64,000 nt of DNA, taken from positions 4,152,501 to 4,216,500 of the forward strand of contig NZ_OY782507.1 in NCBI RefSeq assembly GCF_963677725.1, in the 5' to 3' direction. The notes under the pieces are model-generated. The model was not told the origin of the DNA, ran no database searches, and saw nothing but the letters and a program-made list of their open reading frames with translations. This document shows, piece by piece, positions 1 through 64,000 of this stretch. The position numbers and the translations under genes are program-made. This DNA is from an uncultured Cohaesibacter sp. GTDB taxonomy: Bacteria; Pseudomonadota; Alphaproteobacteria; Rhizobiales; Cohaesibacteraceae. Positions within the stretch are counted from its first letter, which is position 1. Each line of letters opens with the position of its first letter.

Positions 1-333
1 ATACCAAAGGTCCGGATTGGACGCTTCAAGGCTGACAGCCTTTTGATAATGATCGATGGCCTCGGCATATTTGTCGATCCGCAAGGCAAGGTCGCCGGTT
101 GCCGATTGCAGGACTATATTGTCCGGCTGCTTGTCTGCGGCCTCAATGAGATATTTCAGAGCCTGTTCGGGCTTGTCCTGCGCCAGCAAGGCCTTGGACA
201 GGGTGAGGCGGATATCCACATAACCCATCTTCTCCTTGAGCAATTTACGGCAGATCGTTTCCGCACGGTCGGGCTTTCCCGCTGCGAGATACTTATTTGC
301 CTTCTTGATGCGGTCGGCGGTCTGAGCTTGCAT
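1..333 (-). CDS. TPR-repeat protein, N-terminal part (runs off the window)
   Basis: The reverse strand reads open from an ATG at 333 to the window edge (111 codons, no stop), beginning MQAQTADRIKKANKYLAAGK. The translation shows TPR-like helix pairs, such as the segment containing KPDRAETICRKLL and the later one around KPEQALKYLIEAADKQPDN, then DKYAEAIDHYQKAVSLEASNP. It is the last visible gene of the leftward sugar operon, 130 bp after the SDR gene. In such operons TPR proteins are often glycosyltransferases or sulfotransferases with an N-terminal TPR region, but the catalytic part lies outside the window, so the function is unknown. Confidence 0.75.
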   Translation of the reverse strand, partial: MQAQTADRIKKANKYLAAGKPDRAETICRKLLKEKMGYVDIRLTLSKALLAQDKPEQALKYLIEAADKQPDNIVLQSATGDLALRIDKYAEAIDHYQKAVSLEASNPDLWY

Positions 334-463
334 GGGGACTCTGCCTTCAGTTTCGGTTTGCTGGAAACCGCCGGACCGGTCACGGATCGGCGGGCAAATC
401 AGTTCGGTCGTTAGTTTAGGGCAAAAGGGGCGGTCTTCACAATTCGTCGCCAGTGAAATTGCC

Positions 464-1297
464 CTACCAGACGGTGCGGCCTCCATCTATGGAGAGGGTG
501 GTGCCATTCATATAGCTCGATGCGTCCGAGACCATGAAGGCGACCGCGGCCTTATATTCATCCTTGTCGGCCATCCTGCCCATGGGAATGAGATTGGTCA
601 GGCGCGCAACGAAAGCCTCGTCTTGTCCGTTATAGACGCCACCGGGCGCCAAGGCGTTGGCACGCACGCCCTTGTCGGGCCAATAGGTGGCGAGATAACG
701 GGTAAGGCCGATGAGACCTGCCTTGACGACGGAGTAGGTGACCGGCTTGACGCTTTGGGTGTCTGCGCTTTCGCCTTCGTTGCGATAGATCCTCTGATCG
801 GGCGCGATGATGCCAAGATCGGACGCGATGTTTAGAATGACGCCGCCCTTCTGTTTGGCCATCTGGGTGCCGAAGATTTTTGCGCAGAGCATCGCCCCGG
901 TCAGGCCGACGGCGATATCGTCTTGCCAGATCTGAAGTGGGAAATCCTCAAAGCGCGACCAGTTGGCTCCATCGGTGGATTCCATCTTGGGATTGTTGGC
1001 GGCATTGTTGATGAGAATATCAATGCGGCCAAAGCGCGTCAGAATGGCATCTCTCACCGCGATGAGGGCGTCGGGATCGGTGATGTCCACGCCAATAGAG
1101 AAGGTCTGGCAGCCGTGGATGGCTTCCAGATCTTTGGCTGCATCAGCCGCTCGGACCGCATCAAGGTCGAGCAGGCAAGGGATGCCGCCAAGCTCTGCCA
1201 CAGCCTCGGCATGTTTGCGGCCAAGCAAACCAGCGCCGCCGGTGATGATTGCCACCCGGCCGGTCAGCTCGAAGCTGCTCAATACACTGTTGGTCAT
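464..1297 (-). CDS. SDR-family oxidoreductase (PtmA-like)
   Basis: 277-residue short-chain dehydrogenase/reductase that would use NAD(P)(H) to oxidise or reduce a sugar or sugar-nucleotide hydroxyl. Visible motifs are the Rossmann glycine motif TGGAGLLG at 19-26, NNAA at 97-100, catalytic Ser near 159 and YSVVK with Tyr188 and Lys192. An insert of about 20 residues lies between the Ser and Tyr motifs, as in SDRs of flagellin-glycan loci such as Campylobacter PtmA; that resemblance is from memory. The start ATG has a GAAGGA ribosome-binding site about 8 bases upstream. It follows the second SDR gene by 22 bp in the same operon. The substrate is not deducible. Confidence 0.85.
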   Translation of the reverse strand: MTNSVLSSFELTGRVAIITGGAGLLGRKHAEAVAELGGIPCLLDLDAVRAADAAKDLEAIHGCQTFSIGVDITDPDALIAVRDAILTRFGRIDILINNAANNPKMESTDGANWSRFEDFPLQIWQDDIAVGLTGAMLCAKIFGTQMAKQKGGVILNIASDLGIIAPDQRIYRNEGESADTQSVKPVTYSVVKAGLIGLTRYLATYWPDKGVRANALAPGGVYNGQDEAFVARLTNLIPMGRMADKDEYKAAVAFMVSDASSYMNGTTLSIDGGRTVW

Positions 1298-1319
1298 GGA
1301 CGTCTATCCTTCAATCATG

Positions 1320-2078
1320 TCAGCGGCGGGTCTGGCCGCCATCGAGGGTCCAGATTTGCCCCGTGGCAAAGGGTGCCTGGTCGGATGCCAGCCACAGGGT
1401 CAGATTGGCCACATCGATCGGTGTGCCAAGGCGGGCCAGTGCGACGTCCTTTTGCAGCATCTGATCAACGGCTTCTTTATTCTCATCCATCTTGCGTTGC
1501 CAGACCGAGCCATCAAACAGGATGTTGCCCGGCGCGATGGCGTTGATGCGAATGCCCTCCTTGCCCAAGGGCCGGGCGATGCCTTTGACAAAGGCATTGA
1601 GCGCTGCCTTGGCGGCGGAATAGGTCACCGGCGCGCCGGGAATGGTCTCGTTGCCGCAAATGGAGGAAATGCAGAGGATCGAGCCTGTCTGTCTGGTGAT
1701 CAGGTTCCGACAGCTTTCCACCATGTTTGTCGTGCTCCACAGGTTGGTGGCAAATACCCGTTGCCATTCGGCAGCGGTTTCCTCTCCCGGTGGCACGGAC
1801 GCTCCTGACCCGACATTGCAGACCAGAATATCAAGGCTGCCAAAAAGGTCACGGGCCTTCTCCGCAATACGTTTAGCGTCTGCCGGATCTGAGACATCCC
1901 CCACCACATAGGAACAGCGCTCCGCGCCGAGGTTGTCGCAGGCCTGTTTCAGGGGCGCTTCGTTGCGGCCATTGAGCAGCACGTGGCAGCCTGCCTGATG
2001 GAGGGCACGAGCGATGGCAAGGCCGATGCCTTTTGATGAGCCGGTGATGAGCGCTGACTGGCCGGAAAAATCAGTCAT
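1320..2078 (-). CDS. SDR-family oxidoreductase
   Basis: 252-residue classical SDR with TGSSKGIG at 12-19, the NVGSG loop at 88-92, Ser138/139, and the YSAAK active site with Tyr153 and Lys157. The C-terminus ends GGQTRR, the usual substrate-loop end of 3-oxoacyl-reductase-like SDRs. Its start overlaps the end of the upstream TIM-barrel gene by 8 bp, so the two are translationally coupled. With the next SDR it provides two redox steps in the sugar pathway. A role in making a keto-sugar for the class III aminotransferase is inference. Confidence 0.85.
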   Translation of the reverse strand: MTDFSGQSALITGSSKGIGLAIARALHQAGCHVLLNGRNEAPLKQACDNLGAERCSYVVGDVSDPADAKRIAEKARDLFGSLDILVCNVGSGASVPPGEETAAEWQRVFATNLWSTTNMVESCRNLITRQTGSILCISSICGNETIPGAPVTYSAAKAALNAFVKGIARPLGKEGIRINAIAPGNILFDGSVWQRKMDENKEAVDQMLQKDVALARLGTPIDVANLTLWLASDQAPFATGQIWTLDGGQTRR

Positions 2079-2913
2079 TCTGTCCCCCAGCCTGTTTTAG
2101 GCCGCCTTTGACAAAGGCACGGTAGGTCAGAATTGCACGCAGATGGTCGCCATCAGGGGCGCGAGCGGTTTGCAGGATGATGTCGCCGCGATAGTTGGCT
2201 TCCGCCATGCAGGCGAACAGGGCAGGGAAGTCCGCCGCCCCGATGCCGAGGGGCACGGTGGTGCCTTGATAGAGGCGATCCTTGATATGCAGATTGGTGA
2301 TCCGCTCGCCATATGTGGCCCATTCTTCGCGGACATTATAGCCAATGCCAGCACTGTTGCCGCTGTCATAATTGATGCCGAAGGTCGGGGCGGGCAGTTT
2401 GGCGATGAAGTCTGCCAGTGACTGGGGTGCGAAGTCGCTCTCAAACAGGATGGTGACGCCCAGACTGTCAAACAGCGCCTTGCGGGCGATCAGTTCCTCT
2501 ATCAGACAATCGGTCTGTGTTTGTGTCTGCAGGCTGCCATTGTCAACCAGAGGCACAACAATGTTGCGGATGCCGACTGTGCTTGCGGCTTTGCAGATGG
2601 CTTCGAAATCATTGAGAAGAGCCGTTTTGCTCTGCTCGCTGTCGGCCTTCCAGAAGGGGGCCTGCATGAAGCAATCGCCGGTCAGGTTGGGGATGGTGAG
2701 GTTATGCTTGTCACACAGAGCACGGATCTCGGCCTGTCCCTCAGGCGTCATCAGAGGATTTTTGTAAAGATCGGCCTGATCGAGTGTCCATTCCATGCAG
2801 TGCATGCCGATGCTGTCGGCGAGTGCGATTTCTTTTTGCCAGTGGTCCCATGGGAATGCCTGAATCATGCCATTGACCTGAGGGACGAGGCGCCCTTGAA
2901 TGAAGCCAATCAT
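2071..2913 (-). CDS. Sugar phosphate isomerase/epimerase family TIM-barrel protein
   Basis: 280 residues resembling the xylose isomerase-like / AP endonuclease 2 TIM-barrel family. It starts MIGFIQGRLVPQ, and the middle carries FESDFAP and NYDSGNSAG followed by NLHIKDR. This Glu/Asp/His pattern on successive strands is typical of the divalent-metal site of these epimerases. Its start overlaps the preceding methyltransferase stop by 4 bp and its end overlaps the next SDR gene by 8 bp. It probably isomerises or epimerises a sugar intermediate. A second barrel of the same superfamily is fused to the NeuB-like protein of this operon, which is unusual. Confidence 0.8.
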   Translation of the reverse strand: MIGFIQGRLVPQVNGMIQAFPWDHWQKEIALADSIGMHCMEWTLDQADLYKNPLMTPEGQAEIRALCDKHNLTIPNLTGDCFMQAPFWKADSEQSKTALLNDFEAICKAASTVGIRNIVVPLVDNGSLQTQTQTDCLIEELIARKALFDSLGVTILFESDFAPQSLADFIAKLPAPTFGINYDSGNSAGIGYNVREEWATYGERITNLHIKDRLYQGTTVPLGIGAADFPALFACMAEANYRGDIILQTARAPDGDHLRAILTYRAFVKGGLKQAGGQND

Positions 2914-3884
2914 GTGTCTTTTACCGATTCAATCAGAAGATTTGAGGTTTGGCCACTGGCGACGAGCTTGTCGATATAGGCTGCATTCAGTGTTGCGAGC
3001 TGATCGCTGAGCCAAGTGGTTAGGGCTGGGTCATGGCCGTCGAGCTTGACCTCTGACAGGCCGATTTCGCAGGTGCCTTGCGGGCCGTCATTCATGATCC
3101 AGTGCAGATGATTGAGCAGGTTATAGTCCTGCGTGAAATGCAAGGTCATGGCGTCTTCGGCGAAACCTGCATCCCGGCAGGCCTGCTTTAGGGCCTCGCC
3201 CGAGAAATAGAAGAGATGCTCGGCATGATAATAGAATTGAGTGTAGCTGGGCACTTTCCATGTGGTCAGCAGCGGGTCATAGAGGTTGGGCACCTCGATG
3301 AAGGCGCGACCACCGGGCTTTAAGGCCTGATACACGTCCTTGAGGAACGCCACCGGGTCAGGGGTATGCTCCAGAACCTGAAACGAACAGACAATATCGA
3401 AGGTCTGATCGGCAAAGGGGCTGTCGGAAAAGAAGTCAGAGCTGATTTCAAAGGCGAAGCGGTCGGCCATGAAGGCGCAGCAATCCAGATCAAGCTCGAT
3501 GGCGCAGAGCCGGTTGGCCTTGCCTTCCAGATGAGTGAGAAACTGCCCGGCTGAGGCCCCAAGTTCCAAGAGATCGGTTTGCGGCGTGATGTGGGGCAGG
3601 ATCAGATCGAGGCGTTGCTTTTGAAACCGGCTGTAGATGGTGAACATTTCCTCGGCATGGGTCGAGGTGCCTTCGGCCTTGTGGGAGACGCTCTTGCGAT
3701 ATTCGCTCTCGTAGAAGGCCTTGACGTCAAACGGCTTGCCATCGAGAAAACCAAGGTCGCAGCTGGGGCAATGATAAACGACCCCTTCTCCCCGGCGCAG
3801 TTTGGCGGTCAGGACATGATCGCACTTCGCGCCGCAACGCGGGCAGGGTTTGGACAGGCCGTCGATGGTTTCAAACGCAAGCAT
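2910..3884 (-). CDS. Class I SAM-dependent methyltransferase with N-terminal zinc-ribbon
   Basis: 324 residues from the ATG at 3884; a GTG three bases earlier is possible. The N-terminus has a four-cysteine zinc-ribbon-like element, CPRCGAKC followed by CPSCD (Cys 14, 17, 39 and 42). The SAM-binding motif LLELGASAGQF lies near 105-115, and FDIVCSFQVLEHTPDP marks the post-motif region of Methyltransf_11/23 enzymes. Such zinc-ribbon methyltransferases occur in sugar and O-antigen clusters and methylate sugar carbons or hydroxyls. The gene is coupled to the upstream methyltransferase by stop/start overlap. The target is unknown. Confidence 0.82.
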   Translation of the reverse strand: MLAFETIDGLSKPCPRCGAKCDHVLTAKLRRGEGVVYHCPSCDLGFLDGKPFDVKAFYESEYRKSVSHKAEGTSTHAEEMFTIYSRFQKQRLDLILPHITPQTDLLELGASAGQFLTHLEGKANRLCAIELDLDCCAFMADRFAFEISSDFFSDSPFADQTFDIVCSFQVLEHTPDPVAFLKDVYQALKPGGRAFIEVPNLYDPLLTTWKVPSYTQFYYHAEHLFYFSGEALKQACRDAGFAEDAMTLHFTQDYNLLNHLHWIMNDGPQGTCEIGLSEVKLDGHDPALTTWLSDQLATLNAAYIDKLVASGQTSNLLIESVKDT

Positions 3885-4546
3885 CACGCGCCCTTTGCGG
3901 TCAGAAGACAGACATATTGAGTGCGGGTTATGCCGCAGCCGAGATATTTGGGAATGGAATCTGTCGCCTTGTCGCGCATCATCTCCACAGAGAAACCGTG
4001 CCTTTCTGCTTCTTCATGAATCTGTTGAAAGGTGAATTGATAGATCGGATAGGAATGATCCGCACCGGGCTGGGAATAATGCCCAACCTCGAAGCTGGTG
4101 CCGAGGAAAGTGCGCATCAGGACAAAGCGTTTGGTCGTCTGGCAGATATGGGAAAGGGCGCTTTGCCATTCATCGACATGCTCCAACGTGCCGGACATGA
4201 CCGAAATGTCGGTCTCGCGCGGTCTGTCCCGGCCAATGTCGAGAAGCTCGAAGGGGCGCTTGGGGAAATGCAGGCGGGCAATGTCGAGATAGGTCTGGGA
4301 GATGTCATAGCCCTTATAATCGATCGGGTGTTGACCAAGTGCGCTCAAGCCCACATTGAAGGCCCCGGTGCAGCAACCAATGTCATTGATCAGTCGCGGC
4401 GCGTCGCCCCAGCTGGCTGTCTGCTCATTGATGAAGGTGACAAACTGCTCCACCCAGAAAAGCGGTGGCTGGGAGAGGCGATCAATGCAAAGCTGGAGAT
4501 AGTCGTCATCCTGCTTGGTGTGCCAATCGATGGAGTGTCGGGTCAT
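3884..4546 (-). CDS. Class I SAM-dependent methyltransferase
   Basis: 220 residues starting MTRHSIDWHTKQ. I chose the ATG at 4546 because it overlaps the VOC stop as ATGA, the coupling used throughout this operon; a start at 4597 would force a 55-bp overlap. The SAM motif INDIGCCTGAF lies at 53-63, with acidic YDIS after strand 2 and MSGTLEHVDEW as motif II. The N-terminal 50 residues probably form a cap. It would methylate a sugar or acyl-sugar precursor. Its presence next to a second, unrelated methyltransferase suggests a multiply methylated glycan, which is inference. Confidence 0.8.
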   Translation of the reverse strand: MTRHSIDWHTKQDDDYLQLCIDRLSQPPLFWVEQFVTFINEQTASWGDAPRLINDIGCCTGAFNVGLSALGQHPIDYKGYDISQTYLDIARLHFPKRPFELLDIGRDRPRETDISVMSGTLEHVDEWQSALSHICQTTKRFVLMRTFLGTSFEVGHYSQPGADHSYPIYQFTFQQIHEEAERHGFSVEMMRDKATDSIPKYLGCGITRTQYVCLLTAKGA

Positions 4547-4980
4547 GAAGCGTTCATCTCTACAAGTTCGAGGATGAGGCCCTCCGGGCCCCGACAATAA
4601 ACCAGCTTGGCCAGGCCATCGGGCGATGTCTGGATGTCCGAATGGAGACGGACACCGTGCTCGGTCAGTGTTGCGCAGGTGGCCTCAAGATCCTTGACCG
4701 TGAAGGCCATATGGGTGAGGCCGGTGCTGATCGGGCTTCCTTCCCATGCCGGTTTGTCCGGATGGGAGGTGAAGTGCAACAGTTCCAGCAGATTGCCATC
4801 GGGAGCGGCGAGCTTGGCGGTGGTCACCTTGACGTCGTCCAGCTCCATGATCGCATCGATATGCGGGCCGGCTTCCTCCATGCGTCGGGCCAGCGTGAAG
4901 CCCATGACCTCGCACCAGAAATGCAGGCTGGCATCAAGATCCTGAACCACAAGGCCTGTATGGCGGATGTTGGTGATCAT
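4543..4980 (-). CDS. VOC-family (glyoxalase I-like) metalloprotein
   Basis: 145 residues from the ATG at 4980, which overlaps the aminotransferase stop as ATGA. It contains two beta-alpha-beta-beta-beta modules of the vicinal oxygen chelate fold. Expected metal ligands are visible: His7 (IRHTGL), Glu66 (NLLELLH), His90 (LTHMAF) and Glu138 (LILELVE). Family members include glyoxalase I, methylmalonyl-CoA epimerase and dioxygenases, and the full ligand set suggests an active enzyme rather than a binding protein. Within this operon an isomerase or epimerase on a sugar-linked acyl group is possible, but the reaction cannot be assigned. Confidence 0.82.
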   Translation of the reverse strand: MITNIRHTGLVVQDLDASLHFWCEVMGFTLARRMEEAGPHIDAIMELDDVKVTTAKLAAPDGNLLELLHFTSHPDKPAWEGSPISTGLTHMAFTVKDLEATCATLTEHGVRLHSDIQTSPDGLAKLVYCRGPEGLILELVEMNAS

Positions 4981-6356
4981 GAGTCCGCATCCACTTCTGC
5001 GATGCAATCGCCGAGCACCTGCATGGCTTCGAGAATGGCGTCATCGGGAATGGTCAATGGCGGGCCAAGCTTGATGGACTCCCGTCCCGTATGGACCATC
5101 AGAAGGCCCTTTTGCATGGCCAGTTCACAAACCTTGCTGCCAAAGGCACCGTCTGCTTCACGGGTGCCGGGCTTATAGAGGAAGATCGCAGCCAGCAGAC
5201 CATGGCCGAGGGATGGCCCCATCCGATGGGGGAAGCGGGCTTCCAGCTTGCTCAGCTCAGCAAACAGCAAATCTCCCTTGCGGCGGGATTCCTCAATGAG
5301 GTTTTTGCTCTCGATTTCTTCTAGCACCGCAAGGCCCGCGGCGCAGCAGAGCGGGTTGGCCGAATGGGTGCTGCTCATGTTGCCAATGTCGGGCAAATCC
5401 ATGATGTGCTTGCGGCCAAGGACGCCGGAGATTGGCACTCCGCCGCCCATGCCCTTGCCGACACAGATCAGGTCCGGCTCGACCTCATAATGCTGATAGC
5501 CGAAGGCCTTGCCGCAACGGGCAAAGCCCGCCTGCATTTCATCAAAGGCCAAGAGGATATTGTGCTTGTCGCAGATCGCCTTGATCGCCTGAACATAATC
5601 CTTGGGGTAGAAGACCGCGCCCCAGCCCTGAAAGGTCTCTAACATGAAACCGGCAATGTCGGTGGCCAGATCAATGCCCTTGTCCGCCAGCTCGGCAAGG
5701 CCCTTGTCGAGGATGTCGAGGCCGGTCTTGTCGTTGGTCTCCCAAGGATAAGGGAAGGGGATGTGATGGATGTCCGGGTCGAGGGTGCCGATCCAGCGTT
5801 TCTGGCTCTCGTTCGAGCTGAGCATTTGGGCGCCCAGCGTGCGACCATGCCAATTGTTCTGAATGGTGATGATGCCGCCGCGTTTTTTGCCGACCGACTG
5901 GCCATGCATGCGCATTAGCTTCAGGGCCGCTTCGGTGGCCTCGGTGCCTGCGGACAGCAGGAAGGCTTTTTCGAACGGCTTGCCCGCAAAGGCCAACAGC
6001 TTTTCAAGATAGCGGGCGCGGACTTCATTGCCATAGGCATAGCAGCTGTAAAGCGGCTTCTCCAAGGTCGAAGCGATGGCGCTCGACAGATGCGGGTTGG
6101 AATGACCAACATTGGCAACAAAGATGCAGGAGGTGAAGTCGATCCATTTGTTGCCTGCCGCATCAAAGACATTATAGTCCACCGCCCGATCCCAAACCAA
6201 CGGAAGCTGGCCATGCATGGAGCGGCTTTCGGTCTCATCAAGACGGGCCAGAATGTCGGCGGTGCCGGGGCAGGGAATGGCCGTCTTGATCGTCCGGTGG
6301 GCGGTGTCAACCGGGGCGACCTGTTGTGGGTCGCGGGAGAAAAGTTGGTGCGCCAT
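4977..6356 (-). CDS. Class III PLP-dependent aminotransferase
   Basis: 459 residues from the ATG at 6356; a TTG one codon earlier is less likely. Fold-type I class III signatures are present: SAGTEA at 135-140, NNWHGRT near 167-173, FDEMQAG with the PLP-ring Asp272, and VGKGMGGG with the Schiff-base lysine at Lys301. The family transfers amino groups to omega-amino acids, aldehydes or glutamate-1-semialdehyde. NDP-sugar aminotransferases normally belong to the DegT family instead, so a class III enzyme in a sugar operon is unusual; it may act on an open-chain sugar or build an amino-acid substituent. It is coupled by overlap to the genes on both sides. Confidence 0.85.
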   Translation of the reverse strand: MAHQLFSRDPQQVAPVDTAHRTIKTAIPCPGTADILARLDETESRSMHGQLPLVWDRAVDYNVFDAAGNKWIDFTSCIFVANVGHSNPHLSSAIASTLEKPLYSCYAYGNEVRARYLEKLLAFAGKPFEKAFLLSAGTEATEAALKLMRMHGQSVGKKRGGIITIQNNWHGRTLGAQMLSSNESQKRWIGTLDPDIHHIPFPYPWETNDKTGLDILDKGLAELADKGIDLATDIAGFMLETFQGWGAVFYPKDYVQAIKAICDKHNILLAFDEMQAGFARCGKAFGYQHYEVEPDLICVGKGMGGGVPISGVLGRKHIMDLPDIGNMSSTHSANPLCCAAGLAVLEEIESKNLIEESRRKGDLLFAELSKLEARFPHRMGPSLGHGLLAAIFLYKPGTREADGAFGSKVCELAMQKGLLMVHTGRESIKLGPPLTIPDDAILEAMQVLGDCIAEVDADS

Positions 6357-7090
6357 CAAGGGGCCTCATCAAACAGAAGGTCTAGGAGTTCGGGTTCTTG
6401 ATTGACCCGATATTCGATATGCCGGAAATCGTCTTCGCTATCGACCTCAAGCGAAACCGGCGTGAGGAAGGGCAGCACTTGGTCGCCATTCAACAGCCCG
6501 GTTTGGCGAATGAACTCGGTCGAGAGCACATCAACATAGCCATTGGGGAAATAGGTGGTCGGACAGGCTTGCCGCGCTCTATTGGCGGCATCAAGTGCAG
6601 TGCTGCCGGTGCCGACGCAGGCCAGAATGCCGTCTTCATTGATTTCGAAGGTCTTGTAAGCGGATTCCGACATTTCATGGACCGAACGCAGGGACGTCGC
6701 CGTCGGTGCTGCTTCAAAGGCTGCAATGGCGGCATCAATCAGGGCCGGGTCGCGCATCGGCGTGGTGGGACGGATCTGAACGATGAGGCGCGGCTCGACT
6801 TCATGCTCTTTGAGCCAATCCAGCGCATGGAGGACAAATTCAATATCCTGTGAGCGATCTTGTGAAATCTCAGACGGCCGCAGAAACGGCGCTTCTGCTC
6901 CGAGTTTCAGGGCCAATTGGCGATAGTCCTCAGAGTCTGTCGTCACGATCGTGCGGTCGATGCGGTTAGACTTGAGGCAGGCGGCGATGGACCATTCCAG
7001 CAGACTGTGGCCTGCAAGCGGGCGGATATTCTTGTTTGGCACGCCTTTGGAGCCGCCGCGAGCCGGGATCAGCGCGATGACGTCATTCAT
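6356..7090 (-). CDS. Acylneuraminate cytidylyltransferase family protein (CMP-nonulosonate synthetase-like)
   Basis: 244 residues. The start at MNDVIALIPARGGSK (ATG 7090) overlaps the gmhA stop as ATGA. The nucleotide-binding motif IPARGGSKGVPNKN lies at 8-21, and QIRPTTPMRDP is the downstream signature of NeuA/PseF/LegF proteins. The family converts a 3-deoxy-2-keto acid plus CTP into a CMP-sugar and diphosphate in the cytoplasm. It pairs naturally with the NeuB-like synthase in the same operon. The exact sugar (Neu, Leg, Pse, Kdn or novel) cannot be read from the sequence. Confidence 0.85.
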   Translation of the reverse strand: MNDVIALIPARGGSKGVPNKNIRPLAGHSLLEWSIAACLKSNRIDRTIVTTDSEDYRQLALKLGAEAPFLRPSEISQDRSQDIEFVLHALDWLKEHEVEPRLIVQIRPTTPMRDPALIDAAIAAFEAAPTATSLRSVHEMSESAYKTFEINEDGILACVGTGSTALDAANRARQACPTTYFPNGYVDVLSTEFIRQTGLLNGDQVLPFLTPVSLEVDSEDDFRHIEYRVNQEPELLDLLFDEAP

Positions 7091-7686
7091 GCGTCGCCTC
7101 CCGGCTGGTGGTCCTGTGGGAAGAGGCTGTCTTCGACAATGCCGCAAATGATGTGGCCAAACAGGATATGGCATTCCTGAATCCGGGCGGTGACGTCTGA
7201 GGGCACCTTGATGCACTCGCAAAGCTCAGCCATTTGGCCGCCAGTCGCACCGGTCAGGCCCACGGTATGGATGCCAAGCTTGTTGGCCGTCTTGACCGCT
7301 TGGATGATGTTGGCGCTGTTGCCGCTGGTTGAAATGGCGATGAAGACATCCTGCGGCGTGGCCATTACTTCAAGCTCACGGGCGAAGACATGGTCATAGC
7401 CATAATCATTGGAAATGGCGGTGGCCAGCGACGCATTGGCCCCCAGCACAAGGCCGGGGAGCGGATTGCGGTCACGGCGAAAGCGGCAGACAAACTCTGC
7501 CGCCAGATGCTGGGCATCGGCGAAACTGCCGCCATTGCCCGCCAGCACCACCTTGCCGCTGGCCTTCAGGCTATTGACGCATCTTTGAGACAAATGCGCC
7601 AGTTGTTCCAACAGGGCTTCATCGCCGAGGGCTGCCTTTTTGGCATCAATCGAGGCTTCTATTTCTTGTTTTATTATTGAAAGCAC
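7087..7686 (-). CDS. gmhA: Sedoheptulose-7-phosphate isomerase (SIS domain)
   Basis: 199 residues, the usual length for GmhA, which converts sedoheptulose 7-phosphate to D-glycero-D-manno-heptose 7-phosphate. The phosphate-binding loops GNGGSFADAQH (50-60) and STSGNS (119-124) are present. His60, Glu64, Gln170 and His178 fit the active-site and zinc positions of characterised GmhA. It lies 125 bp downstream of the NeuB-like gene, the largest gap in the operon, so an internal promoter is possible there. With GmhB, the HddA-like kinase and HddC-like transferase it completes an NDP-heptose route. Confidence 0.87.
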   Translation of the reverse strand: MLSIIKQEIEASIDAKKAALGDEALLEQLAHLSQRCVNSLKASGKVVLAGNGGSFADAQHLAAEFVCRFRRDRNPLPGLVLGANASLATAISNDYGYDHVFARELEVMATPQDVFIAISTSGNSANIIQAVKTANKLGIHTVGLTGATGGQMAELCECIKVPSDVTARIQECHILFGHIICGIVEDSLFPQDHQPGGDA

Positions 7687-7811
7687 GGCGAACCCAAATC
7701 TTTCCCAGAATCAAAGGTGATGGGAGCAGTTTAAACCATGGTCCAGCCTTGTGGGTATGCCGGGCCATGGCTTGTTAACGGATTGTCACATCCCTTGTTA
7801 GGCAGCTCGCC

Positions 7812-9704
7812 CTAGAGCTTGCCTTCGAGGCGCTCAAAGGCAATCCAGAAGCCTTCGCCTTCGCCCTTGTGGCCCTGCCAGATTTCCGGGATGAAGGGTG
7901 TGTCCGGGCAGCGCTGTTTAAGGATCGCGCCGAGCCGATCAAAATCGAGATCGCCTTCGCCAATTTGCAAGCCTTCGCCATTCAACCCGCTGGCATCGCC
8001 CAAATGCAGATGAGCAGAGACAGGGGCGATTTTTGCTGCAAAGTCATAAAAGTCGACCCCCAGATGATTGCAAGTCAGCGAGGAATGGGAGATGTCGAAA
8101 CACATCCTGAGATCCAGCGCGTGGCAGTAATGAAGGATATCCTCGATGGTAACAAAGAGATTCTGATAGCGCTGGCCGCCAAAATGCCAAGGGAAGGGGG
8201 CCATGGTTTGCGGGATCAGTTCGACGCCATCCCGGTCGAGCGCCTCAAGGCTTTGGGCAAAGCGCTCGTAATAGCCCTCAATTGCGTCTTTGGGTAGTGG
8301 CGCATCCATGGTGAAGCCGCCAATATTGGCAACAATCATCGGGCGCTTGGTCTTGGGGAAATAGGCCTTCAGGGCGCGGGTGATGTCGATGACGCGTTGG
8401 GTTTCGGCAATGGATTTTTGCCGTTCAGCCTCGTCCGGTGTGGCAAGGTCCATCAGGCGGCTCTCGGCAAAGAGTTCGGGCGCATGGACGACGAAATCAC
8501 ACTCGTAAGGGCCGTCGAGATAGTCTTCGAGTTTCAAATCCATATCCGAATAGGACAGGTGGAATTCATAGAAATCCGGCGTGATGCGTTTGGCAAAGGC
8601 CGTATAATCATGATAGCGCACCGGTACGCCCCATGGACGATCAAAGCGATATTGTCGCGGCTCGGCGGCATGGAGCGCGAGATCGGCAGGATAGAAGAAA
8701 TCCTCAAAGCCCATGTCGCGTTTGGCGGTCTTGCCAACCAGATCCTCAAAATGCTGCGGGGCTAGGCCCTGTCCGGGGCTGCGGATCTTGATGTGGTCGG
8801 CAGTGATGACCGTGCCTTTGGTGATGGGCTGCGCTGCGACGAGGCTTTTGGCGAGATTTTCCCGATTGATCATTTCCCCTTGCGACAGGCTTCTCTCCTT
8901 GCCTGTGCCCAAGGCTTCCTCGACCTGGCGGATGCCATCGACCAATTGGCGGAATTCGGCCTTTTCCAGCGAGGCCGCATGGTCCGGGCCTTCCATCGCC
9001 CGGTCGGCGGTGAAATGGCGCTCGATGATGGCCGCGCCCAGCGCAACTGCGGCAATGGAGACCGCGGTGCCGCGCTCATGGCCGGAATAACCGACAATCG
9101 GGTGGCGTTGACGCAGGCCATCCATCCAGCGCAGATTAATGTCATGGAAAGGCGCCGGATAGGTGCTGTTGCAATGGAGCAAGGCAAAACTGGCCTCGCG
9201 CTCGTTAAGATAGGCAATTGTGGTTTCGACCTCTTCTGTCCGGCTCATGCCGGTGGACAGGATCAGTGGCTTGCCGGTTTTGGCCAGTGCGTCGAGCAGA
9301 GGCAGGTTGGTCAGGTCAGCAGAGGCCACCTTATAGGCCTCAACGTCCATATTCTCAAGCACGGCAAGGCTTGTGACATCCCATGGAGTGCAGAGATAGA
9401 GTATATCTTTGTCGTCGCAATAGGCTTTGAGCTTGCGGTGCTCGTCCTTGCTCAGCTCGAAGCGTTGCAGCAGATCGACGATATATTCCGAGCCGAGATC
9501 TTCACCCGCTTTATCAAGGCTGCGTTGACGATAGACCTGATCGAGATGGCGCATCTGGAATTTGACGCAATCGGCCCCGGCTTCAATCGCCTGATTGATC
9601 AGGTCGATGGCCAGCTCGAAAGAGCCATTGTGATTGTTGCCGATCTCGGCGATGACAAAGCATCGCCCTTCGCCGACAGTGAATGGGCCGATTTTCAGGG
9701 ACAT
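7812..9704 (-). CDS. NeuB-family synthase - SAF domain - TIM-barrel isomerase fusion
   Basis: 630 residues in three parts. Residues 1-280 match the N-acetylneuraminate/legionaminate/pseudaminate synthase barrel (AEIGNNHNG at 19-27, KFQ at 48-50, YSGHE at 206-210, ERHFT at 228-232). Residues about 284-345 form an antifreeze-like SAF domain (LVAAQPITKGTVIT). Residues about 355-630 form a second TIM barrel of the sugar isomerase/AP endonuclease 2 type, with FVVHAPELF, CFDISHS and AHLHLGDASG. Ordinary NeuB proteins are about 330-350 residues and lack the third part. The synthase condenses PEP with an aldose to a 3-deoxy-2-keto acid; the fused barrel may form or modify that aldose. A GGAAG ribosome-binding site precedes the start. 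Confidence 0.87.
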   Translation of the reverse strand: MSLKIGPFTVGEGRCFVIAEIGNNHNGSFELAIDLINQAIEAGADCVKFQMRHLDQVYRQRSLDKAGEDLGSEYIVDLLQRFELSKDEHRKLKAYCDDKDILYLCTPWDVTSLAVLENMDVEAYKVASADLTNLPLLDALAKTGKPLILSTGMSRTEEVETTIAYLNEREASFALLHCNSTYPAPFHDINLRWMDGLRQRHPIVGYSGHERGTAVSIAAVALGAAIIERHFTADRAMEGPDHAASLEKAEFRQLVDGIRQVEEALGTGKERSLSQGEMINRENLAKSLVAAQPITKGTVITADHIKIRSPGQGLAPQHFEDLVGKTAKRDMGFEDFFYPADLALHAAEPRQYRFDRPWGVPVRYHDYTAFAKRITPDFYEFHLSYSDMDLKLEDYLDGPYECDFVVHAPELFAESRLMDLATPDEAERQKSIAETQRVIDITRALKAYFPKTKRPMIVANIGGFTMDAPLPKDAIEGYYERFAQSLEALDRDGVELIPQTMAPFPWHFGGQRYQNLFVTIEDILHYCHALDLRMCFDISHSSLTCNHLGVDFYDFAAKIAPVSAHLHLGDASGLNGEGLQIGEGDLDFDRLGAILKQRCPDTPFIPEIWQGHKGEGEGFWIAFERLEGKL

Positions 9705-9718
9705 CTTGAACTTCCAGA

Positions 9719-11098
9719 CTAATCTTCGAGGGATTGCTTGCCTTCACGGATGGTCCAGGCATTCAGGCCATCTGATTCAAAACGGAAAGGCAGGGTGGTC
9801 AGGCCCATGGCCTGCAAACCGGTCATCAATTTATGTTTCTTGAAGGGCGGTACATAAAAGAGGAAAAAACCACCGCCACCGGCGCCCAAAATCTTGCCGC
9901 CTATGGCGCCCTGATCAAGGGCTGCCTGATAGATGCGGTCCAACTCGTCGGTGCTGATTTTGCCGCTCAGTTGGCGCTTGATCTTCCATAATTCATGCAA
10001 GCTCTGGCCGAATTGCATCAGGCGACCGCGCAGCAGGTCATTGCGCAGTTGATAGGTTAGTTCAACAGAGCGGCTGACAAGGGCGCGGATTTCGGCATTC
10101 AGCATGGTTTTGCGCTGATCATCATGGATTTCGCCGGATTCATGCACGGTGCCGGTGTTGCACAGCACGAGGCTTTCTTCCAGCTCGAACAGGATGTCGT
10201 CGTTGATCCGCAAGGGATTGACCACCGTCTGCTCCATGCCAAATTCCATGAAGTTGAAGCCACCAAAAACGGTTGCATATTGATCCTGCCAGCCGCCGGC
10301 AATGTCCAGATAGAGGCGCTCGGCCTGAAAGGCCAGCTCCGCCAGCTCATGGCGGTCCCAGCGGTCCTGCCGGAACTGGTTAAAGCAACCAAGGATGGCC
10401 GCTGACACAGCCGATGAGCCGCCAAGGCCGGATTTGAGTGGGAAGTCGGAATTGACGTATAATTCAAAGCCAAAGGCAGGCTGAATGGTTCGGAGCAAAG
10501 CAAGGATCAGATTGAAAGGGCCGCTCTTGGTAAAGGCTTCTTGCAGGCTGTTCGCCTTGAGTGTCTCGCCCAGATCGAGGGACGAAATGACGACTTTCAA
10601 ATCCTTGCGCTTTTTGAGGGTGGCGTGGGAGTAGGAGGAGATGGTGGAATTGATCACCGCGCCCTGATGATCAGAGAAGAAATGGGTCAGGTCCGATCCG
10701 CCGCCGCCAAAGCTGACCCGGACGGGTGCGCGGGCGCGGGCATAGACCGGTTCCTCAATCTGGATTGGAACATGCTTTTTGGTGACGACTTGCACCAGCT
10801 TGCCATCCTCATCGAGCACCGGGATAAGGCGGATTTTCTGATCGAGCTGCTTGAGCAGCAATTCACGCGGCGTCTTGAGGTCTGCAGCCATAAAATCGCT
10901 GTTGGCGCAGTGCATGATGGGGTCCTCTAGGGTCATGTCTGCGAGCAGCTTGCGCCGGATATCGCCATCGGTGGCAATCGCAATGACCCGATCCGCATCA
11001 TCGGTCACCAGAATGCAGCCTTCATGATTTTTCTCGATCTTGACCAGCGTTTCCCGAAGCGTGGCATTCTGATGGATCTGAAATTTATCGAGAGGCAC
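9719..11098 (-). CDS. CBS-pair - GHMP kinase fusion (HddA-like heptose-7-phosphate kinase)
   Basis: 459 residues. Residues 1-115 form a CBS pair with TDGDIRR at 43-49, resembling the regulatory modules usually fused to sugar-nucleotide transferases such as PtmE. Residues 120-459 form a GHMP kinase: ARAPVRVSFGGGGSDL at 121-136, the ATP loop GLGGSSA at 224-230, and GAGGGGFFLF near 405. The kinase half resembles HddA, which makes D-glycero-D-manno-heptose 1,7-bisphosphate. The start lies 2 bp after hddC. CBS domains bind adenosyl ligands, so this kinase may be energy- or product-regulated; that is inference. Confidence 0.85.
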   Translation of the reverse strand: MPLDKFQIHQNATLRETLVKIEKNHEGCILVTDDADRVIAIATDGDIRRKLLADMTLEDPIMHCANSDFMAADLKTPRELLLKQLDQKIRLIPVLDEDGKLVQVVTKKHVPIQIEEPVYARARAPVRVSFGGGGSDLTHFFSDHQGAVINSTISSYSHATLKKRKDLKVVISSLDLGETLKANSLQEAFTKSGPFNLILALLRTIQPAFGFELYVNSDFPLKSGLGGSSAVSAAILGCFNQFRQDRWDRHELAELAFQAERLYLDIAGGWQDQYATVFGGFNFMEFGMEQTVVNPLRINDDILFELEESLVLCNTGTVHESGEIHDDQRKTMLNAEIRALVSRSVELTYQLRNDLLRGRLMQFGQSLHELWKIKRQLSGKISTDELDRIYQAALDQGAIGGKILGAGGGGFFLFYVPPFKKHKLMTGLQAMGLTTLPFRFESDGLNAWTIREGKQSLED

Positions 11099-11100
11099 TG

Positions 11101-11808
11101 CTAGATTCCCTGTTCTGCGATCATCGCTTGAAAATACTCATAATCAGCAGGAACGCCAATGTCGATGAAGGCACAATCGATCTTGATGGCTCGGATTGCG
11201 CCGGATTTCACCAGTTTCGGCAGAATCGCAGCCTCAAGCGACAGGAATGCACCGTCCCAATCGGCCAGACAGTGCGCATTGAGGCGATATATGCCTGCAT
11301 TGATCCAGCCCGACTCGCCTTGGTCCCTCTTTTCTTCAAAGGCGGTGATGCGGTCTTGATTGATTTGAACGCGACCATAGCGGTTGGCATTCTCAACATA
11401 AGTGATGGCCATGGCCTGACCGTCTGCCTTGGTCATTGCGTCCATCCCGGCAGGCAGCCATGTGTCTGCGTTTGTGGCGAGAAAGTCTCCTTCAATGGCC
11501 AGCTCTGCCAGGGCGTTGGCCAGAGAGCCACCGGTGCCCAAGGGGTGTGCTTCGGTTATGGTGCGACATTTGCAGTTCTTGAAGGGGCTTTGTGCGAAAT
11601 GGTCATCAAGAAAGGCCTCAATCTGTTCGGCCCGGTGATGCAGGAGGAAGACATAATCGCGGATGCCCGCCTGATGCCAATTGTCGAGCATATAAGCAAG
11701 GAAGGGGCGGCCATGGATCGGCGCCAGCGGTTTGGGGACGTCATGGACAACGGATTTCAGACGGGTGCCAAAGCCTCCGGCCAGCACCAGAAGAGGGATT
11801 TGTGTCAT
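11101..11808 (-). CDS. hddC: Sugar-1-phosphate nucleotidyltransferase (HddC-like)
   Basis: 235 residues. The nucleotidyltransferase signature LAGGFGTRL at 9-17 is followed by VPKPLAPIHGRPF at 24-36, then HPLGTGGSL and NADTW (metal-binding Asp). Length and motifs fit HddC, which activates D-glycero-alpha-D-manno-heptose 1-phosphate with GTP; related enzymes make CDP-glucose or GDP-mannose. The start overlaps the gmhB stop by 4 bp. The adjacent phosphatase, kinase and GmhA isomerase favour the heptose assignment, but base specificity cannot be decided from sequence alone. Confidence 0.8.
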   Translation of the reverse strand: MTQIPLLVLAGGFGTRLKSVVHDVPKPLAPIHGRPFLAYMLDNWHQAGIRDYVFLLHHRAEQIEAFLDDHFAQSPFKNCKCRTITEAHPLGTGGSLANALAELAIEGDFLATNADTWLPAGMDAMTKADGQAMAITYVENANRYGRVQINQDRITAFEEKRDQGESGWINAGIYRLNAHCLADWDGAFLSLEAAILPKLVKSGAIRAIKIDCAFIDIGVPADYEYFQAMIAEQGI

Positions 11809-12392
11809 GGTGTTTCTGTGCCCCGCTCTGTTTTACCGGTGCCAAGGGTAAGGATATGGGTGACGGCATCCTCAAAGCAATCAAAGACCGGGAAGGTGTC
11901 TTCCAGCCCTTGCGCCTTCAGACGGGCGGGCAGTGGGCCGTCGCCGGTATTGACGCCGATGCCTCTGCCGCCTGCGGCTTTGGCGGCAAGCAGATCGGAC
12001 GGGGCGTCGCCGATATAAAGGATCTGGTTGGAAGTGGCGCCATGCCGTTTGGCCATCTCAAGGGCAAAGCGCGGCGAGGGCTTGCGATAGAGAGGCGGTT
12101 CGTCGGGATGTTCGGGTGCAACGCAGATGGCTTCGAAGGGAGCGGTTGGCAAGGCGAGCAGCTCAATCATCCGCTCGTTGCAGGCCTGCGCCTGCTCAAG
12201 GGAAAAATAGCCTCTTCCAACCCCGGACTGGTTCGTATGCAAGAATAGGACATGCCCCGCCGCTAGCAGTCGGGCCATACCGTCGCGCACGCCGGGAAGC
12301 AGCGTCACCGCATCCGGTTCGCACAAATAGGGGATATGCCGGATCAGCGTGCCGTCCCGGTCAAGGAATATCAGATAGGGAGCACCGGACAT
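11805..12392 (-). CDS. gmhB: D-glycero-D-manno-heptose 1,7-bisphosphate 7-phosphatase (HAD)
   Basis: 195 residues from the ATG at 12392 (MSGAPYLIFLDRDGTL); this start aligns the HAD motif I DRDGTL (Asp11, Asp13) close to the N-terminus, as in GmhB/HisB-N proteins. HTNQSGVGRG is motif II, and KPSPRFALEMAK with YIGDAPSDLLAAKAAG gives motifs III and IV. It removes the 7-phosphate from heptose bisphosphate. It is the first gene of the sugar operon, 37 bp after the flgN-like gene. No separate promoter is obvious, so read-through from the flagellar genes is plausible. Confidence 0.85.
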   Translation of the reverse strand: MSGAPYLIFLDRDGTLIRHIPYLCEPDAVTLLPGVRDGMARLLAAGHVLFLHTNQSGVGRGYFSLEQAQACNERMIELLALPTAPFEAICVAPEHPDEPPLYRKPSPRFALEMAKRHGATSNQILYIGDAPSDLLAAKAAGGRGIGVNTGDGPLPARLKAQGLEDTFPVFDCFEDAVTHILTLGTGKTERGTETP

Positions 12393-12429
12393 GAGGGCTA
12401 TAATTTGCTGCGCGAATGATCCGCTGGTC

Positions 12430-12936
12430 CTATGAGGCGGTGTCGATGGACAGGCCGCGTTGCTGCTTGACTTGCTGGGGCATTTGCCCGGACTGGCCAT
12501 AGGTTTGAGCCTGACCCCGCTTCTGGACCTTCTGATTCAGCCCGTCCACCAGCTCGGCAGAGACTTCACGTGCCGTGGAAATGACCGCCAGATTGGCCTG
12601 CAGGGTCGTTTGGAACATGTGATGGCGGCGGGTCAACTGCTCTGCATCCTGTGGGGCAAGCTGCTTGACGAGGGAGGCGTTGGTGGTGATTGCCTTTTGC
12701 AGAAGCATATACTGGATTGACAGCTGGTTCTTGGCTTCGACCAGCTCCAAGGCTTCGGCCAGTTTGCCTTCGCGCAGCAGATCGGTTTCTTCGACCAACA
12801 CTTCGTCAAGGCTATCCATAATCTGTTCGATGGCGCCGAGCAGGCGCTGCACATCGTCCGGGCTGCCGATCGGGGATTTGGCCAAGGTTGCTGCCTGAGT
12901 TACAGGATTGGGGGCCGTCTGGTTCTGGTCGGACAT
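12430..12936 (-). CDS. FlgN-like flagellar export chaperone
   Basis: 168 residues, mostly long helices: residues about 28-140 form an alpha-helical core (LLGAIEQIMDSLDEVLVEET), followed by a Gln-rich flexible tail. This matches the FlgN family, cytoplasmic chaperones of the hook-filament junction proteins FlgK and FlgL. It begins 1 bp after flgJ, so flgI-flgJ-flgN form one leftward operon. The family is poorly conserved and the call rests on helix pattern, length and position. The sugar operon starts 37 bp downstream. Confidence 0.7.
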   Translation of the reverse strand: MSDQNQTAPNPVTQAATLAKSPIGSPDDVQRLLGAIEQIMDSLDEVLVEETDLLREGKLAEALELVEAKNQLSIQYMLLQKAITTNASLVKQLAPQDAEQLTRRHHMFQTTLQANLAVISTAREVSAELVDGLNQKVQKRGQAQTYGQSGQMPQQVKQQRGLSIDTAS

Positions 12937-12937
12937 C

Positions 12938-13243
12938 TTATTGCTCCATTTCCTGAAGGCTGATCAATTCGCGCATGATGGAGTCGGCAATGCCGATCCC
13001 GCCGGATTTGGTGATGGTATCGGCATAGGTTTCGGTCAACAGACCGCGGTAGGTCTCCTCCGCATAGGAGCCACCAAAGGCATCCTCATCGCCAACACCT
13101 TCGAACATGGCGGCCATCATCTGGTTGAGAAAGACGCCTTCGAACTGCTCGGCAACTGCGCGGGCCTGTTCCTTGGTGTTGAGTTGGGAATTCAGCCCCT
13201 GATTAGGGGTGATGGAAAAGGGTGTTGCATTGAGGGTGGTCAT
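12938..13243 (-). CDS. flgJ: Rod-binding protein, FlgJ N-domain type
   Basis: 101 residues with the Rod-binding signature: AVAEQFEGVFLNQMMAAMFE followed by FGGSYAEETYRGLL and a GGIGIADSI region. It helps cap the growing rod in the periplasm. The C-terminal muramidase domain of enterobacterial FlgJ is absent, as is normal in alphaproteobacteria. Its start shares one base with the flgI stop (TAATG), a clear sign of coupling. Confidence 0.88.
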   Translation of the reverse strand: MTTLNATPFSITPNQGLNSQLNTKEQARAVAEQFEGVFLNQMMAAMFEGVGDEDAFGGSYAEETYRGLLTETYADTITKSGGIGIADSIMRELISLQEMEQ

Positions 13244-14352
13244 TACATCACCTCGATTTCTGCCTGAAGGGCGCCTGCGGCCTTGATGGCCTGTAGAATG
13301 GAGATCATGTCGCGTGGGCCGACACCCAATGCGTTGAGGCCCGAGACCAGATCGCGCAGGGGCACGCTGCCTTGCAGCAGGGCCAGTTTTTTGTCCGAGC
13401 CGGTGGAGACATCAACCTGCGAGCGGGGTACGACGGTGGTGTTGCCGTTGGCCAGAGGGTTTGGCTGGGCAACCTGCGGGGCCTCGGAGACGGTGACGGT
13501 CAAGTTGCCCTGAGCGATCGCAACCGTGCTGACGCGCACTTCCTGGCCCATGACGATGATACCGGTGGTCTCGTCAATGACGATCTTGGCGGGCAGGTCC
13601 GGCTCGATCAACAGCTGTTCAATGTCGGTGACCAGATCGACCATGTTGCCATTAAAGTCCCTTGGCAGGGAAAGGCGGACCTCGGTCGGGTTCAGAGGTT
13701 CAGCAACTGGCTGGCCAATCAGATCGTTGATTGACTGGGCAATGCGACGGGCGGTGGTCAGGTCCGGATTGCGCAGTGACAAGCGCATATTCGACATGCT
13801 GGCCAGTTTGAATGGCAATTCACGTTCCACAAGACCGCCATTGGCGATGCGCCCGGCGGTTGGCACGCCTTGCGTGATGGTGGCGGCATCGCCCTTGGCT
13901 GAAAAGCCGCCAATGGCGATGGAGCCTTGCGCGATGGCATAGGCTTCGCCGTCGGCACCCATCAACGGGGTGACCATCAATGTGCCGCCTTGCAGGCTTT
14001 TGGCATCGCCCAAGGCGCTGATCGTCACGTCAATGCGCGATCCCTGCACGCTGAAAGGCGGCAGGTTTGCGGTGACCATGACGGCGGCGACATTCTTGGT
14101 GTTTATGTTGCTGTCGGAAATCTTGACGCCCATGCGTTCCAGCATGGCTTGCAGGCTCTGTTTGGTGAAAGGCGCGCTACCAAGCGTATCACCAGTGCCA
14201 TTGAGGCCGACGACCAGACCATAACCGATCAATTGGTTGTCGCGGATCCCTTCGAAATCGACGATGTCCTTGATCCGGGATGCGCTTTGTGCAGGCAGGA
14301 CGGCCATGCATAAGGCGGCTAAAGCGATCAATAGAGCAGAGCGAAATGACAT
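13243..14352 (-). CDS. flgI: Flagellar P-ring protein FlgI
   Basis: 369 residues, normal for FlgI. A signal peptide with a hydrophobic core (ALLIALAALCMAVLPAQSA) is cleaved near residue 24, and the mature N-terminus SRIKDIVDFEGIRDNQLIGYG is typical. Further signatures are LVVGLNGTGDT, the TVMVTANLPPF-like segment and the C-terminal IQAIKAAGALQAEIEVM. It forms the P ring around the rod in the peptidoglycan. It is the first gene of a leftward operon and is divergent from fliX, with a CtrA-like box between them. Confidence 0.95.
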   Translation of the reverse strand: MSFRSALLIALAALCMAVLPAQSASRIKDIVDFEGIRDNQLIGYGLVVGLNGTGDTLGSAPFTKQSLQAMLERMGVKISDSNINTKNVAAVMVTANLPPFSVQGSRIDVTISALGDAKSLQGGTLMVTPLMGADGEAYAIAQGSIAIGGFSAKGDAATITQGVPTAGRIANGGLVERELPFKLASMSNMRLSLRNPDLTTARRIAQSINDLIGQPVAEPLNPTEVRLSLPRDFNGNMVDLVTDIEQLLIEPDLPAKIVIDETTGIIVMGQEVRVSTVAIAQGNLTVTVSEAPQVAQPNPLANGNTTVVPRSQVDVSTGSDKKLALLQGSVPLRDLVSGLNALGVGPRDMISILQAIKAAGALQAEIEVM

Positions 14353-14418
14353 TGCGGGTTAACCTTTGTGAACAGGCTTGACTAAATGACGTATCTACCC
14401 TTGTCCTTTGCAATCTTT

Positions 14419-14437
14419 ATGCCAGCTTGTCTGGCAT
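14419..14437. repeat. Inverted repeat upstream of flgI
   Basis: Perfect 7-bp arms ATGCCAG and CTGGCAT separated by 5 bases, 67 bp upstream of the flgI start. It could be a DNA operator, or a leader hairpin in the flgI transcript. No poly-T tract follows, so it is not a typical terminator. Confidence 0.4.
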
Positions 14438-14540
14438 GGGGCACTTTATCTAACATGATGTTTTAACTTGCATTATGACGGCGTAGATCCCTTTGGTCTA
14501 TTCTTTGTGCCGTCCCGGGCTGCAAGAATTGCCGGGTCAG

Positions 14541-14555
14541 TTAACGGCTTATTAA
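14541..14555. promoter_or_regulatory. CtrA-type box in the flgI/fliX divergent promoter
   Basis: An exact TTAA-N7-TTAA site (TTAA at 14541-14544 and 14552-14555), the full CtrA binding consensus of alphaproteobacteria. Two further TTAA half-sites follow at 14565 and 14577. It lies 107 bp upstream of fliX and 189 bp upstream of flgI in a 309-bp gene-free region (14353-14661). Apart from this box and the inverted repeat at 14419-14437 I see no gene there. Control of class II flagellar genes by CtrA is known in Caulobacter; here it is inferred. Confidence 0.65.
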
Positions 14556-14661
14556 CCGAATAAGTTAATCTTTTCCTTAACGAGGTCAGATGCCGTTGCT
14601 GCTTGCCGTTCAAGGCTTGGCGCTCGGCGCCAGAAGCGAGTAGTTTAAAGGGTAAAGCAAA

Positions 14662-15090
14662 ATGCGCATTCAATCAAACAACCCAGCCGCTCAACTTGGT
14701 AAATCGGGTTCCACGGGTCGTGCGCGCAGCAGCTCGGGTGGTTTTTCCGTGCCGCAGGATAGCGGCCAGACGTCCAGATCACAGCAGACTTCTCATGCTG
14801 CGGGATTGAGTGATGTCACCTCTCTTCTGGCCTTGCAGAGCGTCGAGGATCCGTTGCACGGCAAACGGCGCAAGGCGATCCGCAAAGGCAATCGGATGCT
14901 TGACCTGCTTGAAGATGTCCGGATGGGCCTGTTGTCGGGAAACCTTTCCGTCTCCGTTTTGCAACAATTGGAGCGGCTGACCGAGATGTCGGAAGCCAGC
15001 GGAGATGCACGAATCGATGCGTTGATTGATGAAATCGGCCTTAGAGCACAGGTAGAACTGGCAAAATTGGAAGGTCGTCGCGCAGGTTGA
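14662..15090 (+). CDS. fliX: Flagellar assembly regulator FliX
   Basis: 142 residues. The first 50 are Ser/Gln-rich and low complexity; residues 55-142 carry the FliX domain (LLALQSVEDPLHGKRRKAIR, then RMLDLLEDVRMGLLSG). FliX couples early basal-body assembly to later flagellar gene expression in Caulobacter through FlbD. No FlbD gene is seen here, and Rhizobiales usually lack that circuit, so its role may be structural. It is divergent from flgI, as in Caulobacter. The start has an AAAGGG ribosome-binding site. Confidence 0.88.
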   Translation: MRIQSNNPAAQLGKSGSTGRARSSSGGFSVPQDSGQTSRSQQTSHAAGLSDVTSLLALQSVEDPLHGKRRKAIRKGNRMLDLLEDVRMGLLSGNLSVSVLQQLERLTEMSEASGDARIDALIDEIGLRAQVELAKLEGRRAG

Positions 15091-15252
15091 GGCCTTGTAA
15101 AGACTACGAAGGTCTTAGGCTGCGGGGAAAGAGACCGGTTACACCCTGCAAAATTAATATCAACTTCACTTTTTCCGACTTGGTAGTTGTCTAAAAGAGC
15201 GCGTCAATTTATATAGACCTCGTCTTTTATATAGGGAACCAAGAGGTAGCCC

Positions 15253-15669
15253 ATGTCGGTCGAGATAGAAGATGACTATCGTCCAACGGACAATGAGCCC
15301 TTCATGAATGAACGGCAGACAGAATATTTCCGTCGCAAGCTTTTCAAGTGGCGGGACGATATTCTGCGCGAAAGCCGCGAGACTTTGCAACACCTTCAAG
15401 ATGACAGTTCAAACCATCCGGATCTGGTGGATCGGGCGTCTTCCGAGACGGACCGCGCCATCGAACTCAGGGCTCGGGATCGTCAGCGCAAGCTGATCTC
15501 CAAAATCGATGCCGCGTTGAAGCGGATCGAGGATGGGTCCTATGGCTATTGTGAGGATACGGGTGAACCGATTTCTCTCAAGCGTCTGGATGCCCGGCCA
15601 ACGGCCACCCTGTCCATTGAGGCACAGGAGCGCCACGAGCGTCGGGAAAAGGTCTATCGGGACGATTGA
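15253..15669 (+). CDS. dksA: DksA-type RNA polymerase-binding transcription factor
   Basis: 138 residues with a coiled coil at about 25-90 and a C-terminal zinc-finger fold region (DGSYGYCEDTGEPIS, then RLDARPTATLSIEAQERHE). It acts with ppGpp on RNA polymerase through the secondary channel. Of the four zinc cysteines only Cys100 remains; the others are Thr103, Ser121 and Ala124. I recall this cysteine-poor form as common in alphaproteobacteria. It lies 162 bp after fliX and ends at a strong terminator. The start has an AGAGG ribosome-binding site. Confidence 0.9.
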   Translation: MSVEIEDDYRPTDNEPFMNERQTEYFRRKLFKWRDDILRESRETLQHLQDDSSNHPDLVDRASSETDRAIELRARDRQRKLISKIDAALKRIEDGSYGYCEDTGEPISLKRLDARPTATLSIEAQERHERREKVYRDD

Positions 15670-15713
15670 TCGTTTCGCTCTGGGCTGGCTGCAAATTACG
15701 CAATCATGATAGG

Positions 15714-15753
15714 AAAAGGACGCGGATCCGGGAGCTGGATCCGCGCCTTTTTT
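15714..15753 (+). terminator. Rho-independent terminator of dksA
   Basis: A GCGGATCC/GGATCCGC 8-bp stem, extended by flanking pairs, with a 7-base loop and followed by six T. It begins about 45 bp after the dksA stop. Confidence 0.85.
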
Positions 15754-15795
15754 GTTTGCCACAGGGCCTGCTGGGGAGCGGCTCAGGTGGCGGGT

Positions 15796-15933
15796 GACAA
15801 GGCCGGTTTGGGGAGCGAGCCTTGTCGGTGATGCGATCCGGTGGTTGACGGATCGCACTGGGAGCCGGGTTCCAAAATTGGGGAGCTTGGAGTTGCCGGT
15901 TGCGGTGATCCGCTGCTTGGGATGCAGCGGATC
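15796..15933. repeat. Cluster of three perfect hairpins between dksA and flgH
   Basis: Three perfect inverted repeats follow the dksA terminator: 15796-15826 (8-bp arms GACAAGGC/GCCTTGTC, 15-base loop), 15833-15856 (8-bp arms GCGATCCG/CGGATCGC, 8-base loop) and 15907-15933 (10-bp arms GATCCGCTGC/GCAGCGGATC, 7-base loop). None has a T tract. Arms of the second and third share the GATCCG core with the terminator stem. The region lies between convergent genes. Confidence 0.6.
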
Positions 15934-15964
15934 GGGGTCGTTCATGTGGTTTGGGTGGTTCCGA

Positions 15965-16714
15965 TTAGAATGGCAGGATGATGTCCATGACTTGCTGACC
16001 ATAGCGTGGTTGCTGGACATCTGTGATCTGGCCTCTGCCACCGTAAGCGATACGGGCTTCGGCAATTTTTTCCGACGCAATCGTGTTGCCGGAGGAAATG
16101 TCTTCCGGTCTAACGATACCGGCGACCAGCAACTCGCGTACCTCGAAGTTGACGCGGATTTCCTGTCGCCCTTCGATCACCAGATTGCCATTTGGCAGAA
16201 CCTGCAAGACAACTGCGGCGACCGTTACGGTGATGGCTTCGGAGCGATCGATCTCGCCCGACCCTTCAGAACTGGAATCCGACGTTGCGGCGGCCAACGA
16301 GGATGGATCCCCCTTACCGATCAGCGCATTGGGAATGACGCTGGTAATCTGGTTGCCGATGCTGCCTGAAAGGCCGACATTGTCGGAGTTCGTGCGCTTG
16401 CGCTTTGAGGTATTGTCGATCTTGGCGCTATCGGTAATCGAAACTTCGACGGTCAGAATATCGCCGACGCGGTTGGCGCGCTGATCCTTGAAGAAGGCGC
16501 GCGAGCCGGTCTGCCATAGGGAGTTGGGGCTATAATTGACCGGCTGGGCGGTTGGCATCGGCATTTGGACCGGTTTGTAGCCTTTCTGGGTCGTCGGGCT
16601 TTCGATTGCTGAAAGGGCCGGCGGCTTGCCGATATTTTTCAGGCGGTCACCAGCGCCGCAGGCGGCCAATGACAGGGCCATCAAGCTGATTGAGAGCAGA
16701 TGTGAGAGTTTCAT
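15965..16714 (-). CDS. flgH: Flagellar L-ring lipoprotein FlgH
   Basis: 249 residues. The lipoprotein signal MKLSHLLSISLMALSLAAC has lipobox LAAC with Cys19. Conserved FlgH segments follow: SLWQTGSRAFFKDQRANRVGDILTV, the KIDNTSKRKR segment and NLVIEGRQEIRVNFE. It forms the outer-membrane L ring. Its start overlaps the flgA stop as ATGA. It is the distal gene of the leftward flgF-flgG-flgA-flgH operon. Confidence 0.95.
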   Translation of the reverse strand: MKLSHLLSISLMALSLAACGAGDRLKNIGKPPALSAIESPTTQKGYKPVQMPMPTAQPVNYSPNSLWQTGSRAFFKDQRANRVGDILTVEVSITDSAKIDNTSKRKRTNSDNVGLSGSIGNQITSVIPNALIGKGDPSSLAAATSDSSSEGSGEIDRSEAITVTVAAVVLQVLPNGNLVIEGRQEIRVNFEVRELLVAGIVRPEDISSGNTIASEKIAEARIAYGGRGQITDVQQPRYGQQVMDIILPF

Positions 16715-17757
16715 TGTTCTGTGGCTCCCAGGGCCGCGATGCTGGTCGTCGGGGTATTGATTTGAAGAAGGCCGTGGTCGATCACTTCGGCCCGAACGAT
16801 ACGATTGGTCTGAACATTCTGGACCGAAATGATGTCGCCTTTGGCTCCGCCGGTCAGGGCTTTGCCCATCATGCTGAGTGTTAAGTTACCTGCCTTGAAG
16901 AGGATCGTCACATTGGCCGAACGCTCCACAATGTCGGGGGCAACAAAATAACCCTCATTGGCGATCATGCCTGCGCGCAGGGGCTGGCGGGTTGCCATGC
17001 CAATGACGGACTTGATGCTGGCCGGTTTGGCCAGAATGGCCTGCTGGCGCGGCATCGGGGTCAGGGTGATGTCGCTTTCGGCAACCACTTCACCGCGGCG
17101 CATGTTGCGGGTCAAGACCGGGGCCATGACGGTTTCGATTGCCCGGCCCGTCAGGCGGATGGTGCCGATGTCTGCCCGGCCGCCGATGGTCAATTCTGCT
17201 GAAAAGCGCCCGCTGTTGCGATCAAAGCGAATGTTGCGCAGGTCATAGGGGCTGGCGGCGGTGGTCGAGGCATGCTGGTCTGCCAGACGGCCGGACAATT
17301 CCATATCAACCCGACCGGATGCGGCAATATAGCCTTTGATGCGCAGCTGTTCCTTGATGCCTGCGGTGACATCCTGCTCGGTGACCAGATCGGAGGCACG
17401 TTTGACCTGAACGATCTGGATTGCTGTTTGCGCAATGCGGGTCATGCCTGCGCGACGCGCGGCATCAATGACTCTTTGCGCGCTGATGGTGCCGCTCTGG
17501 CCAATGGACGGTGAACGGAACACTGCCTTGTTGCTCAGGGGGCCTGCATTCTTGAACAGATCGCCCAGGCGCACGAGGGTCTCGGAAACCGTCACATTGC
17601 CGATCAGGATAGCCGGGTCTTCGGTCTGCACTGGCTGCTTGGCCGATTGGGCGTGAGCGGTGATTGTCAGAGACAGCAGGGTCGTTGCGGACAGGACAAG
17701 GCCCATCCATCCCTTGCGCAGGCTGTGTCTTTTCACGATGTCAATCAATCGTTTCAT
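16711..17757 (-). CDS. flgA: Flagellar P-ring assembly chaperone FlgA
   Basis: 348 residues, longer than enterobacterial FlgA (about 220) but usual for Rhizobiales. A signal peptide ends near AHA at 36, and the C-terminal half holds the SAF-like domain (TRNMRRGEVVAESDITL, then KSVIGMATRQPLRAGMI) and the final GDIISVQNVQTNRIVRAEV. It assists P-ring formation in the periplasm. It follows flgG by 9 bp and overlaps flgH. Confidence 0.92.
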   Translation of the reverse strand: MKRLIDIVKRHSLRKGWMGLVLSATTLLSLTITAHAQSAKQPVQTEDPAILIGNVTVSETLVRLGDLFKNAGPLSNKAVFRSPSIGQSGTISAQRVIDAARRAGMTRIAQTAIQIVQVKRASDLVTEQDVTAGIKEQLRIKGYIAASGRVDMELSGRLADQHASTTAASPYDLRNIRFDRNSGRFSAELTIGGRADIGTIRLTGRAIETVMAPVLTRNMRRGEVVAESDITLTPMPRQQAILAKPASIKSVIGMATRQPLRAGMIANEGYFVAPDIVERSANVTILFKAGNLTLSMMGKALTGGAKGDIISVQNVQTNRIVRAEVIDHGLLQINTPTTSIAALGATEQ

Positions 17758-17766
17758 GTCAGAGAC

Positions 17767-18552
17767 CTATCGAAGGTTGGATGTTGCGGAGAGCATTTCG
17801 TCTGCCGCCTTGATAACGCGCGAATTCATTTCATAGGCGCGCTGGGCGGCGATCAGGTCGGAAATCTCGGCGACAGAATTGACGTTTGCCATTTCCAGAT
17901 GTTTTTGCAGCAAGGTGCCGTAGCCTGCGGTGCCGGGGGTTGAAACCTGTGGCGTGCCACTGGCACCGGTTTCAAGGAACAGATTGTCCCCCATCGCATC
18001 AAGGCCTGCCTTGTTGACGAAACGAGCAAGGGTCAATTGACCCAGTGTCTGCACTGCGGTGCTGTTGCCGGTCGTGACCTGCACTTCACCTTCATTGTTG
18101 ATGGTGATGTCGCGGGTGTCATTGGGGAAGGTAATGCCGGGTTGGATTTCGTATCCATCGACGGTGACCAGTCGACCGTTATTGTCGATCTCGAAGGATC
18201 CGTCGCGGGTGTAGCCGGTCCGGCCATCGGGCATGTTGACCTGAAAGAAGCCTTCACCACGAATGGCAACGTCGAGCTCCTTGCCGGTATTTTCGACCGA
18301 CCCCTGGGACATGATGCGTGAGGTGGCTGCAACCCGGACGCCCGAGCCAATCTGGATGCCGACCGGGACGGTGGTGCCAGAGGCCGAGGTGGATGAGCCG
18401 GTTCGGCGCAAATCCTGATAAAGCAGGTCCTGAAATTCGGCGCGGTATTTCTTGAAGCCCGTCGTGCGCATGTTGGCGATGTTGTTCGACGTGACTTCGA
18501 CGTTGCGTTCCTGTGCCAGCATGCCGGTTGACGCAATATAGAGGGCTCTCAT
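17767..18552 (-). CDS. flgG: Flagellar distal rod protein FlgG
   Basis: 261 residues. The N-terminal rod/hook signature MRALYIASTGMLAQERNVEV with SNNIANMRTTGFKK, and the C-terminal VAEISDLIAAQRAYEMNSRV, are diagnostic for FlgG, which forms the distal rod. It is 26 bp downstream of flgF and 9 bp upstream of flgA. Length and motifs match typical FlgG. Confidence 0.95.
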   Translation of the reverse strand: MRALYIASTGMLAQERNVEVTSNNIANMRTTGFKKYRAEFQDLLYQDLRRTGSSTSASGTTVPVGIQIGSGVRVAATSRIMSQGSVENTGKELDVAIRGEGFFQVNMPDGRTGYTRDGSFEIDNNGRLVTVDGYEIQPGITFPNDTRDITINNEGEVQVTTGNSTAVQTLGQLTLARFVNKAGLDAMGDNLFLETGASGTPQVSTPGTAGYGTLLQKHLEMANVNSVAEISDLIAAQRAYEMNSRVIKAADEMLSATSNLR

Positions 18553-18578
18553 ATCGGTTATCCTTTTCTATTGCTGCG

Positions 18579-19319
18579 TCAAGCCTGAAGCTTGCCCAGA
18601 GTATCAATCGCGTTGCTGCGCAGTTCAGAGACTTGGCTCATGGCTTTTGCAAGGCTGGTATAGGAGCGGGTGACTTCGATCATGCGGGAAATTTCAACGA
18701 CGCCCTTGACGTTGGAGCGTTCAACGCGACCACCAAGAATGGTCGGCGTTTCGACAGGGATCGGATTTTCGCCGACAAACATCGAATAACCCTCTTTTTT
18801 GAGGGCTTGCAGGTCGTTGAACGTCACTACACGAAAGCGTCCCACGTCGCCACGGTCGGATGTAATCACTCCGTCGCGGGAAATGGTGATGTTGGTATCT
18901 TCCGTGGTGAAAACGATCGGGCCATCCTGACCGACGACCGGAAAGCCGTCCGATGTTACCAACTGGCCTTGCGAATTGATGTCGAATTCCCCGTTGCGGG
19001 TGTAGCGTTCTCCGCCAGGCCCCTGAATGACAAAGAATGATTTGTCATCATTGATCGCGGCATTGACCGGGTTGCCGGTGTCAATGACGGCGCCGGGTGC
19101 GAATTGATGGGCGATGCGATCATCTTCGACATAGGACAGCTTGCGATCGGATGACTGGAATTCATTCATCCGTGCAACAGGCATCAGATGTTCCTTGAAC
19201 ATCAGATTGTCGGCTTTGTAGCCGGCTGTGTTGATATTGGCCAGATTGGTGGCGATGACATCCATCTTGCGACGCAAGACCATCTGCCTCGATAGGCCAA
19301 TGAGTTGTGAGTTCTCCAT
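18579..19319 (-). CDS. flgF: Flagellar proximal rod protein FlgF
   Basis: 246 residues from the ATG at 19319 (MENSQLIGLSRQMVLRRKMD), where homologues usually begin; a longer start at 19370 adds 17 non-conserved residues. ATNLANINTAGYKADN is the rod-protein signature, and the C-terminus has VVEISRMIEVTRSYTSL. It is the first gene of the flgFGAH operon and is divergent from fliL. A TTAACC half-site lies just upstream of the start. No strong ribosome-binding site is visible. Confidence 0.9.
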   Translation of the reverse strand: MENSQLIGLSRQMVLRRKMDVIATNLANINTAGYKADNLMFKEHLMPVARMNEFQSSDRKLSYVEDDRIAHQFAPGAVIDTGNPVNAAINDDKSFFVIQGPGGERYTRNGEFDINSQGQLVTSDGFPVVGQDGPIVFTTEDTNITISRDGVITSDRGDVGRFRVVTFNDLQALKKEGYSMFVGENPIPVETPTILGGRVERSNVKGVVEISRMIEVTRSYTSLAKAMSQVSELRSNAIDTLGKLQA

Positions 19320-19527
19320 AACCGTTAACCACTTTGCTCCCAAATGATGCGCACACTCGCTCCCCAGCATGGTGCGTTCGAATAGTGAGTTGCATAAAGC
19401 GTGCCAAGTTGAAAAGCTGCGGAAATGCGGGGTTTTCTCTAATATTTTTTAGAGGCGACCGGCAGGAATGAAGGGGTGAAAATGCCTAGTGGGTAAAAAT
19501 TGCCGTGCGGGGTCTGGAAAGGTTTTG

Positions 19528-19567
19528 TTAACCTTTTTAACGCTATTTAATAAGGGGCATTAACCAT
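19528..19567. promoter_or_regulatory. TTAA-rich CtrA-like region upstream of fliL
   Basis: Four TTAA half-sites at 19528, 19537, 19547 and 19560 with spacers of 5, 6 and 9 bases, none the canonical 7. The last reads TTAACCAT, which I recall as the form described for CtrA in Rhizobiales, 33 bp before the fliL start. The divergent flgF start is about 210 bp away. This is a weaker candidate than the boxes near fliX and flgB. Confidence 0.45.
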
Positions 19568-19599
19568 GATTTATGAATCGTTTCTAGCTTGGAACTGCA

Positions 19600-20100
19600 A
19601 TGGCCGATGAAGTCGAAATTGATGAAGAAGGTGCCGAGGGTGAAGGCTCTGGCGGCAAGAAGAAGCTGATCATCATCATCGCGGCTGCGCTCGTGCTGTT
19701 GCTGGCTGGCGGCGGGGCTGCCTACTATTTTCTGTTCATGCCATCTGCGGATGTCATTGACCCGGAGAATGACCCCAATGCCGAACCGCAAGCGAAAGCG
19801 TTTTTTTATGATCTGCCCGAAATGACGGTTAATCTCAATTCCAAGAGCCGCCGGTCGCAATATTTGCGTATCAAGGTGTCTCTGGAGATGAACAGTCAGG
19901 AGCAGGCGCGCAGGATCGAGCCATTCATGCCGCGGGTGCTGGATGCGTTTCAGGTTTATCTGCGTGAGCTCAGAACGGCAGATCTGGAAGGGTCCGCTGG
20001 TCTGTTTCGGTTGAAGAGAGAGCTTTTGAAGCGGATTAACGATGCGATTTATCCGGTCAAGGTGAATGATATCCTGTTCAAGGAAATCCTTATCCAGTAG
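19600..20100 (+). CDS. fliL: Flagellar basal-body-associated protein FliL
   Basis: 166 residues: a short acidic N-terminus, one transmembrane helix at about 23-47 (IIIIAAALVLLLAGGGAAYY), then a periplasmic FliL domain with FFYDLPEMTVNLNSKSRRSQ and the final DILFKEILIQ. FliL surrounds the stator and supports motor function. It heads a rightward operon with fliM 8 bp downstream. Confidence 0.93.
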   Translation: MADEVEIDEEGAEGEGSGGKKKLIIIIAAALVLLLAGGGAAYYFLFMPSADVIDPENDPNAEPQAKAFFYDLPEMTVNLNSKSRRSQYLRIKVSLEMNSQEQARRIEPFMPRVLDAFQVYLRELRTADLEGSAGLFRLKRELLKRINDAIYPVKVNDILFKEILIQ

Positions 20101-20108
20101 GGGTTGGT

Positions 20109-21275
20109 ATGGCTGACGAAGATGATGACAGCGTAGACCTGATGGCGGACTGGGGCGCGGCTCTTGAGGAGCAGGGCGCTGGCAGTGCGGACGAGATGGC
20201 AGCGCAATGGGCAGCCATGATCGACGAGCCTATCGATGGTGATGATGGCTCGTCCCGTGGCGCGGACCGCGTGCTCAATCAGGAAGAGATCGACAATCTG
20301 CTCGGTTTCAGCCTTGATGATGGCTTTGCGGGCGAGCGCAGCGGTGTGCGGGCGCTGATCGATTCTGCGATTGTTTCCTATGAACGCCTTCCCATGCTGG
20401 AGATCGTCTTCGACCGTCTGGTCCGGATGACGACCACCAGCTTGCGCAATTTCACCTCGGACAATGTCGAGGTGTCACTGGATTCGATCACCTCGATCCG
20501 CTTTGGCGATTATTTGAATTCGATCCCGCTGCCCGCGATCCTGACTGTCTTCAAGGCCGAGGAGTGGGACAATCTGGGCCTGATCACGGTTGATTCAAGC
20601 CTGATCTACTCGATCATTGATGTGTTGCTGGGTGGTGGCCGTGGAACCTCGGCGATCCGCGTTGAAGGGCGGCCCTACACGACCATCGAGCTTAATCTGG
20701 TGCGCCAGATGATTGAGATTGTTCTTGAAGATGCCGAGGCGGCCTTTGCGCCTTTGTCACCGGTGCGGTTCTCGCTTGAGCGACTGGAGACCAATCCCCG
20801 TTTTGCAGCCATTTCCCGGCCTGCCAATGCGGCGATCCTGGTTGAACTCAGGATTGATATGGAAGACCGGGGCGGCAAAATCGAATTGCTGCTGCCCTAT
20901 GCTACGATTGAGCCAATTCGAGATCTTCTCCTGCAAATGTTCATGGGGGAGAAGTTTGGTCGCGATCCGATTTGGGAAGGGCATCTGGCAACGGAAGTCT
21001 TTATGTCGGACATCGAGCTGGATGCGGTTCTGTTTGATAAGAAAATGTCACTGAACGAAGTGATGAAGCTTGATGTGGGGCAAACCCTGATGCTGGAATC
21101 CGGGCCGACAGACCCAGTTAGTCTGAAGACCGGTGGCGTTCATCTGACAGACGGCATCATGGGACAACATAACGGCAATATATCGGTGCAGCTCTCCAAT
21201 AAGCTTGCCAAACCAAAAATGACTCTGGCTGCGTTTGAAAAAGCGGCACAGGGCGGATCCGGAAAGGGTGATTAG
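20109..21275 (+). CDS. fliM: Flagellar motor switch protein FliM
   Basis: 388 residues. Residues 57-65 carry LNQEEIDNL, the start of the FliM core, but a 50-residue acidic extension precedes it where CheY-binding peptides normally lie at the extreme N-terminus. The middle domain contains YERLPMLEIVFDRLVRM and LLGGGRG, and the C-terminal SpoA domain ends VQLSNKLAKPKM. FliM forms the C ring and sets rotation direction. It abuts the next gene with no gap. Confidence 0.94.
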   Translation: MADEDDDSVDLMADWGAALEEQGAGSADEMAAQWAAMIDEPIDGDDGSSRGADRVLNQEEIDNLLGFSLDDGFAGERSGVRALIDSAIVSYERLPMLEIVFDRLVRMTTTSLRNFTSDNVEVSLDSITSIRFGDYLNSIPLPAILTVFKAEEWDNLGLITVDSSLIYSIIDVLLGGGRGTSAIRVEGRPYTTIELNLVRQMIEIVLEDAEAAFAPLSPVRFSLERLETNPRFAAISRPANAAILVELRIDMEDRGGKIELLLPYATIEPIRDLLLQMFMGEKFGRDPIWEGHLATEVFMSDIELDAVLFDKKMSLNEVMKLDVGQTLMLESGPTDPVSLKTGGVHLTDGIMGQHNGNISVQLSNKLAKPKMTLAAFEKAAQGGSGKGD

Positions 21276-21803
21276 ATGTCAGTTGGGATGATGATTGAGT
21301 TGCTGGTGGCATTATTGCTCGTTCTGACAATCAGCTATTGTGTCACTCTTAATCGGCGCTTGAAGCGATTGCGCAACGATGAGGAAGCTTTGCGGGCGAC
21401 CATTGCAGAGCTGATCACAGCAACTGAGATTGCGGAACGGGCTATCCTTGGTCTGAAGGCAACGGCTGGTGACTGCGATCGCAATCTGGCCCATCGTCTG
21501 CGTGAAGCCGAACGGCTTTCGGGCGAATTGCAGCATTATGTTGTGCAGGGTGAAGGGGTTGTTGGTCGTCTGGTCAAGATCTCCGATGCTGTGCGGGGGG
21601 CTGCTCCAAGTCAGAAAATTGCAGCGCCGCGTGGCTATGAGATGTCTGAACCGGGATATGCGCAAGGCCATGGTGAAGCAGAGCGGTACAGCGCTGCTCC
21701 GGTCGTTGAGGCAGTGGAAGGTCCGCGTCGTTTGAAAGATGTTGCGGCAGCAACGTCTGAGCGCCTGATGGCCATCCGACAGAAGAGGGGGGTTGCTGCA
21801 TGA
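21276..21803 (+). CDS. Membrane-anchored coiled-coil flagellar-cluster protein (DUF6468-like)
   Basis: 175 residues. One N-terminal transmembrane helix (about 5-24, MIELLVALLLVLTISYCVTL) is followed by a positively charged stretch and a helical segment likely to form a coiled coil to about residue 100, then a disordered tail. I recall this as the DUF6468 family, found between fliM and motE in alphaproteobacteria. Its role is unknown. It starts directly after the fliM stop and overlaps motE by 4 bp. Confidence 0.75.
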   Translation: MSVGMMIELLVALLLVLTISYCVTLNRRLKRLRNDEEALRATIAELITATEIAERAILGLKATAGDCDRNLAHRLREAERLSGELQHYVVQGEGVVGRLVKISDAVRGAAPSQKIAAPRGYEMSEPGYAQGHGEAERYSAAPVVEAVEGPRRLKDVAAATSERLMAIRQKRGVAA

Positions 21804-22513
21804 CACATCTTCGTTTGTTGCCCACTCTGTTGGTGGCCGTGACGGGATTGCTCTTCATTAAGGTCTCACATCTGGTCTTTAGCAGCGACATGCTTTTTGT
21901 CTCCACGGTGCCCGCATTGGCGCAGGAAAACCAGCCAGCACCGGCACCGGCCGCACCCCCGACTGAAGCGGATCAGCCAGCGGATATGCAAGCCAAAACC
22001 GATGGCAAAAATGAGGAACCTACCTCGCTGATTGATGGAATGAAGGTGAACCCGTCAGAAAGCTCGCGGTCCGAATTGGCTATTCTGGAGCGCCTGTCCG
22101 AGCGACGTGAGGAACTGGAAGAACGCGCCAAGAGCATCGAAATGCGTGAAGCCTTGCTGAATGCTGCCGAGAAACGCCTTGAAAAGCGCGTGGCAGAACT
22201 CAAGGCGCTTGAACAGTCCATCCAGCAGGCCACACGCGAGCGCAAGCAGGAACAGCAGGAAGATCTGGGCAAGCTGGTGGCGATGTATCAGTCGATGAAG
22301 CCCAAGCAGGCTGCGCGAATTTTCGAGGTGCTGGATCCTGATGTGTTGCTTGATATCGTCAAGATTATGAAGCCGCGCAAGGTTGCAGCCATCTTGGGCA
22401 ATATGCGTGCTGACTCTGCCGGTGCCCTCAGCCAGGCGATCGCCAAGGGCAATACCCTTGAGCAGGATGTGAAAAACCTCGAATCCGATACCCTGCCGCA
22501 GATCGGTAAATAA
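21800..22513 (+). CDS. motE: MotE-like MotC chaperone
   Basis: 237 residues. An N-terminal membrane/signal segment ends near ALA at 42, a Pro/Ala-rich linker follows, then a charged coiled coil at about 90-150 (ERREELEERAKSIEMREALL). The C-terminal domain resembles MgtE-N (MYQSMKPKQAARIFEVLDPD, then VLLDIVKIMKPRKVAAILG). In Sinorhizobium MotE is a periplasmic chaperone that stabilises MotC. No motB or motC is in the window. It overlaps the preceding gene as ATGA. Confidence 0.83.
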   Translation: MTHLRLLPTLLVAVTGLLFIKVSHLVFSSDMLFVSTVPALAQENQPAPAPAAPPTEADQPADMQAKTDGKNEEPTSLIDGMKVNPSESSRSELAILERLSERREELEERAKSIEMREALLNAAEKRLEKRVAELKALEQSIQQATRERKQEQQEDLGKLVAMYQSMKPKQAARIFEVLDPDVLLDIVKIMKPRKVAAILGNMRADSAGALSQAIAKGNTLEQDVKNLESDTLPQIGK

Positions 22514-22771
22514 GGGTGTTTGATGAGAGGATGGCAACAGACCTTACGGGCCTGTTGCTTTCAACCTGATGGCTGTATTTGCCAAAATCAGGCCCGCTGA
22601 CGGAAAAAGCGGATGGAAAGTGGGCAATATATAGTTTGTGGTAAGCGACGATAAAGCATTTTCCCATATTTTTGTTTCATTGAAGCCCCAAGCATTGCAG
22701 AGTGTTCCGCCGTTGGTGAGTGCGCTTTGCTTGAGGGCATGAAGCCAAAAATGAGAAGGCGGAGACAGTCG

Positions 22772-25700
22772 ATGTCTAGTTTGGGTCAAGATGCAAAGAC
22801 AAAGTATGTGCGATCCGAGAGGATCGGGCAGGCTTTCTCGCGCGCGGTTTCGCGTGGTCTCATTGCCCTTCTGGTCGTCCTTGTATGGTTCCTGATCCTT
22901 CTCCCCGGCACTTCCATTGCGCAGCAAAATCTGACACCACCTCAAGACACGCCGTCGTCTCAAGCGAATGAGAAGGGCACGCTTGAAATCACCACGACGA
23001 AAGAGGAAGGGTTTGGGCGGATTGTGCTCAATTTTGCGGGGCGCAATTTGCTGCCCGGCTATTCGATCAAACAAAATAACAGTGTGTTCGTGGTCCGGTT
23101 CGACCAACGAATGCAGTCCAATTCGGTTACGACTCTGGCGCAAATCCTGCCTGACTATGTCACCATCGCTCGACTGGACCCAGACGGCAAGGGGTTGCGG
23201 CTTGCGCTGAAGGAAGGGGTGCGGATCAACACGATGGAAGCCGGTGAGCGGCTGTTTGTTGACTTGTTGCCCCAAAGTTGGGCTGGGCTGCCTCCATCCT
23301 TGCCTGCGGAAATTGTCACCGAGCTGGCGAAACGTGCCGAAGAGGCTTTGCGGCTGGCGCGCTCGTTGCAACAGCAGGAAAGCGCCACCCGCGTGAAGCC
23401 GAAGCTGGATATTCGCATTGGTGACCATCCAACCTTCTCGCGCTTTGCTTTCATCTGGAATATTCCGTTCGATTCGACCTTTGAGCGTCGGGGCGAAGCG
23501 GTCAATCTGTTCTTTAATCATCAGACCGATGTGGACCTGTCGGAATTGCGCACCTCCTTGCCCGGGCTGGTGCGCGACATGCTGATGACGAAAGAAGGGG
23601 GCAGGGTGAAATTCACCCTCGTTGTTGCCAAAAATGCCGACGTAAGGGCCTTTCGTGAGGAAAATTCCTACATTGTCGACATTACCGGAGACAAGTCTCT
23701 GTTTGATGCCACCGGAGCGGAAGAGCATGTAACGCGCGCTGTGTCCAAGCCCGGTGACACCGGTGTTCTGGTGGCCAAGGGGATAGACATGCCACCGCGC
23801 ACTGTGACCATTGCCCCCGATGGAGCCCAGATCCTTGGTGTTGCAGATGATCTGTCGGCGTCTTCCGGTCCGAGCAAATTGATTCTTGGGCCGACAGCGT
23901 CAGGCAATGTAGCCCAGCCGGTTGTAGACCAGTCTCTACCTCCGCAGCCCTCAGACCCGCAAGCCGTTCAATCCAGTCAACCGGAGCAAGTGACCCAGCC
24001 TGCGGATGGGTCGACCTCGTCGCTCGCCAATCCAACACTCTCTACAGAACAGCCTTTGCCTCGGACGCCGCCCGCCAAGCAACCAATGCAGGTGACACAG
24101 GCCGACCGGCTCCAGCCGCAACCTGCGCAATCTTCTGAGGCGTCAGCCGAACAAAATCCTCGCTCGACGGTGCCTTCAGATTCAGTTCAGCCGCAGAATT
24201 CCGCGCCAGCAATGGTGCGGAGCAACGCCGAGCGGATGAAAGGGCAGGGATCTGATCTGACCTCGCAAGTTCTGCGGGTGGAGGCTAAGACTTTCGGGCG
24301 CAGCGTGCGCTTGTTCTTCCCGTTCAAAAACCCGACATCGTCGGCAGTTTTTCGCCGTAACGGGGTGATCTGGGCCGTGTTTGATACCGTGCTGGATCTG
24401 GATGTGGCGTCTGCGCGCGAGCAATTGGCCGCATTTTCCGATGATATCGAGGTTTGGCGAGCCGGTGCGACAGCGGTGTTGCGTATTCCGCTCAAAAATC
24501 CCCGTCTGGTTACGTTTTCTCCTGAAGGCTACGGCTGGCTCCTGACCATTGGTGATATGGTGGTTGAGCCTACCAAGCCGCTGCATATGTCGCGAACCAA
24601 GGTTAGTGATGGCCGGTCGGCGATGCGGGTGAAGTTTGAGCGATCCGGTACCGTGTTGAAATTGCGCGATCCCGGTACGGGTGAAAATTTGCATGTGGTG
24701 ACCGGGTTTGGTCCAGCCCGTGGCTTTGTCAAGGGACAGCGGTTTGTTGATTTTACCACCCTGATTTCTGCCCATGGCATCGCGTTGGCCGAGCATGTGG
24801 ACGACCTGCTGCTGGCGCGTGACGAGGGCTATGTTTATATCAGTTCGAACCGGGGGCTGACCATTTCCAACGCCCAGCCGGGCGCGGCGGACGTCAGCGC
24901 CTTGACCAACAATGGCAACCGGGTGCGAGAGACCTTTCTCAATCTCAATGAGCTGGTGGCCAAAACGCCGGTTCAGTTTCATCACAAGCGGCAGGAGCTG
25001 GAACGCAAGCTGTCGAAATATACCGACCTGATGGCAATTCAGAGCCAGTTGGCTCTCGCCAAATTGTTGGTGGCCAATGGCTATGCGTTCGAGGCGCTTG
25101 GTCATTTGCAGATGATTGAAGATGCCGCGCCGGAATTTGCGCGAGGCAAGGGCTTCCGAACGCTCTATTCAGCGGCGGAATTGTTTGCGGGCCGACCGGA
25201 GTCGGCCTTTCGTCGTTTGAATCATCCCGAATTTGAAAATGATCCCGACGCCTCTGTTTGGCGTGGGTTGGCCGCTGCCCGTGCGGGGCGCTGGCGCGAG
25301 GCAGATGATGCACTCGATCTGGCTGCGACGGTGGCGCAGGATTACAGCATGAAAGTGCGGCAGATGATGTTGCTTGACGGGGTTGAGATTGCCTATCTCG
25401 ACCAACAGTTTGGCAGTGCAACTGCGGCGTTGGCCGAGGTCAATCCCACCTATCTCGATGCCGAAGGGATGGCGCGTTATAATCTCTTGCGCGGCAAGAT
25501 TGCGGTGGCGCGCAACGATGTCAAGGAAGCGTCCGAAGCCTTCAAGGCGGCGCGCGATACAAAATATCTGCCGATTGCCAATGACGCCTGGCTGCAGGAT
25601 GTCAAGCTGCGCCGTCAGGAAGACAAGATCAATCTCGATGACGCGATCGAAGAGCTGGAAGGCTTGACCACCATCTGGCGTGGCGACGATGTGGAATTGA

Positions 25701-26695
25701 ATGCCCTGCGCACGCTGGCCCATTATTATGTCGACAAGAAAGAGTATCGCAACGCCTTTGAAACGCTGAAGTCGGCAGCCGATTCCGATCCTGCCTCCGA
25801 AATTTCGCGCGTGTTGCAAGAGGAAATGAATGCGGTTTTCTCGTCACTGTTTCTTGATGGCAAGGTCAATGAGCTTTCGGCCATCAAGGCCCTGTCGCTC
25901 TATTATGATTTCCGTGAGCTGACACCGGTCGGTCGACGCGGTGACGAAATGGTGCGGCGTCTGGCGGACAAGTTGGTGGAAGTGGATCTGCTGGATCGGG
26001 CGTCGGACTTGTTGAAACATCAGGTGGACAATCGCCTCAAAGGGGCTGCCCGTTCCCAGATCGCGGCTGATCTGGCCTTGATTTACCTGCTCGATAGCAA
26101 ACCGAACATGGCGCTTGATACTCTGCGTCGGACCCGCCAGTCCCAATTGCCCTTGTCCGTTGAGCGGCAACGCCGATTGGTCGAGGCAAAGTCTTTGGCG
26201 CAGTTGAACAAGGTTGGTCTGGCGCTTGAACTGTTGCAGCCTTTGCAAGGTGGGGATGTGGATCAGTTGCGCGCTGATATCATGTGGGATGCCAAGCGTT
26301 GGCAGGATGTTGCCGAGCAGACCGAAATGATGCTTGGGGATCGCTGGAGCCTTGCTGCAGCGCTTGACGAGCAGGAACAGACCAACGTTCTGAGGGCTGG
26401 CATTGCATATAGTCTGGCTGATGACAAGTTGGGACTGGATCGCCTGCGTCGCAAATATGCTGACAAAATGGCCGCTACGTCCGTGGCCGGTGCCTTTGAT
26501 GTGGTGACCTTGCCCATTGAGCGCAATGGCGAGGAATTTCAGGCTGTCGCCCAGCAGATTGCTGGCATCAATTCGATGGAGCGCTTCCTGACCGAATATC
26601 GCTCGCGCTATCTGAAGGGCGATGAAAAAGAGACAGCGTTAGATCAGGCGGCTCCGGTGCCGCCTGCCAATGATCCGAACAATCCGCAAGTTTGA
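22772..26695 (+). CDS. Large exported TPR-repeat protein of the flagellar cluster, function unknown
   Basis: 1307 residues from the ATG at 22772, preceded by GGAG with 7-base spacing; starts at 22727 (TTG) or 22739 (ATG) are possible. A signal peptide or anchor lies at about 22-52. Residues about 65-160 contain GRIVLNFAGRNLLPGYSI, which resembles an AMIN-like beta module. Residues about 380-490 are a Pro/Gln/Ser-rich linker. A second beta-rich region follows, and the last 600 residues are helical repeats of TPR type. It is 258 bp after motE and convergent with fliP. Position suggests a periplasmic or envelope role in motility; I know no characterised homologue. Confidence 0.8.
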   Translation: MSSLGQDAKTKYVRSERIGQAFSRAVSRGLIALLVVLVWFLILLPGTSIAQQNLTPPQDTPSSQANEKGTLEITTTKEEGFGRIVLNFAGRNLLPGYSIKQNNSVFVVRFDQRMQSNSVTTLAQILPDYVTIARLDPDGKGLRLALKEGVRINTMEAGERLFVDLLPQSWAGLPPSLPAEIVTELAKRAEEALRLARSLQQQESATRVKPKLDIRIGDHPTFSRFAFIWNIPFDSTFERRGEAVNLFFNHQTDVDLSELRTSLPGLVRDMLMTKEGGRVKFTLVVAKNADVRAFREENSYIVDITGDKSLFDATGAEEHVTRAVSKPGDTGVLVAKGIDMPPRTVTIAPDGAQILGVADDLSASSGPSKLILGPTASGNVAQPVVDQSLPPQPSDPQAVQSSQPEQVTQPADGSTSSLANPTLSTEQPLPRTPPAKQPMQVTQADRLQPQPAQSSEASAEQNPRSTVPSDSVQPQNSAPAMVRSNAERMKGQGSDLTSQVLRVEAKTFGRSVRLFFPFKNPTSSAVFRRNGVIWAVFDTVLDLDVASAREQLAAFSDDIEVWRAGATAVLRIPLKNPRLVTFSPEGYGWLLTIGDMVVEPTKPLHMSRTKVSDGRSAMRVKFERSGTVLKLRDPGTGENLHVVTGFGPARGFVKGQRFVDFTTLISAHGIALAEHVDDLLLARDEGYVYISSNRGLTISNAQPGAADVSALTNNGNRVRETFLNLNELVAKTPVQFHHKRQELERKLSKYTDLMAIQSQLALAKLLVANGYAFEALGHLQMIEDAAPEFARGKGFRTLYSAAELFAGRPESAFRRLNHPEFENDPDASVWRGLAAARAGRWREADDALDLAATVAQDYSMKVRQMMLLDGVEIAYLDQQFGSATAALAEVNPTYLDAEGMARYNLLRGKIAVARNDVKEASEAFKAARDTKYLPIANDAWLQDVKLRRQEDKINLDDAIEELEGLTTIWRGDDVELNALRTLAHYYVDKKEYRNAFETLKSAADSDPASEISRVLQEEMNAVFSSLFLDGKVNELSAIKALSLYYDFRELTPVGRRGDEMVRRLADKLVEVDLLDRASDLLKHQVDNRLKGAARSQIAADLALIYLLDSKPNMALDTLRRTRQSQLPLSVERQRRLVEAKSLAQLNKVGLALELLQPLQGGDVDQLRADIMWDAKRWQDVAEQTEMMLGDRWSLAAALDEQEQTNVLRAGIAYSLADDKLGLDRLRRKYADKMAATSVAGAFDVVTLPIERNGEEFQAVAQQIAGINSMERFLTEYRSRYLKGDEKETALDQAAPVPPANDPNNPQV

Positions 26696-26700
26696 GCGCT

Positions 26701-26731
26701 CACCTATCGCCTGACCCCTATGGGGTAGGTG
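26701..26731. terminator. Hairpin between convergent TPR gene and fliP
   Basis: CACCT at 26701-26705 pairs with AGGTG at 26727-26731 around an inner CCCC/GGGG stem (26715-26718 with 26722-26725). It fills the 38-bp gap between convergent stops. There is no T run, so it may be a weak terminator or mRNA end stabiliser. Confidence 0.35.
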
Positions 26732-26733
26732 AT

Positions 26734-27597
26734 CTAGGAGCCAACGAAGCTTTTTACCAGCGAACCCGTGATCAGGTTCCAGCCATCTACCAGCACGAAA
26801 AAAATCAGCTTGAACGGCAGGGAAATCACCACTGGCGGCAGCATCATCATGCCCATGGACATCAGGATCGAGGCGACGACCAGATCGATGATGATAAAGG
26901 GCAGGAAGATCAGAAACCCGATTTCGAACGCGCGGCGCAATTCGCTGATCATGAAAGCGGGAACCAGCACCCGCAGGCTGATTTCTTCGGGGGTCGCTGG
27001 CGGTTCTTGTCGGGCCATGTCAAGAAACAGGGCCAGATCATTCTCGCGCACATGCTGCCGCATGAAGGCGTGAAACGGCACCGATGCCCGTTCGAAGGCT
27101 TCCGGTAATTCAATGCTGCCTTCGACCAGTGGCTGGATGCCGGTATTGTAAGCCTGCTCAAAGGTCGGGGCCATGATAAAGGCGGTCAGAAACAGTGCAA
27201 GGCTGACCATCACCGTATTGGGCGGTGCGGTTTGCAGGCCAATGGCAGAGCGCAACAAAGACAACACCACAACAATACGGGTGAAGCTGGTCACCATGAT
27301 CAGGATCGAGGGGGCCAGCGACAAAATGGTGATCAGTGCAACGAGCTGCATGGCCCGTTCGGTCAAGGTCAGATCATCGCCAAGACCAATGCTGAGCTGT
27401 TGGGCGAGCGCAGGATGACTAAAGCCGATGGCAAGAAAGACCAGAGCCAGAAAGGCAACAAAGCCCCCCATCAGAGCGCTGCGCTTCAGGCTCTTGAGCA
27501 AATCTTGTGCAGCATCATTGCTTATGTCGGTCGCGATCCGCTTGACCGGCGTCACAGTTGCTTGTGGCAACGGTGCTGAATTGTGGGTGTCACTCAT
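26734..27597 (-). CDS. fliP: Flagellar export apparatus protein FliP
   Basis: 287 residues. A 44-residue hydrophilic lead precedes a cleavable or anchoring hydrophobic stretch (LMGGFVAFLALVFLAIGFSH), then the FliP core: TERAMQLVALITILSLAPSI, MVTSFTRIVVVLSLLRSAIG, FIMAPTF, and the final helices PFIIIDLVVASILMSMGMMM. FliP forms the export gate with FliQ and FliR. The unusually long N-terminus is worth noting. It overlaps fliO by 4 bp and is transcribed away from fliQ/fliR. Confidence 0.94.
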   Translation of the reverse strand: MSDTHNSAPLPQATVTPVKRIATDISNDAAQDLLKSLKRSALMGGFVAFLALVFLAIGFSHPALAQQLSIGLGDDLTLTERAMQLVALITILSLAPSILIMVTSFTRIVVVLSLLRSAIGLQTAPPNTVMVSLALFLTAFIMAPTFEQAYNTGIQPLVEGSIELPEAFERASVPFHAFMRQHVRENDLALFLDMARQEPPATPEEISLRVLVPAFMISELRRAFEIGFLIFLPFIIIDLVVASILMSMGMMMLPPVVISLPFKLIFFVLVDGWNLITGSLVKSFVGS

Positions 27598-28934
27598 TTC
27601 TTGAGGTCACCTGACAATTCATTCAGAAGCCGACTGATTTCATCGTCGTAAGCGGACGATGCTGCCGATTTGGTTTGTGCTGTCTTCGAGGCGTCATCAG
27701 ACGGTTTGGGCTGCTCCTGTGCAGGAGAGGAAGACGTGGCGGTCTCGGGTTTCTTGTCTTCTGGCTTGTTGTCTTCTGGCTTGTTGTCTTCAGTTCTCTC
27801 TTGCGGAGCTGGGTCTGGCTTGGCCGGTTGAACGGCAGGTGCCGCTTTCGGTTCTGATGCCTGCTCCTGTTTGTCCTTGCGGTCTTCATCCTTTGGCGCT
27901 GCTTCAGGCTGATTGCTGGAGGACATGGTCACGTTGTCAGACCGTTCCTGCTTTGGACGCTCCGGTTGTGGGCGCTCCTGTTGTGGGCGTTCTTGTTGAG
28001 GCGGCTCCGACTTTGTGGGCTGTTGCCTGGGATCGGTTCGAACAGGACCAGCTTGTGAAGCCTGATCTCTTTGTTTCTGATCCCCGGACGCCTGATCTTT
28101 GTCCCTATTTGTGGCAGCGGGAGTGACCGGATTTTTCTCGGTCGGTTTTGCTGGTTCTGCCTTGTCCTGCTTCTTGTCTGCCTCAGTGTTCGGTCTCAAC
28201 GGATGGGGCGGCAAAGGCGGCGTGGCATCATTTTGCCAGCGCGCTTGCAGAGGCTGCAGAGGCGGCGACATTGGGGCCGACGGTTTGGAATCACGCATAT
28301 TGGGTGCAGGTGCCGTTGGCTTGCTGTTGGCACTGTCGGAGGCGCTAACGGCCGGGGCTGTGGATTTGACAGGGTCAGCCGGACGGGCCATCGGTTTGGG
28401 CTGCGGTGGCAAATGGGGCGCCTGTTGCGGCGTTGGCCGCTGTGGTGGAACCGGTTGAGCGGATGGCTGAGAGGCCGGCTGCGCGGTTGGCTTGGGCCTT
28501 GATTGGGCTGGCTGGGCACCAATGGCTTGCCCTGCCACAGGTTTGGCGGCCGCAGGCTGAGCAGTAACAGGCTGAGCGGGCGAAGGCTGAGTGGGTGCAG
28601 GCTGGGCAGGAATTGGACGCGCTGCCTGAGGAGGCTGTTGAGCGGCTGGTTGTTGTGCTGGCATTGGCGGCATGATGTGATGCTCGACGAGGAAGTCGTT
28701 ATCGCCGCCAATCATGACCAGATGCTCCACATGATCCCGGCGCACCAGAACCAGACGGCGGCGGTGATCCACCTGCACGGCTTCGCGCACTTCCAGACGA
28801 GGGGCTTCGCCGACCTTGCCGATTCTCGCACCCATCATGTTGATCTTCTTGAGAAACCAGGTGAGCAATACGATCAGAAAAATGATACCGCCCAATAAAA
28901 CGAGTGCCTTGATCAATGTGCTGATGTCTTCCAT
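27594..28934 (-). CDS. fliO: FliO-like protein with a very long Pro/Gln/Ala-rich tail
   Basis: 446 residues. Residues 1-90 carry a transmembrane helix (LIKALVLLGGIIFLIVLLTW) and the FliO domain (APRLEVREAVQVDHRRRLVL, then VRRDHVEHLVMIGG). Residues 91-425 are low complexity, rich in Pro, Gln, Ala and charged residues, with short tandem repeats such as KPEDN and PQQER. A conserved-looking C-terminal peptide (YDDEISRLLNELSGDLKK) ends the protein. Typical FliO is about 100-150 residues. It helps assemble the FliP ring. It overlaps fliP as ATGA and is divergent from flgB. Confidence 0.82.
   Translation of the reverse strand: MEDISTLIKALVLLGGIIFLIVLLTWFLKKINMMGARIGKVGEAPRLEVREAVQVDHRRRLVLVRRDHVEHLVMIGGDNDFLVEHHIMPPMPAQQPAAQQPPQAARPIPAQPAPTQPSPAQPVTAQPAAAKPVAGQAIGAQPAQSRPKPTAQPASQPSAQPVPPQRPTPQQAPHLPPQPKPMARPADPVKSTAPAVSASDSANSKPTAPAPNMRDSKPSAPMSPPLQPLQARWQNDATPPLPPHPLRPNTEADKKQDKAEPAKPTEKNPVTPAATNRDKDQASGDQKQRDQASQAGPVRTDPRQQPTKSEPPQQERPQQERPQPERPKQERSDNVTMSSSNQPEAAPKDEDRKDKQEQASEPKAAPAVQPAKPDPAPQERTEDNKPEDNKPEDKKPETATSSSPAQEQPKPSDDASKTAQTKSAASSAYDDEISRLLNELSGDLKK
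27754..27791 (-). repeat. 15-bp tandem repeat in fliO tail
   Basis: Two exact 15-bp units (27754-27768, 27769-27783) plus a partial third, encoding repeated KPEDN pentapeptides. The unit is a multiple of three, so slippage would change length without breaking the frame. Confidence 0.8.
27955..27999 (-). repeat. Imperfect 15-bp tandem repeat in fliO tail
   Basis: Three imperfect 15-bp units, each encoding a PQ-E-R-P type pentapeptide (PQQERPQQERPQPER). Frame-preserving, like the repeat at 27754-27791. Confidence 0.75.
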
Positions 28935-29346
28935 GACGGGCCTTCCACTCTCGAACAGGTCTTGCCGTTTGCAAAGACATGTTGCTAATTGTGTTTACTC
29001 AACAGTCTGGCACCTCACCATCACAGGCGGCAGACACGATACGCTGGACAGCTGCAAGACAGGGAAACAGGCGAGCTCTTTCAGAATATACGGGCATCGC
29101 CACCCCGATTGCGAATCTGTCAATGGAACCATTTTAACCTTTTCGAAAGATATGTCGCTTTTTTTTGCTAGCAGATTGCAAGATTTGCCGAGCTAATATC
29201 GACACGAAATGGCGGAAATCAGCGATAAGCGAGAAAAGTTTGGGCTACGTTAATATCTCGTTAACCATATGGTAGGCAAAATTTGCCTGAACCAGAACAA
29301 TACCGGGTGCCCTACAGGCATCCAAACCGGGATAACGGATTCTGTC
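28935..29346. other. Gene-free divergent region between fliO and flgB
   Basis: 412 bp without a convincing gene. It carries the CtrA-type box at 29250-29264 and a TTTTAACC half-site near 29132, so it probably holds promoters for both directions. A possible ATG at 29269 lies directly against the CtrA box and is not a credible start. Confidence 0.6.
29250..29268. promoter_or_regulatory. CtrA-type box upstream of flgB
   Basis: TTAA at 29250-29253, a 7-base spacer, then TTAACCAT at 29261-29268: both the full TTAA-N7-TTAA form and the TTAACCAT element. It lies 79 bp before the flgB start. It should control the flgB-flgC-fliE-fliQ-fliR-flhB operon, and perhaps the divergent fliO-fliP. Confidence 0.68.
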
Positions 29347-29754
29347 ATGGCTGTTGGTGACCTCAAGCTTTTTTCGATGTTGCGCTCCAAGATGCATTGG
29401 CATCAGGCGCGTCAGAAAGTGCTGGCCGAGAATGTCGCCAACGCCGATACGCCCGGTTATCAGGCGCGTGATCTGAGCAGTTTCAAATTTGATCGCATGC
29501 TGAAGCCCCAGCAGACGGGGGGGCTTGAAACCCGTCTGACCAACGCGCATCACCTCAAAGGCCGGGCAATCTTCCCTGATGGCAATCTGACGGGAAAGAA
29601 AATGGACGGATATGAGATCACGCCAGACGGCAACCAAGTGGTGCTTGAAGAGCAGATGATGAAAGTGACGTCCAACCAGATGGATTATCAGGCGGCGTCT
29701 ACCCTATACAAAAAAGGGCTTGGCATCATCCGAATGGCATCACGGCGCAGTTAA
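29347..29754 (+). CDS. flgB: Flagellar proximal rod protein FlgB
   Basis: 135 residues from the ATG at 29347 (MAVGDLKLFSMLRSKMHWHQ); an upstream ATG at 29269 would start inside the promoter box. The signature AENVANADTPGYQARDL is present, and the C-terminus MDYQAASTLYKKGLGIIRMA is typical. It forms the proximal rod. It is the first gene of the rightward export/rod operon; flgC starts 53 bp later. Confidence 0.92.
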   Translation: MAVGDLKLFSMLRSKMHWHQARQKVLAENVANADTPGYQARDLSSFKFDRMLKPQQTGGLETRLTNAHHLKGRAIFPDGNLTGKKMDGYEITPDGNQVVLEEQMMKVTSNQMDYQAASTLYKKGLGIIRMASRRS

Positions 29755-29807
29755 GGCGCAGAATCAGCGAAACGCTATCGGCATTGGCCGAGATGGTGGA
29801 GAGTGGA

Positions 29808-30218
29808 ATGGATTTTCTTAGGTCAATCATGATCGCCGCGTCTGGTTTGAAGGCGCAGAGCGGTCGCATGCGGGTGATTTCCGAGAATATTGCCAATGCC
29901 GATTCAACGGCGCGGCAGGCGGGCGGGGATCCCTATCGGCGACAAATCCCGACTTTCAAGTCGCATTTTGATCGCGAGATCGAAGCCAAGACAGTCGACA
30001 TGGGACGCGTTGTGACCGACAAATCGGATTTTCGCACCCGTTATGAACCAGGTCATCCGGCGGCAGACGCCAATGGCTATGTGAAGCTGCCGAATGTCAA
30101 CTCTCTGGTTGAGGTGACCGATCTGCAACAGGCCCAGCGCAGCTATCAGGCCAACTTGAATGTGGTTTCTGCAACGCGCAGCATGATCACAAAGACCATC
30201 GATATTCTCAAGGCCTGA
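29808..30218 (+). CDS. flgC: Flagellar proximal rod protein FlgC
   Basis: 136 residues from the ATG at 29808 (MDFLRSIMIAASGLKAQSGR), which has a GGAG ribosome-binding site; an ATG 24 bp upstream is possible. It carries the rod signature SENIANADST and the C-terminal DLQQAQRSYQANLNVVSATR. It forms the proximal rod with FlgB and FlgF. An AAGGCTTGAT hairpin (30234-30250) lies in the 84-bp gap before fliE. Confidence 0.92.
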   Translation: MDFLRSIMIAASGLKAQSGRMRVISENIANADSTARQAGGDPYRRQIPTFKSHFDREIEAKTVDMGRVVTDKSDFRTRYEPGHPAADANGYVKLPNVNSLVEVTDLQQAQRSYQANLNVVSATRSMITKTIDILKA

Positions 30219-30302
30219 GTCTCCCTTCTCAAGGCTTGATGCTATCAAGCATCGCTTACCTTTTTGACTTAGTCGCCCCTTGCGGGCAAAGCGAGACAGA
30301 CC

Positions 30303-30623
30303 ATGCTCAACACCTCTTTGACCGCTGCAAATGCATATAGTCTAGCCCAGAAGCTGACGAATCAGACACAATCGGATCAGACGCTGCAAAAGGCTGCCGA
30401 TGCCAAGCCGGATTTTGGTGCCATGGTCAAGGATGGTGTCACCGGGGTGCTGGACAAGGGTCAGGTCGCCGAGAAAACCGCTACCAACATGTTGCAGGGC
30501 AAGGCAGATGTGGTGGATGTGGTCACGGCGGTGGCGGAAACCGAAGTTGCGCTCGAAACCATGGTTTCGGTGCGTGATCGGGTGATTTCTGCTTATGAAG
30601 AAATCATGCGGATGCCGATCTAG
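30303..30623 (+). CDS. fliE: MS-ring/rod junction protein FliE
   Basis: 106 residues. Conserved C-terminal FliE pattern: ADVVDVVTAVAETEVALETM followed by VRDRVISAYEEIMRMPI. The N-terminus is variable and Gln-rich. It links the MS ring to the rod. It lies between flgC and fliQ, the usual order in Rhizobiales. Confidence 0.92.
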   Translation: MLNTSLTAANAYSLAQKLTNQTQSDQTLQKAADAKPDFGAMVKDGVTGVLDKGQVAEKTATNMLQGKADVVDVVTAVAETEVALETMVSVRDRVISAYEEIMRMPI

Positions 30624-30721
30624 TCGGATTGATATCGAGACGGTTTTCAGCGGATTTTGTGGGCGGGCCATGGTGGCGCGCCCCTGTTTGTTTGGCCTTG
30701 ATTGGCTAGGGGAGACCGGGA

Positions 30722-30985
30722 ATGACCGGACCTGAAATGCTCGATATCGCCCGTGAAGCGCTTTGGGTGATGCTCAAGATCGCCGGTCCCATCATGGTGG
30801 TTGGCCTGATTGTCGGTGTCGTGATTGCGTTGTTCCAGGCCCTGACGCAGATTCAGGAAATGACACTCGTCTTTGTCCCCAAAATCATCGCCATTTTCAT
30901 TGCCTTGATGATTGCGCTGCCCTTCATTGGGGCGACACTTGGAAGCTTCACACAATTTTTGATGGAACGGGTTATATCCGGCTAG
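30722..30985 (+). CDS. fliQ: Flagellar export apparatus protein FliQ
   Basis: 87 residues with two transmembrane helices, about 15-38 (MLKIAGPIMVVGLIVGVVIA) and 50-72 (IIAIFIALMIALPFIGATLG), and the conserved FQALTQIQEMTLVFVPK loop. It is part of the export gate with FliP and FliR. GGGAGACC precedes the start. fliR follows by 47 bp. Confidence 0.94.
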   Translation: MTGPEMLDIAREALWVMLKIAGPIMVVGLIVGVVIALFQALTQIQEMTLVFVPKIIAIFIALMIALPFIGATLGSFTQFLMERVISG

Positions 30986-31032
30986 CTTTTGGGGGACGCT
31001 GATCTGCCCTTGGGTTAGATCGTTGCTTGCGC

Positions 31033-31794
31033 ATGACACTCGATATCCTACCGCAAACTGCTTATATCTTTTTTCTGATCTTTGCCCGGGTCGGGACCAT
31101 GTTCATGATCTTGCCGGCTTTTTCCGAACAAGCCGTGTCGGTGCGAATCCGTCTCATTCTGGCATTGTTGATGTGCCTGCTTTTCTATCCGCTGGTTTCA
31201 AATGACTACGGGGCAATTCCGGCGAATTTCTATGCTTTGGTGGCTGCAATGGGCATGGAAATCCTGATCGGGGTCTTTCTGGGGCTGTCGATGCGTCTGG
31301 TGATGGCGGCCTTGCAAATTGCTGCCACGACTATGGCCTTTCAACTGGGCTTGAGTTTTGCCATGGGGCCAGATCCGAGTACGGGACAGCAGACCGTGCA
31401 ATTGGGCCGCTTTATGGGTACGCTGGCTGTGGCCCTGATTTTCGTCACCAATCTGCATTATCTGATGATTGGGGCGATGCTGGACAGCTACAAGCTGTTT
31501 CCGGTCAACCAGATGCTGCCCCTTGGAGATGTTGCCGAATATGCGATCGAAGTGGTGTCGACGTCCTTTGTGGTGGCACTCAAAATGTCGGCCCCTTTCA
31601 TCGTCTATGGCATAATCTTCCAGTTCGGTCTGGGGCTGTTGTCGCGTCTCATGCCTCAGTTGCAAGTCTACTTTATCGCTATGCCTGCCAATATTTTGGT
31701 TGGTACAATATTGTTCATGATTCTGTTGGTGACCCTGATGAACTGGTATATGGGCCACATCGAGGCCGTGCTCGGCACTTTCGTGGCGCGCTGA
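31033..31794 (+). CDS. fliR: Flagellar export apparatus protein FliR
   Basis: 253 residues from the ATG at 31033; an in-frame TTG lies two codons earlier. Six hydrophobic helices are visible, with FARVGTMFMILPAFSEQAVS near the N-terminus, ALQIAATTMAFQLGLSFAMG in the middle, and RLMPQLQVYFIAMPANILVG near the end. It forms the export gate with FliP and FliQ. flhB follows by 48 bp. Confidence 0.93.
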   Translation: MTLDILPQTAYIFFLIFARVGTMFMILPAFSEQAVSVRIRLILALLMCLLFYPLVSNDYGAIPANFYALVAAMGMEILIGVFLGLSMRLVMAALQIAATTMAFQLGLSFAMGPDPSTGQQTVQLGRFMGTLAVALIFVTNLHYLMIGAMLDSYKLFPVNQMLPLGDVAEYAIEVVSTSFVVALKMSAPFIVYGIIFQFGLGLLSRLMPQLQVYFIAMPANILVGTILFMILLVTLMNWYMGHIEAVLGTFVAR

Positions 31795-31842
31795 TCAAGC
31801 CAAGCGCATGACCATGTCGAGCCTTTGGGCTAGGAGGCTGTT

Positions 31843-32928
31843 ATGGCCGAAGAAAATGACGACGCAGAAAAGTCGGAAGACCCGACACAGAAGCGTCTTG
31901 ACGACGCACACAAGAAAGGCGATGTCGCCAAAAGTCAGGAAGTTTCCGCCTGGTTCTCGATGATGGGCACCGGGCTGGTCGTGGCTGTGCTGGGGACCTA
32001 TATTGCCGCTGGCATGGCGCGCAACCTCAAGGGCTTTTTTGAACATTCCCACGAATTGTCCATTGAAGGTGGTGTGTTGGGAAGGATTTGGAATGATGTC
32101 GGCTACACGTTGCTCGGCTTTCTGGTCTTGCCGATGCTGGCATTGATGGTGATGGCCGTGTTTGGCAACGTGATACAGCACAAGTTCGTTTTCTCAACCG
32201 AGCCGATGAAACCGAAACTTTCGAAAGTTTCCCCGCTTAGTGGCGCCAAACGGCTTTTTTCTGGCGAAAGCCTTGTTAATTTTGCCAAGGGTCTTTTGAA
32301 GCTCGGTATTGTGACCATCCTGATGCTGCTGATCCTGTATCCGCAGCGCGACAAGCTTGACGTGATTATCGGGCTCGATCCCACACAGTTGCTGCCGCTG
32401 GTGCGCGAATTGGCCTTGCAACTGGTCATCGGAGTGATTGTCATCATGACGGTCGTGGCGGCTGCGGACTATTTGTATCAGCGCAACAAATGGTTCGAAA
32501 AACAGAAAATGTCGGTTCGCGAGATCAAGGAAGAATATAAGCAACAGGAAGGTGATCCGACGGTCAAAGCCAAACTGCGGCAGTTGCGTATGGAACGCAG
32601 CCGCAAGCGCATGATGGCGGCGGTGCCGGAGGCATCAGTGGTGCTGACCAACCCGACCCACTATTCCGTGGCGTTGAAATATGATGAGGGCATGGGTGCG
32701 CCGGTGTGCGTTGCAAAAGGGGTTGACGAGACGGCGTTGCGCATTCGTGAAATTGCCAAGGAGCACAATGTTCCAATTGTTCAGAATCCGGCTTTGACAC
32801 GCGCGCTCTACGCAACAGTGGACATCGAAGAAGAAGTGCCCGAAGAGCATTATAAAGCGGTTGCAGAAGTGATCGGCTATATTATGAAATTGAAGAATCG
32901 GCAAAGCTGGTCTAATCGCAGTCAATGA
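31843..32928 (+). CDS. flhB: Flagellar export switch protein FlhB
   Basis: 361 residues. The N-terminal half has four hydrophobic helices after KSEDPTQKRLDDAHKKGDVA. The cytoplasmic domain carries the self-cleavage motif NPTH in VVLTNPTHYSVALKYDEGMG. FlhB switches export from rod/hook to filament substrates after autocleavage between Asn and Pro. A strong AGGAGG site lies just before the start. cckA follows by 127 bp on the same strand. Confidence 0.95.
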   Translation: MAEENDDAEKSEDPTQKRLDDAHKKGDVAKSQEVSAWFSMMGTGLVVAVLGTYIAAGMARNLKGFFEHSHELSIEGGVLGRIWNDVGYTLLGFLVLPMLALMVMAVFGNVIQHKFVFSTEPMKPKLSKVSPLSGAKRLFSGESLVNFAKGLLKLGIVTILMLLILYPQRDKLDVIIGLDPTQLLPLVRELALQLVIGVIVIMTVVAAADYLYQRNKWFEKQKMSVREIKEEYKQQEGDPTVKAKLRQLRMERSRKRMMAAVPEASVVLTNPTHYSVALKYDEGMGAPVCVAKGVDETALRIREIAKEHNVPIVQNPALTRALYATVDIEEEVPEEHYKAVAEVIGYIMKLKNRQSWSNRSQ

Positions 32929-33055
32929 CCGAAATGAACATTCCCGATTGCCGCAGGCCTGTCACAAGGGCTCTGTGTGAGGAATGTGAAACAGCAGAGC
33001 GGGCCACGGGCCCGGTCATCAAGATGAGCCGGATGCAGGGCAGGGGTAGATCCAG

Positions 33056-35716
33056 ATGGGCAAACAAATCAGCCAAAGCGGGCCATCCGCAGCCATGATC
33101 GATCAGGAAGAACGGTCGGGCAGCGTCAAGGGGCTGCTGTTGCTGGCCTTGTTCCTTGTTGGGGTGGCTGCTTCTCTCGTCTTTTTCAAGGGCCATTTTG
33201 GTGGCCAATTGCAACTGATTTTCCTCAGCGTGCTGGCCGGGATTGGCATTCTGGCGCTGTTGGGGCTGGCTGTGGGCCTGTTGCGATTTGGCGGCGCTCA
33301 GCCGGCACCGCATCTCACGCGGGAATTTGTCGACACGCTGACAGATGGCGTGCTGGTCTGTGATGACAAGGACCGGATCGTTTATGCCAATGCCGAATAT
33401 GCGCGGCTGACCGGGGCGGAAGACGCTGAGTCAATCCGCTCGATCGAACGCAGTTTTGCGGGCGAACCGGATGCGGCCGAAGCCATCTATCGTCTGTCGG
33501 AAGCGTTGCGCGATGGTCGCCCGGCGATGGAAGAGTTTCGTCTGTTCAAAAATCCCGCCAGCTCGGATGGGCCGGATGTCAGCCCGCAGGCGCGCTGGTA
33601 TCGGATCAAGGTTCGTGCTTTGAATGACGGGCGCAGTGGCGGCAAGAAAAAACCTCTCTCGGTCTGGAAGGTCTATGACATCACGCGGGACCGCGAGCGG
33701 CAGGAAAATATCTTTCAGGAATTGCAGCTGGCGATCAACTATCTTGATCATGCGCCAGCCGGTTTCTTCTCCGCTGAGCCTGATGGCCGCATTGTCTATA
33801 TGAATGCAACGTTGGCGGACTGGTTGGGCTATGACCTGACCCAGTTTGAGCCGCGGCATCTGAATCTGAATGAGCTGGTGTCTGGTGACGGCACGGCCCT
33901 GTTGGATGCGGCGAGCAATGCGCCCGGCATGCCCAAGACCGAGATGCTCGACATCGATCTGGTCAAGCGCAATGGCCACAGTTTGCCTGTTCGGCTTATG
34001 CATCGGGTTCCAATGGCCTCTGACGGAACGCCCGGCGCGTCAAGGACTCTGGTTCTTAATCGCAGTCCGGGGGAAGACATTTCAGAGGAGTTGCGGGTTG
34101 CTGAGGTGCGCTTTGCCCGCTTCTTCAACAACACCCCGATTGCCATTGCGGCCATGACCAGTGAAGGCAAGGTGGTGCGGACCAATGCGCCATTTGCGCG
34201 GCTCTTCTCGTCTGTGGTGCCCGGCGAGCAGCCCGATGAACGGTTTGGCGAGCTGGAAGAGGCCGACGAGCAGACCCCGACCATTCACAGTCTGGTGGTT
34301 GAGAAAAATCGGGCCGAATTGTCAGCCCGGATGGAAGAGGCGCTGAGTGGCAAGAGCCATATTCTGCCGGTGGAGTGTGATCTTGCTGAGGATGCAAACC
34401 GGACGGTCCGCTTCTTCCTCTCCGGGGTTGAGGATAGCGAGGCAGATGATGAGAAGGTCATTGTCTATGCGCTGGAAACCACAGAGCAGCGAGCTCTGGA
34501 AGTGCAATTCACCCAAAGCCAGAAAATGCAGGCTGTTGGCCAGCTGGCTGGCGGGGTGGCCCATGACTTCAACAACGTTCTGACCGCGATCATCGGCTTT
34601 TCGGATCTGCTTCTGGCCAGCCATCGGCCTAGCGACCCGTCTTTCCAGGATATCATGAATATCAAGCAGAATGCCAACCGGGCTGCGTCACTGGTGCGGC
34701 AGTTGCTGGCTTTCTCGCGTCGTCAGACCTTGCGGCCGCAGGTGCTGGAACTTGGCGATGTGCTGGCTGATCTATCGATCCTGCTGGATCGCCTGCTGGG
34801 TGAGAAGGTTGATCTGGACATGATCCACGGGCGCGACCTGTGGCCTGTCAAGGCTGACCTTAATCAGTTGGAACAGGTGATCGTCAATCTGGCCGTGAAT
34901 GCGCGCGATGCCATGCCTGATGGCGGTCAATTGACCATCCAGACCCGCAATCTGGGCGAAGCGGAAGCCGCAGAGATGCCTTATACGCAGCTTGAGCCGT
35001 CTGATTATGTGCTGCTTGAAGTGCTTGATAGTGGCACGGGCATTCCGCCAGATATTCGCGACAAGATTTTTGAACCCTTCTTCTCCACCAAGGATGTGGG
35101 CAAGGGGACGGGCCTTGGCCTTTCCACCGTCTATGGGATTGTCAAGCAGACGGGTGGCTTTATCTTCCTTGAAAGTGAAATGGGGCAAGGCACAACCTTC
35201 CGCATTTTCCTGCCACGCCATGTGGAAGAGTCAAAGGCTCTAAACGGGGTGACGGATCTCGATGCTTTGGAAGGGGTCAATGATGGTGAGGATGACGCGC
35301 AAGCTGAGGCAGCCGGCGCTGACAATCCGGCCATCACTGATCTGACCGGCAGCGCCACGATCCTGCTGGTTGAGGATGAGGAAGCGGTGCGCGCCTTTGC
35401 GGCCCGTGCTTTGGCATCTCGCGGCTATAGCGTCCATGAGGCCGGATCAGGGGCTGAGGCGCTTGAACTGATTGAGGAAATCGAGGAAAAGGTCGATCTG
35501 GTGGTCTCCGACGTGGTGATGCCGGAAATGGACGGGCCAACCATGCTGGGCGAACTGCGCAAGAAGCGCCCTGAGCTGAAGGTGATCTTCATGTCCGGTT
35601 ATGCTGAAGAGGCCTTCCGCAAGAATCTGCCGGACAATGTGGAATTTGGTTTCTTGCCAAAACCGTTCTCGCTGAAGCAATTGGCGACAAAGATAAGGGA
35701 AGTGCTTGATTCCTGA
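33056..35716 (+). CDS. cckA: CckA-type hybrid histidine kinase
   Basis: 886 residues. Two transmembrane helices at about 26-44 and 52-77 are followed by two to three PAS-like domains (about 85-480). The HisKA domain contains GGVAHDFNN with His503, the HATPase domain contains [10 protein letters not shown] near 613 and [13 protein letters not shown] near 684, and the receiver domain contains [10 protein letters not shown] and [12 protein letters not shown] with Asp819. This matches CckA, which feeds phosphate through ChpT to CtrA and CpdR. It lies just downstream of flhB and near CtrA-type boxes. It could be another hybrid kinase, but domain order and motif wording fit CckA closely. Confidence 0.9.
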
Positions 35717-35743
35717 TCGCGCCGTCTTTTGCGCTTTGCATTG

Positions 35744-35784
35744 AAAAAGCCCGCCAACACGGATGTTGGCGGGCTTTTGTTTTT
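35744..35784. terminator. Bidirectional terminator between cckA and psuG
   Basis: A stem of about 14 bp (AAAAGCCCGCCAAC with GTTGGCGGGCTTTT) and 6-base loop, with A run before and T run after. It serves the convergent cckA and psuG genes. Confidence 0.9.
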
Positions 35785-35804
35785 CATGGTAACTGCCTGC
35801 TGGC

Positions 35805-36716
35805 TCAGGCCTTCAGACCCTTGGCGATTTGGGCGGCCAGCTTGGCATTGTTCTTGACCAGAGCGATGTTGGTCACAAGGCTTTCGCCATCGGTCAGCTC
35901 CTTGATACGCGAGAGCACGAAGGGGGTGACTTCCTTACCTGACACATTGCGGCGATTGGCCTCGTCTATGGCTTCGATGATGTCGCTTTCCATTTCGTTG
36001 CGCGGAATTTCGCTTTCCGCAGGCACCGGATTGGCGACCATCATGCCGCCATCAAGGCCAAGATTTATGCGCATTTTGTAAAGGGCAGCGATCTGTTCGG
36101 GCGCATCAAGGCGCATCGGGCAAGGCTCGCCGCTTTCGCGCGACCAGAAGGCCGGGAATTCGTCTGTGACGAAGCCAACGACCGGCACGCCGAGGGTTTC
36201 AAGCAGTTCGAGGGTCTTGGGGATGTCGAGCAGAGCCTTGACGCCAGCGGAGACGACCATCACCGGGGTTTTGGCCAGTTCTTGCAGGTCGGCGGAGATG
36301 TCGAATGTCTCTTCGGCCCCGCGATGGACGCCGCCCACGCCGCCGGTGGCGAAGGTTTCGATGCCCGCCTGTGCGGCACAAATCATCGTGGCGGCCACGG
36401 TGGTCGAGCCACTCTTGCCTGCAACCAGTGCATAGGCGAGGTCGGCACGGGACAGTTTGAGAATGTCATCGCGCTGGGCGAGATGCTCGATCTGCTCTTG
36501 GGAGAGACCGATTTCGATCACCCCGTCAAGGATGGCGATGGTGGCGGGACAGGCACCTTCAGCCCGGATGATTTCTTCGACCTCAAGCGCGGTGCTGACA
36601 TTTTCCGGGTAGGGCATGCCGTGTGTGATGATGGTCGATTCAAGGGCGACAATCGGCAGGCCAGCGTCACGGGCGGCCTGCACTTCGGCGCTGAATTTGA
36701 TTGGGAGAGTTGCCAT
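35805..36716 (-). CDS. psuG: Pseudouridine-5'-phosphate glycosidase
   Basis: 303 residues from the ATG at 36716 (MATLPIKFSAEVQAARDAGL); a longer reading frame adds 46 non-conserved residues. The family signature VALESTIITHGMPYPEN and VSAGVKALLDIPKTLELLET are present. PsuG splits pseudouridine 5'-phosphate to uracil and ribose 5-phosphate in the cytoplasm. It lies 61 bp downstream of the partner kinase psuK. No nucleoside transporter is adjacent. Confidence 0.9.
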   Translation of the reverse strand: MATLPIKFSAEVQAARDAGLPIVALESTIITHGMPYPENVSTALEVEEIIRAEGACPATIAILDGVIEIGLSQEQIEHLAQRDDILKLSRADLAYALVAGKSGSTTVAATMICAAQAGIETFATGGVGGVHRGAEETFDISADLQELAKTPVMVVSAGVKALLDIPKTLELLETLGVPVVGFVTDEFPAFWSRESGEPCPMRLDAPEQIAALYKMRINLGLDGGMMVANPVPAESEIPRNEMESDIIEAIDEANRRNVSGKEVTPFVLSRIKELTDGESLVTNIALVKNNAKLAAQIAKGLKA

Positions 36717-36777
36717 TTGTTGCTCTTTCTTTGTTGGCTTTGTTTTGGTTCGATTGGGATTTAAGGCGCAGGGCCTG

Positions 36778-37722
36778 TTAAGTGCTTTTCGGAATATCGG
36801 CCAAACAGGCCTCCAGCATGGTGCGGGAGAGAAGGTCCGGCACCGATTGTTCACTCATCAGGGCAAGGCTGGCGCCTGCCATGCCATAGGCAAGGGCTTG
36901 CCTGAGATCCTGCCCCAGCAGCAACGCATGGAGCGTGCATGCGGTCAGGCAATCGCCTGCGCCATTGGATGAGGTGACCTTGACCGGTGGGGCTGGCAGG
37001 CTCCAGAACTGGTCGCCCTGCCAGGCGGAAAGGCCTGCATTGCCCTTGGTGATGACCCCTGAGACGACGCCGATGTCGCGCAGGATTTCTGGCAAGGCAT
37101 CAAGCTCGGCAAATTCATCGGCCAAAATCGCCGCTTCCGCTTCGTTGCAGAAGAGCAGATCCACCCCGTGAAGAGCATCGGCTATCCGGTTGGCCTTGGG
37201 GCCGGACACGGCGCAGACGGCAAACAGATGCTCACCTTTTTCCTCTGCGATCCGCTGCAAAGCATCAACCGGCAAATTGGTGTCCGCGAGAATGGGGATT
37301 GGCTTGGTGAGGTGCGACAGGCAATGGGAAATCTGATCCGCCGGATAGCTGTCATAGATGCCCATATCAGCAATGCCTGCAATCAACGAGCCGTCCCGGT
37401 CTTCAATCGCGGTATAGGTGGCGCTGGGCAGGTTAGGGTTGCGGGTGGCAAGGGACATGTCGATGCCCTGCTGCTGCATTTGCTCAAGCAACAGGGTGGC
37501 GTCGATGTCCTCGCCGCTGATGGTCGACAAGGCGACTGTCCAGTCGAGCCGGGCCAGAGAGCGGGTGATGTTGCCCGCCACGCCGCCGACTGTGCGTTTT
37601 AGAGAGCCGGGATTGGATTGTCCGGGTTCAAGGCGGGCGCGGGAGCGTCCGATCCGGTCCATATGGGCACCACCAACCACGAGAATGTCAGGATGGTTGT
37701 CCGGCGAGAATGTGTCTTGCAT
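36778..37722 (-). CDS. psuK: PfkB-family pseudouridine kinase
   Basis: 314 residues. The PfkB family signature with the catalytic Asp appears as SSNGAGDCLTACTLHALLLG; the usual GDT/GAGDxF motif is GAGDCLT here. The N-terminus DILVVGGAHMDRIGRS is typical of PsuK. It phosphorylates pseudouridine for PsuG. It forms a two-gene operon with psuG and is the upstream gene. Confidence 0.85.
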   Translation of the reverse strand: MQDTFSPDNHPDILVVGGAHMDRIGRSRARLEPGQSNPGSLKRTVGGVAGNITRSLARLDWTVALSTISGEDIDATLLLEQMQQQGIDMSLATRNPNLPSATYTAIEDRDGSLIAGIADMGIYDSYPADQISHCLSHLTKPIPILADTNLPVDALQRIAEEKGEHLFAVCAVSGPKANRIADALHGVDLLFCNEAEAAILADEFAELDALPEILRDIGVVSGVITKGNAGLSAWQGDQFWSLPAPPVKVTSSNGAGDCLTACTLHALLLGQDLRQALAYGMAGASLALMSEQSVPDLLSRTMLEACLADIPKST

Positions 37723-37887
37723 GAGATTGGCTCATTGGAATGCAGGGCTGACGGCGATCGGGCTTTGGCATTGGCGGCTTTGTTGCCAATTGCAAATGGC
37801 CGATGCTCTGTCATTTCGATCAAACAGACAGCACCATACTGATTGATGGCAGCAAAGGCCAGCCCAAAGCACGCTTTCCGCAGGCAT

Positions 37888-37927
37888 GAAAAAGCCGTCG
37901 CCCGAGATGAGGATGGCGACGGCTTAC
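37888..37927 (-). terminator. Terminator of mmsA
   Basis: AAGCCGTCGCC pairs with GGCGACGGCTT (11 bp). Read on the minus strand the stem is followed by a T run, so it terminates leftward mmsA transcription. Confidence 0.8.
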
Positions 37928-37968
37928 GTCTGCATCATGGAAGCGTAAATACCTCCGCGATGCATCTT

Positions 37969-38004
37969 GAACGCCTCTATTCTTTGTTGGGGGGAGAGGC
38001 GTTC
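37969..38004. repeat. Perfect inverted repeat 3' of mmsA
   Basis: 10-bp arms GAACGCCTCT and AGAGGCGTTC with a 16-base loop containing a G run. It lies between the mmsA stop and its terminator and could be an mRNA end structure. Confidence 0.5.
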
Positions 38005-38035
38005 ACGGGGAGGGAAAAGTCCTCGTAGAGTGGGG

Positions 38036-39538
38036 CTATTCCATCACAGGAATGGCGAATTCCCCGCCTTCCTTGATGCCCGACGGCCAACGTGCGGTGA
38101 CGGTTTTGGTGCGGGTATAGAAGCGGAAGGCATCCGGGCCATGCTGGTTCAAATCACCAAAGCCGGATTTTTTCCAGCCGCCGAAGGTGTGGTAGGCGAG
38201 CGGCACAGGGATTGGCACATTGATGCCGACCATGCCGATATTGATGCGGTTGGCAAAGTCGCGGGCCGTATCGCCGTCACGGGTGAAAATGGCGGTGCCG
38301 TTGCCATATTCATGATCCATGGCATAGCCGATGGCTTCTTCATAGGTTTTGGCACGGACGCAGGAGAGAACCGGACCGAAGATTTCTTTCTTGTAGATGT
38401 CCATGTCGGTGGTCACCTTGTCGAACAGGTGCGGGCCAACAAAGAAGCCATTTTCATAGCCTTGCAGCTGGAAGTCGCGGCTATCAACGACCAGTTCTGC
38501 GCCTTGTTCCACGCCGGTTTCGATCAGGCGGAGGATATTTTCCTTGGCGGCTGCGGTGACAACCGGGCCGTAATCCACATCATCCCCTGCGGTGTAAGGG
38601 CCGACTTTCAGCTTTTCAATGCGCGGCACCAGTTTTTCGATCAGTTTGTCGGCGGTTTCTTCGCCTACCGGCACGGCGACTGAGATAGCCATGCAGCGCT
38701 CGCCAGCCGCGCCAAAGCCTGCGCCGACCAGTGCGTCGGCTGCCTGATCCATGTCAGCGTCCGGCATGATGATCATGTGGTTTTTCGCCCCGCCAAAGCA
38801 CTGGGCACGTTTGCCGGTTTCCGCTGCGCGGGTGTAGATATAATGGGCAATCGGGGTGGAGCCGACAAAGCCGACAGCCTCGATGGTCTCGTTATCAAGG
38901 ATCGCGTCGACGCTCTCCTTATCGCCATTGACCACCTGCAGGACACCGTCTGGCAGACCGGCTTCCTTGAGCAATTCAGCCAACATCAAAGGCACAGACG
39001 GGTCGCGTTCGGATGGCTTTAAGATCATCGCGTTGCCTGCGGCCAGTGCCGGGCCCATCTTCCAGAGCGGGATCATGGCCGGGAAGTTGAACGGGGTGAT
39101 GCCTGCCACCACGCCCAGAGGCTGGCGCATGGAATACATGTCGATGCCCGGACCGGCGCTGTCGGTGAATTCGCCTTTGAGCATGTGCGGTGCACCGATG
39201 CACACTTCGATCACTTCAAGACCGCGCTGCACGTCGCCTTTGGCGTCAATAAAGGTCTTGCCATGCTCGGAGGAGAGTTTCTCGGCCAGCTTGTCCATGT
39301 CGCGGTTGATGAGGGAGACAAACTTCATCATCACGCGGGCGCGTTTTTGCGGGTTCTGGGCAGCCCATGCAGGCTGTGCCTTGGCGGCTGCGTCAACGGC
39401 TGCGTCAAGCTCGGCCACAGTGGCCAGAGCGACCTTGGCCTGCACTTCGCCGGTGGCAGGATTGTAAATGTCAGCAAAGCGCCCGGAGGTGCCGGAAACA
39501 AGCTCACCATTGATGAAATGACCGATCTCGCGTGTCAT
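38036..39538 (-). CDS. mmsA: Methylmalonate-semialdehyde dehydrogenase (CoA-acylating)
   Basis: 500 residues. The aldehyde dehydrogenase fold is clear, with oxyanion Asn151 in PFNFPAMIPLW and catalytic Cys282 in GAAGERCMAIS. FGGAKNHMIIMPDADMDQA and the C-terminal KTVTARWPSG are typical of MmsA. It converts methylmalonate semialdehyde to propionyl-CoA in valine and thymine breakdown. The start has a strong GGGAGG site. A divergent LysR gene lies 185 bp away and probably controls it. The iolA role in inositol use is an alternative. Confidence 0.92.
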   Translation of the reverse strand: MTREIGHFINGELVSGTSGRFADIYNPATGEVQAKVALATVAELDAAVDAAAKAQPAWAAQNPQKRARVMMKFVSLINRDMDKLAEKLSSEHGKTFIDAKGDVQRGLEVIEVCIGAPHMLKGEFTDSAGPGIDMYSMRQPLGVVAGITPFNFPAMIPLWKMGPALAAGNAMILKPSERDPSVPLMLAELLKEAGLPDGVLQVVNGDKESVDAILDNETIEAVGFVGSTPIAHYIYTRAAETGKRAQCFGGAKNHMIIMPDADMDQAADALVGAGFGAAGERCMAISVAVPVGEETADKLIEKLVPRIEKLKVGPYTAGDDVDYGPVVTAAAKENILRLIETGVEQGAELVVDSRDFQLQGYENGFFVGPHLFDKVTTDMDIYKKEIFGPVLSCVRAKTYEEAIGYAMDHEYGNGTAIFTRDGDTARDFANRINIGMVGINVPIPVPLAYHTFGGWKKSGFGDLNQHGPDAFRFYTRTKTVTARWPSGIKEGGEFAIPVME

Positions 39539-39573
39539 TGGGGATCCTCCCTTACATGTCTATTTGATTTTCT

Positions 39574-39593
39574 TGTTGCTGCCTGATGCAACA
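39574..39593. promoter_or_regulatory. Candidate operator between mmsA and the LysR gene
   Basis: Inverted repeat TGTTGC-N8-GCAACA, 35 bp upstream of the mmsA start. The spacing and dyad form suit a LysR-type or other dimeric regulator. Confidence 0.4.
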
Positions 39594-39723
39594 TTTTTCG
39601 TGGTTCTTTGTCTATCATATTTGCCTCGACAAAAATAAATATCAATAGTCGCAAAATCTCATCCGATGTGCAAAAATTAAAGCACTGAACTTAAGGTGCT
39701 CTATTGCAAGGGAAAGCTGTTTG

Positions 39724-40605
39724 ATGAATTGGGACGATGTGCGGATATTTTTGGCGGTGGCGCGGGCCGGGCAGATCTTGCAGGCTGCGCGCAGTCTGGG
39801 GGTGAACCATGCCACGGTGGCGCGGCGGATCACGGCTTTGGAGGATTCGCTACGCGCCAAATTGCTCGACCGGCGGACGACAGGTTGTGTTCTGACCCCG
39901 GAAGGGGAGGATTTCCAACTGGCGGCCGAGCGAATGGAAGCGGAAATGGATGCGGCGCGGGCGAGCATTGGCGAGACCAATATCGATGTTGCCGGGGTGG
40001 TGCGGATAGGTGCGCCGGACGGTTTCGGGGTGGCTTATCTTGCTCCAAGGCTGGCACCGTTGCTGGATCGTTATCCGCACCTGACCATCCAGCTTGTTCC
40101 GGTGCCGCGCACCTTTTCGATCAATCGGCGAGAGGCGGATATCGTGATCACGGTTGACCGCCCGTCGGTTGGCCGGCTGGTGGCGCGCAAACTGGTGGAT
40201 TATAGCCTCGGGCTTTATGCCTCCCGGGACTATGTTGCGCGTCATGGTCTTCCTGAAAGCCGCGAAGCATTGGCTGAGCATCGGTTGGTGGGGTTTGTGG
40301 AGGATCTGATTTACAGTCCATCGCTCGATTATGCCGGTGAGATGATGAAGGGGCAGAGCGCCCAGTTTGAATGCGCCAGTGCCTTGGGGCAGACCGAAGC
40401 GGTGCGGTCTGGTCTTGGCATCGGCGTTTTGCATGGCTTTATGGCGCGTGAGGATGACGACCTCATCGAAATTTTGCCGCAACACACCATCCAGAGGGCC
40501 TATTGGGCGGTCTATCATGAAAGCACAAGGCGTTTGGCGCGCATCAAGGCCGTGTCTGACTATATCTACCAGCTGGTGGAAGAGGAGCGGGCGATCTTTC
40601 GATGA
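39724..40605 (+). CDS. LysR-family transcriptional regulator
   Basis: 293 residues from the ATG at 39724; a TTG one codon earlier is possible. The N-terminal winged helix reads WDDVRIFLAVARAGQILQAA and VNHATVARRITALEDSLRAK; a substrate-binding domain follows from about 90. NHATVARRI departs from the more usual SQPALSRQI wording but matches the LysR subgroup next to mmsA genes. Its divergent position suggests control of mmsA. The ligand is unknown. Confidence 0.88.
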   Translation: MNWDDVRIFLAVARAGQILQAARSLGVNHATVARRITALEDSLRAKLLDRRTTGCVLTPEGEDFQLAAERMEAEMDAARASIGETNIDVAGVVRIGAPDGFGVAYLAPRLAPLLDRYPHLTIQLVPVPRTFSINRREADIVITVDRPSVGRLVARKLVDYSLGLYASRDYVARHGLPESREALAEHRLVGFVEDLIYSPSLDYAGEMMKGQSAQFECASALGQTEAVRSGLGIGVLHGFMAREDDDLIEILPQHTIQRAYWAVYHESTRRLARIKAVSDYIYQLVEEERAIFR

Positions 40606-40837
40606 TAGAAGTGAGGAAGCGCGGAAAAGACTGCTGTTGGAGGTGATTTCTCCATTGATGACCAATTTGTTCGGGCGCCCGATCACGAAATTGCGATTAG
40701 GCTATTGGTCACATATACGCGTTCCATGGATTGCCATGTTTGCCAATCGTTTGATAAGCTTTCAGAAAAACGAAAAGTCTCTGGTCAGCAGCGAGTGGTG
40801 ATCAAGAGGCTTGAGGGGACACTCGCGGAGAGAGATG

Positions 40838-41371
40838 ATGGCACCTAGTACCTATCAAGGACCACGCGCTGAAATCGAGGAAACGAGCCAACTCAGCATG
40901 TCTCAAGACGCGCGATTGGCATTTGAGAAAGCCTATTCCCAGACCGTTATTCAAGACGTCCTTGAACAAAAGAGCGCCGAACTTTTCACCATCACGGCCA
41001 GCATGACATTGGCTGCCGCTGTGGCGGAATTGTCTGCGCGCAAAATCGGCAACCTGCCGGTGATTGATCATACAGGCGGCCTTGTGGGCGTGTTGTCAGA
41101 GCGTGATGTGATTGCGGCCACCGCAGAGCTGGGCGACATGGTTCTGCATGATCCGGTGTCCGCTCACATGACGGCCGATCCGCAAACATGCACCAGTGAA
41201 GACCGGGTGCTTGACGTAATGGAGCGGATGACCAATGGGCGGTTTCGTCATATGCCCGTTGTCGATGGTGACTTTCTGGTCGGGATGATTTCGATCCGCG
41301 ACATGGTCATCCATCGGGTGCAGGAAGTGGAATATGAAAATCTGCGCCTTAAGCAATTGATGGTCGGCTGA
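40838..41371 (+). CDS. CBS-pair protein
   Basis: 177 residues from the ATG at 40838, 7 bases after GGAGAGAG; an ATG three bases earlier and a TTG at 40811 are alternatives. A 50-residue N-terminal region precedes two CBS motifs: LAAAVAELSARKIGNLPVID with GVLSERDV, and VLDVMERMTNGRFRHMPVVD with GMISIRDM. Such stand-alone pairs bind AMP/ATP/NAD and act as regulators. The gene is monocistronic, and a perfect hairpin (41431-41459) follows it. Function is unassigned. Confidence 0.82.
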   Translation: MAPSTYQGPRAEIEETSQLSMSQDARLAFEKAYSQTVIQDVLEQKSAELFTITASMTLAAAVAELSARKIGNLPVIDHTGGLVGVLSERDVIAATAELGDMVLHDPVSAHMTADPQTCTSEDRVLDVMERMTNGRFRHMPVVDGDFLVGMISIRDMVIHRVQEVEYENLRLKQLMVG

Positions 41372-41430
41372 AACTTGCCGAGACACGTCGCTTGCATGCA
41401 ATGGAAATAAGTGTGTTGGGCTATGGCCCG

Positions 41431-41459
41431 GCGCGTTCGCGTGATGATAGCGAACGCGC
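41431..41459. repeat. Perfect inverted repeat before the ECF-type promoter
   Basis: 10-bp arms GCGCGTTCGC and GCGAACGCGC with a 9-base loop, 8 bp upstream of the -35 element at 41467. It may be the CBS gene terminator (no T run) or a regulator site. Confidence 0.5.
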
Positions 41460-41466
41460 GACAGGG

Positions 41467-41495
41467 TGATCTATCTTTGCGGTTGTGGCGTAAGG
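41467..41495 (+). promoter_or_regulatory. Candidate RpoE (ECF11) promoter for the SDR-NTF2 operon
   Basis: TGATCT at 41467-41472, an 18-base spacer, then TAAGG at 41491-41495. This matches the rpoE promoter in this window in both spacing and elements apart from one base in each. The start codon is 24 bp downstream. Confidence 0.6.
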
Positions 41496-41518
41496 AGAGC
41501 GAAAGGATTTTCGTTCTC

Positions 41519-42292
41519 ATGACCGAAACGACCAAAGACAAAAAGATCAATAGTGACAAGAAGATTTGGATTATTGGTGCCAGTTCTGGCATCGGGCGGG
41601 CCTTGGCGCTTGGCTATGCCCGATCTGGCCACAGGATTGTTGCGAGCGCGCGGCGGTCTGACCAACTTCAGGCGCTCGCGGACCTGTCGGACCGGATCGA
41701 GGTCTTGCCACTGGATGTGACCAAGGCCGATGATGTTAGCGCAGCGGTGGCCAGCATGGACACGCGCGGTGTTTTGCCCGACCAGACCATCTATTGCGCA
41801 GCCAGCTATCAGCCCGGCGGGCTTGATGTTCTGACCCAACAGGCCGCATCGGAGCATATGGCGGTCAATTATCTCGGTGCCGTGGCTCTGATCGAAGCCT
41901 TGACGCCTGCACTCAAAGCCCGCGGCAGCGGCAAGATCGCCATCACCTCTTCGCTAACCTCTTATTGTGGCCTGCCCAAAGCATCACTTTACGGGCCAAC
42001 CAAGGCAGCCCTTGCGAGCCTTTGTGAGACTTTACGGCCCGAATTCGAGCGTTTGGGACTGACCTTGCAATTGATCAATCCAGGCTTCGTGTCGACACGA
42101 TTGACCGAGAAAAACGACTTTCCCATGCCCTTTCTGATGAGCGAAGAGGATGCGGCCGAACGCATTATGGATGGGCTTGAAGGTGAGCGGTTCGAAGTTG
42201 CATTTCCATTACGCATGGCTTTGTTGCTGCGTTTCTTGCGCATACTTCCTTATGGACTTTATTTCACTCTCATGCGGAGGATGGTCAAGTGA
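41519..42292 (+). CDS. SDR-family oxidoreductase of the RpoE locus
   Basis: 257 residues from the ATG at 41519 (MTETTKDKKINSDKKIWIIG); upstream in-frame ATGs fall before the predicted promoter. Motifs are GASSGIG near 19-25, Ser in AITSSLTSYC, and YGPTK (Tyr and Lys of the active site). The C-terminus is hydrophobic (LRILPYGLYFTLMRRM), suggesting membrane contact. SDRs of this kind recur beside RpoE-ChrR genes. The product of its reaction is unknown. The NTF2-like gene overlaps it as GTGA. Confidence 0.85.
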   Translation: MTETTKDKKINSDKKIWIIGASSGIGRALALGYARSGHRIVASARRSDQLQALADLSDRIEVLPLDVTKADDVSAAVASMDTRGVLPDQTIYCAASYQPGGLDVLTQQAASEHMAVNYLGAVALIEALTPALKARGSGKIAITSSLTSYCGLPKASLYGPTKAALASLCETLRPEFERLGLTLQLINPGFVSTRLTEKNDFPMPFLMSEEDAAERIMDGLEGERFEVAFPLRMALLLRFLRILPYGLYFTLMRRMVK

Positions 42293-42735
42293 ACGACAGA
42301 CAAACCCGAATGAAGAAGATTGCGGGGCAATATGCCCACTTTTATGAAAATCTCAGCCCCGAAAGTGCAGGCGATGTCGCCACCCTGGTCAGCGAGGATG
42401 TGCATTTTATCGATCCGTTCAATGATGTGCATGGAAGGGGCAATGTCGTCCGGCTGATTGAGAAAATGTTTGAAGATGTCAGGGATCCACGCTTTGACAT
42501 TCTCGACTTAGCATGGAGTGAAGATATTTGCCTGATGCGGTGGGACTTTTTCTGCCATGTCAAAGTGATTGGCGACTGGAGCGTGCGTGGCGTTACCGAA
42601 TTGCAGTTCAACGAGGACGGGCTGATTTGCGCCCATTATGATTATTGGGATAGCGGTCGTCATTTTTACCGTCGAATTCCGGGTGTCGGGGCGTTCCTGC
42701 GTTTCATTACCCGCAAGGCACGGCTCGACGGCTGA
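42289..42735 (+). CDS. NTF2/SnoaL-like protein
   Basis: 148 residues starting at GTG 42289, which overlaps the SDR stop, with GGAGG 9 bases upstream. The alpha+beta cone fold is indicated by YAHFYENLSP, FIDPFNDVHG and the terminal beta strands with WDFFCHVKVIGDWSVRGVTE. Such proteins bind hydrophobic ligands or isomerise them. It forms an operon with the SDR, probably under RpoE. Function unknown. Confidence 0.8.
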   Translation: MNDRQTRMKKIAGQYAHFYENLSPESAGDVATLVSEDVHFIDPFNDVHGRGNVVRLIEKMFEDVRDPRFDILDLAWSEDICLMRWDFFCHVKVIGDWSVRGVTELQFNEDGLICAHYDYWDSGRHFYRRIPGVGAFLRFITRKARLDG

Positions 42736-42757
42736 GCCGCACAATATTCTGATTTAA

Positions 42758-42788
42758 AAAAAGGGGAGGCACGATGCCTCCCCTTTTT
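42758..42788. terminator. Bidirectional terminator between NTF2-like gene and cfa-like gene
   Basis: GGGGAGGCA pairs with TGCCTCCCC around a 3-base loop, extended by A5/T5 runs on both sides, between convergent genes. Confidence 0.9.
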
Positions 42789-42820
42789 GGTGTTATGGTT
42801 TTGGTGGTCAGGTGTCCTGC

Positions 42821-44077
42821 CTAGTCGGGCTTTCTGAAGCTATAGAGACCAACATCGATGGTGCCATTTTCAAACCCGGCCTCACAATAGGAGAGATAGT
42901 AGAGCCACATGCGGCGGAACCGCTCGTCATAGCCGAGGGCGGAGATTTTGGGCCAGGCTAAAAGGAAATCCTGCCGCCAGCGGGCCAGCGTTTTGGCATA
43001 GTCGGACCCGAAAATATGCTGCTCGACGACTTCCAGTCCCGCCCCTTGGGCATGCTGTTTGAGCAAGGCTTTGGTTGGCAGCATGCCGCCGGGGAAGATG
43101 TAAGTCTGGATGAAGTCGGCGCTGCGGCGATAGCGGTCATACTGGTCATCGTGAATGGTTATGGCCTGAATGGCCGCCTGTCCGCCGGGTTTCAGACGGT
43201 CGCGCAGGCATTGGAAATAGATCGGCCAATTTTCTTCACCAACCGCTTCAATCATCTCGATCGAGACAATAGCATCATAGGTGCCTGTCTCGTGGCGATA
43301 GTCGCGCAAATGGAAGCGCGCGCGGTCGTCAAATTCCTTCATTTCGGCCCGCGCGATGGAATAGGCATGCTGTTCCTGCGACAGGGTCAGACCATCGATA
43401 TGGCATCCGGCATCAGCGGCGCGTTCGGCAAAGGCGCCCCAGCCGCAGCCAATTTCAAGAATATGGTCACCGTCACTGGCGTTGCACATGGCAAGCGCCT
43501 TGTCGAATTTGCGCCATTGGCTGATGGCCAGATCTTCGCCATCCTTTACCCCAAGGGCTGAGGAATAGGTCATCGTGCGATCAAGCCAGAGGGCGTAGAA
43601 ATCATTGCCAAGGTCATAATGATAGGCAATGTTGCGGCGGCTGCCGTTGAGACTGTTGGCTCGGCTCAAATGCTTCAGGCGGGCGAACAGATGGGCAATG
43701 GAGCCCCGCGCGCGGATGGCTTCGAAGATTGCACGGTTTTTGAGGCAAATATCAAACAGGGTGGTCAGGTCATCACAGGACCATTGGGCATCCATGTAGC
43801 TCTCCGCAAGGCCCAAAGGCCCGCGAGACAGGATGCGCCAGAGGGTGGCGTGTTGATGAACCGTGACGTGCGCTGTTGGGCCGTCGGGACTGCCTGCGCC
43901 ATAGACCAGATGACCGCCGGATGGCAGGGTGATTTCAATCCGGCCATGCTCGAAATGCTTGAACAATGGGGTCAGCATCTTGTGCCACAGGCGGCAAAGC
44001 CATGTGGGCAGCTTGGATAGTGTGATGTTGTTTGCCTGCGGGAGCGGGGGATTTATCAAATCATGTTCCAGGGTCAT
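42821..44077 (-). CDS. cfaA: Cyclopropane-fatty-acid synthase family methyltransferase
   Basis: 418 residues from the ATG at 44077, overlapping the DUF1365 stop as ATGA. The SAM motif LEIGCGWGAFAE, YHYDLGNDFYALWLD and MIEAVGEENWPIYF are signatures of the family. It modifies membrane lipid acyl chains with a methylene or methyl group from SAM. In Rhodobacter the RpoE-controlled cfaA and its neighbours protect against singlet oxygen and make furan fatty acids. It is the last gene of a three-gene leftward operon next to rpoE. Confidence 0.9.
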   Translation of the reverse strand: MTLEHDLINPPLPQANNITLSKLPTWLCRLWHKMLTPLFKHFEHGRIEITLPSGGHLVYGAGSPDGPTAHVTVHQHATLWRILSRGPLGLAESYMDAQWSCDDLTTLFDICLKNRAIFEAIRARGSIAHLFARLKHLSRANSLNGSRRNIAYHYDLGNDFYALWLDRTMTYSSALGVKDGEDLAISQWRKFDKALAMCNASDGDHILEIGCGWGAFAERAADAGCHIDGLTLSQEQHAYSIARAEMKEFDDRARFHLRDYRHETGTYDAIVSIEMIEAVGEENWPIYFQCLRDRLKPGGQAAIQAITIHDDQYDRYRRSADFIQTYIFPGGMLPTKALLKQHAQGAGLEVVEQHIFGSDYAKTLARWRQDFLLAWPKISALGYDERFRRMWLYYLSYCEAGFENGTIDVGLYSFRKPD

Positions 44078-44925
44078 GCGGTTGGTCCTTTCCCTGCGGG
44101 CGTTGGAGTAAGTGAGGTAACGGGCTCGCTTGGCAGCGGTGGACGCTTGTGAAAGCGTGCGCCCTTGAGCCATAATTTCAGTGCTTCTATGTGGATCGCG
44201 CCAAGGATCTTCCAGCCTCCCTGCCAGAGCATGCCCGCCAGACGCAGCAAAGACCCGTTGGTCAGCGGTTGACGCGTGGCAGAGAAAGCGGCAGTCAGTG
44301 AGGCGGGTTGGTTGCCTGACATGGTGATGCGATATTTGGCTTTCTCGCCGGGCAGGCGCATGACAAATTCATAGTGACCGTCCATTGCGAGGAAGGGAGA
44401 GACATAGAATTGCTTGTCGCCACCATGGCGAAGACGGGCATTCGCCTCCGTGTCGATGTCCGATGGATCAACGCGATAAAGATAGTGATGGCGCTGACCA
44501 AAGGTGTTTCGAACCTGATAGAGGATTGCCTGCAGCTGGTCGTTTTGATCGCAGCAAAAGAAGATTGAAAGGGGATTGAAGGCATGCCCCAGAAAGCGCG
44601 GAAAAGCCAGCAGCGAAATGCGGGTGGGGAGTGTTTCATCCGCGCCATATTGCCCTGAGGTCAACAGGCAATGCTGCACGAAGCTTTCCAGCGACGGGTG
44701 GCCTTCATCCATGTGATCCTTCTCATGAAAAGAGAAGAGATTGAAGCGATTGATCGAAAACCAGGTTGAGGCTTTCGCCGCCTCATCCATCCGGTATAGA
44801 GGCAGCAACAGCGAAGCGACCCGATATGTCAGGCTATGATCAGCCTGCCCCTGTCGCACATGGCTGACCTGGCCACGATACAGACAGGGATCGGGGCTGA
44901 AATGCAAGGGATGGGCGTCCGTCAT
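44074..44925 (-). CDS. DUF1365 family protein
   Basis: 283 residues from the ATG at 44925, overlapping the FAD oxidoreductase stop as ATGA. Family features are LYRGQVSHVRQ near the N-terminus, LLAFPRFLGHAFNPLSIFFC in the middle and EVRNTFGQRHHYL-like VRNTFGQRHHY. DUF1365 proteins almost always sit between an FAD amine-oxidase-like gene and a cfa-like gene. A role in lipid modification is inferred from this context; the chemistry is not known to me. Confidence 0.88.
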   Translation of the reverse strand: MTDAHPLHFSPDPCLYRGQVSHVRQGQADHSLTYRVASLLLPLYRMDEAAKASTWFSINRFNLFSFHEKDHMDEGHPSLESFVQHCLLTSGQYGADETLPTRISLLAFPRFLGHAFNPLSIFFCCDQNDQLQAILYQVRNTFGQRHHYLYRVDPSDIDTEANARLRHGGDKQFYVSPFLAMDGHYEFVMRLPGEKAKYRITMSGNQPASLTAAFSATRQPLTNGSLLRLAGMLWQGGWKILGAIHIEALKLWLKGARFHKRPPLPSEPVTSLTPTPAGKGPTA

Positions 44926-46313
44926 TCTGCAGCCACCTTTCCTGACTTGGCCAGCAACAGAGCAAATGCGTCCGAATCGGTGGCTTGAGCATGGATACGC
45001 CCGGACGGATCGGCAACTTGCCACGGACGCTTCATGCCGCCCAGCTGCTCGGCGACGGCAAGGCCTGACTGCAAGCCATCTTCATGGAATCCATAGCCGA
45101 AATAGGCACCACAGAACCAAGTGCGCCTTTTGCCTTGCAGGTTCCACAGATGCTTCTGCGCTTCCATCGCCTGCATGGAATAGACCGGATGGTGATATAT
45201 GCTGGCGCGCAGGATCGTGCCTTCTTGCGGCGGGGTGAGCGGATTGAGCGTGACGAACACATCCTGATCCGTATCGAGTGGCTGAAGTTTGTTCATCCAG
45301 TAGGTGACAGACAATTGGCTTTCTTCGGTTTGGTCAGTGGTGTCGTCTGCGATGTTGTTTGTCTGCAGATAGTTCCAACTGGCCCAAGCGGCCTTGCGGC
45401 GGGGCATCAGGCGGGCATCTGTATGCAGGATCGCTACATTGCGCTGATAGGGGATCGTGGAGAGCAAAGCCTGTTCTTCGGCGCTTGCCTCGCCATTGCC
45501 TGAGGACAGAATGCGCAAAGCCTGATCGGAATGGCAGGCAAACACCACATGGTCATAGCGCTTTTCAGTGCCATGACGGGTGTATAGGGTTACCGAGCCG
45601 GGCCGGCGGTCAATTCCGGCGATGGCGGCATTCAAATGGATCTCACCGGAAATGCCAGTCGCCAGCTTGTCGACATAGGCGCGAGACCCGCCGGGCACTG
45701 TGCGCCATTGCGGTCGGTCGCGGAACTGGACAAGACCGTGATTGACGCAAAAACGCATGAAGGCCGAGAAGGGAAAGTTCATCATTTGCTCGGAAGGGAC
45801 TGACCAGATGGCAGCCCCCATGGGCATGAGATGCTCGCGCATGAAAATCTCGGAATAGCCCTTCTGGGAGAGATAAGCCCCAAGGGTTATGTCAAGATCG
45901 GGATTGTTGGCGAAATCCTCGGTGGCTTCTGCGTAGAAGCGGCGAATGTCGGCCAGCATTTTCAGAAAGCTTGGCTTGATTGCATTGCTCGGCTTGGCAA
46001 ATAGACCACGCAGGCCCGTGCCGCTATATTCTTGCTTGCCATCGGCCAGAGAGACCGAAAAGGACATATCAGACTCTGCCGTCTCCAACCCGATGTGATC
46101 GAACAAAGCGGTAAGATTGGGGTAGGTGCGTTCATTATAGACGATGAAGCCGGTATCAACGGCGAAGGGCGCGCCATTGAGCTCGATCACTTGTGTGTTG
46201 GCATGGCCGCCGAGGCGGTCGTCCTTTTCAAACAGGTCGACCTGATGATTGTGTGAGAGAAGCCAAGCGGCAGACAGCCCAGCAACTCCAGATCCGATGA
46301 CAGCGATATCCAT
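44922..46313 (-). CDS. FAD-dependent oxidoreductase (amine oxidase / phytoene desaturase-like)
   Basis: 463 residues from the ATG at 46313 (MDIAVIGSGVAGLSAAWLLS), with GGAG 7 bases upstream; longer reading frames lie in the promoter. The dinucleotide fold GSGVAGLSAAW with LFEKDDRLGGHA is at the N-terminus, and GAYFGYGFHEDGLQSG at the C-terminus closes the FAD site. It is the first gene of the FAD-DUF1365-cfa operon, widely found with RpoE-ChrR. It probably oxidises a modified fatty acid. Expression by RpoE is inferred. Confidence 0.88.
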   Translation of the reverse strand: MDIAVIGSGVAGLSAAWLLSHNHQVDLFEKDDRLGGHANTQVIELNGAPFAVDTGFIVYNERTYPNLTALFDHIGLETAESDMSFSVSLADGKQEYSGTGLRGLFAKPSNAIKPSFLKMLADIRRFYAEATEDFANNPDLDITLGAYLSQKGYSEIFMREHLMPMGAAIWSVPSEQMMNFPFSAFMRFCVNHGLVQFRDRPQWRTVPGGSRAYVDKLATGISGEIHLNAAIAGIDRRPGSVTLYTRHGTEKRYDHVVFACHSDQALRILSSGNGEASAEEQALLSTIPYQRNVAILHTDARLMPRRKAAWASWNYLQTNNIADDTTDQTEESQLSVTYWMNKLQPLDTDQDVFVTLNPLTPPQEGTILRASIYHHPVYSMQAMEAQKHLWNLQGKRRTWFCGAYFGYGFHEDGLQSGLAVAEQLGGMKRPWQVADPSGRIHAQATDSDAFALLLAKSGKVAAE

Positions 46314-46355
46314 CTGTTTCTCCGAGTGTTTTACCTTTATTCGAAGACGATGCCA

Positions 46356-46384
46356 CATCAGATCACCGATTTTTAATGGGATCA
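46356..46384 (-). promoter_or_regulatory. Possible RpoE promoter for the FAD-DUF1365-cfa operon
   Basis: On the minus strand TGATCC (46384-46379) is followed after 18 bases by TGATG (46360-46356). The -35 element and spacing match the rpoE promoter; the -10 is a poorer match. It lies 43 bp before the start codon. Confidence 0.4.
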
Positions 46385-46431
46385 TTAGGCGATAAGTTGT
46401 AGGTGGTTTGTTTAGAAGTGGATGATTTTTG

Positions 46432-46460
46432 TGATCCATTCATCAATCTGCGGAGTAAGA
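46432..46460 (+). promoter_or_regulatory. Candidate autoregulated RpoE (ECF11) promoter
   Basis: TGATCC at 46432-46437, an 18-base spacer, and TAAGA at 46456-46460, as I recall the Rhodobacter sphaeroides RpoE consensus. It lies 81 bp before the chosen rpoE start, so rpoE would activate its own gene. Confidence 0.68.
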
Positions 46461-46540
46461 GCTAGCGAACGGCTTTTTAGGTGGATTTGGCAATGTTATT
46501 GAGGCAACCTTTGCGAAAAGGAACAAGTGGAGGCGGAGTC

Positions 46541-47095
46541 ATGACCTCTGGCCAATTCAATGCCATGCTCGTGTCAGTCGGGAGCAAGAGGGACAGAACC
46601 GCCTTTCGGGGGTTGTTTGATCATTTTGCACCAAGGCTGAAGAGCTTTTATCTCAAAGCGGGAACCAACCCGCAGATGGCAGAAGAATTGGTGCAGGAAA
46701 CCTTCGCCCAGATTTGGCGGAAAGGTCATTTGTATGACCCCGGCAAGGCCGCGGCATCCACTTGGATTTTCACCATCGCACGAAACCTGCGCATTGACCG
46801 TTTGCGTTCGGAAAAGAGCTTTATCTATAAGGATCAGGACTTTTTCGCCTCGCAGCTGGTTTTCGACGAGGAACAAACTCAAGACGTGCATCGAAGCGAG
46901 CTGGTGGATCGGGTATCCAAGGCGCTGGCGCTGCTTCCTGCCAATCAGGCAGAGATTGTCAGCATGGCTTTCTATGAGGAAGCCACGCACGCAGACATTG
47001 CCCAGAAGCTGTCCTTGCCACTGGGGACCGTGAAGTCCCGCATGCGGTTGGCCTTTGGACGGCTACGGAAGATTTTGTCAGAGGTGGAAGTATGA
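46541..47095 (+). CDS. rpoE: ECF sigma factor RpoE (ECF11 type)
   Basis: 184 residues from the ATG at 46541, preceded by GGAGGCGGAG; upstream GTG 46481 and ATG 46493 have poorer sites. Sigma region 2 reads FRGLFDHFAPRLKSFYLKAG and AASTWIFTIARNLRIDRLR; region 4 reads ALLPANQAEIVSMAFYEEAT and LPLGTVKSRMRLAFGRLRK. It directs transcription of photooxidative stress genes when released from ChrR. It is coupled to chrR by a 4-bp overlap. Confidence 0.93.
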   Translation: MTSGQFNAMLVSVGSKRDRTAFRGLFDHFAPRLKSFYLKAGTNPQMAEELVQETFAQIWRKGHLYDPGKAAASTWIFTIARNLRIDRLRSEKSFIYKDQDFFASQLVFDEEQTQDVHRSELVDRVSKALALLPANQAEIVSMAFYEEATHADIAQKLSLPLGTVKSRMRLAFGRLRKILSEVEV

Positions 47096-47811
47096 TTCAC
47101 CATCATTTGAGTGATGAAATGATTTTGGCTTATGCTGCCGGTTCGCTGCCCGTCGGGCATGGCTTGCTGGTGGCGTGCCATTTGGAAGTGTGCCCTCATT
47201 GCGCAGCGCGCGTCGCGGAGGCAGAGGCCATTGGTGGTGCGATGCTGGATCGATGCAACGATATGGCTGTTTCCGACGATCTGTTCGATCGCATGATGGC
47301 GTCGATTGATGCGGACCAGAATGAAAGTGCAGACTTGATGCCTGCTGCGCCATCAATCGAACGTCACGACATGGGTCTTGGTCTGAATTTGGCCCGGTCC
47401 AAAACACCGCCCGCACTGGGCACGTCGCTCATGCCGAGCAAATTGGCGAGCGTGATTGGTCATGATATTGATGCGATCCGCTGGCGGGGTGTCGGTCCGG
47501 GCATCAAGCAATTTGTGGTGCCGATGCAGGGCTCCGAAGGCGAGACCGTGCGGTTGTTGAAATTGTCGCCGGGCTTTATCACGCCCGAACATAGTCACAA
47601 TGGCAGCGAGCTGACGATGGTGCTGAGAGGCTCTTTCAGTGACGAATCCGGTCGCTATCAGGTGGGCGACATTCAGGATGCGGACGATACTGTGCATCAT
47701 CAGCCGATGGCGGACACTGAAGAGGAGTGCATTTGCCTGACAGTGACTGACGCTCCGCTGGAATTCAAAGGGGTGATCACCCGTTTGCTCCAGCCAATCA
47801 TCGGAATTTGA
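47092..47811 (+). CDS. chrR: Zinc-dependent anti-sigma factor ChrR
   Basis: 239 residues. The anti-sigma zinc site has His5, His30, Cys34 and Cys37 (ACHLEVCPHC), one residue short of the Rhodobacter numbering I recall (6, 31, 35, 38). The C-terminal cupin has PEHSHNGSEL with His167, His169 and Glu173, plus His203, again with the spacing of the singlet-oxygen-responsive cupin. It holds RpoE inactive in the cytoplasm until singlet oxygen triggers release. It overlaps rpoE as ATGA. Confidence 0.93.
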   Translation: MIHHHLSDEMILAYAAGSLPVGHGLLVACHLEVCPHCAARVAEAEAIGGAMLDRCNDMAVSDDLFDRMMASIDADQNESADLMPAAPSIERHDMGLGLNLARSKTPPALGTSLMPSKLASVIGHDIDAIRWRGVGPGIKQFVVPMQGSEGETVRLLKLSPGFITPEHSHNGSELTMVLRGSFSDESGRYQVGDIQDADDTVHHQPMADTEEECICLTVTDAPLEFKGVITRLLQPIIGI

Positions 47812-47818
47812 CGGGTCG

Positions 47819-48553
47819 ATGCCCCGAAATATCGTGGTTTTCGGCGCGTCGGGCGCTATCGGTCGGGCGTTTGTGCACCAAGCGCTCAACCGTTTTGCTG
47901 ATTGCAGTGTCCATTCTGTCAGCCGCTCGCAGAGTGTCCCGTTTCCTTGTGCTTCCAACCAGTCCATGCATATGCATTCCGGCTTTGATCTGGAGGATGA
48001 AGCCTCGATCAAGGGTGCTTGCGACGCGTGTCTGGTCGATGGGCAACCGGATCTGGTGCTGATTGCCACCGGGGTGCTGCAAGGGGGTGGCTTTGCACCG
48101 GAGCGACGGTTGCAGGATCTTGAACCCTCTGCCTTTGCCAAGGTGCTTGCACGCAATCTGATTGGGCCAAGCCTCATTCTCAAACATCTATTGCCCCGGC
48201 TTGATCGGTCGGGCGCGGTGCGCATTGGGGCGATCAGTGCGCGGGTCGGATCGATTTCGGACAATCATCTGGGGGGCTGGTACAGCTATCGGGCCTCCAA
48301 AGCCGCGCTCAACATGATGGTGAAGTCGGCATCGATTGAGCTTTCAAGACGCAACAAGGATGCCGTGCTGGTCGGATTGCATCCGGGGACTGTCGATAGC
48401 GCGCTGTCGGCGCCGTTCCAGAAATCGGTGCCCGAAGGAAAGCTTTTCACGCCGGACTTTTCCGCCAGCTGCCTGATGGATGTCTTGCTGAGCCGGAATG
48501 CAAGCCATACGGGACGTTGTTTTGATTGGGCAGGGAAGGAAATAGAGCCATGA
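47819..48553 (+). CDS. SDR-family oxidoreductase (C-factor-like)
   Basis: 244 residues, starting 7 bp after chrR. FGASGAIGRAF at 8-18 is the Rossmann motif, ISARVGSIS contains the Ser, and YSYRASKAAL contains the Tyr-X3-Lys pair. It resembles CsgA/C-factor SDRs. It lies between chrR and the photolyase gene and should be cotranscribed. Such SDRs recur at ECF11 loci; the substrate is unknown. Confidence 0.85.
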   Translation: MPRNIVVFGASGAIGRAFVHQALNRFADCSVHSVSRSQSVPFPCASNQSMHMHSGFDLEDEASIKGACDACLVDGQPDLVLIATGVLQGGGFAPERRLQDLEPSAFAKVLARNLIGPSLILKHLLPRLDRSGAVRIGAISARVGSISDNHLGGWYSYRASKAALNMMVKSASIELSRRNKDAVLVGLHPGTVDSALSAPFQKSVPEGKLFTPDFSASCLMDVLLSRNASHTGRCFDWAGKEIEP

Positions 48554-49980
48554 GCGAGACGGCCATTCACTGGTTTCGGCAGGACTTGCGCCTTGCTGAT
48601 AATCCGGCCCTGATCAAGGCGATTGAAGCGGGGTCCTTACTGCTGATCTTCATTCTCGATGATGAGACAGCAGGCGAGCATCGTTTGGGTGGCGCGCGGC
48701 GATGGTGGCTTCACAAGGGGCTTGAAGATCTGGATCGTCAGTTGCAAGGCCATTTGCGGCTCTATCACGGCAAGGCGGAAGAGATCGTGCCCCGTCTGGT
48801 TGATCTGTATGGCGCCAAATGCGTCAGCTGGAACCGCTGCTATGAGCCTTGGCGGATCAAACGCGATCAGGCGATTGCTGAGCAACTCAAATCCATGGGC
48901 TGCGCCAATCCGCGGCTGAATGGGTCGCTCCTGTGGGAGCCTTGGACCATCAGCAAAGCGGACAAGACCCCTTACAGGGTCTTTACCCCCTTCTTCCGCA
49001 AAGGCTGTCTGCAAGCACCGCCTCCACCTCCGCCAATTGCTGCGCCAGATGAGATCCGCTATTGCGAGCCAAAGACCAACGATGGGGCCGTGTCGCTTGA
49101 TGAACTGGGTTTGATGCCATCGGTTCCGTGGTATGAAGAAATGGATAGCCTGTGGGACGTCAGCGAGGCTGGGGCGCAGGAAGTGCTTGATGCTTTTCTC
49201 TCCTGTGGCCTTAAAGGCTATAAGGAGGGGCGAAATTTCCCCGCCAAGACCCATGTATCGCGGCTCTCGCCTTATCTGGCCAACGGGCAGATTTCACCAA
49301 ACCAGATATGGCATGCAGCGGATAGTTTGGGCGAAGATGTCTCATCGGGTGATCTTGATCATTTCCGAAGCGAACTTGGTTGGCGGGAATTCTCCTATCA
49401 TCTGCTCTATCACAATCCCGATTTGCCTCGTCAACCTTTGCAGGAGAAATTCAAGGCGTTTGACTGGCTTGATGCGCCGGGTTGGCTTGCTGCGTGGCAA
49501 AAGGGGCAGACGGGCATTCCGATTGTTGATGCGGGTATGCGTGAGCTGTGGCGCACCGGCTATATGCACAATCGGGTGCGGATGATTGTCGGCTCCTTCC
49601 TCGTCAAGAATCTACGGCTTGATTGGCGGCTGGGGGAGGCATGGTTCTGGGATTGCCTGCTGGATGCCGACCTTGCAAATAACAGTGCCAGTTGGCAGTG
49701 GATTTCCGGCTGTGGGGCGGATGCCGCGCCTTACTTCCGGGTGTTCAATCCGGTTTTGCAGGGGGAGAAGTTCGACAAGGCGGGGGATTATACCCGCCAT
49801 TATGTGCCGGAACTGGCGGGTTTGCCTGACAAGTTCCTGTTCAAGCCATGGGAGGCTCCTGCCCAGGTCTTGAAGGATGCAGAAGTGTCGCTGGGCAATA
49901 CTTATCCGGCGCCAATTGTCGATCTGAAAGAGAGCCGCGAGGCGGCCCTTCAAGCCTTTAAAGCCCTCAGTGAGGGATAG
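48550..49980 (+). CDS. phr: Deoxyribodipyrimidine photolyase
   Basis: 476 residues from the ATG at 48550, overlapping the SDR stop; AAGGAA lies upstream. The N-terminus HWFRQDLRLADNPAL is the antenna-domain signature. The FAD domain has GWREFSYHLLYHNPDL, WRTGYMHNRVRMIVGSFLVK and the ASWQWISGCGADAAPYFRVF core of class I CPD photolyases. It repairs UV pyrimidine dimers with blue light. A run of six prolines lies near 165. phrA is a known RpoE target in Rhodobacter, which fits this place. Confidence 0.93.
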   Translation: MSETAIHWFRQDLRLADNPALIKAIEAGSLLLIFILDDETAGEHRLGGARRWWLHKGLEDLDRQLQGHLRLYHGKAEEIVPRLVDLYGAKCVSWNRCYEPWRIKRDQAIAEQLKSMGCANPRLNGSLLWEPWTISKADKTPYRVFTPFFRKGCLQAPPPPPPIAAPDEIRYCEPKTNDGAVSLDELGLMPSVPWYEEMDSLWDVSEAGAQEVLDAFLSCGLKGYKEGRNFPAKTHVSRLSPYLANGQISPNQIWHAADSLGEDVSSGDLDHFRSELGWREFSYHLLYHNPDLPRQPLQEKFKAFDWLDAPGWLAAWQKGQTGIPIVDAGMRELWRTGYMHNRVRMIVGSFLVKNLRLDWRLGEAWFWDCLLDADLANNSASWQWISGCGADAAPYFRVFNPVLQGEKFDKAGDYTRHYVPELAGLPDKFLFKPWEAPAQVLKDAEVSLGNTYPAPIVDLKESREAALQAFKALSEG

Positions 49981-50102
49981 TGTGAGGGGCATTGTGAGGA
50001 GGTAAGCGAAGTAGAGCTTCTTCCTGGCGCAGAAGCAGGGTAGGGTGGACCTCCATAGCTGGCCAAAGCGGCGATCAGACCGGAGCCAGCGGGGAGGACA
50101 CC

Positions 50103-51791
50103 ATGCTCGAAAAGAAAGACAGCTACCGGGATACCTATCAGGCATTCCGGTGGGACATTCCTGATATCTATAATATGGGGATCGATGTTTGCGACAAGTG
50201 GGCGCAATCAGACGCTGACCGTTTGGCGATCCATGAAGTCTCCGACAAGAAACCGCCCCGGGATCTCACTTTTGGGGCTATGCGGGATATGTCGAACCGG
50301 CTGGCCAATCGGCTAAAGCATCATGGCATTCGTGGCATGGAGCGGCCCGGTGATGTGGGCGACCGGATCGGTATTTTGCTGCCTCAATGCCTTGAGACAG
50401 CGGTCTGTCATATCGCGGCTTGGAAATTGGGCTGCGTGTCGCTGCCTCTCTTCACGCTGTTTGGCCAAGAGGCTCTCATTCATCGGCTGAAGGATTCCGG
50501 TGCGCGGGCTGTGATCACCAACCGGGAAGGCGCGCGCAAGATTGCTTCTCTGCGCAATGACTTGCCGGATCTGGCTTTGGTTCTGTCGATTGACGGGATC
50601 GACATTGGTACCCTTGGTTTCCATGTTGAAATCCAGCAGGAAAGCCCGGCCTTTGAACCGATGATCACCCGCGCCGATGATCCCGCCTTGCTGATTTATA
50701 CTTCTGGCACCACCGGATTGCCCAAAGGGGCCTTGCACGGCCATAGAGTACTGCTTGGGCATTTGCCGGGGGTGGAGATGCACCATGATTTCCTGCCGTT
50801 GCCGGGGGACAAGGTCTGGACACCTGCGGATTGGGCATGGATCGGTGGCTTGATGGATGTCCTGATGCCTGCGCTTCATCTGGGCTTGCCCGTGGTGGCA
50901 GGTCGGGTGGAGAATTTTACTGGCGCATGGGCCTTTGATTTCATCAAGAAGCAGGGCATTCGCAATGCCTTCCTGCCGCCGACGGCCTTGAAACTGATGC
51001 GGCAGGTGCCTGAAGCCAAGCGAGCCACTGTACAGATGCGGTCGGTGGGCAGTGGTGGCGAAGCGCTGGGCGCTGAGTTGCTCGATTGGGGCCGGGAGGC
51101 TCTGGGTTTGACGATCAACGAGTTTTACGGCCAGACCGAATGCAATGTGGTGCTGTCTTCTTGCTCGTCCCTTGGGGTGAACAAAACCGGCTTTATCGGC
51201 AAGGCGGTGCCGGGGCATGTGGTTGAGGTGATCGATGACCAGACCGGCGAGATGATGCCCTCGGGCGAGCTGGGTGCGATTGCCGTGCTAACACCGGATC
51301 CTGTAATGTTCCTGCGTTATTGGAACCGCCCGGATGCAACGGCCGAGAAATATCGAGACGGTCCCAGAGGTCGCCGCTGGCTTTTGACCGGTGATCGGGG
51401 CATCAAGGATGATGAGGGCTATATCCAGTTTGTTGGCCGCGATGATGATGTCATCGGGTCTGCGGGCTACCGGATTGGCCCTGTCGAAGTGGAAGACTGC
51501 CTGTTGCAGCATCCCGCAGTGCAAATGGCGGGCGTTGTGGCCAAGCCCGATGCCATGCGTAACAGCGTTGTTGCCGCTTATATTCTGTTGTCGGATAATT
51601 ATGAGCCGAGTGATGATCTGGCCGAGGAGATTGCCCAATTCGTCAAGCATCGGCTGGCGGCGCATGAATATCCCCGCGTTGTGCGTTTCGTCGATGAGAT
51701 GCCGATGACAACCAGCGGCAAGATCATCCGCGCGCAGCTGCGGACCATGGCCGAAGCAGAAGCGAAACAGGAGCAAGGGCAACAGGATTGA
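50103..51791 (+). CDS. AMP-dependent acyl-CoA synthetase (medium-chain type)
   Basis: 562 residues; the start has GGGGAGG 6 bases upstream. The adenylate motif LLIYTSGTTGLPKGALHGHR, NEFYGQTECN and the hinge/core sequence RWLLTGDRGIKDDEG are clear, and the catalytic lysine is in TTSGKIIRAQLR. The N-terminus TYQAFRWDIPDIYNM matches AcsM-type synthetases that activate medium-chain or aromatic acids with ATP and CoA. It is monocistronic, 122 bp after phr. Its substrate and any link to the stress locus are unknown. Confidence 0.9.
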   Translation: MLEKKDSYRDTYQAFRWDIPDIYNMGIDVCDKWAQSDADRLAIHEVSDKKPPRDLTFGAMRDMSNRLANRLKHHGIRGMERPGDVGDRIGILLPQCLETAVCHIAAWKLGCVSLPLFTLFGQEALIHRLKDSGARAVITNREGARKIASLRNDLPDLALVLSIDGIDIGTLGFHVEIQQESPAFEPMITRADDPALLIYTSGTTGLPKGALHGHRVLLGHLPGVEMHHDFLPLPGDKVWTPADWAWIGGLMDVLMPALHLGLPVVAGRVENFTGAWAFDFIKKQGIRNAFLPPTALKLMRQVPEAKRATVQMRSVGSGGEALGAELLDWGREALGLTINEFYGQTECNVVLSSCSSLGVNKTGFIGKAVPGHVVEVIDDQTGEMMPSGELGAIAVLTPDPVMFLRYWNRPDATAEKYRDGPRGRRWLLTGDRGIKDDEGYIQFVGRDDDVIGSAGYRIGPVEVEDCLLQHPAVQMAGVVAKPDAMRNSVVAAYILLSDNYEPSDDLAEEIAQFVKHRLAAHEYPRVVRFVDEMPMTTSGKIIRAQLRTMAEAEAKQEQGQQD

Positions 51792-52118
51792 AGCTCTAGC
51801 AGTTGCGGACTTCGTTGGTGGTGTCAAACGTCTCCAAGCGCAAAAGGACCATAGGGTGGAACTATGACGAAAGCAGGTGATGGTTTGAAGACGTTTAAGA
51901 GGTCCCTGCGTGTTTGCTACTATTCCGAACCTGTGGAATGGGATGGTGAGACGATCCCAACTGACGGCGTCAGCTGGCAGACGGGCTGAATTGCTAAATT
52001 TTCCTGGTTTCCTGTGCGGCCCGTGATGGTTCGCATGGATTGACGATTGTCATGGAGCGGCCAGAGTGTTTGAGTGCCTGCCAATGATGTTTCAAAGGAT
52101 GATGCGAGGAGGCGCGCT
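51792..52118. other. 327-bp stretch with only a short possible ORF
   Basis: No conserved gene is evident between the acyl-CoA synthetase and the FAH-family gene. It holds a 41-codon ORF (51864-51989) and presumably the promoter for the FAH gene. Confidence 0.5.
51864..51989 (+). CDS. Possible 41-residue small protein
   Basis: ATG at 51864 follows GGGTGGA with about 3-6 base spacing; the frame encodes 41 residues (begins MTKAGDGLKTFKRSLRVCYY) and ends at TGA. It contains a Trp- and Tyr-bearing segment (YYSEPVEWDGE) but no recognised domain. It may be chance. Conservation in relatives is the only useful test. Confidence 0.2.
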   Translation: MTKAGDGLKTFKRSLRVCYYSEPVEWDGETIPTDGVSWQTG

Positions 52119-52964
52119 ATGAAATTGTTCCGATTTGGGCCAAAAGGGGCCGCAAAACCGGGCATGCTGGATGCAGAAGGACGAGGAAGGGATCTGTCTT
52201 CCGTGATCCCGGATCTTGGGCCTGAACAGCTGTCCGACGAGGCTTTGGCGCGTCTGACCTCTCTGGATCCCATGACGCTGCCCTTGGTGCCTGAAGGTGC
52301 AAGGGTTGATGCCTGCATTGGTGATGTGCCCCGCTTTTTCTGTATCGGGCTCAATTACTCCGATCACGCGGAAGAATCAGGCATGGCGATCCCGGATTTC
52401 CCCATCCTGTTCACCAAAGTCTGCGAGGCAACCGGGGCCAATGATCCTGTGACGATCCCCAAAGGCTCGACCAAGACCGACTGGGAAGTCGAACTGGGGG
52501 TGATCCTTGGCAAGGGCGGGGCGCATATTGCGCTTGATGATGCTCTCTGCCACGTGGCTGGCTATTGTGTGGTCAACGATATTTCCGAACGCTCCTTCCA
52601 GATCGAGCATGGCGGGCAGTGGGTGAAGGGCAAATCCTGCGACGGCTTTGGTCCTATCGGGCCTTATCTGGTGACCCGCGATGAAGTCTTAGATCCACAA
52701 GCGCTTGATCTGTGGCTCGACGTCAATGGGACGCGAATGCAGACCGGCAATACCAAGATGATGATTTTCACTGTGGCCGAGATCATTGCCCATTTATCGA
52801 CTTTCTTCACCTTGCGGGCGGGCGATGTGATTACCACTGGGACGCCACCGGGCGTTGGCATGGGCAGGTCGCCACAGGTCTTTCTCAAAGCTGGCGACGA
52901 AGTGAGGCTTGGGGTGGAAGGCCTCGGCGAGCAGACGCAACGGTTTGTGGCGTTTGGTGGATAA
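52119..52964 (+). CDS. Fumarylacetoacetate hydrolase family protein
   Basis: 281 residues from the ATG at 52119 (MKLFRFGPKGAAKPGMLDAE), with GAGGAGG upstream. The FAH core has GLNYSDHAEE, DWEVELGVILGK with the metal-binding Glu pair, and GDVITTGTPPGVGMG. The family hydrolyses or lyses C-C bonds of 2,4-dioxo acids, and many members are annotated as ureidoglycolate lyase. Being 210 bp before the allE-like gene makes a purine role possible, but a genuine AllA is also present. Substrate unassigned. Confidence 0.87.
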   Translation: MKLFRFGPKGAAKPGMLDAEGRGRDLSSVIPDLGPEQLSDEALARLTSLDPMTLPLVPEGARVDACIGDVPRFFCIGLNYSDHAEESGMAIPDFPILFTKVCEATGANDPVTIPKGSTKTDWEVELGVILGKGGAHIALDDALCHVAGYCVVNDISERSFQIEHGGQWVKGKSCDGFGPIGPYLVTRDEVLDPQALDLWLDVNGTRMQTGNTKMMIFTVAEIIAHLSTFFTLRAGDVITTGTPPGVGMGRSPQVFLKAGDEVRLGVEGLGEQTQRFVAFGG

Positions 52965-53047
52965 CGGCTTTTCAAGGGATGATTTTCAAAAAAAGCGAAA
53001 CAATGCTTCAGGGCTGAACGGCCATCAAGCTGGTTGGAAAATGGGGC

Positions 53048-53080
53048 AAGACAGGCTTTTATCAAAGAAAGCCCTGTCTT
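53048..53080 (+). terminator. Bulged hairpin after the FAH-family gene
   Basis: AAGACAGGCTTT pairs with AAAGCCCTGTCTT with one bulged C. It lies in the 210-bp gap before the ureidoglycine aminohydrolase gene, followed by a second GC-rich potential hairpin near 53091-53128. No strong T run, so terminator or leader structure. Confidence 0.4.
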
Positions 53081-53174
53081 TGCATTTGGTTGGCAGGATG
53101 GGGCGTCAAGAGGAGCGCCAGCCTGCCACCGGGTGGTCAAATGCTCGCACTGCCGTTCGGGAGGTCGCCTATCC

Positions 53175-53996
53175 ATGTCAGACAATCGCTATTATTCTCC
53201 TCAGGGTGGCTTGCCAGCCCAGACCGAACTTCTGACGGGCCGTGCGGTCTTCACCGACAGTTATGCCGTCATTCCCAAAGGCACCATGCGGGACATTGTT
53301 TGCAGCAAGCTTCCCTTCTGGACCGGGATGCGAATGTGGGTGATTGCGCGGCCCATGACAGGATTTGCCGAAACCTTCTCCCATTATATCGTCGAGCTGG
53401 AAGCAAAAGGCGGCAGCGACCAACCCGAGAATAACAAGGCGGTTCAGTCTGCTCTGTTTGTTACCAGCGGCAGCGTTGTGGTGACGATCAATGGCACGAC
53501 GCACACGCTGGAAGAGGGAGGTTTTGCCTATATTCCAGCAGAATCAAACTGGTCTATTCTCAATGATTCAGACGCTTTGGCAGTCTTTCACTGGATTCGG
53601 AAAGTCTACCAAGTGGTCGAAGGGGTTGAACGACCTGAGGCCTTTGTTGCCAATGAGCGCGACATCGCCCCGACCCCAATGCCGGATACGGATGGCAAAT
53701 GGGCGACGACGCGCTTTGTCGATCAGGACGATATGCGCCATGACATGCATGTGACCATTGTGACCTTCGAACCGGGGGGCGTCATTCCCTTTGCCGAGAC
53801 CCATGTGATGGAACATGGCCTTTATGTGCTTGAAGGAAAAGCGGTTTACCGTCTCAATCAGGATTGGGTCGAGGTCGAGGCCGGGGACTATATGTGGCTG
53901 CGCGCCTTTTGCCCGCAGGCCTGTTATGCTGGTGGTCCGGGCAAATTCCGCTATTTGCTCTATAAGGATGTGAACCGGCATATGCCCTTCCTTTGA
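53175..53996 (+). CDS. allE: (S)-ureidoglycine aminohydrolase
   Basis: 273 residues from the ATG at 53175, with GGAGG about 10 bases upstream. It is a bicupin: residues about 50-120 and 180-260. The C-terminal cupin has the manganese motif PFAETHVMEHGLYVLEGKAV and ends KYLLYKD-like YLLYKDVNRHMPF. It converts S-ureidoglycine to S-ureidoglycolate plus ammonia. It is the first plus-strand purine gene, 184 bp before xdhA. Confidence 0.88.
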   Translation: MSDNRYYSPQGGLPAQTELLTGRAVFTDSYAVIPKGTMRDIVCSKLPFWTGMRMWVIARPMTGFAETFSHYIVELEAKGGSDQPENNKAVQSALFVTSGSVVVTINGTTHTLEEGGFAYIPAESNWSILNDSDALAVFHWIRKVYQVVEGVERPEAFVANERDIAPTPMPDTDGKWATTRFVDQDDMRHDMHVTIVTFEPGGVIPFAETHVMEHGLYVLEGKAVYRLNQDWVEVEAGDYMWLRAFCPQACYAGGPGKFRYLLYKDVNRHMPFL

Positions 53997-54013
53997 TGCC
54001 AAATTGGCATCAA
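53993..54013. promoter_or_regulatory. Perfect 21-bp palindrome at the allE stop
   Basis: 10-bp arms TTGATGCCAA and TTGGCATCAA around one central A. It overlaps the allE stop codon and lies 168 bp upstream of xdhA. Form suits a dimeric regulator operator. Confidence 0.45.
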
Positions 54014-54041
54014 TAGAGGCCTGTTCGTTCGCTATTTTTTG

Positions 54042-54087
54042 AATTATCCTGAAACTGCCGTTGCTTTTTTAGCATATCCGGATAATT
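54042..54087. promoter_or_regulatory. Interrupted inverted repeat upstream of xdhA
   Basis: AATTATCC at 54042-54049 and GGATAATT at 54080-54087, separated by 30 bases. It lies between the 21-bp palindrome and xdhA, in the likely promoter region. Confidence 0.35.
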
Positions 54088-54180
54088 GCGCATGGACTAG
54101 ATTTAAAGGTGCCCAAAGAATGCACAAGACCGAATGTTGCTGAAATCTTGGGCTAAGTGGGTCAGCAAAAGGAACCGACG

Positions 54181-55641
54181 ATGCCAGATATTCGCAGGAC
54201 GTTACGATTTTGGCTCAATGATCAATTGGAAGAGCTTGAGGCGGTCGCGCCCGATGTGACGCTGCTTGATCATTTGCGCCTGACGCATCGGCTGACCGGC
54301 TCCAAGGAAGGCTGTGCTGAAGGGGATTGTGGCGCTTGTACTGTGTTGGTCGGACGGCTTCATCAGGGCCAGCTTATCTATGAAACGGTCAATGCCTGCA
54401 TCCGTTTTCTCCCCTCCCTTGACGGGTGCCATGTAGTGACGATTGAAGCCCTGCGCGGGGCGGATGGCGGTCTGCATCCGGTGCAGCAGGCGATGGTCGA
54501 TTATCACGGCTCACAATGCGGTTTTTGCACGCCCGGTTTCGTCATGTCGCTTTATGCCCTCTGGATGGACAATCCGAACCCGGACCGTGAGGCTGTTGAA
54601 GTGGCTTTGCAGGGCAATCTTTGTCGGTGTACCGGTTATCAACCGATCCTGAAGGCAGCGGCAGCCATATCTGACTATGGCAATCCGGGGAGCGACTGGT
54701 TGCTGGCAGAGCGAGAGAAGAATTTGGTGCGGCTGGGGGCGTTGCGGGATGAGGCACGGGTTGTGCTGACTGTTGGGGGACAGAGCGCAATCCTGCCCGC
54801 TTCGCTTGATGATCTGGCGGCCTTGCGGCTTGAAGAGCCTGAGGCAACGATCGTTGCTGGTGGCACCGATGTCGGTCTCTGGGTTACCAAGCATCTCAAA
54901 AGGCTGAACACGGTTCTGTTCCTCTCACATCTTGAGGCACTCAAGACGATCTCGGAACGTGACGGACAGCTTATTATCGGTGCCGGGGTCAGCTATAGCG
55001 AGGCCACCGAGGCGGTGGCAGCCCATTTCCCGCATCTTGAGGCCTTTTGGAGCAGGATTGCCGGGCCGCAAATCCGCAATATGGGGACAATTGGCGGCAA
55101 TATTGCCAATGGCTCGCCGATTGGTGACCTGCCGCCGGTCTTCATTGCGCTGGGTGCGGAGCTGGTGCTGCGGCGCGGCTCTGAGCAAAGAGTGCTGCCA
55201 CTTGAGGATTTCTTTATTGATTACGGTAAGCAAGATCGCCAGACAGGGGATTTTGTCGAGGCGGTGCGTCTGCCTTTGCCTGATGCCAGCAGTCTGAATG
55301 CAGCCTACAAGATTTCCAAGCGCCGGGACGAGGATATTTCAACCGTTTGCATGGGCATGCATTTGCGCGTGGTCGCAGGGGTGATTGAAGAGGCCCGAAT
55401 TGCTCTTGGAGGCATGGCGGCGACGCCGAAGCGGGCGGCAACGGCCGAAGGTATGCTGGTTGGACAGCCTTTCTGCGAGATGAGTCTGATGGCTGCATCC
55501 AAAACACTGCCAGTGGATTTCTCGCCCATCTCGGACTGGCGGGCCAGTGCGGACTATCGGATGAAAGTGGCACAAAATTTGTTCCGCCGTTTCTGGCTTG
55601 AGCATGGTTCCAATGATGCAAACGGGGTGGCTGCAGAATGA
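54181..55641 (+). CDS. xdhA: Xanthine dehydrogenase small subunit (2Fe-2S/FAD)
   Basis: 486 residues from the ATG at 54181, with AGGA 7 bases upstream. The plant-type 2Fe-2S cluster has Cys45, 50, 53 and 73, and the second cluster Cys113, 116, 148 and 150 (GSQCGFCTPGF, LCRCTGYQPI). The FAD domain has IVAGGTDVGLWVTKHL and RNMGTIGGNIANGSP. It passes electrons from the molybdenum subunit to NAD. It overlaps xdhB as ATGA. Confidence 0.94.
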   Translation: MPDIRRTLRFWLNDQLEELEAVAPDVTLLDHLRLTHRLTGSKEGCAEGDCGACTVLVGRLHQGQLIYETVNACIRFLPSLDGCHVVTIEALRGADGGLHPVQQAMVDYHGSQCGFCTPGFVMSLYALWMDNPNPDREAVEVALQGNLCRCTGYQPILKAAAAISDYGNPGSDWLLAEREKNLVRLGALRDEARVVLTVGGQSAILPASLDDLAALRLEEPEATIVAGGTDVGLWVTKHLKRLNTVLFLSHLEALKTISERDGQLIIGAGVSYSEATEAVAAHFPHLEAFWSRIAGPQIRNMGTIGGNIANGSPIGDLPPVFIALGAELVLRRGSEQRVLPLEDFFIDYGKQDRQTGDFVEAVRLPLPDASSLNAAYKISKRRDEDISTVCMGMHLRVVAGVIEEARIALGGMAATPKRAATAEGMLVGQPFCEMSLMAASKTLPVDFSPISDWRASADYRMKVAQNLFRRFWLEHGSNDANGVAAE

Positions 55642-57995
55642 AACAGGATGTCTCGAAAGCCACTGCCGTCAAGGGTGGTGCTCATCAGAGTATCAAGCAT
55701 GATTCAGCCGATAAGCATGTCGCCGGGAGGGCTGATTATACTGACGATCTGGCCGAACCGATTGGCACCTTGCATGGCTATTTCGGGGTCAGTGAGCGGA
55801 CCCATGCCCGGATCCTGTCGCTTGATCTCTCCCCGTGTCTTGAGGTGAAGGGGGTGGTCGGGGTGATCTCCGCGGATGATATTCCCGGCATCAATGATAT
55901 CAGTCCCAATCATCTCGATGATGAGCCAGTCTTCCCGACCGATGTCTGTTCCTATTGGGGACAGCCGCTCTTTGCGGTGATTGCCGAAACGCGGGATATT
56001 GCCCGGCGAGCGGCGGCATTGGCAGACATCTCCTATGAAGATCTGCCCTATGTGACCGATGCTCTGGAAGCCAAGGCAGCGGGCGCGCCTTATGTTGCCA
56101 AGCCGATGACCCTGTCGCGCGGCGATGCAGACGGAGCGCTTGAGGCTGCGCCAAGGCGGCTTCAGGGTCAAATGCGGATTGGTGGTCAGGATCACATGTA
56201 TCTGGAAGGCCAGATCGCTTTTGCCTTGCCGGGGGAAGATGAAGACGTGCTGGTTCACGCCTCTACCCAGCATCCGAGCGAAGCCCAGCATATGGTGGCG
56301 CAGGTGCTTGGGGTGCCGTCCCATTCGGTGACCATTCAGGTGCGGCGCATGGGGGGCGGCTTTGGCGGCAAGGAAACGCAGATGAATATCTTCTGCGCCG
56401 TGGCTGCCCTGGCTGCGAAAAAATGGAACCGTCCGGTCAAACTGCGCCCGGATCGCGATCTGGACATGACGGCAACGGGTAAGCGCCATGATTTCATTGT
56501 CGATTATGATGTGGGCTTTGATGACGATGGGCGGATTGAAGCGGTGCGCGGCGATTATATCGCGCGCTGTGGCTATTCTTCGGATCTGTCCGGACCGGTG
56601 ACCGACCGGGCTCTGTTTCATGCGGACAATGCCTATTTTTACCCCCATGTGAAGCTCAAGTCTCACCCGATGAAAACCAACACGGTGTCCAACACGGCCT
56701 TTCGTGGGTTTGGTGGCCCGCAAGGGGTGATCGGGGCGGAGCGGATTATCGAAGAGGTGGCCTATGCGGTCGGCAAGGATCCTCTGGAGGTGCGCAAGGT
56801 CAATTTCTATGGCGGGCCGGGGCGCGACGTGACGCCCTATCATCAGTGTGTGGAAGACAATATTCTTGAAAGGCTGATTGGGGAACTGGAAAGTCGCGCA
56901 GACTATCAGGCACGTCGCGAAGCTGTGTTGGCCTTTAACCGGGATGCCTCGGCTGCGGGACAGATTGAGCGCAAGGGGATCGCGCTGACGCCGGTCAAGT
57001 TCGGGGTGTCCTTCACCGCCACCTGGTATAATCAGGCGGGCAGTTTGTTGCATATCTACACCGATGGGTCCATCCAGCTCAATCATGGTGGCACCGAGAT
57101 GGGGCAGGGGCTGAATGTCAAGGTCGCGCAGGTGGTGGCCGATGCCTTTCAGGTGGATCTGGAACGGATCAAGATCACCCGCACCGCAACCGACAAGGTG
57201 CCGAACACCTCGGCGACGGCGGCCTCGTCCGGCACGGATTTGAATGGCATGGCGGCGCTTGACGCTGCCGAACAGATCAAGGCGCGACTGGTGGCCTTTG
57301 CTGCCGAGAAATGGTCTGTCAGTGAAACAGACATCCAGTTTTTGCCGAATCGGGTGCGGATCGGGGATGAGCAACTGGCCTTTGACGCTTTGATCAGGGA
57401 AGCCTATCTGGCGCGGGTGCAATTGTCCGCCGCCGGTTTTTACAAAACGCCGAAAATCCACTGGGATCGGGAAAAAGGAGAAGGGCGGCCCTTCCTCTAT
57501 TTTGCCTATGGGGCGGCAGTCTCGGAAGTGACCATCGATACACTGACGGGCGAATATCGGGTTGATCGGACGGATATTCTGCATGACGTTGGCAAGTCGA
57601 TCAATCCGATCCTCGATATCGGTCAGATCGAAGGTGCCTTTGTGCAAGGTATGGGCTGGCTGACCACCGAAGAGCTGTGGTGGGATGATGACGGTCGGCT
57701 CAGAACCCATGCGCCATCGACCTACAAGATCCCTCTTGCAAGCGATATTCCTGCCATTTTCGACGTGGCTTTGGCGGACTGGTCGGAGAATAAAGAACGC
57801 ACGATCAAACGCTCGAAAGCGGTTGGTGAACCGCCCTTCATGCTGGCCGCTTCAGTGCTTGAGGCTTTATCGATGGCGGTCGCCAGTGTGGCAGATTATC
57901 GCAAATGCCCACGCCTTGATGCACCTGCAACACCGGAACGGATTCTGATGGCCGTCGAGCGGTTGCAAGAAGGTGCGGGAGGCGAGAATGGCTAG
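55638..57995 (+). CDS. xdhB: Xanthine dehydrogenase molybdenum-binding subunit
   Basis: 785 residues, the usual length. The molybdopterin-binding motifs GGGFGGKETQ near 238 and TAFRGFGGPQGV near 354 (substrate-binding Arg) are present. Glu731 in AVGEPPFMLAASV corresponds to the catalytic glutamate of Rhodobacter capsulatus XdhB. It oxidises hypoxanthine and xanthine to urate. It overlaps xdhA by 4 bp and xdhC by 8 bp. Confidence 0.95.
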   Translation: MKQDVSKATAVKGGAHQSIKHDSADKHVAGRADYTDDLAEPIGTLHGYFGVSERTHARILSLDLSPCLEVKGVVGVISADDIPGINDISPNHLDDEPVFPTDVCSYWGQPLFAVIAETRDIARRAAALADISYEDLPYVTDALEAKAAGAPYVAKPMTLSRGDADGALEAAPRRLQGQMRIGGQDHMYLEGQIAFALPGEDEDVLVHASTQHPSEAQHMVAQVLGVPSHSVTIQVRRMGGGFGGKETQMNIFCAVAALAAKKWNRPVKLRPDRDLDMTATGKRHDFIVDYDVGFDDDGRIEAVRGDYIARCGYSSDLSGPVTDRALFHADNAYFYPHVKLKSHPMKTNTVSNTAFRGFGGPQGVIGAERIIEEVAYAVGKDPLEVRKVNFYGGPGRDVTPYHQCVEDNILERLIGELESRADYQARREAVLAFNRDASAAGQIERKGIALTPVKFGVSFTATWYNQAGSLLHIYTDGSIQLNHGGTEMGQGLNVKVAQVVADAFQVDLERIKITRTATDKVPNTSATAASSGTDLNGMAALDAAEQIKARLVAFAAEKWSVSETDIQFLPNRVRIGDEQLAFDALIREAYLARVQLSAAGFYKTPKIHWDREKGEGRPFLYFAYGAAVSEVTIDTLTGEYRVDRTDILHDVGKSINPILDIGQIEGAFVQGMGWLTTEELWWDDDGRLRTHAPSTYKIPLASDIPAIFDVALADWSENKERTIKRSKAVGEPPFMLAASVLEALSMAVASVADYRKCPRLDAPATPERILMAVERLQEGAGGENG

Positions 57996-58821
57996 GACGC
58001 TGCATGACTTCCTTGATCAGCACCGGGAAGTGGTGCGCGTGAGGCTCGAAGATCTGGTCGGGTCGTCACCGCGTGAGGTGGGGGCGGAGATCTTCGTCTC
58101 ATCCACGGAGCAATGGGGAACGATTGGCGGCGGGCAACTGGAATATCTTGCGATTGATGAAGCGCGAAGGATGCTGCGGCAAGGGCGCGAGACGGTTCAG
58201 CTGGATATCCCCTTGGGACCGGATATTGGCCAGTGCTGTGGCGGACGGGTGCGATTGGGCTTTCAAATGCTTGATGCGACGATGCGCGCGGCCGCGCTCA
58301 AAGGGCAGGCAGAGCAGGCTCAGGACTTGCCACGTGTCTATATTTTCGGGGCTGGCCATGTGGGGCGGGCCTTGGCCTCCGCCTTGGCGCTGTTGCCGTT
58401 CCAACCGATTGTCATTGACAGCCGGGCAGAAGAACTGGCCTTGCTGGAGGCTGATGTCGAGCATCGGCTTTCAGCCTTGCCGGAAAGCGAGGTGCGCGCG
58501 GCGCGGGCTGGCAGTATCTTTCTCATTCTCACCCATGACCACGCGCTGGATTTCTTGCTGGCGCGTGAAGCCTTGTTGCGGGGAGATGCCCTTTATGTCG
58601 GGATGATTGGCTCTAAGACCAAGCGGGGGACGTTCTCCCACTGGCTGCGGCGCGAATTTGGTGCGGATGCCGATGTGATGCTTGAGGATTTCGTCTGCCC
58701 AATTGGCGCGGGCGGTTCGCGTGACAAACGACCTTCAGTCATCGCCGCGATGGTGGCAGCGGAATTGCTGATTTTGCAGGATATGCGCGCAAGCATCATG
58801 CTCGCGGATCATACGGCCTGA
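57988..58821 (+). CDS. xdhC: Xanthine dehydrogenase accessory protein XdhC
   Basis: 277 residues from the ATG at 57988, with GGGAGGCGAG just upstream; the xdhB stop is 8 bp inside. The N-terminal XdhC/CoxI domain has TIGGGQLEYLAIDEA and CCGGRVRLGF, and the C-terminal Rossmann domain has YIFGAGHVGRALASAL. It binds molybdenum cofactor and guides its sulfuration and insertion into XdhB. It ends in an exact 13-bp tandem duplication. Confidence 0.92.
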   Translation: MARTLHDFLDQHREVVRVRLEDLVGSSPREVGAEIFVSSTEQWGTIGGGQLEYLAIDEARRMLRQGRETVQLDIPLGPDIGQCCGGRVRLGFQMLDATMRAAALKGQAEQAQDLPRVYIFGAGHVGRALASALALLPFQPIVIDSRAEELALLEADVEHRLSALPESEVRAARAGSIFLILTHDHALDFLLAREALLRGDALYVGMIGSKTKRGTFSHWLRREFGADADVMLEDFVCPIGAGGSRDKRPSVIAAMVAAELLILQDMRASIMLADHTA

Positions 58822-58832
58822 TCATACGGCCT
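58807..58832. repeat. Tandem 13-bp duplication across the xdhC stop
   Basis: GATCATACGGCCT occurs twice in a row (58807-58819, 58820-58832). The TGA stop falls at the junction, so only the first copy is coding. Confidence 0.85.
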
Positions 58833-58850
58833 TAAAATCATGCTTTCATG

Positions 58851-58891
58851 AAAAAAGGCCCGCCTGATGGTGTTCAGGCGGGCCTTTTTGT
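58851..58891. terminator. Bidirectional terminator between xdhC and the NCS2 permease
   Basis: AAAAAAGGCCCGCCTG pairs with CAGGCGGGCCTTTTT with an 8-base loop, between convergent genes. Confidence 0.92.
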
Positions 58892-58908
58892 TTGCATTCG
58901 GTTTTGGC

Positions 58909-60336
58909 TTATTCGCCTGGCAGAGAGCCGGTCGCGTGGCCCGCCATGCCGCCGGAGACTTCCTCGGTGGCTTCGGCTGGCAGTTCCTCAGGCAGGATCA
59001 GGTTCAGCACGATTGCCAGACAGGCTGCAGGCAACAGACCTGAAGTCAGGAGAACCTTGGCTGTGCCGGGCAGATGCTGGACCGCTTCTGGCACCAGCTG
59101 CAGGCCAAGACCGACCGATAGCGAGATGGCGAAGATCACCATGTTGCGGCGGTTCCAGTTGACGTCGGATAGCATAGAGATGCCAGCGGCGACAACCATG
59201 CCAAACATCACGATCACGCCACCGCCGAGCACTTCGATCGGGATGGTGCGGATCAGGCCGCCGACCTTTGGCACCAAGCCGCAGATGATCAAGAAGATCG
59301 CGCCGATGGTCACCACATGGCGGCTCATGATGCCTGTCATGGCAATCAGGCCGACATTCTGCGAGAAGGAGGTGTTTGGCAGTCCGCCAAAGATACCAGC
59401 CACAGCCGTACCCAGGCCATCAGCGTAGGTCGCACCAGCAATTTCCTTGTCGGTGGCTTCGCGCCCAGCACCGCCTTTGGTGATGCCGGAGACGTCGCCG
59501 ACAGTTTCAATTGCCGAGATGACCGCCATCAGACAGAAGCCGATGATCGCTGCAAAGGACAGCTCAAAGCCATATTTGAACGGCATTGGCAGGGAGAAGA
59601 GCGATGCACGCTCGAAGCTGGTCACGATGGATGTGACGCTCAGCATGCCGGTTGCCAGTGCAAACAGATATCCGGCAGCAAGCCCGATCAGAACTGCGGA
59701 GACCGACAGCATTCCGCGGGTGAAGAATTTAAAGCCTAGGGTTACGACGATCACAACAAGCGCCGCTGCCCAGTTGATCAGGGAGCCAAATTCCGGTGTG
59801 CCCATGGCCGGAACACCGCCTGCGGCATATTGAATGCCGACCTTGACCAAGGCGAGACCGATCATGGTGACCACAAGCCCTGTAACCAATGGTGGCAATG
59901 CAAAGCGGATCTTGCCAATGAAACGTCCCAGGACTGCGTGGAACAAGCCGCCGATGAAAATGCCGGTATAGAGTGCGGCGAGTGCGTCCACGCCCTTGCC
60001 CGCGACCAGCGGAATCATGATCGGCAGAAAGGCAAAGCTGGTGCCCTGAACAACGGGTAGCCCGGCACCGACTGGACCAAATGTGATGGTCTGGAACAGG
60101 GTTGCAATGCCAGCAAACAACATTGACATCTGAATCATGTAAAGCAGTTCGGGAAAGTCGGGTGAATTGGACCCGAAGCCGAAGCCCGCTGCGCCAGCGA
60201 CGATGATGGCGGGTGTGACGTTGGCGATGAACATCGCCAGAACATGCTGAATGCCTAGTGGAATGGCCTTGTATATGGCTGGTGTATAATTGGGATCGCG
60301 GAGTTGTTCCGGCGTTCCGATGCTGCTTCTATCCAT
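58909..60336 (-). CDS. NCS2-family uric acid/xanthine permease
   Basis: 475 residues and about 12 to 14 hydrophobic helices. The family signature QNVGLIAMTGIMSRHVVTIG is present, with GLVPKVGGLIRTIP and FGMVVAAGISMLSDVNWNRR. It is a nucleobase-proton or cation symporter in the inner membrane, importing urate or xanthine. It is 100 bp downstream of allA on the same strand and convergent with xdhC. Substrate preference cannot be set from sequence alone. Confidence 0.9.
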   Translation of the reverse strand: MDRSSIGTPEQLRDPNYTPAIYKAIPLGIQHVLAMFIANVTPAIIVAGAAGFGFGSNSPDFPELLYMIQMSMLFAGIATLFQTITFGPVGAGLPVVQGTSFAFLPIMIPLVAGKGVDALAALYTGIFIGGLFHAVLGRFIGKIRFALPPLVTGLVVTMIGLALVKVGIQYAAGGVPAMGTPEFGSLINWAAALVVIVVTLGFKFFTRGMLSVSAVLIGLAAGYLFALATGMLSVTSIVTSFERASLFSLPMPFKYGFELSFAAIIGFCLMAVISAIETVGDVSGITKGGAGREATDKEIAGATYADGLGTAVAGIFGGLPNTSFSQNVGLIAMTGIMSRHVVTIGAIFLIICGLVPKVGGLIRTIPIEVLGGGVIVMFGMVVAAGISMLSDVNWNRRNMVIFAISLSVGLGLQLVPEAVQHLPGTAKVLLTSGLLPAACLAIVLNLILPEELPAEATEEVSGGMAGHATGSLPGE

Positions 60337-60436
60337 TGTGCTACCCCTCTATGGATCATTGTTCTTTCCTCCAAATGTCTCAATTGCATTTGTTGTTGTT
60401 TTTGTATGGTGGTGATTGCCTGCTTTTGCGGGGCAA

Positions 60437-60943
60437 TTAAGGGGCCGGGCAAACCACGTAAGGTTGCTCGAACCAGATTTCTTCTAGATTGTCGGCTGTG
60501 CCGATGCGGTCAATGACGGCGAACAGGCCCGGCGCATAAAGCGGGGTCAGGACACCGTGCCAGACATTGCGATGGAAATTGATGGCCTGCCCGGCTTGGC
60601 TGATGAAGGCGCGGGGGCGGGCAGGTTTGCCGCCTGCATCCTCTGCAACAATGATCAGAAAGCCATTCATGCTCATTGGAATGAAGGCCTGCGAGCCAAG
60701 CGGATGGCGCTCCATCATGTCGAGCTGATAGGGCAGGTCGCGTGGCTTGGCGTCAAACAGGCTGATGCCAGTACGGCCCTGATCCGCATCTGGCGCAATG
60801 TCGAGGGTCGCCAGATCGTGATAGCGGCCACAAAAGCCCTGATTGATGATCTTGGTTGGACCGCCTTTTGCCTCCATCAGGTCGCCGAAAGGGGCAAAGG
60901 CCTCCGCTGAGATGGGTTCGATGAGGATTGTGCGGTCGCTCAT
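60437..60943 (-). CDS. allA: Ureidoglycolate lyase
   Basis: 168 residues, the usual AllA size. Typical segments are FAPFGDLMEAKGGPTKIINQ near 16-35, MMERHPLGSQAFIPMS and NFHRNVWHGVLTPL. It splits ureidoglycolate to glyoxylate and urea. The start overlaps the preceding fusion gene stop as ATGA. This is the last step of the allantoin route in this cluster. Confidence 0.9.
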   Translation of the reverse strand: MSDRTILIEPISAEAFAPFGDLMEAKGGPTKIINQGFCGRYHDLATLDIAPDADQGRTGISLFDAKPRDLPYQLDMMERHPLGSQAFIPMSMNGFLIIVAEDAGGKPARPRAFISQAGQAINFHRNVWHGVLTPLYAPGLFAVIDRIGTADNLEEIWFEQPYVVCPAP

Positions 60944-62391
60944 TGTCCTGCTGCCTCACCGGAAGATGCTGGCAGAATATCAAGCAGACGATGCAGGGCA
61001 ATCCGCTCAACCTGACGGCAGGCCTCGGCACGTTCCATCTCGGCATTGTTGCCGATGCGGCGCTCAAAGGCTTCAAGGATGCTGGCCTTGTCATGGTCGC
61101 GAACCGCGATGATGAAGGGGAAACCGAATTTTTCGGTATAGGCTTCGTTGAGTTCGGTGAAGCGGGCGCGCTCGTTGTCGGTCAGGGCGTCAAGGCCGGC
61201 GCTGGCCTGCTCTGCGGTGGATTGAGCTGTCAGGCGCTTGGCAGCGGCCAGCTTGCCCGCCAGATCCGGGTGGGCCTTGAGGACGCCGAGGCGATCTTCG
61301 TGGCTGGCGGAGCGGAAGGCACGGCACAGGGCGTTATGCAGGCCGGGGGCGGTGTCATGGGCTGGGCCAAGCTCCAAGGCAAAGGCCTGTTCGGCCACCC
61401 ATGGGCTATGCTCGAAGATGCTGCCAAACTGGCTGACAAAACGGGCAAAATCCATCTGGCTTGGACGATCCTGGCGCAGGGGACGATGGTTTTGTTGCCA
61501 ATGACGGGCAATATCGATGCGGCGCGCGAACCAGACATCGGTCTTGCTCTGGGCATAGTCGATGAAGCGTTTGAGCGCCATGATGCGACCCGGCCGACCG
61601 ATCAGGCGGCAATGAAGGCCGATATTCATCATTTTCGGCGTGCCGGCATCGCCTTCCTCATAGAGGCAATCAAAGCTGTCCTTGAGATAGGCATAGAATT
61701 GATCGCCGCTATTGAAGCCTTGCGGCGTGGCAAAGCGCATGTCGTTGCAGTCAAGCGTGTAGGGAATGATCAGCTGATCTTTCGGACCGGACTGGTACCA
61801 GTAGGGCAGATCATCGTCATAGGTGTCGGAGATATAATCAAACCCGCCGACTTCTGTGGCCAGATCGACAGTATTGACCGAGCAGCGACCCGTATACCAG
61901 CCGCGCGGGCGGCTGCCGGTGACCTCTTCATGCAGGCGAATGGCTTCGAGCATGTCGGCCTTTTCGTCTTCGCGGCTATAATCTTTATATTCGATCCATT
62001 TGAGGCCATGGCTGGCAATTTCCCAGTCGGCGGCCTGCATGGCAGCGACCTGTTCGGGACTGCGGGCGAGCGCGGTGGCGACTCCATAGATGGTCAGGGG
62101 AATGCCTGCTTTGGTGAAGAGACGATGGAGTCGCCAAAAACCGGAGCGCGCTCCATATTCATAGATCGATTCCATATTCCAGTGGCGCTGGCCAACCCAA
62201 GGGGCCGCGCCGACAATCTCGGACAGGAATGCTTCTGACGCGGCATCGCCGTGCAACAGGCAGTTTTCGCCGCCTTCTTCATAGTTCAATACAAACTGAA
62301 CTGCGATTTTCGCCCCGTTGGGCCAATTTGCCTTGGGTGGGTTGGCGCCATAGCCAATCATGTTGCGCGGATAACGTGTCACTTTCTTCAT
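60940..62391 (-). CDS. Allantoinase (PuuE) - OHCU decarboxylase (UraD) fusion
   Basis: 483 residues in two parts. Residues 1-308 match PuuE, a polysaccharide-deacetylase-fold allantoinase without metal-dependent cyclic amidohydrolase motifs: RYPRNMIGYGANPPKANWPN, YEYGARSGFWRLHRLF and IASHGLKWI. Residues about 320-480 match OHCU decarboxylase (FGSIFEHSPWVAEQAF, AHPDLAGKLAAAKRLTAQST and EKFGFPFIIAVR). The protein would make S-allantoin from OHCU and then open the ring to allantoate. It is first in the leftward puuE-uraD-allA-permease operon and divergent from uraH. Confidence 0.9.
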   Translation of the reverse strand: MKKVTRYPRNMIGYGANPPKANWPNGAKIAVQFVLNYEEGGENCLLHGDAASEAFLSEIVGAAPWVGQRHWNMESIYEYGARSGFWRLHRLFTKAGIPLTIYGVATALARSPEQVAAMQAADWEIASHGLKWIEYKDYSREDEKADMLEAIRLHEEVTGSRPRGWYTGRCSVNTVDLATEVGGFDYISDTYDDDLPYWYQSGPKDQLIIPYTLDCNDMRFATPQGFNSGDQFYAYLKDSFDCLYEEGDAGTPKMMNIGLHCRLIGRPGRIMALKRFIDYAQSKTDVWFARRIDIARHWQQNHRPLRQDRPSQMDFARFVSQFGSIFEHSPWVAEQAFALELGPAHDTAPGLHNALCRAFRSASHEDRLGVLKAHPDLAGKLAAAKRLTAQSTAEQASAGLDALTDNERARFTELNEAYTEKFGFPFIIAVRDHDKASILEAFERRIGNNAEMERAEACRQVERIALHRLLDILPASSGEAAGQ

Positions 62392-62616
62392 CCTTCTTGT
62401 TATTCTTTTCTATAGCAAATAAATGGGCGGGCATTTTCTTGAAATTCCGATAGCTATTTTTGCAAATGAAGCAATGTTCTGGATTTGCCTGCCTTTATGA
62501 TGCAAAGACGACAGCGTATCGCGACGAATGCCCCCTACAGATCGCGAAGCGGCTGGCAGAGACTAACAGATGTAAAGCCCGCAGGAGAGGGGCGGCAGGT
62601 AAATGAGGAGCAGACA

Positions 62617-62970
62617 ATGGCTGGCTATTTGACGACGCATGTTTTGGATACGGCTCGGGGTTGCCCGGCGGCAGGTCTACCGATTGCGCTCTATCGGATT
62701 GAGGGTGAGGCGCGGACCCTGATTGTTGAAATGGTGACCAATGACGATGGCCGCACCGATCAGCAGATCCTTCCAGCCGAGCAATTTGCCATCGGCACCT
62801 ATGAACTGGTCTTTCATGCCGGGCGCTATCTTGAAGCGATGGGCGATCAGGTCGAGGGGCCGCGGTTCCTTGATGAGATCCCGATTCGCTTTGGCATGGG
62901 AGAAGAGAGCCACTATCACGTGCCGTTGCTGCTCTCTCCTTATGGCTATTCCACTTACAGGGGCAGTTAA
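62617..62970 (+). CDS. uraH: 5-hydroxyisourate hydrolase
   Basis: 117 residues from the ATG at 62617, with AGGAG upstream; a longer frame from 62485 lacks homology. Transthyretin-like HIUase features are [10 protein letters not shown] with His8, the central RTDQQI region and the C-terminal YRGS signature. It converts 5-hydroxyisourate to OHCU. Its stop overlaps the convergent LysR stop by 4 bp. It is divergent from the puuE-uraD fusion, with 225 bp between them. Confidence 0.92.
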
Positions 62971-63905
62971 CCCTGCTGGTCGGCCGCCATGGCTCTGGCC
63001 TGATCGGCTAGCACCGTGCGAACATGGCCGGACATATAATCGATGAAGAGGCGGATCTTCGGATCCTGCCTGCGACGGTGGGAGAAGAGGCAGGCCATCT
63101 GGATGCCAATTGGTGGATTGTCCGGCAGGATCGGCACCAAGGCGCCGGAGCGAATATGATCCTGCACTTCAAATTCCGGTTTCAGGACGATGCCATGGCC
63201 AGTCAAGGCCCAGTCGGTCAGCACGTCGCCATCGTCTGATTCAAACGGTCCGGTCACCGCAAATCGTTTGACACCTTCCTCGGTTTCCAGAGGCCATTGG
63301 AATTCCGGCGCACCGGGATAGCGCAGATTGAGGCAGGCATGACCGTCGCCACACAGATCTTGTGGACCGCTTGGCATGCCGTGGCTTTCCAGATAGGCGG
63401 GCGCGGCACACAGAAGGCGCTTGCAGTCGGCAATTTTGCGAATGCGCAGGTCCGAATCTTCCGGTACGCCCAGAAAAAAGGCCACATCCAGACCTTCCGC
63501 CGCAATATCGAGCTTTCGGTCGGAAAGGCGCATGCGCACATCGATCAGCGGGAATTCCTTTTTGAAGCCGGGGACGGCGGGGGCAATCAGCCGTCGACCA
63601 ACGCCCAGCGGGGCGGCCACATGGATGGTGCCACGGGGTTTGAGGGTGACACTGGAAACCAGAGCTTCGGCATCTTCGATCGATTCGAGAATACGGCAGG
63701 CGCCAGGATAGAAGAGGCGGCCCTGTTCGGTGGGGTTCAGCATGCGGGTCGTGCGTTGGAACAGGCGGACATTGAGATGTTCTTCCAACTGGGAGATGCG
63801 GGCCGAGGCGACCGCGGGCGAAATCCGCTGATCTCGGGCCGCCGCAGACATGCTGCCCAATTCGTAGACACGAACAAAGGTGCGGATATTGTCGAAATAG
63901 GACAT
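62967..63905 (-). CDS. LysR-family transcriptional regulator of the purine cluster
   Basis: 312 residues from the ATG at 63905 ([20 protein letters not shown]); an upstream start adds 26 unconserved residues. The winged helix reads [30 protein letters not shown], and the effector domain starts near 90. It sits end-to-end with uraH. Control of the purine genes is inferred from position. No obvious ribosome-binding site. Confidence 0.87.
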
Positions 63906-64000
63906 CGAGAGGGCTCGTCTTTTTCTTGGTTTTTTTGAATCTGTTCCGATATTTTCTTCATACCACAGAAAAAGAGGGTGCAATATTGTTCAAATTGGCG

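Follow-up and report, generated by a model that had tools for sequence, protein, structure and literature searches.

A flagellar gene block in Cohaesibacter that links heptose-type and NeuB-type genes and may direct synthesis of a ten-carbon ulosonic acid

The surface acids that bacteria make with NeuB-type synthases are known with nine carbons. What sugar, then, is made by an operon in which relatives of the four GDP-heptose enzymes stand together with a NeuB-type synthase and a CMP-sugar synthetase, next to flagellar genes? Such an operon lies at the start of the stretch of DNA analysed here (64,000 nucleotides from an uncultured Cohaesibacter sp., referred to as the window).

Fourteen minus-strand genes form a single run from position 12392 to past position 1, followed by two flagellin genes and flbT. 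Their order is gmhB, hddC, CBS-hddA, the NeuB fusion, gmhA, neuA, an aminotransferase, a VOC protein, two methyltransferases, a stand-alone sugar isomerase, two SDRs and a TPR glycosyltransferase. With revised starts for neuA (7090, placed there for its overlap with gmhA), VOC (4980) and methyltransferase 1 (4546), the genes overlap by 4 or 8 bases at eight of their 13 junctions, and the other junctions are gaps of 2, 14, 125, 22 and 130 bases. All of the genes that the first-pass annotation had assigned to one leftward operon are present in this run, although its list had overlooked the stand-alone AP_endonuc_2 gene. As it had stated, the operon starts 37 bases past the stop of the flgN-like gene (12430..12936, minus strand), an upstream neighbour outside the block. 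The name of this ORF is kept by position: it has no Pfam match at E≤0.001, and a homologue comes after flgI in all 18 stretches compared (16 congeners and two genomes of the same family).

GDP-heptose biosynthesis models are the best matches for four of the encoded proteins. The gmhB-like HAD phosphatase (11805..12392; minus strand, as for all genes below) exceeds the cut-off of HAD-IIIA (TIGR01662, 89.1 bits) and scores 95.3 bits with the GmhB equivalog model (cut-off 178). The hddC-like sugar-1-phosphate nucleotidyltransferase (11101..11808) has NF049965 (HddC) as its best model (131.4 bits, cut-off 300), the hddA-like GHMP kinase (9719..11098) scores 245.2 bits with NF049969 (HddA, cut-off 600), and the gmhA-like SIS isomerase (7087..7686) scores 172.8 bits with TIGR00441 (cut-off 209.45). 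Since all four are below their NCBIfam equivalog cut-offs, the heptose names hold at the family level only. In the PDB, the top matches of the isomerase are phosphoheptose isomerases (2xbl, 2x3y), and those of the kinase are entries named as heptose-phosphate or sugar kinases, with ∼200 bits for heptose-phosphate kinases versus 81 bits for the next named family. The kinase also carries an N-terminal CBS domain that had gone unnoticed (Pfam CBS and GHMP_kinases_N/C). The occurrence of CBS domains on HddA, NeuB and a PtmE-like protein suggests a recurring regulator in such pathways. The CBS fusion was rejected as proof that the kinase and NeuB share a pathway, as these three CBS domains are all related to one another at similar distances.

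The protein previously described as NeuB-like is a NeuB-SAF-AP_endonuc_2 fusion of 630 residues (7812..9704; Pfam), which combines a PEP-condensing synthase with an epimerase/isomerase-like barrel. The NeuB domain matches Pfam NeuB with 295.3 bits, SAF is also matched, and the score with TIGR03569 is 356.9 bits (cut-off 399.65). In a Foldseek search with the AF2 model (pLDDT 91.8), the N-terminal half resembles NeuB, PseI and SpsE, and further matches include UlaE and a D-tagatose 3-epimerase-type entry. The pocket residues of NmeNeuB, as given in the available part of PMC6795526, are E25, Q55, K129, Y186, H215 and E234. When mapped onto the fused sequences, in part manually from an alignment, these E, Q, K, Y, H and E residues are kept in 87 or 88 of 88 sequences. 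The NeuB barrel, the SAF domain and the pocket residues are those of the NeuB/nonulosonic acid synthase family, to which the window protein is assigned by its sequence.

One position of the pocket differs. Arg314 of NmeNeuB positions the N-acetyl group of ManNAc (same source, in part); it is replaced by serine in 87 of the 88 fused NeuBs and by alanine in one, while 8 of 11 other NeuBs have arginine. The fused NeuBs lack the arginine expected of an N-acetylneuraminate synthase, a loss that alone does not demonstrate a substrate without an acetamido group. The genome contains a single NeuB and no NeuC-type NDP-sugar hydrolysing 2-epimerase (PF02350, 0 matches). PF02350 also has no matches in G407, G798, G799 and G397, and 8 of the 13 genomes tested have it, one of them a congener with the block (G410). 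Ordinary sialic or legionaminic acid thus appears an unlikely product, because of the change from Arg314 to serine and the lack of a NeuC-type epimerase in the same genome.

Near-invariant residues of the C-terminal barrel (D537, H567, E607) and of the stand-alone AP_endonuc_2 epimerase/isomerase-like protein (2071..2913; PF01261, 73.2 bits; weak PDB match to UlaE, E 1.6e-4), namely E158, D183 and H209, would fit an epimerase-type metal site. Compared with the metal ligands of such epimerases, each domain seems to be one ligand short.

The neuA/pseF-like cytidylyltransferase (6356..7090; Pfam CTP_transf_3) matches CMP-NeuAc synthetases in the PDB and scores 107.5 bits with the PseF model (cut-off 205.7). 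The downstream genes encode a class III aminotransferase (4977..6359; Aminotran_3, 294 bits; closest PDB entries GABA transaminases), a VOC protein of the glyoxalase fold (4543..4980; Pfam Glyoxalase, 64.3 bits), SAM methyltransferases 1 (3884..4546; Methyltransf_11, 29 bits, cut-off 21.2) and 2 (2910..3887; Methyltransf_23, 75.2 bits), and SDRs 1 (1320..2078; adh_short_C2, 185.1 bits) and 2 (464..1297; adh_short_C2, 132.4 bits). The window block shows no recognisable dehydratase, acetyltransferase (including those of the pseudaminic pathway) or hydrolysing epimerase, Pfam revealed no gene for ManNAc formation in it, and a hydrolase to release heptose from GDP-heptose was not identified.

The last gene, annotated earlier as a TPR protein, has only its 5′ part in the window (1..333). 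The complete gene, read from adjoining stretches of the same genome, runs on to genome position 4150917 and encodes 638 residues with an FlmG-like architecture. TPR repeats are matched by Pfam in this protein and in a congener copy, and neither gave a Pfam glycosyltransferase match. Foldseek aligns the model (pLDDT 81.4) with SPINDLY and OGT (best E 1.3e-14), with TM-scores of only ∼0.2–0.4. Since the model resembles SPINDLY, which binds GDP-fucose, this putative glycosyltransferase could use GDP-heptose. It is the single glycosyltransferase-like gene of the operon, and it has three attributes of the FlmG type: a TPR N-terminus, a flagellin-adjacent gene and coupling to a NeuB pathway. A NeuB gene is found in 7 of 9 genomes with a TPR glycosyltransferase at the flagellar site, versus 2 of 7 without. 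The search beyond position 1 for a flagellin glycosyltransferase, suggested in the first-pass annotation, thus leads to this gene and then to two flagellins. Its proposal of flagellin as the acceptor is well supported by these directly downstream genes, by the flgN-flagellin insertion site and by a parallel in Desulfuromonas.

Within the genus, the NeuB fusion occurs in 4 of 18 genomes and the flgN-flagellin site is empty in seven; the block is an insertion at this site. Two congeners have the TPR glycosyltransferase without NeuB, and two have NeuB without a TPR glycosyltransferase gene at the flagellar site. Congener G405, which shares the flagellar site and the glycosyltransferase family, has consecutive genes for a GmhA-like SIS protein, a KdsC/Kdn-9-phosphatase-like HAD protein and NeuB, with a cytidylyltransferase nearby. 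The genus therefore offers the site in three states: empty, filled by the block or, in this one congener, beside a shorter NeuB set.

To compare gene order more widely, we used a genome scan with 319 relatives of the C-terminal domain of the fusion. The loci examined were the best 80 of the 319 by similarity (47 non-Bradyrhizobium, 33 Bradyrhizobium-type), so the linkage counts are biased towards the window's type. Neighbourhoods were taken on the same strand from −5 to +10 kb, for which 29 of 47 and 30 of 33 loci, respectively, had enough flank. Among these best-80 loci, an hddA-type kinase is near the fused NeuB in 29 of 29 and 30 of 30 cases, and hddC and gmhA are near it in 25 and 24 of the 29 non-Bradyrhizobium loci. 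The kinase is the next upstream gene (≤0.9 kb) in 69 of the 75 best-80 loci whose upstream flank reaches 1.6 kb; the remaining six have longest ORFs that overlap by >200 bases. It adjoins NeuB even at loci without gmhA, gmhB or hddC nearby. Separate, unlinked sets would have counted against a common pathway; instead, the sets are linked in most loci examined. This linkage recurs across phyla and in many genomes, and is therefore not due to chance.

The smallest version is found in a Desulfuromonas MAG, where hddC, CBS-hddA, the fused NeuB and a cytidylyltransferase lie between flagellar genes, in an island with one glycosyltransferase (Maf-domain) and two flagellins. Exceptions to the linkage are of two kinds. 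In Bradyrhizobium, gmhA is non-adjacent and hddC is kilobases away; G385 and G386 combine the kinase with a gene for an HddC-HAD fusion and gave no GmhA match (TIGR00441, 1e-15), and the only SIS protein of G388 and G389 is divergent (∼87–88 bits). In the CBS-NeuB variant, the HddA-type kinase is absent in 4 of 4 genomes tested. Across 21 hand-picked genomes, HddC at ≥110 bits is present in 15 of 17 with the kinase and in none of the four with the CBS-NeuB variant. CBS-NeuB variants lie within one gene of ManC at 3 of 7 loci from two lineages, so manno-configured precursors recur.

We tentatively favour, at somewhat less than even confidence, the view that the operon is a transferable block for flagellin glycosylation whose enzymes turn a heptose-derived aldose into a single CMP-activated 3-deoxy-2-ulosonic acid, with a C10 acid as the leading reading. 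We infer a pathway, including its carbon number, the donor of the glycosyltransferase and the route of GDP- or phosphate-bound heptose to NeuB, in which GmhA, HddA, GmhB and HddC would produce an activated manno-heptose. The epimerase/isomerase-like barrel of the fusion may prepare the aldose, and NeuB would condense the released or phosphorylated heptose with PEP to a ten-carbon homologue of Kdn. The NeuA-like enzyme would attach CMP, the aminotransferase, SDRs, stand-alone isomerase, VOC protein and methyltransferases would tailor the sugar, and the TPR glycosyltransferase would transfer it onto the two flagellins. A more specific and more speculative version is that fused NeuBs use D-glycero-D-manno-heptose (or its 7-phosphate) and PEP for a CMP-activated C10 3-deoxy-2-ulosonic acid, destined for flagellin in two phyla and for other surface glycans elsewhere, and made by genes that are widespread and move horizontally. 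Should the substrate be heptose, sialic-acid-like sugars above the usual nine-carbon size would form a class that has been overlooked. If not, the operon is still a compact case, including the minimal Desulfuromonas version with four sugar genes, Maf and flagellins.

The first-pass annotation had left a choice between two sugars and a heptose-fed NeuB. For the latter we counted the linkage of kinase, hddC and gmhA, the minimal Desulfuromonas set, the Arg314 replacement, the lone NeuB and the absence of PF02350, as well as the G405 set and the CBS-NeuB variants near ManC. Against it we counted the lack of a GDP-heptose hydrolase, Bradyrhizobium without GmhA, the CBS-NeuB variant without HddA, the sub-cut-off heptose proteins, the SPINDLY-like glycosyltransferase, the congeners with TPR glycosyltransferase or NeuB alone, and the biased choice of loci. 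Several lines favour a heptose-fed NeuB, with heptose as a candidate substrate. The main rival is that two donors are made, GDP-heptose by the quartet and a CMP acid of ordinary size (e.g. Kdn-type C9) by NeuB and NeuA, both for flagellin or one for LPS. The resemblance of GmhA, HddA and HddC to GDP-heptose and phosphoheptose enzymes, the SPINDLY/OGT-like model with its precedent of GDP-fucose binding, and the CBS-NeuB variant without HddA would all suit two donors. However, the window operon and the Desulfuromonas island each have one glycosyltransferase-like gene, and the kinase stays beside NeuB where other quartet genes are missing nearby; we consider two donors somewhat unlikely.

Alternatively, the quartet homologues could act on a sugar other than heptose, with NeuB forming a C9 acid from that hexose. 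The nearest relatives of known structure, phosphoheptose isomerases for GmhA and heptose-phosphate kinases for the kinase, argue against such a hexose route, which we regard as distinctly unlikely, even though the sub-equivalog scores, the kinase without GmhA in G385 and G386 and the proximity of ManC, which points to mannose, are consistent with it. Finally, an animal-like route has been proposed for the nonulosonic acid synthase of Leptospira interrogans (YP_002104/NP_711794), published in 2012 with an endonuclease-homologous C-terminal domain (PMC3438082). Here, NeuB would convert ManNAc-6-phosphate to Neu5Ac-9-phosphate, and its C-terminal extension would be a phosphatase. This is very improbable for the window protein, given a C-terminal fold similar to sugar 3-epimerases, serine in place of the arginine that positions the N-acetyl group, and neither a PF02350 epimerase in the genome nor a recognised ManNAc-forming gene in the block. 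By its published description, a NeuB-type synthase with an endonuclease-like C-terminus, the Leptospira protein probably belongs to the same fusion family. Its cluster also includes aminotransferase and CMP-synthetase genes; the published reading differs from ours, and the word "heptose" is absent from the text (PMC3438082). We also considered bradyrhizose, a C10 sugar that photosynthetic Bradyrhizobium makes, since many relatives are from this genus, and dropped it: the suggested 11-gene O-antigen cluster includes a dTDP-glucose dehydratase, and the available part of its description names no NeuB (PMC4743980).

Other known systems resemble the block in part. The GDP-D-glycero-D-manno-heptose pathway (GmhA, HddA, GmhB, HddC) has homologues of all its enzymes here, but they are sub-cut-off, tied to NeuB and, for the kinase, fused to CBS. 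Kdo and Kdn pathways (KdsD/KdsA/KdsC/KdsB; Kdn-9-phosphate) likewise use an isomerase, PEP condensation and cytidylyl transfer. G405 repeats this scheme, its isomerase being GmhA-like and its HAD protein KdsC-like, whereas the window block has no KdsC-like gene beyond the GmhB-like HAD and a larger or other aldose is proposed. The GDP-sugar route to legionaminic acid in Campylobacter (PMC3438082) also starts from an activated precursor and uses a NeuB synthase with a CMP-synthetase, and a PtmE-like protein (locus L019, named in this analysis) likewise carries a CBS domain; in contrast, the window block has a heptose-type kinase and a SIS isomerase in place of a recognised dehydratase, acetyltransferase and hydrolysing epimerase. 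Caulobacter FlmG, as described in the available part of PMC7591256, has a TPR N-terminus and a GT-B C-terminus, is coupled to a NeuB pathway and targets flagellins, but its sugar is pseudaminic acid, for which the block has no recognised dehydratase or acetyltransferase. Among openly licensed PMC papers, we found none that links a GDP-heptose set with NeuB in a single pathway in its title or the opening of its abstract; full-text searches of these papers for C10 ulosonic acid terms, and searches for Leptospira with NeuB and AP endonuclease, also returned no paper. The available parts of an SpsE study (PMC7439481) and a Shewanella flagellin study (PMC3765264) do not match the gene set.

In two less biased samples, both of which include the genome of the window, the C-terminal domain is present in 8 of 385 genomes (class, E 1e-8) and 5 of 398 genomes (phylum, E 1e-20). 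Phages gave no match as carriers, and among plasmids one record, from Ensifer canadensis, carries a CBS-NeuB variant.

The window genome (4.63 Mb, one contig) carries a leftward operon whose order from flgN is gmhB, hddC, an hddA-like kinase gene with a CBS domain (CBS-hddA), a fused NeuB-SAF-AP_endonuc_2 gene, gmhA, a NeuA/PseF-like cytidylyltransferase gene, and genes for a class III aminotransferase, a VOC protein, two methyltransferases, an AP_endonuc_2 protein, two SDRs and a TPR protein. Genes overlap at 8 of the 13 internal junctions. The gene for the TPR protein (638 aa) runs on past the window edge, where two flagellins and flbT come next; near these, flgL, flgK and flgE (our assignments from sequence) are on the opposite strand. 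Among the best 80 of 319, the nearest named relative comes from a Cohaesibacter MAG (locus L030), with a C-terminal NeuB domain that is 86% identical, and the block is also present in the same-genus genome G404.

The linkage of heptose-type genes to NeuB, noted in the first-pass annotation, is general. Named genomes were scanned with the C-terminal domain, giving 319 relatives; record titles among the best 80, which were kept, include Betaproteobacteria, Bacteroidetes, Chlorobium, Cyanobium, Nitrospinales and Desulfuromonas, and 33 of the 80 are Bradyrhizobium-type. Loci were scored when their flanks reached 2.5 kb or more to the left of NeuB and 7 kb or more to its right (29 of 47 non-Bradyrhizobium and 30 of 33 Bradyrhizobium-type), counting neighbours on the same strand from −5 to +10 kb. 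The hddA-type kinase is near NeuB in 29/29 non-Bradyrhizobium loci, with its CBS domain in 28/29, and is accompanied by hddC (25), gmhA (24), gmhB (12), SDR2 (27), a stand-alone isomerase (24) and SDR1 (21). Where 1.6 kb or more is available upstream of NeuB (75 loci), the kinase gene comes directly before it in 69; the remaining six, in which overlaps between the longest ORFs exceed 200 bases, are uncounted. All 30 Bradyrhizobium-type loci keep CBS-hddA, NeuB, the cytidylyltransferase, an extra SDR, the isomerase, SDR1 and SDR2, while gmhA is near NeuB in 0/30 and a same-strand hddC falls within range in 9/30. An HddC-like nucleotidyltransferase and a HAD domain share one gene, probably HddC-GmhB, in six Bradyrhizobium-type loci (L018 and L075 by Pfam; L080, L083, L087 and L093 by eye). 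The surroundings of the cytidylyltransferase vary among the 29 loci, with a class III aminotransferase (accompanied by the VOC gene in 9/9), a class IV aminotransferase (9), an SDR or other genes; the pattern suggests one core that is tailored in alternative ways, by amination or reduction.

By alignment, the PEP and metal pocket is conserved in the fused NeuB. Where the Neisseria enzyme has Arg314, Ser is found in 87 of 88 fused NeuBs and Arg in 8 of 11 other NeuBs from these loci. This arginine is described as positioning the N-acetyl group of ManNAc, the Ala mutant being inactive, and mannose 6-phosphate is said to be accepted also by the human enzyme (PMC6795526, citing Joseph 2013). With one NeuB and no PF02350 epimerase, the window genome lacks the usual ManNAc and legionaminic routes. 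An AlphaFold2 model of the fusion (46 sequences, pLDDT 91.8) best matched NeuB, PseI and SpsE, followed by DAHP and Kdo-8-phosphate synthases; from another fold family it matched UlaE L-xylulose-5-phosphate 3-epimerase and a tagatose-3-epimerase-type entry, which we assign to the second half because Pfam calls the same superfamily there. Near-invariant D537, H567 and E607 in the aligned second halves are in keeping with a putative active metal-dependent sugar epimerase/isomerase rather than a phosphatase.

Two comparisons are relevant to the heptose question. In seven loci (L020, L021, L023, L025, L027, L110 and L149, from G033, G162, G123, G148, G105, G465 and an Ensifer plasmid) the CBS domain is fused to the front of NeuB itself, giving proteins of about 750–785 aa; the call is from Pfam in six, with L025 just under its cut-off, and by sequence in L020. 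HddA-type kinases, and HddC at 110 bits or more, are absent from all four CBS-NeuB genomes tested. ManC, the GDP-mannose enzyme, is within one gene of NeuB in 3/7 of these loci, from two lineages: it adjoins NeuB in L020 and L021, and neuA intervenes in Ensifer (L110). In contrast, ManC scores at least 250 bits anywhere in the stretch in 2 of 79 HddA-kinase loci. Judged by family, the enzymes beside this NeuB would thus make GDP-manno-heptose and sometimes GDP-mannose. In the second comparison, the congener G405 (L118, 11458-15470) has a one-strand row between flgL and flbT encoding a GmhA-like SIS isomerase (189.8 bits), a KdsC/Kdn-9-phosphatase-like HAD protein (about 62–64 bits, under cut-offs) and a short NeuB (Pfam NeuB match, no SAF match), with a cytidylyltransferase on the opposite strand. 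The row shares the flagellar site and the kind of glycosyltransferase of the block. Together with the cytidylyltransferase it is a possible four-gene acid-sugar pathway, a single case that follows Kdo logic but with a heptose-type isomerase.

A Desulfuromonas MAG locus (L062) has the order flgI, flgK, flgL, csrA, fliW, hddC, CBS-hddA, fused NeuB, cytidylyltransferase, two methyltransferases, a Maf-domain protein (PF01973, 97.8 bits), two flagellins, and fliD- and fliS-like genes, the flagellar names being mostly our assignments from sequence. Its sugar enzymes are only HddC, the kinase, NeuB and the cytidylyltransferase, with one glycosyltransferase. Besides L062, flagellar genes occur in one more of the 94 scanned stretches (L030, of the window's genus), and neighbours elsewhere include an ABC exporter, named from sequence, and LIC12162-family transferases; thus, the sugar is mostly untied to flagella among these loci. 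A LIC12162-family transferase follows SDR2 in several loci (e.g. L054:14237-16012, TIGR04331 522.7 bits; L045:15724-17502, called, like the others, by clustering) and may be the transferase of this sugar in O-antigens.

Pfam matched TPR repeats and no glycosyltransferase domain in the TPR protein of the block, in both the window gene and a congener copy. Its AlphaFold2 model (9 sequences of the genus, pLDDT 81.4) matches SPINDLY and O-GlcNAc transferase across most of its length (best E 1.3e-14); since TM-scores are low (about 0.2–0.4), a GT-B domain in its C-terminal half is no more than probable. With such a half, the architecture would be that of Caulobacter FlmG, described as TPR plus GT-B (PMC7591256); FlmG-type glycosylation is already known. 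In L120, the TPR glycosyltransferase is separated from the flagellins by another TPR protein (4554-6710), in which the Glyco_transf_41 domain is clear (310.8 bits), and by a polysaccharide pyruvyl transferase (7038-8120); L127 and L129 have similar-sized ORFs at the matching place.

We class the block with the sialic-acid-type pathways for flagellin or surface sugars, from which it differs in precursor supply, and tentatively read its product as a single acid derived from heptose. Such a C10 product, if true, would be a new size class; among the openly licensed papers listed in our literature searches, none was seen to describe it or a heptose-NeuB block. Our caution reflects several points against the heptose reading: no block gene is an evident GDP-sugar hydrolase, the kinase and the fused HddC-HAD gene near the cluster occur in Bradyrhizobium G385 and G386, which lack GmhA, the heptose enzymes match at family level only, and the SPINDLY-like glycosyltransferase model would also suit a GDP-sugar donor. 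That last fit favors two separate donors, which we consider somewhat less likely than the single acid: GDP-heptose as a mere second donor would call for a second glycosyltransferase, and L062 has one. The kinase-bearing Bradyrhizobium genomes without GmhA and the family-level matches would also suit a non-heptose sugar, to which we give a still smaller chance. Least probable by far is the published animal-like Neu5Ac reading. A Leptospira interrogans NeuB with a C-terminal endonuclease-like domain, probably the same fusion as judged by its description, was read in 2012 as synthase plus phosphatase (PMC3438082), but the second-half residues, the Ser at the Arg314 position and the missing PF02350 epimerase oppose it.

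Within the genus, the block is an insertion at one flagellar site. The C-terminal NeuB domain occurs in 4 of 18 genomes, the window genome included. The stretch from flgI was read in 16 of 17 congeners, leaving out G408, which lacks a flgI match. G407 and G410 have the block with the TPR gene, as does G404 to the extent that its stretch reaches; seven genomes have only short ORFs between flgN and the flagellins (G400, G402, G403, G406, G411, G413 and G416), and six have a related TPR glycosyltransferase without the block (G401, G405, G409, G412, G414 and G415). A NeuB-family gene is found in 7/9 genomes with the TPR glycosyltransferase at the site (window genome counted) versus 2/7 without it, leaving out G404 and G408 and counting a contig-end fragment in G415, a small trend in the expected direction. 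The exceptions are G401 and G409 (glycosyltransferase without NeuB) and G400 and G416 (NeuB without glycosyltransferase). G410 has two more NeuBs and a PF02350 gene elsewhere in its genome. A second, more distant flgI match (47–57% identity) in twelve congeners (G400-G403, G405, G406, G409 and G411-G415) suggests two flagellar systems.
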